Source: a virus. Taken from it: a stretch of 36,813 nucleotides of DNA. Below the pieces are notes generated by a model. That model did not search any database and was not told where the DNA came from. It worked only from the letters and a program-made list of their open reading frames with translations. How positions within the stretch are numbered: position 1 is the stretch's first letter; the number at the start of each line of letters is the position of its first letter. The position numbers and the translations under genes were made by a program. Positions 1 through 36,813 of this stretch are shown here, piece after piece. The stretch covers positions 1 to 36,813 of the IMG/VR virus record IMGVR_UViG_3300037587_000536; one strand, given 5' to 3'.

Positions 1-2
1 AG

Positions 3-239
3 TGGATTGTTCACCCTCGCTTGCCAGGTGCTAAGACCGCTGCTGAGAAGTGCTTCATGTACCATCGTTCCGCCATTGGCCACGCTTCCAACGTCGCCGG
101 CATGGATAGCAAGGTCGGATACGATGATGAGCAGGACTATTCGTTTGCTCGTACATCGATGTACATGGGTGCTAAGTTGCTGCAAAACAGCGGCGTAGTT
201 GTTATGAATCACGACGGCTCTTCAATCGTCGGCGCATAA
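3..239 (+). CDS. Major capsid protein, C-terminal fragment
   Basis: This reading frame is already open at the left edge and ends in TAA, leaving the last 78 residues. The tail contains an aromatic, Met-rich stretch (CFMYHRSAIGH) followed by a QDYSFART segment and an acidic DHDGSS-type end close to the C-terminus. I recognise this as the C-terminal end of podovirus-type major capsid proteins, from memory and not from a search. It sits directly before the next structural gene, with only 11 bases between, and at the head-side end of a plus-strand block that continues with tail genes. That fits the usual order portal, scaffold, capsid, adaptor. Internal ATG or TTG codons are not believable starts because the open frame continues upstream to the edge. 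Confidence 0.75.
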   Translation, partial: WIVHPRLPGAKTAAEKCFMYHRSAIGHASNVAGMDSKVGYDDEQDYSFARTSMYMGAKLLQNSGVVVMNHDGSSIVGA

Positions 240-250
240 GGAGATAGGTA

Positions 251-1168
251 ATGTCCTATTCAATTTTGAATCCTCCTAGCTTGATTGCTCAAGGTATCGC
301 CCGCGGCACCGATTTGCAGTCTCGCGTTTGGGAGTACAGTTCTGCTGATGACTTGGCGACTGTGACCGGCATCAACTACATTCACAACGCTGCGGCGCTG
401 AGTTTGAAGGCGGGCGACCGCGTTATCTACAATGACACCGGTGACGGCACCACTATCGATCTGACCGCTGTAGCAGGCGCGACGACCGGCACGGCAGTGG
501 GTGCTACTTGTAGCGCTATCGAGCCGATCGGCGAGACCTCCATCGCGTTAAGCAGCGCTGGCACCGGTACCATCCTGATTGGTGATGTCATTGTCATGGG
601 TAACGGTGATCTCACCGAGTACGAGGTTACCACCGGAGACACTGATGTTTCGGATGGCGGCACCCTGGTTATCACGCCGGGATTAGTCGTGGCTACGGTT
701 GTCGGCACTCCCATCAAGGTTGTGTCGGATGTGGTCAACCTGGCTAAAACCATTGATGGCGCTCAAGTTATCTCTGGTCTAGGTGCAACCAAGACCTTGA
801 CCAGGGCTGAATCAGGATCGACCATCCTGTTTGATCGCGCTGCTGGTATCGCGCTCACGCTCCCGGCTTCTGTTCCGGGGCTGGAGTTCGAGATGGTGGT
901 TACGGTTGATCTGACCGCAGCTGCTTATTCGTTCGTAACTGACGGGGCCTTCCTTGTGGGTAGCCTGCTCGGCGGCATCGAGGGGGCAGCAACGGATGAG
1001 ACCCACTTTGCCGACGGCACCTCGCATGTAGGCGTGTCAATGAACAAGACCACCACAGGTGGCTTGATCGGCGGCAAGTTCAAGCTGAAGTGTATTTCCG
1101 CCACGCTCTGGACTATCGAGGGCAACACCAGCTGTACTGCAACACCACTGACTCCGTTTACAACCTAA
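251..1168 (+). CDS. Hypothetical head or decoration protein, 305 aa
   Basis: The start is supported by a strong ribosome binding site (AAGGAGA, 8 bases upstream). The product is low in charge and rich in Thr, Gly, Ala and Val, with alternating hydrophobic residues throughout, as expected of an all-beta virion protein. There is no signal peptide, membrane segment or catalytic motif. A central stretch of short beta-type repeats (GTG, GDVIVMG, GGTLVITPG) is followed by a C-terminal part that looks like a compact beta domain (residues ~185-300). Position right after the capsid gene suggests a head decoration or fibre protein. I do not recognise the family, and the function is inferred from composition and context only. 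A strong UUCG-loop hairpin follows the stop codon. Confidence 0.6.
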   Translation: MSYSILNPPSLIAQGIARGTDLQSRVWEYSSADDLATVTGINYIHNAAALSLKAGDRVIYNDTGDGTTIDLTAVAGATTGTAVGATCSAIEPIGETSIALSSAGTGTILIGDVIVMGNGDLTEYEVTTGDTDVSDGGTLVITPGLVVATVVGTPIKVVSDVVNLAKTIDGAQVISGLGATKTLTRAESGSTILFDRAAGIALTLPASVPGLEFEMVVTVDLTAAAYSFVTDGAFLVGSLLGGIEGAATDETHFADGTSHVGVSMNKTTTGGLIGGKFKLKCISATLWTIEGNTSCTATPLTPFTT

Positions 1169-1177
1169 ACGGTTATA

Positions 1178-1201
1178 GGCCGGGCTCTTCGGGGTCCGGC
1201 C
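1178..1201 (+). terminator. Ten-bp GC-rich hairpin with UUCG tetraloop after the capsid-side genes
   Basis: Ten bases (1178-1187) pair with 1192-1201, counting two G-U pairs, and close a TTCG tetraloop. It begins nine bases after the stop of the 305-aa gene. No proper T-run follows (GCTATCTCTT), so it may act as a weak or partial terminator, or as a stable 3' end that protects abundant capsid message from exonucleases. Confidence 0.6.
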
Positions 1202-1237
1202 GCTATCTCTTCAACCTCTGTACCCATGGAGGTACTG

Positions 1238-2179
1238 ATGCACTTCTTTAAACGACTACTCCCCTTATTCCTAGCCGCTTGCGTTGTATTCCCCGCGAGC
1301 GCCGCTCCCCTTAAGATCCTTGATGCTGACAAAGAGCATTTTTACCGGGCCACGACTGGCTCTGGGTCCGTTGCGAGTCCGTATGGGCTTGGGATTACCG
1401 TTGTTGATGGGATGGAAACATCGCAAGACGGTAATACAGCCGTCAAGGTGTTTATTCAGGATCAAACGACTCAGCCTATCGACCTGTTTATGACAGAAAA
1501 CATAGGTACAGCAACCACGCTAACAGTTGCAACTCAGGGCGAAAATACGGTAACGATGGAGCCGGGCCACGGGCTCATTGTAGGCTACGTTATAGAATCA
1601 TCTACCGCTGAAAACTTCGTCCAGTCTACAGTGATCAATGTCGCTGGTGATGTCATAACTGTTGATACTCCATGGAGTAGAACATTTCCCATAGGGGTCA
1701 CGGTTAATGTAGGAAACCCAAGCCTGGTTGTTAATGGCTCACCGGCATCGCAAGCGATTTACTCTGTTAGCCCTTCAGTTCTGCAAATTATCGATATTAC
1801 GAGGGTAATAGTTAGGCTAGAAGATTCGTCAGCGATGGCGTTCGATACATTTGCCGGGGACGGGGTACTGACAAATGGGGTGGTATTTCGGATTCGTAAC
1901 AGCGATGGCACAACGACAAATCTGTTTAACTGGAAAACAAATGGAGACATGATAGTTCGTTCGTTTGATCATGATTTCCAAACTGGAGTTGGTGGGTCGA
2001 CTAGAGGCTTTGTTGCCAGAAGCACCTGGGCAGGCCCATCTAAGCGGGGGGTCGCGCTTAGAGTTAATGGCGTCCTCGGTGAAGAGTTTGAGACAGTTAT
2101 TCAGGACGACATGACAGCAACTGGGTCAGGTATAGACAAGTTCCAAATTATCGTGCAAGGGCATGTTGTCCAACAATAG
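1238..2179 (+). CDS. Exported virion-region protein with signal peptide, 313 aa
   Basis: I chose the ATG at 1238 rather than the in-frame ATG at 1226 because GGAGG lies seven bases before 1238. From 1238 the protein begins with a textbook Sec signal peptide: Lys and Arg near the start, a Leu/Ala hydrophobic core (LLPLFLAACVVF) and a likely cleavage site after PASA near residue 22. The rest is beta-rich, with Asn, Thr and Val-rich stretches and no Cys after the leader. The central part (residues ~85-160) has TVTMEPGHGLIVG-type beta-sandwich character seen in fibre or receptor-binding modules. A secreted protein between capsid and tail-adaptor genes is unexpected. It could be a host-envelope protein, a superinfection factor, or a virion protein whose hydrophobic start is not a leader. 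Function unknown. Confidence 0.6.
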   Translation: MHFFKRLLPLFLAACVVFPASAAPLKILDADKEHFYRATTGSGSVASPYGLGITVVDGMETSQDGNTAVKVFIQDQTTQPIDLFMTENIGTATTLTVATQGENTVTMEPGHGLIVGYVIESSTAENFVQSTVINVAGDVITVDTPWSRTFPIGVTVNVGNPSLVVNGSPASQAIYSVSPSVLQIIDITRVIVRLEDSSAMAFDTFAGDGVLTNGVVFRIRNSDGTTTNLFNWKTNGDMIVRSFDHDFQTGVGGSTRGFVARSTWAGPSKRGVALRVNGVLGEEFETVIQDDMTATGSGIDKFQIIVQGHVVQQ

Positions 2180-2226
2180 AGTACAATAATCAGGTTGATA
2201 AACAACCAGATCAATGGAGAAAACCA

Positions 2227-2682
2227 ATGGGTAACGCAAAGAAGAAGGTTGATCATATCGCACCGTCTCAACTTAAACAGACCGATTTTGTTCGGCAGTC
2301 GCTGACGATTGTCGCCAAAGAGGGCCAGACGATCGAGGATATTATGGAGCCCAACTCTTGGGCCACCATCTCCCCGAAGGTGCGCGGCTGGGACAAGGTT
2401 GAAGTTATCGCTGAAGACGGCTCATATGTTGCTGAGTTGTTCGTAGTTCAGGTGTCCAAGCTCTGGGTGCGTACCGCGCTGATTAATTTCACCGACCTGT
2501 CGAAAGAAGACCGGGCCGAGGACGATGGGTCGAATGATGATTATTACGCCAAATACCGAGGCACCATCAAGAAGTGGTGCGTAGTTCGCAGAGAGGATGA
2601 CTCGAACGTATCTGAAGGGCTAGAGAGCCGTGAGGATGCCGTGAAATCCATGATCGACTATGAAAAGGCGCTAGCGCGATGA
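2227..2682 (+). CDS. Hypothetical protein, 151 aa, structural block
   Basis: The start follows a GGAG site spaced seven bases away. The protein is charged and soluble. It has a basic N-terminus (KKK at residues 5-7), a probable mixed alpha/beta core around residues 45-85 (VEVIAEDGSYVAELFVVQV) and a Lys/Glu-rich C-terminal helix. A KYRGTIKKWCVVRR segment followed by a helix ending LESREDAVKSMIDYEKAL looks like a small globular fold of the type seen in head-completion accessory proteins, but I cannot assign a family. It lies between the exported protein and the tail adaptor, and its last codons overlap the next gene (ATGATG inside the stop region). The 17 bases around its ribosome binding site recur exactly before an early gene at 26847. 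Confidence 0.6.
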   Translation: MGNAKKKVDHIAPSQLKQTDFVRQSLTIVAKEGQTIEDIMEPNSWATISPKVRGWDKVEVIAEDGSYVAELFVVQVSKLWVRTALINFTDLSKEDRAEDDGSNDDYYAKYRGTIKKWCVVRREDDSNVSEGLESREDAVKSMIDYEKALAR

Positions 2683-2900
2683 TGGTCGAGATAGAGACAG
2701 TCACCGGCGATAAGCAGTTAATCGGAATCGACTGTATCCGTCATGTTGTTAAACACAAATCAAATGTTTCTGATGCTGATGATGAGCCTCTGGCTGTTCT
2801 CTACATTGAAGGCATGAGTGGTGAAACTGTTCTGAAGCATTCGTATGACGCATTCAAGCGAGTGCTTGATGGCGGCGGCGTTAAGATTATCCGGGGGTAA
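2679..2900 (+). CDS. Hypothetical small protein, 73 aa
   Basis: The start overlaps the stop of the preceding gene by four bases, a sign of translational coupling. Two tandem ATGs (2679 and 2682) are both possible starts. The product is short and acidic in the middle (DADDE) with beta-type stretches, and it ends three bases before the tail-adaptor start. I see no motif. The tight coupling to both neighbours suggests a virion assembly role, but no family is recognised. Confidence 0.55.
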   Translation: MMVEIETVTGDKQLIGIDCIRHVVKHKSNVSDADDEPLAVLYIEGMSGETVLKHSYDAFKRVLDGGGVKIIRG

Positions 2901-2902
2901 TT

Positions 2903-3529
2903 ATGGCAACCAGGCTTGGCATCTATAACGAAGCTCTCCGCTTGATGGGCTCTAGGCAGCTGGCTAATCTCGATGAGAACCGGGAGCCTCGCCGGCTGTT
3001 AGATGCCGCCTGGGATGCCAACGCTCATGATAGCTGGCTGGAGCAGGCTGATTGGAACTTCGCTCTGGCATCGGCAAAGATTAGCGCCGATCCTAGCTTT
3101 ACCAAGGTCTGGGGTTACGCTAACGCATACAATCACCCTGAAGATATGGTTCGTCCTTCTGGCATTTATGCTGATGAGTACATGCAAGTGCCGATCAGGG
3201 AATATATGGATGAGGGGAAATTTTGGTTCCTTGAATCTGTGGAGTCCATTTATGTCCAGTACGTCTCGAGAGAGGCGACCAAAGGAGGTGATCTCGGTCT
3301 ATGGCCAGCGTCGTTTACCAAGTACGTTGCGGCCTTCCTTGCTGTCGAAGTTGCTCCAAATTTAAAGAACGATATCGACGGTGAAAAGCTTAGGAAAATA
3401 TTTGAAGGCCGAGAGCTTGAGGCTAGGTCTAAAGATGGCCTCAAGTCTCCATCCAAATCCCTACCAGTTGGCAGCTGGATCAATTCACGCCTTGCCGGTT
3501 CGCGCCGTGACGGTGGCTTTAGAGCATAG
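2903..3529 (+). CDS. Tail tubular protein A-like adaptor, 208 aa
   Basis: The N-terminus (RLGIYNEALRLMGSRQL) and the helical pattern that follows, with a conserved-looking WLEQADWNFAL segment at about residues 45-55, match the podovirus tail tubular protein A / gp11-like family. In T7 that protein forms the ring joining the portal to the tail nozzle. The order here (this gene, then a large nozzle-type protein, then ejection proteins) repeats the T7-type order, which supports the call. The length is within the family's usual range of roughly 190-210 residues. It starts two bases after the previous stop. Confidence rests on pattern and synteny, not on an alignment. Confidence 0.75.
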   Translation: MATRLGIYNEALRLMGSRQLANLDENREPRRLLDAAWDANAHDSWLEQADWNFALASAKISADPSFTKVWGYANAYNHPEDMVRPSGIYADEYMQVPIREYMDEGKFWFLESVESIYVQYVSREATKGGDLGLWPASFTKYVAAFLAVEVAPNLKNDIDGEKLRKIFEGRELEARSKDGLKSPSKSLPVGSWINSRLAGSRRDGGFRA

Positions 3530-3539
3530 GAGATAATCA

Positions 3540-6170
3540 ATGCCTCGGCAGAATGTGCCATTACTGGCGTTTAACCGGGGCATCATTTCCCCCAAAGGCC
3601 TGGCTCGGGTAGATCTGGACCGCATGCCTTTTTCTGCTGATATTCAGCGCAACTGGATACCTCGCACCCTCGGCAGCATGACGCTGCGCCCTGGCTGGCA
3701 GTTCATTCACAGCACCGCATCAGACAATGCCGCTTACCACCTTCCGTTTGTATTCGCCACCGATGACACTGCGCTGATCGAGTTCACAAACAACCTGCTT
3801 CGGGTAACGGTTGATGATGTGCTTGTTACCAGGCCTGCTGTCACTGCGGCAGTAGCTAATGGCGGATTCGATACTGACCTGACAAGCTGGACTGATGCAG
3901 ATGAGACAACTGCTGCGTCGACTTGGAAGACCGGCGGCTACCTATCGCTGGTTGGAACCGGCACCGACTACGCTATTCGTCGTCAAGAGGTGACGGTAAC
4001 CGAAACCGGCACTCAGCACGCGCTTAATTTTGAGATCGAACGTGGCCCGGTTGATGTCCGAGTAGGGTCGGCATCGGGGTTGAGTGACTACATCGACGCG
4101 GCCCTTCTTACTGGTACCCACTCGATCGCCTTCACGCCCACAGGTAACTTTTTCATTGAGTTCAGGAGCAATCTGCTGCGCGAAGTTTTGGTTAATTCGG
4201 TTGCTGTCGATGCTGCTGGTGTGATGGCGCTAGTTTCTCCGTATGCCGCTGCTGATCTGGAGTTTATCCGGTACAGCCAGTCTGCTGACGTTATATTTCT
4301 GGCGGCAAAAGGGCACAAGCAGAAGCGCTTGGAGCGCCGAGGGGTTAGTTCGTGGAGCCTGGTCGATTACGATTCCAATGACGGGCCATTCAATAGCATC
4401 AACTCAACAGTAACAACGATCACGCCGAGCGCTTTGGCTGGCAACATTACGCTGACCGCTTCAGATGATCTGTTTAGTGCGGATCAGGTTGGCGGCCTAT
4501 TCCGTCTGGAGTCGTCGGGACAGACCGTAGAGGCCGCAATAACTGCCGAGGCAACATTTACTGACCCGGTTCGCATCACCGGCGTCGGCAGCAGCCGAGG
4601 CTTTGCCGTTACGGTATCAAACACGTTTGTAGCAACGATTACCCTTCAGAGATCAATCGGCGAGCCTGGCGACTGGCAGGACGTTGAGAGCTACACGGTG
4701 CCAACATCAAAGACGTTCAATGACGAACTGGACAACCAAATTATTTTTTATCGTATCGGCGTCAAGTCTGGCGATTTCACATCAGGAACGGTCGACGTCA
4801 ACTTGTCGTTCACCGGTGGTACTGCGGTAGGTGTCGCGCGGATAACAGGGTTTACCAGTTCGCTTGTGGTTGATGCCGAGGTGCTTGATGCTATGGGCAG
4901 TACTGATGCGACCGCTATCTGGTATGAAGGGATCTGGTCAACCAAGAACGGATTCCCTAGTTCGGTTGCTTTGTTCGAGGGTCGGCTGTGGTGGGCAGGT
5001 AAAAACTTTTGGTTCGGCTCTGTCTCTGATGCCTTTAATTCGTTCGATCTGGATGTCGAGGGCGATAGCGGGCCTATCATTCGGGTCATTGGTTCCGGGC
5101 CGGTCGACACTATAAGCTGGCTGCTGCCATTAAATAGATTGCTTGCCGGCACCGCTGGAAGCGTAATCACTGCAAAATCATCATCGTTCGATGAGCCTTT
5201 AACGCCAACAAATTTCAACCTAAAGAGTCCGGACACACAAGGGGCGGATAACATCGATGCCCTTCAGGTGGATGATCGCGGTGTTTATGTCAACCGAAGC
5301 CAGACGCGGGTGATGGAATTGCAATATGACGGAAGCAAGTTCACCTATGCATCGATTGATTTAATGATCTTGGTTCCAGATCTTGCCCGGATTGGTATTA
5401 AGCGGATAGGGGTGCAGCGGAAGCCTGATACCCGAGTTCATGTAATTCTGAATGACGGCACGGTAATTATGCTGATCACTGACCCAGCTGAAGAGGTCAA
5501 AGCCTGGATCACTATCGATACCGATGGGTTGATTGAAGATGTCGTGGTGCTGCCTGGTATTGAAGAGGATCAAGTTTATTACGTGGTCAATCGTACCGGC
5601 GGCCGGTATCTGGAAAAGTGGGCGCTTGAATCTGAGTGCGAAGGGGCGGCCACCAACAAGCAGGGCGACAGCTTCATCACATCAGCCGGGCAGATCATTA
5701 CCGGCCTTGATCATCTTGAGGGTAAAGCGGTTGTGGTATGGGCCGATAGCAAGGACCGCGGCACTTTCACTGTTGCGTCTGGGCAAATCGATCTCGGAAC
5801 AAGCTTTACCAGCGTGATGGTCGGGCTTAGTTATGACGCCTTATTCAAGTCGAGCAAGCTGGCTTATGCCGCCGGTATGGGTACCGCACTGACCCAACGG
5901 AAGAAGGTTTCTCAGGTGGCGCTGATACTGCACAACACGCATGCTCAAGGGGTCAAGTACGGCACTGAATTACCCCTTGATGATATGCCGCAATATGAGT
6001 TCGGCGCCCAGGTTGATCAGGATTTTTTTTGGGAGCATTACGATGCGCCGGCGATCGAGGTTAATGGTGAATGGGGAACCGATGAGCGGCTGTTTATCAC
6101 TGCGGCGGCGCCCCGGCCGGCAACTGTTCTGTGCGTAGTTCCTACCCTGGTGACGCATGACAAGTCCTAA
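3540..6170 (+). CDS. Tail nozzle / tail tubular protein B-like, 876 aa
   Basis: A good ribosome binding site (AGGAGA) precedes the ATG. The N-terminus has the pattern that opens many podovirus tail nozzle-type proteins: FNRGIISPKGLARVD, then NWIPRTLGSM and RPGWQFI at residues ~45-60. The rest is a long beta-rich protein of the size expected for a nozzle (T7 gp12 is about 800 residues). Internal segments look like carbohydrate-binding or beta-propeller-like modules (for example residues 100-230 and 270-430). It directly follows the adaptor gene and overlaps the next gene by 14 bases. In T7-like particles the hexameric nozzle binds the adaptor ring and fibres and lets DNA leave. The distant similarity to T7 gp12 is inferred. 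Confidence 0.75.
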   Translation: MPRQNVPLLAFNRGIISPKGLARVDLDRMPFSADIQRNWIPRTLGSMTLRPGWQFIHSTASDNAAYHLPFVFATDDTALIEFTNNLLRVTVDDVLVTRPAVTAAVANGGFDTDLTSWTDADETTAASTWKTGGYLSLVGTGTDYAIRRQEVTVTETGTQHALNFEIERGPVDVRVGSASGLSDYIDAALLTGTHSIAFTPTGNFFIEFRSNLLREVLVNSVAVDAAGVMALVSPYAAADLEFIRYSQSADVIFLAAKGHKQKRLERRGVSSWSLVDYDSNDGPFNSINSTVTTITPSALAGNITLTASDDLFSADQVGGLFRLESSGQTVEAAITAEATFTDPVRITGVGSSRGFAVTVSNTFVATITLQRSIGEPGDWQDVESYTVPTSKTFNDELDNQIIFYRIGVKSGDFTSGTVDVNLSFTGGTAVGVARITGFTSSLVVDAEVLDAMGSTDATAIWYEGIWSTKNGFPSSVALFEGRLWWAGKNFWFGSVSDAFNSFDLDVEGDSGPIIRVIGSGPVDTISWLLPLNRLLAGTAGSVITAKSSSFDEPLTPTNFNLKSPDTQGADNIDALQVDDRGVYVNRSQTRVMELQYDGSKFTYASIDLMILVPDLARIGIKRIGVQRKPDTRVHVILNDGTVIMLITDPAEEVKAWITIDTDGLIEDVVVLPGIEEDQVYYVVNRTGGRYLEKWALESECEGAATNKQGDSFITSAGQIITGLDHLEGKAVVVWADSKDRGTFTVASGQIDLGTSFTSVMVGLSYDALFKSSKLAYAAGMGTALTQRKKVSQVALILHNTHAQGVKYGTELPLDDMPQYEFGAQVDQDFFWEHYDAPAIEVNGEWGTDERLFITAAAPRPATVLCVVPTLVTHDKS

Positions 6171-6534
6171 GCCAATCATCCGGACGGCAACTGCTGCTGA
6201 CCTGGATGAGTTTTATGGCGATGACCGCCCATCGGCAAGCATGCGGGCTATCGTTGTCGAGCTTGATGGCAAAGTCGCGGGGGTGGCGGGAATCTCGTAT
6301 CATGGCAACCAGATGACAGCCTTCAGCAAGATGCATGATGTGCTGCGGAATTATCCGGTGACTATCATGAAGGCAGCCAAGCGATTTACCAGTATTTTGA
6401 ACAAGCATGGCCGCAATGTATTTGCTATCGCCGCTTGTTATGAGAAAGGATCTGATCGCTTTCTTGAGCGGGTAGGGTTTACGTTCATAGGCGAGACTAA
6501 CGAGGGGAGGGTTTATCAATGGCTCAAGCAGTAG
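6157..6534 (+). CDS. GNAT-fold, T7 gp13-like (DUF2833) protein, 125 aa
   Basis: The protein begins IIRTATAADLDEFYG, continues with a beta-strand pair (RAIVVELDGKVAGVAGISYH) and ends with a FLERVGFTFIGET segment. This is the outline of a small GNAT acetyltransferase fold. The acetyl-CoA loop (R/QxxGxG/A) is not recognisable, so enzyme activity is doubtful. In T7-like phages gp13 occupies the same place, between tail nozzle and gp14-like ejection protein, and belongs to the same fold clan. It overlaps its neighbours by 14 bases upstream and 16 bases downstream. It may assist assembly of the ejection complex or act as a virion-associated protein. Confidence 0.6.
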   Translation: MTSPKPIIRTATAADLDEFYGDDRPSASMRAIVVELDGKVAGVAGISYHGNQMTAFSKMHDVLRNYPVTIMKAAKRFTSILNKHGRNVFAIAACYEKGSDRFLERVGFTFIGETNEGRVYQWLKQ

Positions 6535-7058
6535 TGCCAATGCTTATAGCTGGTACAGTGATGTCAGCCGGCGGCTCTCTCATGCAGGGCAGGGCGGATC
6601 AGAAATCAGCTGACTTCCAAGCCGCACAGCTTGATCGGAACGCCATCGCGACTGAAGCAACAAGCCAGCGAGTAGCTATTGAAGAGCGGCGCAAGGCCAC
6701 GCTGATGCAGTCAAGGGCTCGGGCGGTAGCTGCGGCCGGTGGCGGCACCACTACCGATGTAGGCGTTGCCGACATCCTTGCCAAGATCGATGCCGAGGGT
6801 GAGTTTAACGCACTGTCTGCTCTATTCGAGGGCTCGGAGAGAGCGACCGGTATGAGGACGCAGGCGACAGGGAAGCGCTTCGAAGGTAAGGCAGCAAAAC
6901 GGGCAGGAGTGATGAAGGCATTAAGTACAGTATTTACTGGCGCCGCGGCGGTCGGATCAAGAATGCCTGGTGGAGGAGGAGGTGGGTTGTCTAGCGCTGC
7001 GCTTAAGAAACCCGGTTCTGCTGGAAGTGTTGGTTATGGCGGAGGGGTAGGATTGTAA
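6519..7058 (+). CDS. Internal virion (ejection) protein, T7 gp14-like, 179 aa
   Basis: A strong site (GGGAGG) sits before the ATG, which overlaps the previous gene by 16 bases. The protein has a hydrophobic N-terminus (residues ~5-20, VPMLIAGTVMSAGGSLM), then an Ala/Gln/Glu-rich helix with many Arg and Lys residues, and ends in a Gly-rich tail (GGGGGG near residue 155 and further GG pairs). Hydrophobic start, long helix and small size are the hallmarks of T7 gp14-type ejection proteins, which form a channel in the outer membrane on DNA delivery. Its place before two larger internal proteins matches gp14, gp15, gp16 order. Confidence 0.65.
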   Translation: MAQAVVPMLIAGTVMSAGGSLMQGRADQKSADFQAAQLDRNAIATEATSQRVAIEERRKATLMQSRARAVAAAGGGTTTDVGVADILAKIDAEGEFNALSALFEGSERATGMRTQATGKRFEGKAAKRAGVMKALSTVFTGAAAVGSRMPGGGGGGLSSAALKKPGSAGSVGYGGGVGL

Positions 7059-8626
7059 TGCCACAATTACCAGATCCAACGGGCATGGCCCGAAGAATTC
7101 CAAGCGGGCAACGAGCCATAGCTTCGGCCAGACAGCAGATTGGTGGAGACTTGGGTGGTTCTTTGCTCAAACTCGGGGAGCAGATGGCCGACACGCAGGA
7201 TCGCTATGACCTGTCCCTAGCAAAATCGAAATGGGTTGGCGCCAGGGCAAATGCTGAATCTGAGTTTGATGGCGATAAAGAATTCGGCACCATGGAAAAC
7301 CGGTACCGCGACGGGTTAACCAAGCAGATGGATGACATCGGCGGCGGTATCCGGAATTCCCAGCTACGGGAGCAATTCCGGCTCCAGCAAGAATCGGATC
7401 TTGAGTTGGGATCTGTTCGGATACAAGGCAAGGCCTGGGGTGTTGAAAAGGACCACCATAAAGCATTGCTGGTTGATGACCTTGCCAATCTGCGTGAGTC
7501 TGCGCTGAAGATGAATAGCGCTGAGGCGATCGAGACAATGCAGGAGCGCATTGGTGCGGCTTCTGAGATGGGTTACCTGTCCGACACCGAGGCCGCCACC
7601 CTTCGACAAAAGAACGCAGTTGATTACGCGGTGAGCAAGGTCGAGATGGCGCCGGCCAGTGAGCGGGAAGATCTGCTAAAGACTCCGCTCGGCAAATACA
7701 TTCCAGCCGACAAGGCGCAGGACATCCGCGAGAAGGCCAAGGCCGAGCGCATTGAGAATGAATCGATGCTCACCGTTGATGTCTGGATGGCCGATGGGCT
7801 ATCGCTTGATCAGGGCATGACGGAAGCCAGTAAGATCAAAGATCCTGATGTTCGCAAGGCGACCGAAGAGCGCTTTAAGCTGCAGTACCAGGTCGAGAAG
7901 AAAGTCGTTCAGGATGAGCAAAACGATCTCTATCAGGATTACGCCTCTCAGATAGAGAATGGCGAAGTCGCTTACGACAATATCCCCCGTGACGACCGGG
8001 ACAAGATGACAGTGATCCAGCGAAGTAATCTGCAGCGGGTTGCTGCTGACAGGGCCACCGGCAAGCCGGTAAAGACTGATATCGCCACCTACGACCATCT
8101 GAATGTGTTGCTGGGCAACAAGGACTACACTGAGGCCCGACAGTATTACCTGGACAACTATCCGAAGTTGAGTCAGTCCGATCGCAAGGCTTATTCCAAG
8201 ATCACAGTCGACGCGATGAATGAGTCGGTTGATGTAGAATCCTTTTTCACAAACAAGGCGTACCTCAAAAGTGCCACGGACTTGGCCAATATCACTGGCG
8301 ACAAAGCGATAGTTTTGCAGCAGCGCTTTGATACATGGTTCCAAGGATTCCAGTTGTCTAATGATGGTAAGCTGCCGACTGATGCAGAGAGCCAGAAAAC
8401 GATTGACAGGCTTGTTATTGATCGCCCGGTAGACTGGGCCTTTGACCCGTATTTCTTTGAATCACCTGACGCACCGGCAGAGTTATTGCTTGAGGGTGAA
8501 AACCAGAAGCATGTCAATATGGTCTCTGCTGCATTTGAAAAGCAGTTTGGTCGAGAGGCTACGGTCGATGAGTTATGGACACACTATCTGAGCAACAAGC
8601 GTAAGGGTAAATTTGATGGCGATTGA
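7058..8626 (+). CDS. Internal virion (ejection) protein, gp15 position, 522 aa
   Basis: Coupled to the previous gene by a TAATG overlap. The sequence is largely helical, highly charged and without membrane segments. It has long Glu, Lys and Gln-rich stretches (residues ~40-260) and a C-terminal VDELWTHYLSNKRKGKFDGD end. In the T7 gp14-gp15-gp16 order it occupies the gp15 slot. Such proteins are stored in the capsid and travel into the periplasm during infection to extend the ejection channel. There is no direct sequence motif that proves this, so the call is from composition, size and position. The ATG of the next gene lies inside its last codons. Confidence 0.6.
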   Translation: MPQLPDPTGMARRIPSGQRAIASARQQIGGDLGGSLLKLGEQMADTQDRYDLSLAKSKWVGARANAESEFDGDKEFGTMENRYRDGLTKQMDDIGGGIRNSQLREQFRLQQESDLELGSVRIQGKAWGVEKDHHKALLVDDLANLRESALKMNSAEAIETMQERIGAASEMGYLSDTEAATLRQKNAVDYAVSKVEMAPASEREDLLKTPLGKYIPADKAQDIREKAKAERIENESMLTVDVWMADGLSLDQGMTEASKIKDPDVRKATEERFKLQYQVEKKVVQDEQNDLYQDYASQIENGEVAYDNIPRDDRDKMTVIQRSNLQRVAADRATGKPVKTDIATYDHLNVLLGNKDYTEARQYYLDNYPKLSQSDRKAYSKITVDAMNESVDVESFFTNKAYLKSATDLANITGDKAIVLQQRFDTWFQGFQLSNDGKLPTDAESQKTIDRLVIDRPVDWAFDPYFFESPDAPAELLLEGENQKHVNMVSAAFEKQFGREATVDELWTHYLSNKRKGKFDGD

Positions 8627-11600
8627 AATTGAGTTCGATGAAGCGGACGCCGGTACAGACAAGGAAATCGAGTTCGATAGCCCGGTCAAGCAGTCGCTCA
8701 ATTATGGCCTGACAAAACAGCCTGATCAGCACTCCCGTATTGTTAGCCTGGCAGACAGAGAACGCCTGCCGGTTGATATGGTAGAGCGCAACCTTCCTGA
8801 TCTGCAGGCCCGAGAGAATCGCGCCAACCTAAAGATCGATCAAATCGAATTCGATACCCCGGTAGCAGCCCGGGCCCTTGCCGATCCAGATACCGCGGCG
8901 ATGTCGCATGATGACCTGGATAACCTAACGGCACTGGAACGCATCTACCGCAAGCAGGAATCCAACACCCTGGCGTCCCGGCACGTTCGTGCGGTTAAGC
9001 GCGGCACTGTCGGCGTCGGGGTGGCGGGCGAGGCCATTGCCAGCTATCTGGACAAAGCAATCTCCGGCATTGGCCGGATGTTCCTGCCAAAGCCTCGCGG
9101 TATCTCTGATGCTGAATGGGAGAAAAAACAGGAGAAGCTTAACTTGACCCGCGGGTTCGGTGGCTTGATCACTGCGTCCAAGGCTTTCGGCGAGATCGCC
9201 CCCGACGAAAAGATCCAAGAATTCTCTCGGTTGGTGGATGAGGCGGCTGAAAAGCAAGGGACGGCTACAGCGATATTCAAGGGCGTTGGCTATCTGGCGC
9301 AGAATCCCAGCGTGTTGAGTGTGCTGCTGGCCGAGCAGGCGGCACCTATGGTGTTGGCCGCTCCTATCGCACCGATAACCGGCATGCTAGCCAAGCCATT
9401 GATCGCCAAGATTACCAGCGAAGCAGCGCGGCGTTACGCGGAACGAACCGTATTAATGGCCGGAATTCAGTTCAGTGCCAACATGACCAACATGTATGGC
9501 CAGGAGATAGCCCAAGGTATCAATGACGGAATGACCGTCGACAAAGCTCTGGTACGGGCCCGCACCAAATCGATCGCCGAGTCCGGCGCGAATGCCATGT
9601 TTGCCTTCATCCCTGTCGGCGGTGGCCGGGTGGCTCAGGTTTCCAAGGAAACAATCAAACAAGGCGTTGCCGGCGCCACCGGTGCGGCTGTCGGTTCGTT
9701 TGCTGTCGGCGAAGACATCACGCTGTCTGAGATGATGCTGGAGTTCTTCGGCGAGATGACCACGGCTCCGGCCGATATCGCGCTGGCTGCTCACTCTTCG
9801 CAGCTGGACAAGCGGCACGAGGCCAATATCAAAGAGCAGACCACGCTGCTGACCTCCAATATCGACCAGATGAAACTGGATGAGTTGGTCAACGTGGCCA
9901 AAGCCAACAAGCTCGGCGATCGCAACTCAGAGCGGTTCGGCAAGTTCATGCAATCGGTGGTGGCTGAATATGGTGAAGATGCCCAGGTTTACATCGACGG
10001 CGACCAGGTTGCCGACATTATCGCTGATATGGATGCTGACCTGCCCGGCGTCCAAGAGATGCAGCGCCAGCTTGATCAGGGCGGCGATATCGCTATCCCG
10101 CTTGAGTCGTACATTGCCGACATCTCTCGCAGCAGCGCCGGGGAATCGATCCGGCCTCACGTTCGTCTTGATGTTGACGGCCTGTCGCAGGTAGAGCTTG
10201 AGGAAGCGGTGCCGCAGATGGAGCAGCGGATTAAGGAATTGATGGAAAAGGCAGATCTCGATGCCGCCGAAACAACCCGTATCGATGAGATTACAGATCA
10301 GATCTTCACTCAGCTGATGGAAACCGGCCGGGTATCGACGCAGATCGCCAAGATGTCGAGCCAGATCATCCCTGCTTACATCGCCACTAAGGCGAGCGAG
10401 TACGGTCTTACCGTTGATGCTATGTATGAGAAGCTGGGCTTCGGTGGCGTTAAGGGGCCGGAGGGGGCGGTTGTGCTTGAGCCAGAACAAGTTCTGAGTC
10501 AGGAACCCGCGTTTATTGAAGCACCATTCCTGTTTGTTCAAGCGCGTGACAAATTCCTAGATACCCTTGCTGAAGACGCTGAGTCAGAAGAAGTGCTCGA
10601 AGCTGCCGAAGGCTTCGGCCCTGAGTACCGCAACTTTATCAAAGCGCTTGAGCGCAATGACTGGCTAGGTTTCGACTTCCCTTCACAGGCGATTGATGCT
10701 GCGCTGTCCGAAGAATTTGAAAACTTCGACCCATCACCCGGACTGAAGAGCGCAATGGGTCGCATGGTCAATGCCGAGGCGGCGACCGGCCGGGTGTTTG
10801 AACAGGCTGGCGTTGAGGCCGACCCTGATATCTTCATGCAACCTCAGCAAGAGCCCGCCAAAAACGGCAAGCGTCCGCCTCGCGCCACGTTCGACATTGA
10901 CGACCGGGTTATCACCTTGCTCGAGCAGAGCGATCCAACCTCGTTTATCCATGAGTCTGGCCACCTGTTCCTAGAGATGGAAAAGCAGCTGTCGGCTGAG
11001 TTCGGGGTTACCGATCGGCAGCAGGCGATGCTGGATTGGCTGGGGGTGGAGTCGTTCGACAAAGTGAAGGTCGAGCATCATGAAAAGTTCGCGCGCGGAT
11101 TCGAGGCCTATACCTTCGAAGGCAAGGCGCCGAGCCGTGACCTGGCGGCGGTGTTCGCCTCGTTCCGCCGGTGGATGCTGGAGATCTATAAGCGAATCAC
11201 TCGACTGGATGTCTCGCTGACTCCTGAAGTGCGAGAGTTCTTCGACCACATGCTGGCGACCGATGCTCAGATTGAAGAGGTGCGGGATAACCCGGCATAT
11301 GAGCAGTTCTTCCGTGATGCCAAGTCTGCCGGCATGACCGATGCCGAGTGGACGGAATACCAGAAGCGGCAGGAGAAGAGCAAAAACAAAGCGACCTCTA
11401 CGCTCGAGCAGAAGATTCTCAAGCAGATGAAGCGTAGGTATACCAGGGAGTGGAAGGCCGAGAAAAAAGAGTTGCTCAACGAGGAGATGGCAAGCCTTGG
11501 CGAAAAGCCCATCTACCAGGCTGTTAAATTCATACAGACAAAAGATGAAGAGGGGCAGTCAAGAAAACTCAACTCCGATTCCGTTAAGGAAATGTTCGAC

Positions 11601-14600
11601 GGCAAGATTCCGCCAAAGCTGCTGACAATGATTTCCAAAACCGGAACCATGACGCCTGATGACGTAGCCCTTGATCACGGGTATTCATCTGGGCACGAGA
11701 TGCTGACTGACATCATTGATAACCCGACCCAGAAGCAGCGCGCCGAGAACACCGTCGAACAGAGGATGATTTCGAAGCATGGCGACATCCTCAACGACGG
11801 CACGATCGAACAGGAAGCCCGTGACGCGGCTCAGAACGAAGACAAAGCCAAAGTCTTAATGATTGAGCTTAGAGCCCTTAACAAGCAAGCAGGGGCCGCT
11901 CAGGATATTGATCGGGCTGCACTGAAGGCAGGGGCCGAGCGGACCATTGCGGCGGCCAAGGTTAGCGACATCCGACCAAGCCGTTTCTACAGGGCTGAGA
12001 TCAAGGCAGCACAGAAGGCAGCTGCAGCGCTTGAGGCCGGGAACATCGATGAGGCAAGGGGTCACAAGATCCAGCAGCTGGCCAACCACTACCTCTATCG
12101 GGAGGCGGTCGACGCCGAGAAGCGGGTTGTCACCATGCGCCGGTATATCGCCGGGGTGAAGACGCGCAAGCTTAATTCGAAGATGGTCGACCCAGAATAC
12201 ATCCATCAGATGAAGATCCTGGCGGCGGCGTATGATTTCCGCACCGGCAAGCGCTCTGAGGACGAAGCCAAGGCAGCATTGCTTAACCTGGCCGGATGGG
12301 TTGAGGCTCAAATGAGCAGCGATAACTGGATTGTTCCGCAGTTCATGGATCCAACCCTGTCTGAGATGGTGGCGATCAAGAACAACGACGCGCTCGAGCC
12401 CCACGAAAAATCAGCAGCGATCGAGCAGCTGAAGATTCCTCGTTACAGCGAGATGACGATGGAGCAGCTTCGCGGCGCCTACGACATGATCAAAAACCTG
12501 CGCTTTGTTGGCGGCCGGCTGTCGAAGGGCGAGGCTGAAGCATTCAAGCAACTGACAGTAGAAACCGCAGATAGCATCATCGAGCATGGCGGCAAGAATA
12601 TTCCACGACCTCAAGAGCAATCGACCGCTTTCAAACTGATCTCTGCCATTAAGCAGTTTGGCGCCGATCATGTTGTGTTGGGCAATACGATCGCACAGAT
12701 GGATGGGTATCAGCTATTCGGCCCGATGTTTAAAGCGTTCTACCAGCAAATTCTGGATGCAACCAATGTCGAGTTGAAGCTAAAGCGCGATATAGGCGAG
12801 AAGCTGGAAGAGATATTTGGCAAGTTCAAGCGCAAGGATTTAGCCAAGGGATTCACGGAGTCGGGTAATGCTGGCCACCGACAGATCACCAAGACCAATG
12901 GTGAGCGCTGGTCACTGAGTCGCCGGGGCCGGTTAATCCTGGCGATGTACTGGGGATCACCGGAAAGCCGAACTGCGCTGATGATCGGAAACGACATCTC
13001 TGAGACTGATGCGATCGCTATGATTGGAACGCTCAGCAAGAAAGAATTGGATTTCGTTCAAAACATCTGGGATCTGAACGAAGGGCTTTGGCCACAGGTG
13101 CGAGATACCGCGCTTAAAATGACCGGCGTCGCCCCTCCAAAGGTTGAGCATGTACCTTACGAGGTGAATGGCCGAACCATGCCTGGTGGCTATATCAGGC
13201 TGTTCTACGACTATGACGCTCGCGATAGCTACCTGCAGGATTCCGGCGAGAATGGCAGCCTTACCAGGTCGGGCGGGCACGTTATGAAAAACACTCGGCA
13301 CGGCGCGCGAAACGAGCGGGTCGGGTCCGGCGGTCGGCCGGTTAGTTTTGAGCTCGACAACATCTTCAGAGCCCTGGACGAAAGCATGCATGATATCGCT
13401 TTCGCTGAAACCGCGCGCGATGGTACCCGGTTCCTGCAGTCAAAGGCTGTCCGTAATGCGATCGTCTTGAAATACGGGAAGGAAGTATTCGAGTCACTGA
13501 ATGCCAGCATGGAAGGTATTATTGCAGGCAACTTCGCCAGCAATCACCCTATCAACTCACTGCTGCGATACCTTCGCACCAATGCCAGCTATGCGATGCT
13601 CGGGTATTCGATCCGCAACGTGATGCAGCAGCCGGTGGCCGTGACCAATGTGTTCGGTAAGATCGGCGAAAAATATACGCTCAAGGGGATGGCTGAATTC
13701 GTGTTCAACCCTATGAAGGCGCGGGCGCGGGTCGAGTGGATTCAAGAGCGCTCTGAGTTTATGCGGAAACGAACAAATCTAGTTAACCGCGATACGTCTG
13801 AGATCTTAAACAAAATTGGTGGCAGCTTGATGTCTGGTCCACTGAAGCGTCATGCCTTCGACCTGCAGACAATGGGCGATGCCATCGTGGCTTATCCGGC
13901 CTGGTACGGGGCGTACCTGAAAGAGCTGGATCGCTCCGGAAGCGAGAAACAAGCGATCACCTTTGCTGATGAATCAGTAGCTCAGACAGTCGGATCAGGC
14001 CTGATGAAAGATCTATCGCCAATGATGCAGGGTTCTGGCCAGCTGAAGGTTGTTGGTCCTGAAATGCTGAAGTCGATTACCTTTATGGGGTCGTACTTCA
14101 ATAAAGTTGCCAACCTTACCCGCGATGCTTTCAAAGAGAATGACCTAACAACCGTCCGGGGAGGCGCCGAGTTTACCCGACAGATGGCTTGGTACCTGAT
14201 GATCCCTGCTGTGGTGTCGGCGCTGATCGTTGATGATCTGCCTGGCGAGGATGATGATGAGGGCTGGCTGAAGTGGGCTGGCGAGAAGACCCTTGAGTAC
14301 GGTCTGGCTCAGATCTTCATTATTCGCGATCTGGTTTACCTGTGGAATGGCTTCACCCCCAGTACTCCATATACCCGCGCAGTGACTGAGGCAGGGCGTA
14401 CGGTTAAACTGACGACTGCCATCGTGACCGGTGAAAAAGAATTGAGCGCTGAGGTATTGGCTAAACTGACTCGAAACGTATCGGCATTTGTGCCGCTGCC
14501 AGGTGCCGGCCAGGCAGCACGGACCATAGAGGGCGCCGTTGATGCGTCTGAAAAGAACAACCGCAATCTCTACCAGATGCTGGTAGAGGGTAAGGAGCGT

Positions 14601-14606
14601 AACTGA
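8616..14606 (+). CDS. Giant polyvalent ejection protein with HExxH zincin motif and LPD38-like C-terminus, 1996 aa
   Basis: I chose the ATG at 8616, which overlaps the previous stop, over the upstream TTG. The protein begins with repeats of an acidic IEFD motif (residues ~4, 21 and 69). It then has Ala-rich, partly hydrophobic segments (residues ~125-390). At residues 779-783 it carries HESGH followed by LFLE, a zincin-type HExxH metalloprotease signature. Long coiled-coil-like stretches follow, and the last ~450 residues resemble the large polyvalent protein-associated domain LPD38 (NASYAMLGYSIRNVMQQP, then a hydrophobic YLMIPAVVSALIVDDLPGEDDD-type segment). It takes the gp16 place behind gp14- and gp15-like genes, so it is probably packaged and injected. 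Functions in cell-wall entry, channel formation or host-protein cleavage are inferences. Confidence 0.8.
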   Translation: MAIEIEFDEADAGTDKEIEFDSPVKQSLNYGLTKQPDQHSRIVSLADRERLPVDMVERNLPDLQARENRANLKIDQIEFDTPVAARALADPDTAAMSHDDLDNLTALERIYRKQESNTLASRHVRAVKRGTVGVGVAGEAIASYLDKAISGIGRMFLPKPRGISDAEWEKKQEKLNLTRGFGGLITASKAFGEIAPDEKIQEFSRLVDEAAEKQGTATAIFKGVGYLAQNPSVLSVLLAEQAAPMVLAAPIAPITGMLAKPLIAKITSEAARRYAERTVLMAGIQFSANMTNMYGQEIAQGINDGMTVDKALVRARTKSIAESGANAMFAFIPVGGGRVAQVSKETIKQGVAGATGAAVGSFAVGEDITLSEMMLEFFGEMTTAPADIALAAHSSQLDKRHEANIKEQTTLLTSNIDQMKLDELVNVAKANKLGDRNSERFGKFMQSVVAEYGEDAQVYIDGDQVADIIADMDADLPGVQEMQRQLDQGGDIAIPLESYIADISRSSAGESIRPHVRLDVDGLSQVELEEAVPQMEQRIKELMEKADLDAAETTRIDEITDQIFTQLMETGRVSTQIAKMSSQIIPAYIATKASEYGLTVDAMYEKLGFGGVKGPEGAVVLEPEQVLSQEPAFIEAPFLFVQARDKFLDTLAEDAESEEVLEAAEGFGPEYRNFIKALERNDWLGFDFPSQAIDAALSEEFENFDPSPGLKSAMGRMVNAEAATGRVFEQAGVEADPDIFMQPQQEPAKNGKRPPRATFDIDDRVITLLEQSDPTSFIHESGHLFLEMEKQLSAEFGVTDRQQAMLDWLGVESFDKVKVEHHEKFARGFEAYTFEGKAPSRDLAAVFASFRRWMLEIYKRITRLDVSLTPEVREFFDHMLATDAQIEEVRDNPAYEQFFRDAKSAGMTDAEWTEYQKRQEKSKNKATSTLEQKILKQMKRRYTREWKAEKKELLNEEMASLGEKPIYQAVKFIQTKDEEGQSRKLNSDSVKEMFDGKIPPKLLTMISKTGTMTPDDVALDHGYSSGHEMLTDIIDNPTQKQRAENTVEQRMISKHGDILNDGTIEQEARDAAQNEDKAKVLMIELRALNKQAGAAQDIDRAALKAGAERTIAAAKVSDIRPSRFYRAEIKAAQKAAAALEAGNIDEARGHKIQQLANHYLYREAVDAEKRVVTMRRYIAGVKTRKLNSKMVDPEYIHQMKILAAAYDFRTGKRSEDEAKAALLNLAGWVEAQMSSDNWIVPQFMDPTLSEMVAIKNNDALEPHEKSAAIEQLKIPRYSEMTMEQLRGAYDMIKNLRFVGGRLSKGEAEAFKQLTVETADSIIEHGGKNIPRPQEQSTAFKLISAIKQFGADHVVLGNTIAQMDGYQLFGPMFKAFYQQILDATNVELKLKRDIGEKLEEIFGKFKRKDLAKGFTESGNAGHRQITKTNGERWSLSRRGRLILAMYWGSPESRTALMIGNDISETDAIAMIGTLSKKELDFVQNIWDLNEGLWPQVRDTALKMTGVAPPKVEHVPYEVNGRTMPGGYIRLFYDYDARDSYLQDSGENGSLTRSGGHVMKNTRHGARNERVGSGGRPVSFELDNIFRALDESMHDIAFAETARDGTRFLQSKAVRNAIVLKYGKEVFESLNASMEGIIAGNFASNHPINSLLRYLRTNASYAMLGYSIRNVMQQPVAVTNVFGKIGEKYTLKGMAEFVFNPMKARARVEWIQERSEFMRKRTNLVNRDTSEILNKIGGSLMSGPLKRHAFDLQTMGDAIVAYPAWYGAYLKELDRSGSEKQAITFADESVAQTVGSGLMKDLSPMMQGSGQLKVVGPEMLKSITFMGSYFNKVANLTRDAFKENDLTTVRGGAEFTRQMAWYLMIPAVVSALIVDDLPGEDDDEGWLKWAGEKTLEYGLAQIFIIRDLVYLWNGFTPSTPYTRAVTEAGRTVKLTTAIVTGEKELSAEVLAKLTRNVSAFVPLPGAGQAARTIEGAVDASEKNNRNLYQMLVEGKERN

Positions 14607-16897
14607 TGACTAGCACTATCCAAGACCGTTTTAATATCGTGCCGGAAGAAGGCATTAAGCATCCTTGCCGGATGGCAACTACTGTAAATATCACCCTATC
14701 TGGATTGCAAACAATTGACGGGGTCTCTGGCGCTGAAAATGATCGAGTTTTGGTTGTGATTCAAACAGACGCCTCTGAAAATGGTATTTATGTGATGCAG
14801 CCTACTGCTTGGGTGCGGGCATCTGATTGGGATGATAACAGCGACGTTGTGACTGGCATGCTTGTTACTAGCAGCGAAGGTACTGTAAACAATAATGCGA
14901 CTTGGCAGGCTAACTTTTCCGGCTCGTTTAACGTAGGAACAACACCAGTTTCGTTTCCGCAGCGGCCGATAGCGGCGAATTCAGACAAGCGCTATGGAGT
15001 TAAATTCACAAACATTGCCGCTATGGAGGCGCTTAACCCTGTGGGTATAGATGGCATTGTGGTTGACCTGCAGCCAGGCATGGTTGTTGACACCGTTGGC
15101 GCGGTGAATGCGGGTGTTGGTCCAGGTCGGTACCGAGTGACGGCCCCACAAGCTACGGATGGATTCTTTAATCGTGATGCGGCGAACGGGAACGCATTAA
15201 TACTGGAGCATCATGGCTCGGTGGGGATAACTCAAGCAGGTGCTATCGGGTCGGGTGATGAAGCAACCATCATCCAGGGAGCTATCAATGCTGCGGCGGG
15301 GCTGACTCTAATATTGATGGCGGGGATGACCTTCGCATCTTCAGTTGAGCCGTTGGTTTCCAGCGCGCTAACGATCCGAGGCAAAGGAACGTTAGCGCCT
15401 ATAGCAAGTCGTGCTCTGCATGTGGAAGCTACTGCTTCAGGGACAAAGCTAAAGGATTTCCTGGTACAGAATGACATTGCGGATGTCACAACTAATACCA
15501 CATCTATCCTGATCAACGGGGCCAACGACTGTTTGCTTGAGCGTATAAGGATCGCTGATTCTTTCAAGACCAATGACGCCATTAAAATTAAGGACGGAGA
15601 TCGTAACGAGGTTATAAGGTGTCGAGGTAAAGACCTGCGGGGGGCTTTTGTCCTTATTGAAGGCACCCTGGTTGGCCGAGGTGTTGACAACTTGGTCCAC
15701 GGCTGCACCGTTGATGGTACCGGCTATCATGGAATCTACACTCGCAAACACGTAAACACCAAGGATACAAACAACCGGCTTACCAACAACACAATCCGCA
15801 ACATCGGTGAGCACACGTCGGTGAGCCTTGTAGTAGGAATAGAGGCGTGGGGGCATAGTGACGTCATCACAGGTAACACTCTGAAAGGTGTTCTTGACGT
15901 CAATAAACCTAAAGCCAATAGCTTTATTGGAATCACAGTAGGAACCAACCCTTTCAGCATCGTGTCGAACAACCGGATCGATATGTTCGTTCAGTATGGT
16001 GTCGAAATTGGCAACAACTCTCATGGTGCAAACGCGAACAACAACGTCATCAGCAATATTTACGATGACTTTGCGGCACCAACAAAAGGGGCCGCGATAG
16101 CCTACACCGGCACGGTCAGTTCCATAGACTGCATATTCAGCTGTAACAACTCAACACGGACTTTCATCGGATATGATGCGCCGTTCGGGGCAACTGTCAC
16201 GCTGCTTGGAAATACCTTGGTTTCTGATTTGTTCGACCGGGCTTCGCACGCCACTCGAGGCATGAACATTCAAGGGGCATCTACGTTCTCCGAGCTCACT
16301 GGGAACACCTTGGTTGGCTGGGACATCGGAATATTCCCCGCCGAGTCATCTCTAACCGATGATATTATTACGGTCACAGGTGGCCAGATCCGAGATTGCA
16401 ACTGGGGCGTAAGGTCGCTTCTGAAGCCGATAAGTTTGAATGGCGTGGCATTCCATAATTGCGGAATTGCACCAACGTCTGCAGCGGTCGGTCTTGAGTC
16501 AGGTTCAAAGTGGTCATTGAATGGCTGCATATTCGGACATGACACCGCTGCTCAGATAGCGGTGGTGGTGAAGAACGAGGCCACTGATCACGGCGGTAAG
16601 GCCATTGGTACTGTGTTCCTTGACAGTAATGTGTCGCTTACAGGGTCGATCACTAGCTGGGTTGCATTGAGCGTGAAGGACGATCAGTTCTTAAATGGCC
16701 CTCGCATTACCTACGGGACCGGAATACCTGGCAGCGGAACATACACAATTGGGCATCGAATCATAAATTTAACCCCCTCTGTGCTAGGCGGCGGCGGGAG
16801 TCAATACACTATCGAAAACTGGAAACGCATCACCACTGGTCCCGGAAACGTGCTTAATACTGACTGGGTAGAGGGCCGAGAACTGACAGGGACATAG
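14606..16897 (+). CDS. Tailspike / tail fibre with pectate-lyase-type beta-helix, 763 aa
   Basis: It shares one base with the preceding stop and has GGAG upstream. The N-terminal ~125 residues form a particle-binding domain that ends at the FPQRP linker. A hinge region follows (residues ~130-200), then a right-handed parallel beta-helix from about residue 210. The helix shows up as repeated N-rich turns such as NGANDCLLERIRI, RLTNNTIRNI, VIGNTL-type and NNVISNI. The C-terminal domain has the tailspike pattern SGTYTIGHRIINLTPS and ends WVEGRELTG. Such proteins bind, and often cut, surface polysaccharide of the host. The catalytic residues cannot be located by eye. It is the last gene of the structural block, before a bidirectional hairpin. 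Confidence 0.85.
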   Translation: MTSTIQDRFNIVPEEGIKHPCRMATTVNITLSGLQTIDGVSGAENDRVLVVIQTDASENGIYVMQPTAWVRASDWDDNSDVVTGMLVTSSEGTVNNNATWQANFSGSFNVGTTPVSFPQRPIAANSDKRYGVKFTNIAAMEALNPVGIDGIVVDLQPGMVVDTVGAVNAGVGPGRYRVTAPQATDGFFNRDAANGNALILEHHGSVGITQAGAIGSGDEATIIQGAINAAAGLTLILMAGMTFASSVEPLVSSALTIRGKGTLAPIASRALHVEATASGTKLKDFLVQNDIADVTTNTTSILINGANDCLLERIRIADSFKTNDAIKIKDGDRNEVIRCRGKDLRGAFVLIEGTLVGRGVDNLVHGCTVDGTGYHGIYTRKHVNTKDTNNRLTNNTIRNIGEHTSVSLVVGIEAWGHSDVITGNTLKGVLDVNKPKANSFIGITVGTNPFSIVSNNRIDMFVQYGVEIGNNSHGANANNNVISNIYDDFAAPTKGAAIAYTGTVSSIDCIFSCNNSTRTFIGYDAPFGATVTLLGNTLVSDLFDRASHATRGMNIQGASTFSELTGNTLVGWDIGIFPAESSLTDDIITVTGGQIRDCNWGVRSLLKPISLNGVAFHNCGIAPTSAAVGLESGSKWSLNGCIFGHDTAAQIAVVVKNEATDHGGKAIGTVFLDSNVSLTGSITSWVALSVKDDQFLNGPRITYGTGIPGSGTYTIGHRIINLTPSVLGGGGSQYTIENWKRITTGPGNVLNTDWVEGRELTGT

Positions 16898-16913
16898 GTC
16901 AAGCGTTAGGCTT

Positions 16914-16943
16914 TAGCCCGTCATCCTGAGTGGTGACGGGCTA
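16914..16943. terminator. Ten-bp perfect hairpin between converging operons
   Basis: TAGCCCGTCA (16914-16923) pairs perfectly with TGACGGGCTA (16934-16943) around a ten-base loop. On the plus strand it is followed by TTTAA, so it can terminate the structural transcript. On the minus strand its first three bases are the stop codon of rusA, so the same stem forms the 3' end of the leftward early message. It works as a shared or bidirectional terminator in the 43-base gap, though neither side has a long T-run. Confidence 0.65.
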
Positions 16944-17309
16944 TTTAACTCCCGGCTCATCAACACCATTGATTACTATCGCCCCATAATCGGACCAGCG
17001 CTTCTCGGCCCATAGGCTCCACACGGCGCAGTCTTGCTTGTGAGTGGCGTCAAGCACAGCCTTTAGTAGATTATCTACGTCTGGAGTCTGCTGGTGCGGC
17101 TGGAGGCGCATTAGGTCGCGCTTCTTCTTGCTCCAGGTCTTTGGCATCGGGATAAAGAACGTGATCTTCTGGCCGCTCTGCTCGATTTTCACGCGCTTCA
17201 GTCTGCATTCATCGGCAAAGGCCCGGTACCGCATCACGCAATCACGCTGTTCCCATTTATCCGATCTGGTCTGCCGGGGCTTGGTGCAGGGCGTTATGTC
17301 GTAGTGCAT
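16941..17309 (-). CDS. rusA: RusA-like Holliday junction resolvase, 122 aa
   Basis: The signature TPDVDNLLKAVLD (residues 75-87) carries the two acidic residues (Asp77, Asp79) and the Asn/Lys pattern of the RusA active site. A further Asp (Asp93) in KQDC follows, as in the E. coli enzyme. The preceding FFIPMPKTWSKKKRD stretch is the usual beta-strand and basic helix. RusA dimers cut four-way junctions symmetrically and help resolve replication and recombination intermediates before packaging. The length is typical (about 120). The gene shares one base with the upstream Ref-type gene, and both sit at the end of the leftward operon in the place of lambda's nin region. Confidence 0.9.
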   Translation of the reverse strand: MHYDITPCTKPRQTRSDKWEQRDCVMRYRAFADECRLKRVKIEQSGQKITFFIPMPKTWSKKKRDLMRLQPHQQTPDVDNLLKAVLDATHKQDCAVWSLWAEKRWSDYGAIVINGVDEPGVK

Positions 17310-17635
17310 CAGATATTCTCCAGTGTTAGCTTCAGCAGATATTCTTGCGTTCCGAAGCTCTCCTCAAACTCTCGGAGTTTGCCATGCACGTATCCACCTG
17401 GCTTCTCTTCGCCTACCCCTTGGTGGTGCCACCCACAAAGCCCCAGAACCTGCTTGTGAGGCTCAGGCATGGAAAGCGACCGCTTAGAGCCGTATACGTG
17501 GTGTATGGCCGCTGGTGTGCCTTGATGGCCGGATATGATGTAGCAGCAGATACAGCCAAACTCTGCCACCTTGTTCATGTATTCGCGCTCAGATGCGTTT
17601 GGCTGACTTGCTCGTTTCATCATCCCATCCTGCAC
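17309..17635 (-). CDS. Ref-family RecA-dependent nuclease-like, 108 aa
   Basis: Metal-ligand residues are arranged as in the recombination-enhancement (Ref) and related HNH-type phage proteins: C28xC30C31 near the start, IHHVYG at residues 44-49, then LCGWHHQGVGE at 66-76 and HGKLREFEESFGTQ at the end. In phage P1, Ref cuts DNA within RecA displacement loops. Related short proteins without the P1 N-terminal arm are common in lambdoid nin regions, and this one has the short form. An alternative start is the Met at residue 5 or 6. It overlaps the preceding gene by 16 bases and RusA by one base, so it is probably translated with both. Confidence 0.8.
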   Translation of the reverse strand: MQDGMMKRASQPNASEREYMNKVAEFGCICCYIISGHQGTPAAIHHVYGSKRSLSMPEPHKQVLGLCGWHHQGVGEEKPGGYVHGKLREFEESFGTQEYLLKLTLENI

Positions 17636-18234
17636 ATATCAAGAGCAACCTGCTCGGCTTCTGACTCGCTGGCGAAGTTTGCCCGGCTGAAGACGTAGCG
17701 CCAGGCCACCGCGAACACCTTGCGATAGAACACAATAAACTCAGCCTCTGAACTCATTGCATTAAAATTAATTGAGTGAAGTTTCTTTTTCACGCCGGTA
17801 GGCGTTTTGACCAGATCGTAATAGCCGGCCTCTTCCTTCAGCCAGTCGTGAATATCCTGCAGCTTGCCGGCGGCCTTCTCGTTTTCTGGGATGTTGGCTT
17901 TACCGACTTCGGTCCTGTGTTCAAGGTACATGCCTAGCGATACCTCAGATGGGCCGGGGTCATGCCCGGCGCCGCTAAGCCACTTCAAGTAGCCGCTGAC
18001 GAAGCGCTGATCATACTCGGACCGAACACCGGACTCTGACTCCCAGTAATCTGCAACCAGGCGCACAAGGCCAGCCCAGTACAGTTGATGGTGCTTTAGC
18101 GACCGATCGCTAACCCGCACCAGTGAAACCCGAAAGCCTTGGCCATTGCGGATCCCCTCCAGCGCTTCACGGTCGGCGCTGGTTACCGGAACAAGGGTGT
18201 CGGCCATCTTGCGAACGATTAGCTCAATTGGCAT
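17620..18234 (-). CDS. DUF1367-family phage protein, 204 aa
   Basis: The pattern near the N-terminus (IELIVRKMADTLVPVT, then ADREALEGIRNG and FRVSLVRVSDRSLKHHQLYWAGL at ~35-57) matches the DUF1367 family of lambdoid phages, usually 180-210 residues long. The family is found in nin-like regions next to RusA and Ref, as here. No catalytic residues are known for it and the biochemical role is unsettled. The ATG at 18234 fits the family start and overlaps the upstream gene by eleven bases, so I keep it over the Met at residue 10. Function is otherwise unknown. Confidence 0.75.
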   Translation of the reverse strand: MPIELIVRKMADTLVPVTSADREALEGIRNGQGFRVSLVRVSDRSLKHHQLYWAGLVRLVADYWESESGVRSEYDQRFVSGYLKWLSGAGHDPGPSEVSLGMYLEHRTEVGKANIPENEKAAGKLQDIHDWLKEEAGYYDLVKTPTGVKKKLHSINFNAMSSEAEFIVFYRKVFAVAWRYVFSRANFASESEAEQVALDMCRMG

Positions 18235-18484
18235 TGATCTTCGCCTGCGGGATGCAAGTCCATGCGTCCATCATCCGCTGCCAGGCTGCCATCTGGTTGC
18301 GCGGATCCATCATCGACCGCCACATGGCCATTTGGTTCTCCGGCTTCATCATGATCTTTGCAACTGCCATCAGGTTGCAGTTCGCAACGCCTTGCGGGGA
18401 TAAATTCTTCGGATTACTCCAGTCGATCGCTAGAGCCTGTTCGAGCTGGAATTCAACGTCTGCTTTAAATTGGTCAATGTTCAT
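18224..18484 (-). CDS. Met- and Trp-rich hypothetical protein with internal repeat, 86 aa
   Basis: The gene overlaps both neighbours by four to eleven bases and belongs to the leftward operon. The striking part is residues ~45-75, where a 13-residue unit is nearly repeated: KPENQMAMWRSMM, DPRNQMAAWQRMM, then DAW. The unit is P-x-N-Q-M-A-x-W-x-x-M-M, which suggests an amphipathic or coiled repeat. The N-terminal half is acidic and helical. I do not recognise a family. At DNA level the repeat shows as ATCATC-and-CATCTGG-type blocks at about 18260-18350. A regulatory or protein-binding role is possible but unproven. Confidence 0.6.
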   Translation of the reverse strand: MNIDQFKADVEFQLEQALAIDWSNPKNLSPQGVANCNLMAVAKIMMKPENQMAMWRSMMDPRNQMAAWQRMMDAWTCIPQAKINAN

Positions 18485-18669
18485 GATTTGGATTCCTGTT
18501 CTTGCTGTTGTGGTTGGTTGGCTTGCTCATACTGACAACTGCAGCTTCCATCCTGCGCACCACAAGCCATCCGCCGCTTGTCGTAGGAGTCGCAAAATTC
18601 AATAGGATGCACCAGGCCCATGTATTTCCGGTCGCCGCCGATGGCGCACTCTTTACGCTGTGTGTTCAT
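18481..18669 (-). CDS. Cys-rich small protein, 62 aa
   Basis: The ATG overlaps the stop of the upstream gene (TAATG), and its end overlaps the next gene by four bases, so it is embedded in a translationally coupled chain. Five cysteines (positions 8, 26, 36, 43 and 45) suggest zinc or disulfide binding, though they do not form a clean CxxC pair. The C-terminus is Gln/Glu-rich (NQPQQQEQESKS). No family is recognised. Confidence 0.55.
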   Translation of the reverse strand: MNTQRKECAIGGDRKYMGLVHPIEFCDSYDKRRMACGAQDGSCSCQYEQANQPQQQEQESKS

Positions 18670-18848
18670 TATCCCTCTCCCCGCAGAAACTGGTCGTTAT
18701 CGACCCTTACGCAGCTGATGTAATCGATATCCTCTGGCAGCCGGGCTATGGCTTCTTTCATGGTGTCCGCCATGATGAACAGGTAGCTACCGCTGCTGGT
18801 TATGAACTTCCACCGGTGCAGCTTCTGTTCGGCTGCTGGCGCGCTCAC
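18669..18848 (-). CDS. Small protein with GTG start, 59 aa
   Basis: This reading frame starts with GTG inside the stop of the upstream gene (GTGA overlap) and ends in a TAATG overlap with the next one. The gap between the two neighbours is otherwise exactly filled, which is strong evidence that it is real. The product begins MSAPAAEQKLHRWKF and has a mixed beta/helix pattern with one Cys, ending in DNDQFLRGEG. Its TSSGSYLFIMADTMKEAIARLPEDI centre looks like the small phage accessory fold that follows RWK-type starts. Function unknown. Confidence 0.55.
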   Translation of the reverse strand: MSAPAAEQKLHRWKFITSSGSYLFIMADTMKEAIARLPEDIDYISCVRVDNDQFLRGEG

Positions 18849-19189
18849 GGTTTATTCTCCACGTATTGGGTTAGGACTGATTCAGCAACGGCGATAAGGT
18901 TGTTTGACAGATTCGCAAGCCGTAGCGCAGCAGTCTTACTGAAGGATTTTTTGTGGTGAGGTTGATGCATGATCCTGCGAAGTGCATGGCGGAAGTATTC
19001 AGACTCCATCAGCACAACCATAGAATCCTCATCGGTGCTGTCTGCGTCCATCAACTCTTCGACGCGCTCACGGACCATCTCAGCCTGCGTGTTGTGGTAA
19101 GGCGCACCATCGGCATCGTGCTGGCCTGCGTGACCCTCTCGTTCGATCTCCGCTTGAGTGTTGCGGCATTCTTCGTTATTGTTGCTCAT
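18845..19189 (-). CDS. Hypothetical protein with repeated NTQAE motif, 114 aa
   Basis: I chose the ATG at 19189 (MSNNNEE) because AGGA lies nine bases before it. A longer in-frame version would run back over a hairpin and an unlikely start. The protein is hydrophilic and acidic in the first half, with the unit NTQAEIERE repeated as NTQAEMVRE about 25 residues later. Its C-terminal half is a helix-rich region with His residues (HQPHHKKSF) ending near VENKP. The family is not recognised. It overlaps the GTG start of the next gene by four bases. Confidence 0.55.
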   Translation of the reverse strand: MSNNNEECRNTQAEIEREGHAGQHDADGAPYHNTQAEMVRERVEELMDADSTDEDSMVVLMESEYFRHALRRIMHQPHHKKSFSKTAALRLANLSNNLIAVAESVLTQYVENKP

Positions 19190-19224
19190 GTTGTTATATC
19201 CTTTGTTGTTGAGACGTTGCCCCG

Positions 19225-19246
19225 GCCCCTTCGCTGGGGCTTTTTT
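19225..19246 (+). terminator. Rho-independent-type terminator facing against the leftward operon
   Basis: GCCCC and GGGGC form a five-bp stem around TTCGCT (19225-19240), followed directly by TTTTTT. This is a clean intrinsic terminator on the plus strand, yet all genes around it run on the minus strand. It lies in the leader between two minus-strand genes, so it would stop antisense transcription entering the early operon. On the minus strand no T-run follows the stem. Confidence 0.55.
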
Positions 19247-19448
19247 ATGTGCGGGTATAAGGCTCATCGTCGTAGCCATACTCGCCGAAACGACAGAGCG
19301 CACCAATTGCCAAGCCAATAGGGATTGACAGGCAGGACCAGACCAGCAAAGCCAGCGCTACCTTGCCGCCGGTGTCGTTGATGCCAAAGGCCAGTTCTAG
19401 CCCGGCGATAACGGCAATGATGATTGCCCATTTAGAAGCTGTTTTCAT
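19245..19448 (-). CDS. Small membrane protein with two TM segments, 67 aa
   Basis: The start is well supported (GGAGAGGTGA upstream). Two hydrophobic stretches, residues ~6-21 (KWAIIIAVIAGLELAF) and ~29-50 (VALALLVWSCLSIPIGLAIGAL), are joined by a short polar loop with GINDTGG. The tail is acidic and Tyr-rich. With two TM segments and short ends it could act in membrane remodelling or superinfection exclusion. It is not the likely holin, because the lysis cassette is elsewhere (36647-35701). The family is not recognised. Confidence 0.6.
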   Translation of the reverse strand: MKTASKWAIIIAVIAGLELAFGINDTGGKVALALLVWSCLSIPIGLAIGALCRFGEYGYDDEPYTRT

Positions 19449-19482
19449 TAGATCACCTCTCCGGTTAGTGCGTCGTTATATT

Positions 19483-19668
19483 CTAAAGCTGCTCGTTGTG
19501 GGCGTGAGCCAGGTTTTCTAACTCACCCGCCTTGCTGCAAAATTCGCCCTCGCCATAGCTAGGCGCGTCGCCGCAGTGCTGTCGGTGCATATTTTCAACC
19601 TTCATTCCTTCTATCTCAGCCTGCACTGCCAAGACTAGGGCTAGCCTTTTCACATCGTAATGTTCCAT
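19483..19668 (-). CDS. Small soluble protein, 61 aa
   Basis: The ATG follows the stop of the upstream zinc-finger gene with no gap. The protein is helical in its first half (VKRLALVLAVQAEIEGMK) and carries two Cys and several His residues (MHRQHCGDAPSY, EFCSKAGE, HAHNE), which hints at metal binding. No family is recognised. It belongs to the cluster of small genes between the sulfotransferase and the nin-like block, all with 0-40 bases between them. Confidence 0.5.
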   Translation of the reverse strand: MEHYDVKRLALVLAVQAEIEGMKVENMHRQHCGDAPSYGEGEFCSKAGELENLAHAHNEQL

Positions 19669-19821
19669 TTAAACCACCTCTCTGATTTGTGTATTGATGT
19701 TCCTGATCATGGCCAGCACCGGCTTCACTGCCTTCTTATGCTGACAGATTTGACAGGTTGCAAAATCGCGCCGGCGCCAGGTGGATCCGCAGTCGGCGCA
19801 TTGTTGGTTGCGATTTTTCAT
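19669..19821 (-). CDS. Small zinc-finger protein, 50 aa
   Basis: A clear zinc-binding pattern is present: CADC at residues 8-11 and CQIC at 23-26, eleven residues apart, forming one C4 zinc ribbon. The rest is basic (RRR, KNRN, HKKAVK), typical of small phage proteins that bind DNA, RNA or another protein. The frame lies exactly between neighbouring genes and its stop touches the next start. Function is not known. Confidence 0.6.
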   Translation of the reverse strand: MKNRNQQCADCGSTWRRRDFATCQICQHKKAVKPVLAMIRNINTQIREVV

Positions 19822-19823
19822 GG

Positions 19824-20018
19824 TTAATCCTTCCATGCCCATTGCTGCATGTTGTAATCCTTGAGTTCTCGCTTCAGCTCGCGCAGCACAGAGTTTTGAA
19901 CACCGCTCGACTTCAACCGGCCGACGATAAGTTTGGCGGCCTCACATACTGCGCGATCAGCAAGTGCTAGATCACGTTCAGCTTGAATTCGAACGTTAAC
20001 GATATCTTGATAATTCAT
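19824..20018 (-). CDS. Small helical protein, 64 aa
   Basis: The sequence is helical and charged (residues 5-30 QDIVNVRIQAERDLALADRAVCEAAK, then VLRELKRELKDYNMQQ). It begins one base after the preceding stop codon. There is an upstream GGAG-type site, and the spacing to the zinc-finger gene is two bases. It may form a coiled coil. No family is recognised. Confidence 0.55.
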   Translation of the reverse strand: MNYQDIVNVRIQAERDLALADRAVCEAAKLIVGRLKSSGVQNSVLRELKRELKDYNMQQWAWKD

Positions 20019-20019
20019 G

Positions 20020-20166
20020 CTATTTCTCCTTCAGTGATTCCTTCATAACCTTCAGCCGCTCATGCGCGACATCTGACGGCGTTCGCTTTCCCTTCACCAC
20101 TACGCCGGTAGGATTTGGCTTGTCCTGTTCAGGGCCACCAGAGACATAGGTTTTTGGCTTATTCAT
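20020..20166 (-). CDS. Small basic protein, 48 aa
   Basis: This frame begins at an ATG that overlaps the stop of the sulfotransferase-like gene by three bases and ends two bases before the next start. The product is Lys-, Pro- and Gly-rich at its start (MNKPKTYVSGGPEQDKP) and becomes a basic helix (HERLKVMKESLKEK). It is too short for homology reasoning, but the coupling to both neighbours makes it a probable gene. Confidence 0.5.
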   Translation of the reverse strand: MNKPKTYVSGGPEQDKPNPTGVVVKGKRTPSDVAHERLKVMKESLKEK

Positions 20167-20768
20167 GATGCGCATTCACTTGCGTCAAAGTCCCATTGGA
20201 ACATTCTTTCCATGTAAAGATGTGCGGCACCGGTAAGCTCCGGCATCGGCTCCATCCCGGTAGCGTTATGCTTGTCCAGATAGATACCAAGCCGGTCGGC
20301 GAATTTATCAAGATCATCAAACCTATATACCTCCGTCCCTAGATCAGGGCGCAGGTGGATGTATTGGCTTTTCCTGTTCTCTGGCATCGGGTGACGAACG
20401 GCGTATTCAGGAAAGAACCGACCTTGGCATCCAGGCGGATACATTGCGTTGAATGTTACTTCGTTGTGCAGCAGCCAGCTTTCAAAAGATCGGTTAACGC
20501 TGGTTCGCATGGCGGCGATATAATCAGGATCGTAACTGCCAGACAATGATCCAAGGAATTTGTATAGGCTCCACATGCGATCAAGAGGGTTGCGAACAAC
20601 GCCGACCCGCTCCCATCTGTCGTAAGCCTGTGGCACTCCATCGGCTTCCATGTGGCGATACAGCATCATCGCCTTCGGGTATTTATCCATCAAAGCACGC
20701 TTGGTAGATCCTGATCCGGTTCGTGGTGTCAGAATTACCACGGTTTCAATCTCTGGCACAATTATCAT
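20163..20768 (-). CDS. Sulfotransferase-like protein, 201 aa
   Basis: Residues 14-22 (TPRTGSGST) match the loop that holds the 5'-phosphosulfate of PAPS, with the Arg16-Thr17-Gly18 signature. Residues 58-69 (VRNPLDRMWSLY) match the 3'-phosphate element (R59, S67) of sulfotransferases. Between them lies a YRHMEADG stretch. The length suits a minimal sulfotransferase fold. It starts right after the stop of the replication-type gene and overlaps the next gene. What it modifies is not visible: a host polysaccharide, a nucleotide or a phage product are possible. A role in the early operon, away from surface-modification genes, is unusual. Kinase folds with similar P-loops are less likely, as no Walker A GKT/S is present. 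Confidence 0.7.
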   Translation of the reverse strand: MIIVPEIETVVILTPRTGSGSTKRALMDKYPKAMMLYRHMEADGVPQAYDRWERVGVVRNPLDRMWSLYKFLGSLSGSYDPDYIAAMRTSVNRSFESWLLHNEVTFNAMYPPGCQGRFFPEYAVRHPMPENRKSQYIHLRPDLGTEVYRFDDLDKFADRLGIYLDKHNATGMEPMPELTGAAHLYMERMFQWDFDASECAS

Positions 20769-21419
20769 TTATGATTTCTCCAATCTTCCAATGCCGCGCG
20801 CTATCTCAGCAACCTGTGTGGTTCCAGTGCTGGCGGTGGATTGTTCTTGATAAGGCGCCTCCAGCAACTCCTGATGGCGCTTGGTGCCGGTTACGTGCGC
20901 AATACGTGCTACCAGTGCCTCACGGTTAAGCGGCGCGGCCAGGCCCATATAGAACGGCTGACAGGGGTCAACGCCATGCTTGATCATGATGGTTATCTGG
21001 TGATCGGTGTATTCCCCGGCGGCTGCGGCGACCTTCCAAGCTGGCAGCAGCTGCAGGACTTCCTCGGCGCGTTGCTTCAGGTCGAAGCTGTTGAGGCGGT
21101 TCAGATCCCAGCTGCCGATGTGAATCTTAGCCATGATGCCAAGAGGGGTTTCAGCCAGCTTTGCGGCAGCGACGATTTGATCGACTTTGATCTCGCCGCC
21201 CTCAAGGTGCAGGATCAAATCAGCAGCCTTCGGGTAGAACTTGCCGCCGGTCGGGTGCTGGATATGGGCGTTGACAGCATCGCCGATAGATTCGATCGGG
21301 AACCGCTCCAGGGCGCTGAAGTAGATCTTGACCGCCATCGGTGACAGCGGGTCACGCTGGTAATACTCAGACAGTGAATCAAGTACCTTGCTGAATTGCG
21401 CCAGGTCAGTATCAATCAT
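20769..21419 (-). CDS. Replication gene in lambda-P position (helicase-loader-like), 216 aa
   Basis: The N-terminal half (FSKVLDSLSEYYQRDPLSPMAVKIYFSALERFP) and the following HPTGGKFYPKAADLI motif match phage replication-associated proteins placed downstream of O-like initiators, often grouped with DUF6475-type proteins or called P-like. It overlaps the upstream initiator gene by eight bases. No ATPase P-loop is seen, as in lambda P, so it is unlikely to be a DnaC-type loader. A role in recruiting the host DnaB helicase to the iteron origin is inferred from position. The C-terminal part is Ser/Thr/Gln-rich and may be flexible. Confidence 0.6.
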   Translation of the reverse strand: MIDTDLAQFSKVLDSLSEYYQRDPLSPMAVKIYFSALERFPIESIGDAVNAHIQHPTGGKFYPKAADLILHLEGGEIKVDQIVAAAKLAETPLGIMAKIHIGSWDLNRLNSFDLKQRAEEVLQLLPAWKVAAAAGEYTDHQITIMIKHGVDPCQPFYMGLAAPLNREALVARIAHVTGTKRHQELLEAPYQEQSTASTGTTQVAEIARGIGRLEKS

Positions 21420-22257
21420 GCCGTGTTACCTCTCCGTCGATAAAGTCGCCTTGTGCTGGCGGTGGTTGGTCAATGCCTAACTCTCGGTTGCGGTCAGCGA
21501 TGATCTGCTGCCGCTGCGCATCTCTCGGGTTCATGCCAGCTACAGCCTTTGGTTTGACCCATTCAGCCTTGAACGACTTCCAGCCTCTCACTTCCCATTC
21601 GGTTAATAACTCGTCAAGCGTGTAGCCCATCGTCTGGCCTTGGGTTAGCTCTTTGGCCAAACCGTTAACAACTCGCTGTGTGATTGCCCCGCCTTTGTTC
21701 TGTCGCCTGATTCGCTTTATCTCAGCTATCTGATCATCAGAGGCGTTGAATGGAGAGAAGTCGATAGGAGTTTTAGCGGCGGTAGGCGCTTTAGTTTTCT
21801 TACCATTCTTCAATTCTAATTCTTCTTTACATTCTTGTTTGTGTACCGCCTCATGTACCGTCAGATGTCCGTCAGGTGTACCGTCTGCTGTACTGCCTGT
21901 TGTACCGTTAGATGTATCGCCTTCCTTCTGGTTGCCTTGGTAATCGTCGTAATTACATATAGTTATGACGCTAGTCAGATGTCCCGCCTGTTGCTCAATC
22001 ATGCCATCGCTCGAAAGCCGCTTCAGGAAACGTCGAACTTTTCCCCGCGACCACTTCCAGCGCTCTGTCATGGTGATTTCAGACCATCCAAGCTGACCTC
22101 TCTCAAGAGATACCCGCTGTCTTTTGACCATGAACGAACCAGGGGCGTGATTGGCGTTGAGAAAGATATCAACCCATGCCTGGCCATAAGTGAAAGGCTC
22201 AGCTAGCCACAATTCATGATCGGCTAAAGATCGGTATATTTTGGCCCAGCCCTCCAT
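21412..22257 (-). CDS. O-like replication initiator with winged-helix N-terminus, 281 aa
   Basis: The start WAKIYRSLADHELW and the following WSRGKVRRFLKRLSSDGMI (residues ~66-85) form the helix-turn-helix/winged-helix pattern of phage replisome organisers (lambda O and DnaD-like groups). Residues ~115-135 are a low-complexity tract of Gly, Thr and Asp encoded by 12-bp iterons, and residues ~140-160 are a Lys/Glu-rich stretch over an AT-rich tract. This is the same design as the lambda O gene, with ori inside. The C-terminal part (from ~165) is a globular domain that would contact the loader. It overlaps the next gene and starts two bases after the previous stop. Confidence 0.75.
   Translation of the reverse strand: MEGWAKIYRSLADHELWLAEPFTYGQAWVDIFLNANHAPGSFMVKRQRVSLERGQLGWSEITMTERWKWSRGKVRRFLKRLSSDGMIEQQAGHLTSVITICNYDDYQGNQKEGDTSNGTTGSTADGTPDGHLTVHEAVHKQECKEELELKNGKKTKAPTAAKTPIDFSPFNASDDQIAEIKRIRRQNKGGAITQRVVNGLAKELTQGQTMGYTLDELLTEWEVRGWKSFKAEWVKPKAVAGMNPRDAQRQQIIADRNRELGIDQPPPAQGDFIDGEVTRHD
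21781..21841 (+). other. AT-rich, strand-biased tract next to the iterons (candidate DNA-unwinding element)
   Basis: The plus strand is a run of T and C (TTTAGTTTTCTTACC, then TTCTTCTTTACATTC), purine-rich on the other strand and low in GC compared with the flanks. It directly abuts the iteron array on one side. In lambda the AT-rich part of ori lies beside the O-binding iterons in the same way and is where DNA first opens. Confidence 0.6.
21842..21924. repeat. Seven tandem 12-bp iterons, candidate replication origin
   Basis: TGTACC-type units start at 21842, 21854, 21866, 21877, 21889, 21901 and 21913. The spacing is 12 bases, apart from one 11-base unit where an A is lost. The best copies read TGTACCGTCAGA, with variants TGTCCGTCAGG and TGTACTGCCTGT. 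They encode GT-rich repeats in the initiator itself. An iteron array inside an O-like gene, next to an AT-rich tract, matches lambda-type ori. The protein bound would be the initiator encoded here. Confidence 0.75.
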
Positions 22258-22259
22258 AG

Positions 22260-22658
22260 CTACTCCTGCTCTATAACACGGTAGGCGATGATGTGATTAT
22301 CTCGATCAGATGACTCATGCCTCCACCAGCACGCCCCTGCCCCACCTTCGTTGCCCCATGACCTTGCTTGTGTTGGCTCCCATACCTCACCACCTTTAAA
22401 CACCACCTCAACCACACAGTCAGGCGAGACCGGCATATCGCCGCCTGTATGGGCTATATATCTAGGCTTAGGCAGTTCGTATTTTAAATCTTCGTTCAGC
22501 AACAACTCTTGGTCGTCGCTCATGGTTCGCATTGTCGCTTTGATTAAGTAATCGTCTCGCGCACCTAATTCATCTAGAGCTGCGTGGTATAGATCGTAAG
22601 GCGCCATCGGGCCTTTTTGCATGGTGTCGAGAATAAACTCCCTAATTGCTTTATCCAT
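22260..22658 (-). CDS. Winged-helix protein in CII position with phage accessory C-terminus, 132 aa
   Basis: I chose the ATG at 22658. It overlaps the stop of the regulator gene (ATGGATAA) and has GGTGAGAG just upstream. A longer form from TTG at 22676 is less likely. Residues ~1-60 look like a winged helix (FILDTMQKGPMAPYDLYHAALDEL, then IKATMRTM). The C-terminal half (VVEVVFKGGE, then DNHIIAYRVIE) matches the short phage domain that ends in an IxAYRV strand. The gene stands between the Cro-like regulator and the O-like initiator, where lambda has cII. There is no CII sequence signature, so transcription activation here is only a positional guess. Confidence 0.55.
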   Translation of the reverse strand: MDKAIREFILDTMQKGPMAPYDLYHAALDELGARDDYLIKATMRTMSDDQELLLNEDLKYELPKPRYIAHTGGDMPVSPDCVVEVVFKGGEVWEPTQARSWGNEGGAGACWWRHESSDRDNHIIAYRVIEQE

Positions 22659-22857
22659 CACTCTCACCGACGGCAATAAAGTCAGAGGCGGTCATATCAA
22701 ACACCTTCGCCAGCTTCTCGATTGATTCGCCGCTGGCATGAGGCTTACAGGCAAACTTGCTAGCCTGGTTAGCGCTAACCTCAAGCTGCTCTGATAGCCA
22801 GATCTGGTTCTTGTCGTGCTTGATTAATAGAAGCTTCACTGATCGTCCGATATTCAT
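22651..22857 (-). CDS. Cro/CI-type helix-turn-helix regulator, 68 aa
   Basis: Residues ~19-40 (WLSEQLEVSANQASKFACKP) form a helix-turn-helix of the XRE family, followed by a helical dimer-type end (LAKVFDMTASDFIAVGE). The size matches Cro rather than a full CI repressor with a C-terminal protease domain. It is the first gene of the leftward operon and sits 26 bases after the probable start of transcription, right beside the operators at 22914-22929 and 22940-22961. By analogy it would repress both early promoters or select between operons. An AGGA site lies eight bases before ATG. Confidence 0.75.
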   Translation of the reverse strand: MNIGRSVKLLLIKHDKNQIWLSEQLEVSANQASKFACKPHASGESIEKLAKVFDMTASDFIAVGESDG

Positions 22858-22889
22858 ATTGCGGTCCTGTTTTGTGGGCTATTGGTGAC

Positions 22890-22917
22890 AATATACACCA
22901 TCTTAGATAGTAATCAA
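22890..22917 (-). promoter_or_regulatory. Leftward early promoter (PR-like)
   Basis: Read on the minus strand, TTGATT (-35, 22917-22912), a 16-base spacer and TATATT (-10, 22895-22890) form a strong sigma-70 promoter. Transcription would start near 22883, about 26 bases before the regulator gene, and run through the replication genes. The -35 box overlaps the TCAAC/GTTGA dyad at 22914-22929, a likely operator. Confidence 0.75.
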
Positions 22918-22929
22918 CTTAAAGGTTGA
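22914..22929. promoter_or_regulatory. Dyad spanning both early -35 boxes (candidate operator)
   Basis: TCAAC at 22914-22918 and GTTGA at 22925-22929 are perfect inverted five-base arms with a six-base centre. The left arm covers the -35 box of the leftward promoter and the right arm covers that of the rightward promoter. One bound dimer could block both. The regulator at 22857 is the obvious candidate. Confidence 0.55.
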
Positions 22930-22954
22930 CGCAATCATAGTGAGGCGCTATCGT
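22926..22954 (+). promoter_or_regulatory. Rightward early promoter (PL-like)
   Basis: TTGACG (22926-22931), a 17-base spacer and TATCGT (22949-22954) make a sigma-70-type promoter that faces away from the leftward one. The start would be near 22962, leaving a leader of about 145 bases before the first gene at 23106. It drives the recombination and methylation operon. Confidence 0.65.
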
Positions 22955-22961
22955 TACTCAC
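22940..22961. promoter_or_regulatory. Second dyad over the rightward -10 (candidate operator)
   Basis: GTGAG (22940-22944) and CTCAC (22957-22961) are perfect inverted arms 12 bases apart, centred on the -10 box of the rightward promoter. This is a second possible binding site for a regulator. The sequence differs from the dyad at 22914-22929, so one protein may not bind both. Confidence 0.4.
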
Positions 22962-23014
22962 GCTTAGTACGAAAACATTCGACTTAGATCACAGGAACGC
23001 CAGAGGGCACAACG

Positions 23015-23032
23015 ATGAAACCGCAGGGGTAA
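23015..23032 (+). promoter_or_regulatory. Five-codon leader mini-ORF (MKPQG) before an attenuator-like hairpin
   Basis: ATG AAA CCG CAG GGG TAA lies in the long rightward leader with GAGGG spaced seven bases upstream. Its GGGG (23026-23029) can pair with CCCC (23045-23048), which overlaps the 5' arm of the hairpin at 23046. Ribosome position could thus decide which stem forms, as in classic attenuation. This is inferred from sequence alone. Confidence 0.4.
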
Positions 23033-23045
23033 CGCCCGCCCTCTC

Positions 23046-23061
23046 CCCGCTTAATTGCGGG
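23046..23061 (+). promoter_or_regulatory. Leader hairpin with TTAATT loop
   Basis: CCCGC (23046-23050) and GCGGG (23057-23061) form a five-bp stem around TTAATT, followed by TTTAT. The 14 bases CCGCTTAATTGCGG recur at 23423, in another hairpin upstream of the next gene. It may be a weak attenuator or a pausing site. It is not a strong terminator, because the T-run is short. Confidence 0.5.
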
Positions 23062-23105
23062 TTTATGGGTAAAACCAAAACGACAAACCAGAAAGGTAGA
23101 TAGTG

Positions 23106-23408
23106 ATGAATGAAGAAGCAACGTGCGGCGCCACACCAGCATCAATGGAAAAGCATATGGGCATTCATAATGCAATCCTTGATATCAATTCAGTAATCAG
23201 ATCTTTGGATGAGTTGCTGTGCAGAATTCAAGGCCCGCAGCCTCCAGCCCCGGCGCAAGCCCCGTCTGCTTGCGATAATGAAGCAAAGGCGAGAGTAGAA
23301 CCACCACCCGCCCTCTCCGTCGTACTCAACGTCGCTGAAAACGATATCCGCGCAAAGATCGACAATGCACATAATTTGATCGGCAGGATACGCGACGAAT
23401 TATTCTAA
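23106..23408 (+). CDS. First gene of the rightward early operon, 100 aa
   Basis: I use the ATG at 23106, which has AAAGG upstream. The middle is a Pro/Ala-rich linker (GPQPPAPAQAPSA, residues ~43-55) between a short N-terminal part with two Cys (ATCGATP and LLCR) and a C-terminal helix (ENDIRAKIDNAHNLIGRI). This is a common layout for early phage proteins that regulate the host or antagonise a host factor, and it stands in the place of lambda's N-type genes. It has no obvious Arg-rich RNA-binding motif, so an antiterminator role is not supported. Family not recognised. Confidence 0.55.
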   Translation: MNEEATCGATPASMEKHMGIHNAILDINSVIRSLDELLCRIQGPQPPAPAQAPSACDNEAKARVEPPPALSVVLNVAENDIRAKIDNAHNLIGRIRDELF

Positions 23409-23419
23409 CCCCCCCCCAC

Positions 23420-23439
23420 AAGCCGCTTAATTGCGGCTT
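23420..23439 (+). promoter_or_regulatory. Intergenic hairpin, second copy of the TTAATT-loop element
   Basis: AAGCCGC (23420-23426) and GCGGCTT (23433-23439) form a seven-bp stem around TTAATT, followed by one more T. It repeats 14 bases of the element at 23047 and also continues as a similar 30-base block. A run of nine C (23409-23417) lies just before it. It may terminate weakly or set message levels in this operon. Confidence 0.5.
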
Positions 23440-23462
23440 TGTAGGGAACAACGGAGATCAGC

Positions 23463-23657
23463 ATGAAGCGACTCGCAATAACAGCAGCAGCCTTATTATT
23501 CCTGGCCGCGCTATCACTAGCCGGCAAATGGGATTCAGACGTAGCTGCTATGTCGGAGAAGGCATATTGCGAACGGGTTGCGCTGAAAGTCCATACGCAT
23601 TTCAACAAAGACATCGACTGTAACGATGCGAACGAAGGTGAAAACGATGAAGGATAA
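23463..23657 (+). CDS. Small exported or membrane-anchored protein, 64 aa
   Basis: The N-terminus (MKRLAITAAALLFLAALSLAG) is a signal peptide or a single TM anchor. The rest is hydrophilic with two Cys (residues ~36 and 53) that could bond, and it ends acidic. The gene is preceded by ACGGAGATCAGC and overlaps the next gene by eleven bases. Functions seen for such early phage membrane proteins include superinfection exclusion and host inhibition, but nothing here shows which. Confidence 0.55.
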   Translation: MKRLAITAAALLFLAALSLAGKWDSDVAAMSEKAYCERVALKVHTHFNKDIDCNDANEGENDEG

Positions 23658-23946
23658 AACAGCAAGTCAGTTAATCTGGGAGTATCAGCGACAAGAGGAT
23701 TCTATTGAGTCGGCAGAAAGAGCGATCGAGGAGGCCAATCTTAATAAGAATGAGATTTTCGCTGAAATCATAAAGCGGCCGGTTCTTCTCGAGGCGCTGG
23801 AAACAACCGGCATAACCTCTGGCGACAAGCTTTACAAAGCAGCGGGCAAAAACGCAACGACCATCGAAATCACTCCTGCCCCGGTTCAGGATTTTGCGTT
23901 TGATAGCAGCCCGACCACGCCACTAAACGAAGGGATGCCGTTCTGA
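23647..23946 (+). CDS. Hypothetical early protein, 99 aa
   Basis: I chose the ATG at 23647 over an earlier in-frame ATG at 23626 because GAAGGTG precedes it and because it overlaps the previous gene in the usual way. The protein is helical (residues ~5-45, QLIWEYQRQEDSIESAERAIEEANLNKNEIFAEIIKR). It then has a short beta segment with LEALETTGITSGDKLYKAAGKNATTIEI, and ends with a Pro-rich tail, GMPF. Its stop overlaps the Rad52-like gene (TGATG), so it may form part of the same recombination unit. Family not recognised. Confidence 0.6.
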   Translation: MKDKTASQLIWEYQRQEDSIESAERAIEEANLNKNEIFAEIIKRPVLLEALETTGITSGDKLYKAAGKNATTIEITPAPVQDFAFDSSPTTPLNEGMPF

Positions 23947-24863
23947 TGAGTGATCGCGACCTGCTCGCCGAGTTACGCGCCCCGTTCGAGCCTGAAGATG
24001 TGAAGTGGCGTATTCAAACCGCTGGCATGGGTGGCAATAACAAGCCATGGGCCATGATCGTGCCTTACATCACCAGCCGGGCTATTCACCAGCGCCTTGA
24101 TGAAGTGTTCCCTCTTGCATGGGAGAACGCGCACAAGCCAACTCCGGACGGTAAGGGCTGGCTTTGTGGTATCACGGTCCATGCTGGTGATAGGTCGATC
24201 ACTCGATGGGATGGTGCCGAGCTCACCAACATCGAACCGCTAAAGGGTGGCTTGTCTGGGTCGATGAAGCGCGCCGGTGTCCTGTTCGGCATCGGCCGGT
24301 ACCTCTATCAGCTGGATAAAACCATTTGGGCAGACTGCAAGGCTTGCGATTCAGAGCGAAATGCGACCGGTAATTTCCAGCGGGTTACGCCAAAGAACGG
24401 CGGCGAAGAGTTTGGCCTCGATTGGAAAGCGCCGCAGCTGCCAGCCTGGGCCGTGCCGCACACTGATTACACGCCTTTCAATGAAGCGATGAAGGCCGCC
24501 GAAACGATCAGCGATCTGCAAGACGCCTTTGCAGAAGCATACCGGGCCGGCAAGGCCGCGCAGGATACCGCGCTAACGAAAGGCTTTAAGGATCTGTACG
24601 ACAAGCTCAAAGCCATTCTTGAGGGCAATCTAGCGCTCAATATGTCTGAAGAGTTGGCGGCGGTTGCTGAATGGCTAGACCGGCAGATAAAAAGCGGCGT
24701 CGAGTTAATGCCGAACATGTCGGCGCTGGAAACGCTCAAGAAAGCTGTATTGAGAGATTTAGAAAAACGCTGCCAGGGTCAGGCTTTCGATTCTGAAGCG
24801 CTAAAAACTAAGTTTGCCAAGGCCTACGCCGAGCGCAAGCGCCAATTAGAAACGAAGGGATAA
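23946..24863 (+). CDS. Rad52-family single-strand annealing protein, 305 aa
   Basis: The N-terminal ~130 residues match the Rad52/Rad22 fold of phage annealing proteins. FEPEDVKWRIQ is followed by KPWAMIVPYITSRAIHQRLDEVF, WLCGITVHAG, WDGAELTNIEPLKGGLSGSMKRAGVLFGIGRYLYQL and ends near DKTIW. Rad52-type proteins form rings, anneal complementary DNA and catalyse strand exchange in phage genome ends and recombination. The C-terminal 160 residues are helical and acidic and probably contact partners. It sits with the exonuclease and the coiled-coil protein, an SSAP-nuclease set comparable to lambda Red. Overlap with the previous stop is one base. Confidence 0.85.
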   Translation: MSDRDLLAELRAPFEPEDVKWRIQTAGMGGNNKPWAMIVPYITSRAIHQRLDEVFPLAWENAHKPTPDGKGWLCGITVHAGDRSITRWDGAELTNIEPLKGGLSGSMKRAGVLFGIGRYLYQLDKTIWADCKACDSERNATGNFQRVTPKNGGEEFGLDWKAPQLPAWAVPHTDYTPFNEAMKAAETISDLQDAFAEAYRAGKAAQDTALTKGFKDLYDKLKAILEGNLALNMSEELAAVAEWLDRQIKSGVELMPNMSALETLKKAVLRDLEKRCQGQAFDSEALKTKFAKAYAERKRQLETKG

Positions 24864-24867
24864 CACC

Positions 24868-25995
24868 ATGGAATCTAACCTAGCGGTATTTGACAAAATC
24901 GAAGCCGGTTTCGCCGAGTTAAAGGCAAACTATAGCCACGCGCCAGACTGCTCGACCACCAAAGGTCTTGAGCAGTGCAAGAAAGACTACCGCGCTGTCC
25001 GAAAGGTAGAAACGGCGATAGAGAATGAGCGTTTAGAGCAAGGAAAAGCCGCTCAATCCCATCTAAAGGAAGTAAAGAAGCGCGCAGAATCTTTGGATTC
25101 ACGAGCAAAGGAGATTAGCGAACCGTTCAAGACGGCCCGTGATGAGCGAGAGATTTACTTGAAAGAACAAGAGCAGATCCGTGTTGACGGCATTAAGGAG
25201 CGCATTCTAAACATCGCCCTATTCATCAATGAGGCACACAACACCAACTCGGAAGGCGTCAGTGCCATTATCGAATCGATCGATCTGATTGACTGCGCCG
25301 ATAACTTCGATGAATTCACCGCCGAAGCGCTGAAGACCAAGCAGGATGTACTCGAGCAGCTTGGCCAGATCCTGCAGCAGAAGAGCCAGGCAGAAGCCGC
25401 CGAGCGCGACCGCCTGGCCGCCGAGCAGGGCCGACTTGAAGCAGAGCGCAAGGCTGCTATCGATCAGCGCATTAACACTCTGCGAATGACCCCTATCGAC
25501 TTCATGAACAAAACTTCCAAAGAGATCAGCGCCAAGATCGACAGCCTTAAGTCCTATGTTATCCCGGCCGAAGACTTTGGCGATCGCTACAACGAAGCAG
25601 TCGGCGCACAGTCCCAGGTGATCGAGCAGCTTGGCATGGCATTGCAGCAGGCGGTTAAGCTGGAAGAGGCCGAAGAGTTGCGCAACAGCCAAGCCGAGTT
25701 CGACAGCCGGACGGCAGAAGCTGAAACCAGCATGGGGCAGAAGCCTGAAGTAGCTGAAAACAACCAGGACGGTCGCAATTATATAAAAGAGGTGGCTGAC
25801 TCGATTGAGTATGCACCAGTAGCTGATCGCTTATTCAAAGAGAAGGAATTCAAAACATCGCTTGATACGTTTGACGGTCGGCAGCAAATGGAATGGTTTT
25901 TTGGTGACGAAGAAATGGGAGAGATGGCCACTGATTACGATACTGAGACTGAATACAGCCTTGAGGTTATCGTTCGCCGCGTAGCAATCAAGTAA
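24868..25995 (+). CDS. Coiled-coil recombination-operon protein, 375 aa
   Basis: The protein is strongly helical and rich in Glu, Lys, Arg and Ala, with heptad-like stretches at about residues 30-115 (RKVETAIENERLEQGKAAQSHLKEVKKRAESL) and 165-200 (EAAERDRLAAEQGRLEAERKAA). Its layout resembles the DUF1351 type of phage proteins, in which an initial coiled coil is followed by a smaller domain. That match is weak and not certain. It lies five bases after the annealing protein gene and upstream of an exonuclease gene, so it may tether DNA, the annealing protein or the nuclease. No Walker motif is seen. Confidence 0.6.
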   Translation: MESNLAVFDKIEAGFAELKANYSHAPDCSTTKGLEQCKKDYRAVRKVETAIENERLEQGKAAQSHLKEVKKRAESLDSRAKEISEPFKTARDEREIYLKEQEQIRVDGIKERILNIALFINEAHNTNSEGVSAIIESIDLIDCADNFDEFTAEALKTKQDVLEQLGQILQQKSQAEAAERDRLAAEQGRLEAERKAAIDQRINTLRMTPIDFMNKTSKEISAKIDSLKSYVIPAEDFGDRYNEAVGAQSQVIEQLGMALQQAVKLEEAEELRNSQAEFDSRTAEAETSMGQKPEVAENNQDGRNYIKEVADSIEYAPVADRLFKEKEFKTSLDTFDGRQQMEWFFGDEEMGEMATDYDTETEYSLEVIVRRVAIK

Positions 25996-26003
25996 CAACC
26001 AAC

Positions 26004-26021
26004 GGCGGCTTAACGGCCGCC
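26004..26021 (+). promoter_or_regulatory. Intergenic hairpin with TTAACG loop
   Basis: GGCGGC (26004-26009) and GCCGCC (26016-26021) pair around TTAACG in the 47-base gap before the exonuclease gene. It shares the GC-stem and TTAA-loop design of the hairpins at 23046 and 23420. No T-run follows, so it is more likely an RNA-stability or processing element than a terminator. Confidence 0.45.
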
Positions 26022-26042
26022 AATAATACGAAGGGTAATACC

Positions 26043-26621
26043 ATGGGATATATTTTAGGGTTCGACACTGAAACAACCGGCCTGCCAGTTTGGAAAGAGC
26101 CGTCAGGTAGCGAAAACCAACCGCACCTTGTCCAACTGGCCGCAGCGCTGTGCGATGAAGTAACCGGCAATGTCGTTTCCAGCATGGATGTGATTATCAA
26201 GCCTGATGGCTGGGTGATCCCACAGGAAGTAATCGATATTCACGGCATTACCAACGAGATGGCGATGGATGTCGGTATCGATGAAGAGCAGGCTCTGGGC
26301 ATGTTCCTTAGCCTCTGTGGTGATCACAAACGAGTTGCGCACAATCGAACCTTTGACCAGCGCATCATTCGGATCGCCTGTAAGCGCTACGCGACCGACC
26401 AGGTTATCGAGAAATGGGCAGATAAAGACAACTTTGACTGCTCCATGTGGATGGCCAAGAAGATCATGAAAGACCTGCCTAACGCCGGGGGCGGGTCGCT
26501 GGCTTCTGCGTATCAATTCTTCACCGGTAAAGAGCTGGAAGGGGCTCACAACGCTATGGTTGATACCAAAGCGTGCATGGAAATCTATTTCGCAATTAAG
26601 AACGGCGATTACCTGAAATGA
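26043..26621 (+). CDS. DnaQ-like 3'-5' exonuclease, 192 aa
   Basis: All three exonuclease motifs of the DnaQ (DEDDh) group are visible. Motif I is FDTETTGLP, with Asp8 and Glu10; motif II is AHNRTFDQRI, with Asp105; motif III is HNAMVDTKA, with His169 and Asp174. Such enzymes degrade DNA or RNA in the 3' to 5' direction. In a phage recombination operon next to an annealing protein the likely role is resection of DNA ends, though proofreading is not excluded. The length suits a stand-alone enzyme. Its stop overlaps the next gene by four bases. Confidence 0.85.
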   Translation: MGYILGFDTETTGLPVWKEPSGSENQPHLVQLAAALCDEVTGNVVSSMDVIIKPDGWVIPQEVIDIHGITNEMAMDVGIDEEQALGMFLSLCGDHKRVAHNRTFDQRIIRIACKRYATDQVIEKWADKDNFDCSMWMAKKIMKDLPNAGGGSLASAYQFFTGKELEGAHNAMVDTKACMEIYFAIKNGDYLK

Positions 26622-26821
26622 CAGCAATGACCGGCGCCGAACGCTCCCGTAAGCTGCGCGATAAGGAAAAGGCCGATGGTACTCAGCGCCTGGTCATGAA
26701 GCTGACCGCAACCGAGCGGGGGTGGATTCAGCAGGGCATGGACATCGGCGGCTTTGAGTGCCACACAGAATTCCTACTGGCAGCGGCGAAGTTTTACAAC
26801 GAAAACCGCGCGGAAACTTAA
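26618..26821 (+). CDS. Small protein with charged N-terminus, 67 aa
   Basis: The ATG overlaps the exonuclease stop. A second in-frame ATG (26627) is also possible. The N-terminal part is very basic and charged (AERSRKLRDKEKADGTQ), followed by a short helix-strand-helix segment (MKLTATERGWIQQGMDIGGFECHTEFLLAAAKF). This layout is like ribbon-helix-helix or antirepressor-like small phage proteins. Function is not known. Confidence 0.55.
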   Translation: MTAMTGAERSRKLRDKEKADGTQRLVMKLTATERGWIQQGMDIGGFECHTEFLLAAAKFYNENRAET

Positions 26822-26860
26822 ATTGTTGCGCGTAACGAAGTATAATAATGGAGAAAACCA

Positions 26861-27037
26861 ATGAACTACGAATGCCAGGATAACGACGGATTTGAAGATC
26901 AGCTAACGGTTGGCCAAACCTACAAGGGCGTACAGCGCGGTGGCTCAGTTCAAGTTGAGAACGATAACGGCGTGCCTTGTTGGTATGGCCTGAGCAAGTT
27001 CGGGCCAGGCTCTGCGGAGCCAAGCGAATACGACTAG
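26861..27037 (+). CDS. Small acidic protein, 58 aa
   Basis: ATG is seven bases after GGAG, in a leader whose 17 bases (26847-26863) are identical to those before the 151-aa structural gene at 2213. A perfect TATAAT lies at 26841-26846, but no good -35 box is spaced to it, so an internal promoter is possible but weak. The protein is acidic and Gly-rich (NDGFEDQLTVGQTYKGV, then CWYGLSKFGPGSAEPSEYD). Family not recognised. Confidence 0.6.
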   Translation: MNYECQDNDGFEDQLTVGQTYKGVQRGGSVQVENDNGVPCWYGLSKFGPGSAEPSEYD

Positions 27038-27107
27038 ATCGCTCGAAGTCGGGCGGTCGTTACTTTCCTACGAAGCCACAACGAATAAGGGATAGAGGAC
27101 AAAAACG

Positions 27108-28505
27108 ATGATTTATGGATCAGTTTGCAGCGGGATCGAGTCGGCCAGTGTGGCCTGGGAGCCGCTCGGTATGACCCCGGCTTGGTTCTCCGAGATAGAA
27201 GCGTTTCCGTCTGCCGTGCTGGCCCATCATTGGCCGGACGTGACCAACTTGGGCGACATGACAACGCTGTCGGCTAAGATCTTGCGCGGAGATATCAAAG
27301 CACCAGACATCCTAGTAGGCGGGACACCTTGCCAGGCATTCAGCGTAGCCGGTAACCGTCAGTCTCTGGACGACGAGCGCGGCCAGCTAACCCTTTCCTA
27401 TGTGGAGATAGCCAATGCAATTGACCATGTTAGACGACGAGCCGGACAGCCCGAGTGCGTCACCTGCTGGGAAAACGTGCCAGGAGTACTCAGCACAAAA
27501 GATAACGCCTTCGGTTGCTTCCTCGCAGCCCTGGTGGGCGAATCCGAAACGCTTGAGCCGGCAGGGGAAAAATGGACGAACGCTGGTTGTGTGTATGGAC
27601 CCGAAAGAGCAGCAGCATGGCGGATTCTGGATGCCCAATATTTCGGAGTGGCCCAACGACGCCGCCGTGTGTTTGTTATCGCAAGTGCTAGAGCAGGATT
27701 CGATCCCTCAGCGGTACTTTTTGAGTCAGAAGGCGTGCGCCGGGATATTGCGCCGAGCCGAGAAGCGCCGCCGCCGGTTGCCGCCCTTACTGCAAACGGC
27801 GTTGGAACGTGTGGCGCAGACGACAACCAAGCCCAAGCCCAAGCCGGACATTTAACAGTTGCCACACTGGATGCTTCGTATGGACGGTTACAGGGTTGCA
27901 GCGGCCAAGATATGAACCACGGTCACTCGCATTTAGTAACCTGTTTCCACCCTACACAGGACCCCATTAGCTCTAGCGAAATTAGCCATGCCATCGGAAC
28001 GGGGTCGAGCGGCGGCTCCGCGTCGTCTGCGGTGGCCATCAGTGGTCAAGAAACGCTAACGCCATGGGAGCAGCAGGGGCGGCGGGTTCAGGGTGTCAAT
28101 GGCGTATCGCCCACGCTAATGAGTAACCCAAACGGTGGTATGAAGCTGGAGCCGGTTCTTGCTCCATGCGTAGCCTTCGCACAGAACAGTCGCAACGAGC
28201 TCAGACTGGAAGGCGGCGATGGTCAGCGTACAGGCGCATTGTCGGCCAGCAGTAGTGCCAAACCAGGGCAGGGCGTACCAGCTATCGCGGGGGCTGGTGT
28301 AGTCCGCCGTCTAACTCCAATTGAATGCGAACGCCTGCAAGGCTTTGCGGATGATCACACCCGAATCCCCTGGCGCAACAAGCAGCCAGAGAACTGCCGG
28401 GACGGCCCACGATATAAAGCTATCGGCAACAGCAAAGCGGTTCCGGTGGTGCGCTGGATCGGTGAGCGTATTCAACAGGAGGCAGCACGATGTCTGACAT
28501 CATAA
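27108..28505 (+). CDS. C5 cytosine DNA methyltransferase, 465 aa
   Basis: The ordered motifs of C5 methyltransferases are present: I, GSVCSGIESASVAWEPLG (AdoMet site); IV, GGTPCQAFSVAG (catalytic Cys75 in PCQ); VI, ENVPG (Glu122); VIII, QRRRRVFVIA (183-192); IX, near RRLTPIECERLQGF; X, near YKAIGNSKAVPV. The target recognition region between VIII and IX (residues ~195-405) is long and low-complexity, as in phage orphan enzymes. It would methylate phage or host DNA to evade restriction or set timing. An open reading frame in another frame, with its own ribosome binding site, is nested inside motifs V-VIII (27415-27855). It overlaps the next gene by 16 bases. Confidence 0.9.
   Translation: MIYGSVCSGIESASVAWEPLGMTPAWFSEIEAFPSAVLAHHWPDVTNLGDMTTLSAKILRGDIKAPDILVGGTPCQAFSVAGNRQSLDDERGQLTLSYVEIANAIDHVRRRAGQPECVTCWENVPGVLSTKDNAFGCFLAALVGESETLEPAGEKWTNAGCVYGPERAAAWRILDAQYFGVAQRRRRVFVIASARAGFDPSAVLFESEGVRRDIAPSREAPPPVAALTANGVGTCGADDNQAQAQAGHLTVATLDASYGRLQGCSGQDMNHGHSHLVTCFHPTQDPISSSEISHAIGTGSSGGSASSAVAISGQETLTPWEQQGRRVQGVNGVSPTLMSNPNGGMKLEPVLAPCVAFAQNSRNELRLEGGDGQRTGALSASSSAKPGQGVPAIAGAGVVRRLTPIECERLQGFADDHTRIPWRNKQPENCRDGPRYKAIGNSKAVPVVRWIGERIQQEAARCLTS
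27415..27855 (+). CDS. Protein nested out of frame inside the cytosine methyltransferase gene, 146 aa
   Basis: The frame has an ideal ribosome binding site, GGAGATAGCCA directly before ATG. It lies wholly inside the methyltransferase gene in another frame. The predicted protein is not random-looking. It has a Ser/Pro-rich start, WWANPKRLSRQGKNGRTLVV, and then a patterned half with PNISEWPNDAAVCLLSQVLE, IPQRYFLSQKACAGILRRAEKRRRRLPPLL. I recall similar sequences annotated near phage C5 methyltransferases, but that memory is unchecked. It may be a partner or regulator of the enzyme, translated from the same message, or a chance open frame. Confidence 0.55.
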   Translation: MQLTMLDDEPDSPSASPAGKTCQEYSAQKITPSVASSQPWWANPKRLSRQGKNGRTLVVCMDPKEQQHGGFWMPNISEWPNDAAVCLLSQVLEQDSIPQRYFLSQKACAGILRRAEKRRRRLPPLLQTALERVAQTTTKPKPKPDI

Positions 28506-28708
28506 TCGGCATCGTCGGAGGGTCTGCGATTTTTCTGGCGATGGATCACCGGCAACATGTTCGCAAGTGGGGACCAGTATTGGGCCTTATCACTCAGCCT
28601 TTCTGGTTCTGGATGACTTGGTCAAATGAGTTGTGGGGAGTGTTCGCACTTTGCCCGCTCTATACATGGGGCTGGTGGCGTGGATTCAAGAGAGAGTGGT
28701 TCAAGTGA
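28490..28708 (+). CDS. Small membrane protein with about three TM segments, 72 aa
   Basis: The start overlaps the end of the methyltransferase gene by 16 bases. Hydrophobic, Trp- and Phe-rich segments at residues ~3-19 (DIIIGIVGGSAIFLAMD), ~28-44 (WGPVLGLITQPFWFWMT) and ~48-64 (LWGVFALCPLYTWGWWR) make up most of the protein. The ends are short and basic (FKREWFK). An early membrane protein of this form may be involved in superinfection control or host membrane change. It is not homologous in appearance to the holin of this phage. Confidence 0.6.
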   Translation: MSDIIIGIVGGSAIFLAMDHRQHVRKWGPVLGLITQPFWFWMTWSNELWGVFALCPLYTWGWWRGFKREWFK

Positions 28709-28749
28709 CCGACTTTCCGTTAACTCCTCTGATTGATTGCTCTGGCGGC

Positions 28750-28778
28750 TTGATTAAGCAGTAAATGTCCGCTAGAGT
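28750..28778 (+). promoter_or_regulatory. Promoter-like sequence before the recombinase relative
   Basis: TTGATT (28750-28755), a 17-base spacer and TAGAGT (28773-28778) make a plausible sigma-70 promoter in the only long gap (104 bases) of the rightward operon. It could start a second message for the recombinase relative and the small genes behind it. Confidence 0.5.
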
Positions 28779-28812
28779 ATCAACATCTATCCAATAACGG
28801 AGTTTTACAGAG

Positions 28813-29472
28813 ATGGCTAAAGCGGTCTATATCACCAACAACCAGCGCAAAAATCTGTTTGGGGTTACGGCGGTTTGCAGCAACAACCCGACCCGTGACC
28901 AAGCGCTATTGGCTTTGGTACTTGGCACGCCGATGAAGGTGATAGAGCTGGCCAGGCTGACGGTAGCCGACGTATTAGCAGAGAACGGCGATTATGTGAA
29001 GGATTACACCATGCGGCCAGAGCTGTCCTATAACGGCAGACCACGGCCTCTGTCGTGGGAGTCCAAGCGCCTGCGTGAGTACCTTGATGGGTACTTTTAC
29101 ATCCGCCGCTGGCACGGCCTGGCGGACACCAACTTGCCAGGCGCATACCGGCGTCTTGATCCTGAGTCACCAGCAATCCTGACAGACGAGGGGAAACCGT
29201 TCCCGCTCGACCGCCGCACGACTCCTAAAGGCACTATCACCTACACCTGCTCATCCATGACGCGCCTGATATCCAAGCGCATGAGCGAAGCAGGCATTGA
29301 AGGCGGCACGGCAGAGAGTGGACGCCGAACCTTCGCAGTTAACTTACAACGACAGGGCTTCAGCATCGCCGTGATTCACCGGCTGCTAGGAAATGCGAAT
29401 TTGAAGACGACCCGCCGATTGCTGGACAGCGACCCTGAAGATTTGGGCGCTATCGCAAGCAAGGCTTTTTGA
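28813..29472 (+). CDS. Tyrosine-recombinase-fold protein without catalytic residues, 219 aa
   Basis: The protein follows the catalytic domain of tyrosine recombinases from end to end. GTPMKVIELARLTVADV (residues 38-54) matches the box I helix, GRRTFAVNL (170-178) the RHxxF-type box II, and LLGNANLKTT (191-200) the box II end. However, four of the active residues are replaced. Box I Arg is Lys42, the HxxR His is Glu168, the box II His is Asn194 and the nucleophile Tyr is Leu203. Only Arg171 remains. It therefore cannot be a normal integrase and is probably a DNA-binding protein derived from one. Related phage proteins I recall also lack the Tyr. It has a promoter-like sequence upstream. Confidence 0.75.
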   Translation: MAKAVYITNNQRKNLFGVTAVCSNNPTRDQALLALVLGTPMKVIELARLTVADVLAENGDYVKDYTMRPELSYNGRPRPLSWESKRLREYLDGYFYIRRWHGLADTNLPGAYRRLDPESPAILTDEGKPFPLDRRTTPKGTITYTCSSMTRLISKRMSEAGIEGGTAESGRRTFAVNLQRQGFSIAVIHRLLGNANLKTTRRLLDSDPEDLGAIASKAF

Positions 29473-29483
29473 GGAAATCGAGC

Positions 29484-29945
29484 ATGATCAATCACCAACA
29501 GATTAAGCCCGCGGCAAATGGACGCAGCGACTTCTTCAGCTGGCAGCTTTACCGCTGGGTTAAAAAGCACCCTGGCCGCCTAAAAATTTGGGCAGGAACC
29601 TGGAATAGCTGCACTGGGATCGACCGCGAGAAGCCCGTGCTTTATATCGGTGATGATCGCGATGGTGACTGGATTCATGCGCGCCAGTTGCGCAACCTCT
29701 GCACCCATGGCGCCAATCTGCAGGCCTGGGCATATGGTCCACCTCATGACACGAAGAACTGGGTGGACGCAACTGAGGCATTCTGGGGCGACTATCTAAA
29801 GAAAGGAGTGTGCGCGATACACGGAGATTTCGCCCATGACTGGGACGATCAGGGCCAACGGCGAGCATGCAATTACTGCGGAGCGGTTGAAACGAAAGAA
29901 ACGCGCACGCGCACGGTCACGACTGAAGTCTGGGTCGCTGCATAA
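29484..29945 (+). CDS. Zinc-binding early protein, 153 aa
   Basis: I chose the ATG at 29484, with GAGG nine bases upstream, over a TTG at 29469. The first ~100 residues have a mixed Trp-rich pattern (FFSWQLYRWVKKHPGRLKIWAGTW, then DWIHARQLRNLCTHGANLQAWAYG). The C-terminal part has a probable zinc site: CAIHGDFAHDWDDQGQRRACNYCGA, with C, H, H, C and C ligands. It lies 11 bases after the recombinase relative. Its function is unknown, but zinc-ribbon proteins in this position often bind DNA or host proteins. Confidence 0.6.
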   Translation: MINHQQIKPAANGRSDFFSWQLYRWVKKHPGRLKIWAGTWNSCTGIDREKPVLYIGDDRDGDWIHARQLRNLCTHGANLQAWAYGPPHDTKNWVDATEAFWGDYLKKGVCAIHGDFAHDWDDQGQRRACNYCGAVETKETRTRTVTTEVWVAA

Positions 29946-29975
29946 CCAAACTAACCACGGAAAAGGAGATAGATC

Positions 29976-30146
29976 ATGACAGCATCAGAGTTGATAAAAA
30001 TCTTGGAGGTCTTGAGCCCACAGCACACCGTACTAGTGGATGCTAAAGGAACGACTCTGGAGATCGACCGGGCCATATCAATGGCTAGCACGGTTATGCT
30101 TGTTGCTGACAAAACCTCATACGAGAACCGAAACAAGGCGTCGTAG
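29976..30146 (+). CDS. Small early protein, 56 aa
   Basis: ATG follows AAAAGGAG, and the frame has an in-frame TAG after 56 codons. The start MTASELIKILEVLSPQHTVLVD resembles a short phage family that begins with a helix, then a VLVD strand, often annotated as hypothetical. The end is acidic and basic mixed. It is one of the very small genes of the cassette, and its leader carries the ACGGAAAAG motif. Confidence 0.55.
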   Translation: MTASELIKILEVLSPQHTVLVDAKGTTLEIDRAISMASTVMLVADKTSYENRNKAS

Positions 30147-30175
30147 CAACCACTAAAACAGTAACGGAAAAGATT

Positions 30176-30370
30176 ATGACCTGGCTGAGAGATAACAACA
30201 CGCATTTGATCAAATCGACGCCTACGTTCGCGCATCCGATAACCGGGATGAAGTACAGGGAAGTGGATGGCGAATATTATTTCTTCTCAAGATGGCGCCA
30301 CCGAGGAGAACTGCGATGGATTAAATCAGGAATGAAAACTGGTTTTATTCCCATAACCAAATCTAAGTAG
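30176..30370 (+). CDS. Small basic protein, 64 aa
   Basis: The start lies four bases after the ACGGAAAAG motif at 30164. The protein is basic and aromatic (TWLRDNNTHLIKSTPTF, then KYREVDGEYYFFSRWRHRGELRWIKSG) and resembles small DNA- or RNA-binding phage proteins with no known motif. The TAG is followed by the next leader. The family is not recognised. Confidence 0.55.
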   Translation: MTWLRDNNTHLIKSTPTFAHPITGMKYREVDGEYYFFSRWRHRGELRWIKSGMKTGFIPITKSK

Positions 30371-30386
30371 GAAAAGGAGATCGATT

Positions 30387-30563
30387 GTGAGTAAGGATAA
30401 GTGGGAAATAAGCATAACCAGGGGCGACGGCTCCGCCGAAATGATCACTGCGAACTGCGATAAATCTGCCAATGAAGCTATTTCGTATTTCGCTGAAATG
30501 GATCTATGGGACGGTATTGAGCAAGGCCAAACGGCAACACTCACTGTAAAACTGAATCATTAA
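30387..30563 (+). CDS. Small protein with GTG start, 58 aa
   Basis: GTG is seven bases after AAAAGGAG, and the frame fills the gap between two other small genes. The product (MSKDKWEISITRGDGSAEMI, ending ATLTVKLNH) has alternating strands and a helix (NEAISYFAEMDLWD) and could be a compact beta-alpha protein. No family is recognised. Evidence for expression is its leader and its fit in the tight spacing of the cassette. Confidence 0.5.
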   Translation: MSKDKWEISITRGDGSAEMITANCDKSANEAISYFAEMDLWDGIEQGQTATLTVKLNH

Positions 30564-30587
30564 ACAACCACGGAAAAAGGATCTGAT

Positions 30588-30911
30588 ATGTACCACTTTA
30601 CTTTTAACGATGCATCCGATCTAGGGACTAAGAAAAGTCAGATTGAAGGCTGGAAAGCTTGGGCGTGCGAGGTCGCGATTGGTGGGTATATCGTAACCGG
30701 TAGCGCGGGCTCTGATACAGATGAAGAGGATGCAGACAAGGTTGTGGTCACAAATGACGATCTGACAGCAGCCGCTAAGGAGTACGAAGAGCAAGGGCGG
30801 TGCTGGAACTGCAAAGGCTCCGGCGAGGTTTTCCATAGCTGGAATCATAAAACCGGAGTAAAGAACAAGACGTGCAACAAGCGCAGCGGCACCGGCACCG
30901 GCAGCGCTTAA
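30588..30911 (+). CDS. Cys-rich zinc-ribbon early protein, 107 aa
   Basis: The C-terminus carries CWNCKGSGEV and TCNKRSGTG, reminiscent of DnaJ-type CxxCxGxG zinc repeats. The first unit is intact and the second has lost one Cys (CNKR), so a full ribbon may not form. An acidic stretch (DTDEEDAD) lies in the middle. Upstream is the ACGGAAAAAGG motif. Function unknown, possibly protein- or RNA-binding. Confidence 0.55.
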   Translation: MYHFTFNDASDLGTKKSQIEGWKAWACEVAIGGYIVTGSAGSDTDEEDADKVVVTNDDLTAAAKEYEEQGRCWNCKGSGEVFHSWNHKTGVKNKTCNKRSGTGTGSA

Positions 30912-30931
30912 CAATAATCGAGACGGAAAAG

Positions 30932-31123
30932 ATGACCATGAATAAGCGAGATCTTCACAACGAAGTGAATTCAGAAATGGTGTCGGCAGCAAACAAGGTT
31001 GTCGATCTTAAACGCCAGATCGAAGAGGCGCAGAAACAGATGGAGTACTGGAGTCGCCAGGAAGAAGCGGCCCGAACCGTTTCAATCAGGCTGGATTTGG
31101 AAGCAGGCAAAGAAGGCATTTAA
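30932..31123 (+). CDS. Small coiled-coil protein, 63 aa
   Basis: I chose the ATG at 30932, after ACGGAAAAGATG (30923-30931). The alternative is ATG 30938. The sequence is a single long amphipathic helix (AANKVVDLKRQIEEAQKQMEYWSRQEEAART), a likely coiled coil. No catalytic residues. It ends with GKEGI and is followed by another copy of the leader motif. Confidence 0.55.
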   Translation: MTMNKRDLHNEVNSEMVSAANKVVDLKRQIEEAQKQMEYWSRQEEAARTVSIRLDLEAGKEGI

Positions 31124-31172
31124 CACCAACCAAATCAGTAACGGAAAAATTAAATAACCATAGGAGAAAAGC

Positions 31173-31493
31173 ATGCAAGGCAATCAACCGATCGACAAAG
31201 GCCGGGTTTGTGTAATCGCTGAGAAGTACCCGGCACAGGACCAGCAGGGCCAGCAGGTTATGAAAAACCGCTACGCCACCGTAGGCCGAGCAACACTCTG
31301 GCCGCAGGAGCAAGGCTCGACCATGCCAAACATCCAGATCGAAATCGATACGATGCCGATGGGCGCGCAAGGCCCGGTCAAGATGTTCGTGTTTTGGGAT
31401 AGCGAAGGCCAGCAGAGCCAGCAAACACAGCAGCCACAGGCACAACAACAGCCGCCGCAGCATCAAGGCGGTTACACCCAGCGCCGTGGCTAA
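31173..31493 (+). CDS. Hypothetical protein with Gln-rich tail, 106 aa
   Basis: The ATG follows AGGAG with eight bases between. The first ~75 residues have strands and an NQPIDKGRVCVIAEKYPA start, and include RATLWPQEQGSTMPNIQIEID. The last ~30 are Gln-rich (QQSQQTQQPQAQQQPPQH), a low-complexity tail typical of single-strand DNA-binding protein ends, though no OB-fold motif can be shown. It may bind nucleic acid or a partner. Its stop lies inside the start region of the next frame. Confidence 0.55.
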   Translation: MQGNQPIDKGRVCVIAEKYPAQDQQGQQVMKNRYATVGRATLWPQEQGSTMPNIQIEIDTMPMGAQGPVKMFVFWDSEGQQSQQTQQPQAQQQPPQHQGGYTQRRG

Positions 31494-31620
31494 GCGCCAG
31501 CGCAAAACAGTGCGGTACTGCAATAAGCGTTGCCGCATCATCGATAACGATCAGAAGCACATGATCAAGATTTTGGTTGCCGGTCGTGGCAAATGGGTTT
31601 CAAGAAGCGCCGTTTCATAG
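31486..31620 (+). CDS. Small basic protein with GTG start, 44 aa
   Basis: GTG overlaps the previous stop by eight bases, and the frame runs to a TAG at 31618. The product is highly basic and has two Cys (MAKRQRKTVRYCNKRCRIID, ending GRGKWVSRSAVS). An RNA- or DNA-binding role is possible. Its existence is inferred from coupling and composition, so confidence is moderate. Confidence 0.4.
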   Translation: MAKRQRKTVRYCNKRCRIIDNDQKHMIKILVAGRGKWVSRSAVS

Positions 31621-31647
31621 CGGCAAAACATTAAACGAAGGTGAAAT

Positions 31648-32145
31648 ATGCGATTTACTAAAAAGCCAGTAACGATTGACGCGGTAAAATGGACCGGCAC
31701 GAACATGTCCGAAATTCGGGACTTCACTGATGGATCGGCAAAGTTCCAAGAAGACATGCTTTCGATGACCATGCTCTTGGCTATTCCTACACTAGAAGGC
31801 AACCACACAGCCAAGATTGGCGACATGATCATCAAGGGTGTGGCCGGCGAATTCTACCCATGCAAGCCTGATATCTTCGAGCAGACCTATTCAGAAGGCG
31901 AGTCAAGCGCTGCGCTGGTTGATGTTGGGTTGGAGCGATTCCGCCAGGATGAAAAGTGGGGCGGCCAGGAGCATGACGATACACACCAAACCTGGGAGTT
32001 CGTTCAGTTAATCCAAGACTATGCCGGATGGGCGCGGGTGATGGCGGGAATGGGTAGTTATGAAAAAGCCCGTCGTCGTCTTGTTCAGGTTGCCGCGCTT
32101 GCCGTTGCAGCGGTGGAGTCGATAGACCGAAAGAACATCAAATGA
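31648..32145 (+). CDS. Two-module phage early protein, 165 aa
   Basis: The N-terminal module (residues ~1-90) matches a widespread phage protein family with KKPVTIDAVKWTG at the start and IGDMIIKGVAGEFYPCKPDIFEQTY at the end. The C-terminal module (residues ~95-165) matches a second common family with VGLERFRQDEKWGGQEHDDTH and then ALAVAAVES. In many phages the two occur as separate genes, so this is a fusion. The functions of both are not known. ATGA overlap with the next gene. Confidence 0.65.
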   Translation: MRFTKKPVTIDAVKWTGTNMSEIRDFTDGSAKFQEDMLSMTMLLAIPTLEGNHTAKIGDMIIKGVAGEFYPCKPDIFEQTYSEGESSAALVDVGLERFRQDEKWGGQEHDDTHQTWEFVQLIQDYAGWARVMAGMGSYEKARRRLVQVAALAVAAVESIDRKNIK

Positions 32146-32333
32146 TCAAAGTCACGTTCTTCGAAACCCTTGAGAAGCTGGAGGATGGGCATACTTACTA
32201 TGTCGATACTTCCAGCTTCGTTGAGGCCTACGAAGCCTCCAGGGATAAAGCCAAGGCGCTTGGCGTTGATCTAGCCAGACACAGCAACTCAGCAATGGCG
32301 CTGATTGATGTGCTAAAAATACAGGCGCTATAG
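32142..32333 (+). CDS. Small hypothetical protein, 63 aa
   Basis: The ATG overlaps the stop of the previous gene (ATGA). The protein begins MIKVTFFETLEKLEDGHTYYVD, has a charged helix (EAYEASRDKAKAL) and ends with a hydrophobic helix (MALIDVLKIQAL). No motif is seen. Confidence 0.55.
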   Translation: MIKVTFFETLEKLEDGHTYYVDTSSFVEAYEASRDKAKALGVDLARHSNSAMALIDVLKIQAL

Positions 32334-32348
32334 CGCAGGAGGTGTGGT

Positions 32349-32504
32349 ATGAGCAAAACGGTAGAGCAACTTATCAAGGAAAGGTCAGAAAACGAGCAGA
32401 AGATACACGACCTGAAAGATGATAATCGAAAGCTAACGCACCAAATGTGCGAAATAGAAGGGCCATGCCCACGCTGCAGCAACTGGCACTACCCGCACTG
32501 CTGA
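32349..32504 (+). CDS. Small coiled-coil protein with C-terminal Cys/His cluster, 51 aa
   Basis: The frame starts after GGAGGTG, an excellent binding site, and overlaps nothing. The first 32 residues form a charged coiled coil (VEQLIKERSENEQKIHDL). The end CEIEGPCPRCSNWHYPHC carries four Cys and two His residues, a plausible zinc site. The -35 box of the promoter at 32501 overlaps its stop codon. Confidence 0.55.
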   Translation: MSKTVEQLIKERSENEQKIHDLKDDNRKLTHQMCEIEGPCPRCSNWHYPHC

Positions 32505-32529
32505 CATGAAAGCCCAATTGGGCTAGTAT
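32501..32529 (+). promoter_or_regulatory. Promoter with a perfect 14-bp palindrome in its spacer
   Basis: CTGACA (32501-32506), a 17-base spacer and TAGTAT (32524-32529) match a sigma-70 promoter. The spacer contains AGCCCAATTGGGCT (32511-32524), a perfect palindrome that also overlaps the first -10 base. It looks like an operator for a repressor or activator that would control the exported-protein gene alone. Confidence 0.6.
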
Positions 32530-32568
32530 GAAAACTCAACCAACCACCAACCCGACGAGGAACAAGCA

Positions 32569-32877
32569 ATGCGAAAGTCACTGATCGCGCTTTGTGTCGC
32601 CGGTGCTCTGACCGCTCCAATGATCGCGCAAGCCGATGCCAACCTTTTGATGGCACAACCGGCCCTGTTCTTTCAGCTTGAAGTGAGCCAGGCACAGCCG
32701 GTAACGCTGACCGCCGAAGTACCCGCAACCGAAAACCGCAGTATGGTGTCGCAACCGGAAGCGGTTGTGATTATGGCGAGCGAATCTGAAACTGGTATCG
32801 AAGTGGTCGGCATGGCCAAGCCAATCAATGAAGGCGTCACCGGTGATGGGCCGTTTGAGCGAGGCTGGCAAAGCTGA
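32569..32877 (+). CDS. Exported protein with own promoter and terminator (moron candidate), 102 aa
   Basis: The N-terminus (MRKSLIALCVAGALTAPMIAQADA) is a clear Sec signal peptide with a likely cut after AQADA, near residue 24. The mature part is beta-rich and acidic, with no Cys. It ends in FERGWQS. The gene has its own promoter (32501-32529), a palindromic operator-like site and a strong terminator (32926), unlike its neighbours, so it is transcribed independently. Such autonomous genes in prophages often change the host cell surface. The product's target is not visible. Confidence 0.65.
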   Translation: MRKSLIALCVAGALTAPMIAQADANLLMAQPALFFQLEVSQAQPVTLTAEVPATENRSMVSQPEAVVIMASESETGIEVVGMAKPINEGVTGDGPFERGWQS

Positions 32878-32893
32878 CGATCTACTAACGAGA

Positions 32894-32916
32894 TACTAAT
32901 TCAGACTTGATTAGTA
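32894..32916. repeat. Inverted repeat TACTAAT/ATTAGTA between the exported-protein gene and its terminator
   Basis: Seven-base perfect arms (32894-32900 and 32910-32916) surround a nine-base loop. AT-rich and without a T-run, so it is unlikely to be a terminator by itself. It may add to 3'-end stability or serve as a protein site. Confidence 0.4.
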
Positions 32917-32925
32917 ATTGAGAAG

Positions 32926-32950
32926 CCCGGCATCGCGACCGGGTTTTTTT
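32926..32950 (+). terminator. Intrinsic terminator of the rightward block
   Basis: CCCGG (32926-32930) pairs with CCGGG (32939-32943) and is followed by seven T (32944-32950). It ends the rightward transcripts just before the converging minus-strand gene (stop at 32949). Confidence 0.75.
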
Positions 32951-33335
32951 ATGCGGCAGGGGGGGCAGTGAAGTAATTAGCAACGTAAACGATTATCGAA
33001 ACAATACCAGCCCCTATAAAGCCCCACTTCAAAAGCCACAAGCAGAACCCCTGGGCTCCCTTGCCTAGCCTGGTGACGCCCTGAAAATCACGGTAGGTCC
33101 TGGCCATATCGCTCATATCGGCAATGGATGTAATAAGCTTCTCAATAGCTTCAGTGTTTTTATGCTGGGCAGAGACCAACTCCAACCAGTTCTTGTCGAG
33201 ATGCTCCCACCGCTTATCCTGCTCTAGTCTCCATTGAGCATCGTCCTTTGCATGATCAAGGAACTGCTGCTGAAGCTGAATAACAGCAGCGTCAGTTACT
33301 CGCCTGTCGTATCCCATTTCATCCGTTTCGGGCAT
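32949..33335 (-). CDS. Coiled-coil protein with C-terminal membrane anchor, 128 aa
   Basis: The start is preceded by AGGA. A long charged region (residues ~15-65, with KDDAQWRLEQDKRWEHLDKNWLELV) forms a coiled coil, followed by KLITSIADMSDMARTYRDFQG and a hydrophobic anchor (CLWLLKWGFIGAGIVSIIVYVANYF) near residues ~98-122. The layout recalls XhlA-type phage proteins that work with holins, though here the anchor is at the C-terminus. It is the last gene of the minus-strand lysis module, far from the holin and endolysin. The role in lysis is plausible but not shown. Confidence 0.55.
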   Translation of the reverse strand: MPETDEMGYDRRVTDAAVIQLQQQFLDHAKDDAQWRLEQDKRWEHLDKNWLELVSAQHKNTEAIEKLITSIADMSDMARTYRDFQGVTRLGKGAQGFCLWLLKWGFIGAGIVSIIVYVANYFTAPPAA

Positions 33336-33337
33336 CT

Positions 33338-33580
33338 CTATTTCCTCACAAACCCAATATCGACTGTTGCAACGCCGGTCATGTCAGCTTTAATGCAGAC
33401 GTCTGCCGTTAATAGAATACCATCCTCAGATGTCGAGAACACACCGTTGGTCATAGGCTGCCAGTTATCGCCCTCGTCGGTACTAATCGACAGAGTGACT
33501 GTCCCAGAGGTTATGTTGATAATATACTGATGTTGCCCTTGGCTTATTGGCTGCCCAATCCCGTTGCACAAACGTGACAT
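33338..33580 (-). CDS. Small beta-rich protein, 80 aa
   Basis: AGGAGG precedes the ATG. The protein is beta-rich with Thr, Ser and Val repeats (INITSGTVTLSISTDEGDNW, then GILLTADVCIKADMTGVATVDIGF), like small phage baseplate or fibre accessory domains. Its stop lies two bases before the next gene. No catalytic signature. A virion-associated role is inferred from composition and from its neighbours. Confidence 0.55.
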   Translation of the reverse strand: MSRLCNGIGQPISQGQHQYIINITSGTVTLSISTDEGDNWQPMTNGVFSTSEDGILLTADVCIKADMTGVATVDIGFVRK

Positions 33581-33590
33581 TTTAAACCTC

Positions 33591-34925
33591 CTATTGAATT
33601 GATGCTGTTCTAGAAGGAGCGAAACTCCCGCTTCTGATGCTGCTAGATACTAAGCTGCCGGCTCTTATTATTAACCCACCAGCTATCCCGGCGATGCTAA
33701 AAGCATTTAATGAATCGATTGGATCAAGGTTTATTAGCTGCGGCATTGTAATCGTAGGAGATGGAATATCATTGGCGCTATCAACTGGCGACAATTCTAT
33801 TAATTCAGGGTGATTAACAGAAGAGACATCAAATAGATTGGTGCTATCAATCGGAGATAATCCAATTACTGGCGGAACGATTACTTCAGAGATATCGAAT
33901 AGATTAGTACTGTCGATTACTGGCGGGGATATTGTTAAACCGCCCCCACTATCCGCCCAGCCATCGTTGGTGAACCATGCGGTGGTTGCGGATTGGTTGT
34001 CGTATTCGGTGGCGAGACACGTCAGACTACGCTTGATCTTTGACGATCCCAGCTGTTGTAGTGTGAGTGAGGACCCGTCCCGCCCACCAGCAAAAATCCC
34101 CGATATGGCCTCTACCCCGGTGTAGGAGGCAGTCCCTTTCGATATGCCGTTGATTGAAAACTCTGAGCCATTCGTTGCATCAAAAGCCAGCGCCCATAAC
34201 TCGAAGGTTCCAGTAGTTGCCACGCCAGCCGACGTTACGATGCGAGATACTGCTGAAGTTCCGGCATATACAATACCATTCACGGAGGCATGCGACTGAC
34301 CGTTAGGCCAATTCCCACGATAGGGCGCATTGCCAATACCGGGACCATAGTCCGTTAAGGCATCAACTCGCATATACGCGTACAAAGTAAATGCAGTAGG
34401 TGTCGGTCCACTCTCGCTCCCCTCAACATACTCGTCTGCCCCTATCTCCCATCCATCAGCCGTACTGACCAAACCGCCACTGTTAGTGAGGGCTAGGCCG
34501 CTACCAGTCGAGTCCGGAAGAGAGCCGTCAATCCCTCCGGTTGTGTGGTATCTATGCCTTTCATCCCCCCAAACCGCGTTCCGCCCAAACTCATTCGTAA
34601 ACGCAGGTTGAGCCGTTGCAACTGTGTCCGCCTCAATATAAATCGTCGCAGACGTCACCATCGGGTTACCCGCAGGTAACTTAATCCAAACCTCGATCTG
34701 TGGCGATGCGCCGGTTACAAAGCTAACAATCTCTACCGGCAGCTGCGTCGTCTTGCTGCTATCGGTATATGCCCGAAGATTACCGCCGCCATTAAGGATT
34801 TCATTAGCGCCGTTATATGCCCCGCTAGGCAGGTCGTTACGCGTGCCATTACAGACAATAACAGCAGAGAAATCATTATGACTGCCGGTTACCGTAGGGA
34901 CGGTTAACGTGGTGTTATACGCCAC
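33591..34925 (-). CDS. DUF2341/lectin-like beta protein with 22-aa C-terminal repeats, 444 aa
   Basis: The start is GTG, one base after the preceding stop codon. The first ~110 residues resemble the DUF2341 domain (HNDFSAVIVCN, ending VWIKLPAGN and ATIYIEAD). Residues ~130-320 look like a LamG / concanavalin-type beta-sandwich domain, with FTLYAYMRVD and FELWALAFDATNGSEFSING. Then a 22-residue unit (PIDSTNLFDVSSVNHPELIE-type) recurs four times. Such proteins usually bind sugars on the cell or in the virion. It lies in the lysis module but may be a fibre or receptor-binding protein. Confidence 0.65.
   Translation of the reverse strand: MAYNTTLTVPTVTGSHNDFSAVIVCNGTRNDLPSGAYNGANEILNGGGNLRAYTDSSKTTQLPVEIVSFVTGASPQIEVWIKLPAGNPMVTSATIYIEADTVATAQPAFTNEFGRNAVWGDERHRYHTTGGIDGSLPDSTGSGLALTNSGGLVSTADGWEIGADEYVEGSESGPTPTAFTLYAYMRVDALTDYGPGIGNAPYRGNWPNGQSHASVNGIVYAGTSAVSRIVTSAGVATTGTFELWALAFDATNGSEFSINGISKGTASYTGVEAISGIFAGGRDGSSLTLQQLGSSKIKRSLTCLATEYDNQSATTAWFTNDGWADSGGGLTISPPVIDSTNLFDISEVIVPPVIGLSPIDSTNLFDVSSVNHPELIELSPVDSANDIPSPTITMPQLINLDPIDSLNAFSIAGIAGGLIIRAGSLVSSSIRSGSFAPSRTASIQ
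33657..33920 (-). repeat. Four 66-bp repeats coding for 22-residue units
   Basis: Units begin near 33920, 33854, 33788 and 33722 and share the core I/V-D-S-x-N. Copies 1 and 2 are closest (VIDSTNLFDIS and PIDSTNLFDVS). Copies 3 and 4 have diverged. The regular 66-base spacing suggests unit duplication of a fibre-type repeat. Confidence 0.6.
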
Positions 34926-34926
34926 G

Positions 34927-35136
34927 TTAGATGCTCAGCGTGGTCTTCAGCTGATTGATAAACGCGGTGTGATTAGCCTCCAGCTCTGCCTGTTTGGCTG
35001 CATCAACAGACGCATGGAGCGTGGTGTATTTCCCCTGCCACGCCGCCAGTTGTGAATTCAGTGACGCCGCTGTCCGGACCAGTTCTTTAAAATCGGACAG
35101 ATTGTCTTCTTCTTGTTGTTCTTCTGAAAAACTCAT
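34927..35136 (-). CDS. Small helical protein, 69 aa
   Basis: The sequence is almost fully helical and charged: the N-terminus (SEEQQEEDNLSDFKELVR) is acidic and the rest (LNSQLAAWQGKYTTLHASVDAAKQAELEA) is a long amphipathic helix. It overlaps the upstream gene by ATGA. It may form an oligomeric coiled coil or serve as a chaperone for the following lectin-like protein, as it directly precedes it. Not a recognised family. Confidence 0.5.
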   Translation of the reverse strand: MSFSEEQQEEDNLSDFKELVRTAASLNSQLAAWQGKYTTLHASVDAAKQAELEANHTAFINQLKTTLSI

Positions 35137-35294
35137 GATGCCGACTCCAGCTTAATTTTAATTAATTCCGCATTAGCAACTTGTCGCTGATGCTTAAGCA
35201 CCAACGCTTTGCGGGCAAGCGTATTAGCGAGGATTCGTTTTTCAGATATTCGCAAACGCCACTTAAGCCAAAACTCTCTGGTAGTTTCAAACAT
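35133..35294 (-). CDS. Small basic protein, 53 aa
   Basis: AGGAGA is four bases before ATG and the frame ends in an ATGA overlap with the next gene. The product is basic and helical (MFETTREFWLKWRLRISEKRIL, ending ELIKIKLESAS). It occupies the whole gap between the 132-aa and 69-aa genes, which supports its reality. Function unknown. Confidence 0.55.
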   Translation of the reverse strand: MFETTREFWLKWRLRISEKRILANTLARKALVLKHQRQVANAELIKIKLESAS

Positions 35295-35302
35295 GGGATC
35301 TC

Positions 35303-35701
35303 CTAGATTGCGGCTATGTAAGCGCCAACATTAACTGTAACGTCAGTGCCGTTAGTGGTCACTGGTAGCCCGGTAGCGGTATCTATGAAAAACAACAATT
35401 CACTCGTTTCTTCAACGCCCGAGTCAATAAAGAAGATGAGATACTCATATGGGCCGCCAGCATCGACGGCTGTGAATACAGGATCGCTTCCATCCATCTG
35501 GCCATTAGTGGCTGTTTTGCCTGTTAGTGCAGCAGAAGTGGCGATACGAGCGCCAGCAGGAACATCGGACAGGAACTCATGAGCGGCAGAATAGGTATAT
35601 AGAGCAGAGTCCACAAGAACACACTTTACTATGTCGGTCAGGAAGGCTGCGCTTTGATCAACAATATTCTCTTTGCCTTTAGGATAAATTAAGTTAGCCA
35701 T
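35303..35701 (-). CDS. Phage virion-associated protein, 132 aa
   Basis: The N-terminus (NLIYPKGKENIVDQSAAFLTDIVKCVLVD) and centre (LYTYSAAHEFLSDVPAGARIAT) match a common phage protein family found next to tail or lysis genes. I recognise it from memory as a structural, often unassigned protein. It has alternating beta-type stretches at the C-terminus and no signal peptide. It starts right at the stop of the holin gene (TAATG). A virion or fibre-assembly role is inferred. Confidence 0.65.
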   Translation of the reverse strand: MANLIYPKGKENIVDQSAAFLTDIVKCVLVDSALYTYSAAHEFLSDVPAGARIATSAALTGKTATNGQMDGSDPVFTAVDAGGPYEYLIFFIDSGVEETSELLFFIDTATGLPVTTNGTDVTVNVGAYIAAI

Positions 35702-36225
35702 TATTTCTGAACCCCTTTGATCTTAGCGACTATATCACCGAGCTTGCTGGTTTGTCGCAGGCCGGCATAAGTGAACGGCAGAGTCAGCAGGGCGCCCAGT
35801 ATCATCATGTCCGGGTTGTTAGTGAACGCATAGGGAATAGCCGCCGCCAGACTGCACCAACTCTGCCCTGGCCGCGTTGCTCGGTTAAGCCAATGCTCTG
35901 ACTTGTCGCCTTGCCGGATCGTCTCCTGAGTCTCATGGTGAGACTTCTGCTGGTCTTCGAGATCAAGCCGGGTCATCGTCTCGATGTGGTGCCGGATATC
36001 CTTATCGTTTTCGACGGCCAACTCTTTGAGCCGAACCATAGTCGCAGGATCCTGCTGCAGCGATATCAAGGCCGCCGCTGGATCAGTTGTGCCGGTGGCG
36101 CCGGATACAAGCGCAACGCCGGCGGCAATCGCACCAGGTGCGTTACCAGTCAATAGCGAACCAACAAGGGCCGCACCGGGGCCGGCATTGTCTTTGATCC
36201 AAGATCCAACATCATTCCAGTTCAT
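35701..36225 (-). CDS. Holin, three-TM GTA_holin_3TM-like, 174 aa
   Basis: The N-terminus (NWNDVGSWIKDNAGPGAALVGSLLTG, then AAGVALVSG) and the C-terminal hydrophobic stretch (SWCSLAAAIPYAFTNNPDMMILGALLTLPFTYAGL) with a long charged middle match the GTA-type holin family (Holin_3TM, first described in gene-transfer agents). One hydrophobic segment lies near residues 17-43 and the others near 120-155. The holin controls the time of lysis by opening the inner membrane for the endolysin. It overlaps the endolysin gene by four bases, a classic lysis cassette. Confidence 0.75.
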   Translation of the reverse strand: MNWNDVGSWIKDNAGPGAALVGSLLTGNAPGAIAAGVALVSGATGTTDPAAALISLQQDPATMVRLKELAVENDKDIRHHIETMTRLDLEDQQKSHHETQETIRQGDKSEHWLNRATRPGQSWCSLAAAIPYAFTNNPDMMILGALLTLPFTYAGLRQTSKLGDIVAKIKGVQK

Positions 36226-36647
36226 GATTCAACCTCCGGTAGCATATGGGCCGGATTGATTTTATCGCCGGCGGGGGTGATTACTTCAAGGTGGTAGTGC
36301 TGAGTGATAGGGCCGCGATCGGGATGGATGAAGACCTGATTCAAATCGATCGAGCTGCCAAGGGGCATGCCGGGGGCGACCTTATCGCCAAGGGAAACCA
36401 AAGGGGTAACGTATAGGTACCTGAATCGATTTCCGTCAAGAGTCACCTCGACATACCGCATATGCTTGCGGTCGGGGTATTTATCCCAGATGTAGCACCA
36501 GCCAAGTTTTGATACCGAGCCATAGGTTAAGCTGCAGACATCATCGCCAGCACAGCAGATAGGATCAATGCCTTTGTGCTTGCGGCTTCCCCGAGGTGCG
36601 TCGAACGCTCCGCTACCCCAATCATCAGCGCCTCTTATCTCGATCAT
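36222..36647 (-). CDS. M23-type metallopeptidase endolysin, 141 aa
   Basis: I chose the ATG at 36647 because AGGTGA lies just before it. Zinc ligands of M23 enzymes are visible in HKGID (His24, Asp28) and HYH (His117, His119). In the central YxHL motif, the usual His is replaced (RYLYV), so the catalytic mechanism may differ. No signal peptide exists, so export would use the holin. The protein would cut peptide cross-links of the cell wall. It is the first gene of the minus-strand module, behind a strong promoter. Confidence 0.75.
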   Translation of the reverse strand: MIEIRGADDWGSGAFDAPRGSRKHKGIDPICCAGDDVCSLTYGSVSKLGWCYIWDKYPDRKHMRYVEVTLDGNRFRYLYVTPLVSLGDKVAPGMPLGSSIDLNQVFIHPDRGPITQHYHLEVITPAGDKINPAHMLPEVES

Positions 36648-36673
36648 GACTATCACCTGGTGTGGTTTTGTCT

Positions 36674-36702
36674 ATTTTAGCTTGAAACTTGATCTCTATC
36701 AA
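36674..36702 (-). promoter_or_regulatory. Strong promoter for the lysis module
   Basis: Read on the minus strand, TTGATA (36702-36697), a 17-base spacer and TAAAAT (36679-36674) match sigma-70 at ten of twelve positions. Transcription would begin about 20 bases before the endolysin start. It gives the lysis module independent expression from the structural block, unlike lambda, where both share one late promoter. Confidence 0.75.
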
Positions 36703-36762
36703 AAAGGGTGAGCGTCCTTGGTGGTAGTGTGCTTTAATATAGGTTCACAGAAAAAGGTTATT

Positions 36763-36813
36763 ATGATGAAAATAGCATGCCCCCAAGCCCGATCTGCAAC
36801 CCTTGCAATGGTT
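36763..36813 (+). CDS. Start of a plus-strand gene that leaves the window
   Basis: ATGATG begins a frame of 17 codons (MMKIACPQARSATLAMV) that stays open to the edge. AGG precedes it at a short distance. A divergent promoter region separates it from the lysis module. If the genome is circular it would be the first gene before terminase and head genes. Nothing else can be said. Confidence 0.35.
   Translation, partial: MMKIACPQARSATLAMV

Follow-up and report, generated by a model that had tools for sequence, protein, structure and literature searches.

Organization of the locus

The window (the whole stretch of DNA analysed, 36,813 nucleotides of the IMG/VR virus record IMGVR_UViG_3300037587_000536) carries a gene for a C5-cytosine DNA methyltransferase (MTase) and, lying wholly inside it and shifted to the +1 frame, a second open reading frame (ORF) of 146 codons (Table 1). 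The product of the outer gene is recognized by the Pfam family PF00145 (E 1.8e-36), by TIGR00675 (E 1e-32) and by phrog_116 (E 4e-86), and its AlphaFold2 model resembles HhaI/HaeIII (Foldseek E 4.5e-9). This model is confident for most of residues 1-208 and for residues 397-465; pLDDT is below 50 for residues 209-386 and 388-393, where the alignment is thin and hypervariable and the low score is by itself no proof of disorder. The MTase also matches positions 654-1052 of phrog_864 (2.4e-48), a family of 1064 positions named DNA primase; either primase-MTase fusions are involved or the family name is misleading. A 72-aa ORF that looks like a membrane protein (28490-28708) begins within the last MTase codons, with an overlap of 16 nt.

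The inner ORF begins past motif IV, spans motifs VI and VIII and stops in the long variable region of the MTase, about 450 nt upstream of motif IX. Both its extent and the GGAGA just upstream of its ATG had been given correctly in a first-pass annotation of this DNA. A TAG in the same frame (27409-27411) lies one codon upstream of the ATG, which is thus effectively the sole upstream start. An antisense ORF of 155 aa also covers this stretch (minus strand, 27398-27865); it is probably a by-product, since the antisense frames lack a stop avoidance comparable to that of the +1 frame.

Table 1. Features of the methyltransferase gene and of the ORF nested within it (positions in the window)
Feature	Position	Strand	Remarks
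Outer ORF, C5-cytosine DNA methyltransferase, 465 aa	27108..28505	+	Motifs I, IV, VI, VIII, IX and X in frame
Outer motif IV, GGTPCQAFS	27318-27344		
Outer motif VI, ENVPG	27471-27485		
Outer motif VIII, AQRRRRVFVIA	27651..27683	+	Final well-ordered element ahead of the linker
Outer aa 209-393, variable region from motif VIII to IX	27732..28286	+	Without confident fold in the model
Outer motif IX, RRLTPIECERLQGF	28305..28346	+	
Outer motif X, RYKAIGNS	28410..28433	+	
GGAGA, ribosome-binding-like site	27404..27408	+	6 nt ahead of the inner ATG
Inner ORF, +1 frame of the MTase, 146 aa, ATG start; proposed beta-like MTase subunit	27415..27855	+	Wholly inside 27108..28505
Inner N-terminal part, aa 1-86	27415..27672	+	Low confidence, probably disordered; overprinted on motifs VI-VIII
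Inner C-terminal domain, aa 87-135, LLSQVLEQDSIPQRYFLSQKACAGILRRAEKRRRRLPPLLQTALERVA	27673..27819	+	Helices 88-93, 105-117 and 124-135

Coding capacity of the inner frame

MTases for comparison were picked from IMG/VR only by their N-terminal 102 residues, a stretch that ends ahead of the inner ORF; eight named phage loci and the window were added, and removal of near-duplicates left 54 genes. Of these 54 non-redundant MTases, 52 have an open +1 frame between motif VI and a point 42 codons beyond motif VIII; synonymous reshuffling based on the codon usage of each gene gives 11.1 as the expectation. Over the same stretch the +2 frame is open in one (1.1 expected). Both exceptions, L119 and L167, have broken MTase frames. 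Among 52 non-redundant relatives, 51 have an ATG at the corresponding position, and in 22 a match resembling a Shine-Dalgarno sequence lies ahead of the inner start. Stop cells in the +1 frame amount to 0.0008, compared with 0.0389 in the null, and comparable avoidance is found in no other frame.

Third bases at synonymous sites of the MTase are saturated elsewhere in the gene (identity 0.33), reach 0.6-0.9 inside the inner ORF and fall at its stop. At four-fold sites, identity is mostly 0.25-0.37 outside the inner ORF, about 0.44-0.46 at its start, 0.88-0.90 over parts of its C-terminus and 0.30 at its stop. Amino acid identity in the +1 frame was compared with a synonymous-shuffle null in 1078 pairs of genes whose synonymous sites are saturated elsewhere. 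It was 0.667 for the inner C-terminal part (null 0.228), 0.557 for the middle part (null 0.303) and 0.372 for the N-terminal part (null 0.258), the last being a weaker but real constraint; flanking control regions in the MTase gene were at or near the null. Within outer codons 211-225, conservation is highest at the outer third base, which is position 2 of the inner codon, and lowest at the outer first base, as corresponds to the phase of the inner codons. A megablast search of positions 24868-28708 against phage records matched mainly the inner-ORF stretch, and several phage matches, three Pseudomonas phages among them, start exactly at 27415 and end by 27762-27839.

The inner frame might be regarded as a mere, untranslated shadow of a conserved MTase with biased codons. 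Conservation of outer motifs VI and VIII is indeed strong, and these motifs dictate some of the inner N-terminus, whose GKT is ENVPG read in the +1 frame. A shadow does not, however, account for synonymous conservation that is far above that of the rest of the gene and ends at the inner stop codon, for an inner identity that, in saturated pairs, is roughly threefold that of the synonymous-shuffle null, for strong stop avoidance in the +1 frame only, or for outer codons 211-225 being more conserved in the inner than in the outer phase. A chance ORF or shadow, which retains hardly any probability, was ruled out by these synonymous-shuffle tests, for which regions within the gene and the other frames served as controls. 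A conserved DNA or RNA element without protein product (a structure, or a binding or packaging site) would explain the synonymous suppression and the high nucleotide conservation over about 440 nt, but not the inner-codon periodicity, with inner third positions the most variable, the selective avoidance of stops in the +1 frame, or the retention of amino acids in relatives with diverged nucleotides, and such an element is highly improbable.

These sequence comparisons strongly support the inner ORF as an overlapping gene that is both genuine and old. The first-pass annotation had proposed a true overlapping gene pair, to be checked in homologous MTases; in these the inner length, start and open frame are kept, and variation at synonymous MTase sites is suppressed precisely across the extent of the inner ORF. 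Its further argument, that the predicted protein does not look random, holds for the second half, which has a strong signal of its own, whereas the first half, rich in Pro and Ser, follows in part from the MTase frame and is predicted to be disordered.

Fold of the inner protein and its likeness to the MTase linker

The inner protein was modelled with AlphaFold2 on an alignment of 130 inner proteins. Residues up to 90 have a pLDDT of about 48-61 in blocks, and the C-terminal domain, which is basic and helical, is modelled confidently, with pLDDT 94-98 in residue blocks 101-130. A fold search with this model gave no significant match, and none in the PDB, and the sequence was assigned to no family in Pfam or NCBIfam and matched none of the PDB sequences.

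The conserved core of the inner protein, LSxILExxVxxKYFLSxxAxxGILRRA, aligns with a segment that ordinary C5-MTases, for example Dcm, carry in frame directly after motif VIII. When compared by hhalign with such a Dcm-type segment, the core scored 33.6 (E 1.1e-4), as against 16.6 or less for 60 column-permuted controls; in absolute terms the match is modest (probability 56%, one comparison, templates mostly Dcm-like). The core is also co-linear with the linker: its start overlies residue 189 of the outer protein and with it the end of motif VIII. Judged by these alignments, the folded inner domain (about 50 residues) resembles the linker or hinge that connects motif VIII of C5-MTases to the target-recognition region. 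Most of the C-terminal helices are missing from the streptococcal versions, and the inner domain is therefore not fully constant.

Distribution and annotation

By tblastn, the inner protein matched 125 phage records (184 with a relative as query) and also 542 plasmid records, mostly P1-like plasmid prophages. Matching records of Escherichia plasmids, again mostly P1-like, number 449. A scan of IMG/VR with an inner-ORF pattern returned at least 600 rows, and the inner ORF was found in 302 stretches of bacterial genomes. Hosts of the viruses include Proteobacteria, Streptococcus, gut Firmicutes, Mycobacterium, Akkermansia and Methanobacterium (virus Drs3), and the +1 frame is used in every group, be it proteobacterial, firmicute, actinobacterial, Akkermansia or archaeal.

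Among 385 profile hits over 381 partly redundant loci, taken from the best 80 of each scan, 383 are the +1 frame of an MTase, and the remaining two are the broken records L119 and L167. Profiles run over these loci, which derive from four viral scans and one genome scan (best 80 each), found no stand-alone copy of the inner ORF; three of the viral scans and the genome scan had been seeded with nested copies. The first-pass annotation had mentioned related sequences near phage methyltransferases and had suggested a search for stand-alone copies. Related sequences do exist, inside MTase genes and not as separate neighbours, and supposed stand-alone relatives proved to be second halves of overlapping split MTases.

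Nearly all annotations examined lack the inner ORF, the exceptions among them being orf14 of phage MM1 ("C5 methyltransferase beta subunit"), P0092 gp45 and Thibault gp104. The PHROGs collection contains part of the inner family as phrog_16143, labelled DNA methyltransferase. This profile found no match in four bacterial genomes known to carry the proteobacterial form and is thus too narrow for counting the family.

Split and exchanged frames

In two distinct contigs (L221 and L223), the outer ORF ends right past motif VIII as an alpha chain of 178 aa, and the +1 ORF contains, in this order, the overprinted N-terminus, DILEEKVDRKYFVS, the recognition region, RRLTPTECERLQGFPDSW (motif IX) and RYKTLGNAV (motif X). 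To judge from their motifs, these two clearly represent a split MTase in canonical order. A similar exchange of frames occurs in other branches (L015, L301 and L353), in single records where indels are possible. Mycobacterium phages PetiteSangsue and MadKillah and Streptomyces phage RemusLoopin have annotated pairs in the same +1 relation, and the second ORFs (betas) of these actinophage pairs match phrog_116 at motifs IX-X (1e-9 to 2e-5) as well as phrog_1008. In Paenibacillus phage Bloom (L321) and mycobacteriophage Bubbles123 (L323), the nested +1 ORF has a IX-like motif, and the outer ORF has motif X. The outer frame holds motif IX, as in the window, in 320 of 378 loci (from the best 80 of each scan), as placed by a regular expression that left 47 of the 378 unclassified. 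Constant across the loci examined is the linker, which lies in the +1 frame whichever frame holds the rest of the C-terminus; these sister arrangements explain the linker-like nature of the inner core.

In mycobacteriophages Phoebus (L172 2302-3418) and Thibault (L173 1356-3157), the C5-MTase is in pieces, with an outer ORF, a +1 inner ORF and a separate downstream ORF bearing motif IX; an HNH endonuclease gene lies within the Thibault series. In L119 and L167, the MTase N-terminus runs straight into the inner C-terminus in one ORF, through assembly indels or as natural fusions. The MTase of a large-phage contig (L239 1150-3054) has an apparent intein at its catalytic PC motif, recognized by eye (GGFPC/FTGDTLV...LAGRYLGDGW...SFVANNCIAHN/CAKFS), and its +1 frame is broken upstream. 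Just a short inner ORF with a DILE-like core is left in L239, L244 and L245.

Proposed role of the inner protein

The inner product is probably a small beta-like piece of the MTase that provides the linker in trans, making a two-chain enzyme. The reality of the gene, its fixed +1 geometry, the likeness of its core to the linker and the sister split forms can be read from the sequences themselves, and we infer that the inner protein is translated in vivo, binds the MTase and is required for its activity. In this scheme, an unstructured inner N-terminus, overprinted on motifs VI-VIII, would be followed by the folded linker-like domain. In the lineage of the window, only the +1 frame would encode the linker; in the outer frame these bases would give a loose connector, after which the variable region and motifs IX and X would follow. 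Translated from a start of its own on the shared message, the inner protein would bind the MTase and supply the missing linker in trans. Read most economically, these MTases would have turned into two-frame enzymes, with the +1 ORF as the beta chain that holds the linker, and the class represented by the window would keep the recognition region and motifs IX-X in the outer chain. The confidence gap of the outer model, from residue 209 to 393, agrees with a missing linker, in a region that is also poorly aligned.

Alternatively, ribosomes could undergo a programmed +1 frameshift near motif VIII, so that the inner C-terminal segment would mainly be produced joined to the N-terminal part of the MTase; such a fusion, with motifs I-VIII and the linker, would again have its elements in canonical order as far as the linker. 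L119 and L167 have just such a joined ORF, probably because of indels. A frameshift, however, has no need of about 60 open +1 codons ahead of motif VIII or of an ATG kept in nearly all relatives, and its product would lack motifs IX-X, which makes this route improbable.

Three observations weigh against an overlapping gene that is real and has a function independent of MTase assembly, whether as an MTase regulator, an anti-restriction factor or a protein binding DNA or host proteins. In the loci from the best 80 of each scan the inner ORF never occurs apart from an MTase, its core both resembles the MTase linker and is co-linear with it, and in L221, L223 and the actinophages the same +1 ORF provides the half of the enzyme that bears motifs IX-X. 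An independent function is accordingly judged unlikely, yet it is the main alternative: the open-frame, synonymous-site and identity evidence for a real gene fits it equally well, the inner C-terminal domain is basic and helical, and regulators encoded in overlapping frames exist, as in the com/mom genes of phage Mu. The role of regulator suggested in the first-pass annotation is not supported; given the likeness to the linker and the continuation of the +1 ORF into motifs IX-X in several viruses, an enzyme subunit is the better reading.

The two-chain reading can be extended, more tentatively and with slightly less than even confidence, to many phage C5-MTases. From P1 to the viruses of methanogens, these may be obligate two-protein enzymes in which the MTase chain, though seemingly complete, lacks its hinge or linker, this segment being encoded out of frame within the gene. 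Nested, split and three-part forms would interconvert by frame exchange downstream of the linker, and the reading frame would act as an evolving module boundary.

Novelty and significance

Two-chain C5-MTases (M.EcoHK31I and M.AquI) and the annotation of "alpha/beta subunits" in phage MM1 are already known. No description of the nested ORF as a general feature was found in the literature searched, most subscription journals lying outside it. The breadth of its occurrence, the evidence of constraint and the exchange of frames appear to be undescribed in that literature; new, along with breadth and constraint evidence, is the variant with motifs IX-X kept in the outer frame.

An almost unannotated, strongly constrained overlapping gene resides within a common class of phage anti-restriction genes, P1 dmt included, and is spread over hundreds of phages, among them viruses of several bacterial phyla and of an archaeon. 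Should the inner protein be a subunit, work on cloned or annotated "single-chain" phage MTases has dealt with an incomplete enzyme wherever the MTase gene had undergone codon optimisation, by which the inner ORF would be destroyed, and the oddity of M.EcoHK31I would be one example of a widespread architecture. The loci also provide a large natural data set on the co-evolution of two overlapping frames, together with a directly testable prediction.

Comparison with known systems

The dmt gene of phage P1 contains the same +1 inner ORF (NC_005856.1, about 66728-67198; L003 3001-3471), unannotated in P1, whose product is 49% identical to the inner protein of the window; Dmt differs in being fused to a Dam-like adenine MTase. 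The N-terminal part of phrog_1008 ("DNA methyltransferase", 329 positions) matches inner ORFs (best 4e-5 in single-protein scans), and the betas of the actinophages and of the Paenibacillus phage match this family at 3e-32 to 1e-94. It differs from the inner ORF in being longer and in having IX-like, and in some cases X, motifs, and corresponds to the second half of split MTases and not to a short nested ORF.

Streptococcus phage MM1 orf13/orf14, annotated as "C5 methyltransferase alpha/beta subunit" (DQ113772), have the same nested +1 geometry over motifs VI-VIII, with the core CSLSDILEEEVDERYFLS. The profile phrog_16143 is matched by 25 of 33 aligned inner proteins (best 2.3e-86), and by an intermediate (L008, 9.4e-13) that also aligns with the inner protein of the window. 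The latter has an extra conserved part, ACxGILRRAEKRGKxLPxxLxxAL, that is largely absent from the streptococcal proteins. By its geometry and through intermediate sequences, the inner ORF of the window appears to belong with MM1 orf14, the direct match of its protein to phrog_16143 being weak (E 0.074).

The smaller polypeptide of M.EcoHK31I is reportedly encoded in an alternative frame within the gene of the larger one. The window is similar in that its inner ORF is nested in the MTase gene in the +1 frame. As summarised in PMC3404938, M.EcoHK31I is a C5-MTase (YGGCCR) of two polypeptides, the larger of which contains motifs I-VIII and X (Lee, Kam and Shaw, 1995). Judged by that summary (PMC3404938), Bloom and Bubbles123, with the IX-like motif nested and motif X outer, look M.EcoHK31I-like. 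In the window, in contrast, motif IX sits in the outer ORF, and the inner protein has no motif IX, the linker-like domain being all that it carries. Since the outer ORF has motifs IX and X itself, the inner piece, unlike that of M.EcoHK31I, supplies no catalytic motif.

M.AquI is a split C5-MTase with motifs I-VIII in its alpha chain and motifs IX-X in its beta chain (PMC3404938). L221, L223 and the actinophage pairs (L319, L320 and L322) share this content, with a long +1 overlap, whereas the outer ORF of the window is complete (motifs I-X) and its inner ORF is fully nested rather than a C-terminal half. With motifs IX and X in its outer chain, the window MTase is thus a member of neither the M.EcoHK31I nor the M.AquI type. 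Fragments of M.SssI complement each other best when the C-terminal one begins between motif VIII and the recognition region (PMC3404938), so that assembly in trans at the joint of motif VIII and the recognition region is feasible.
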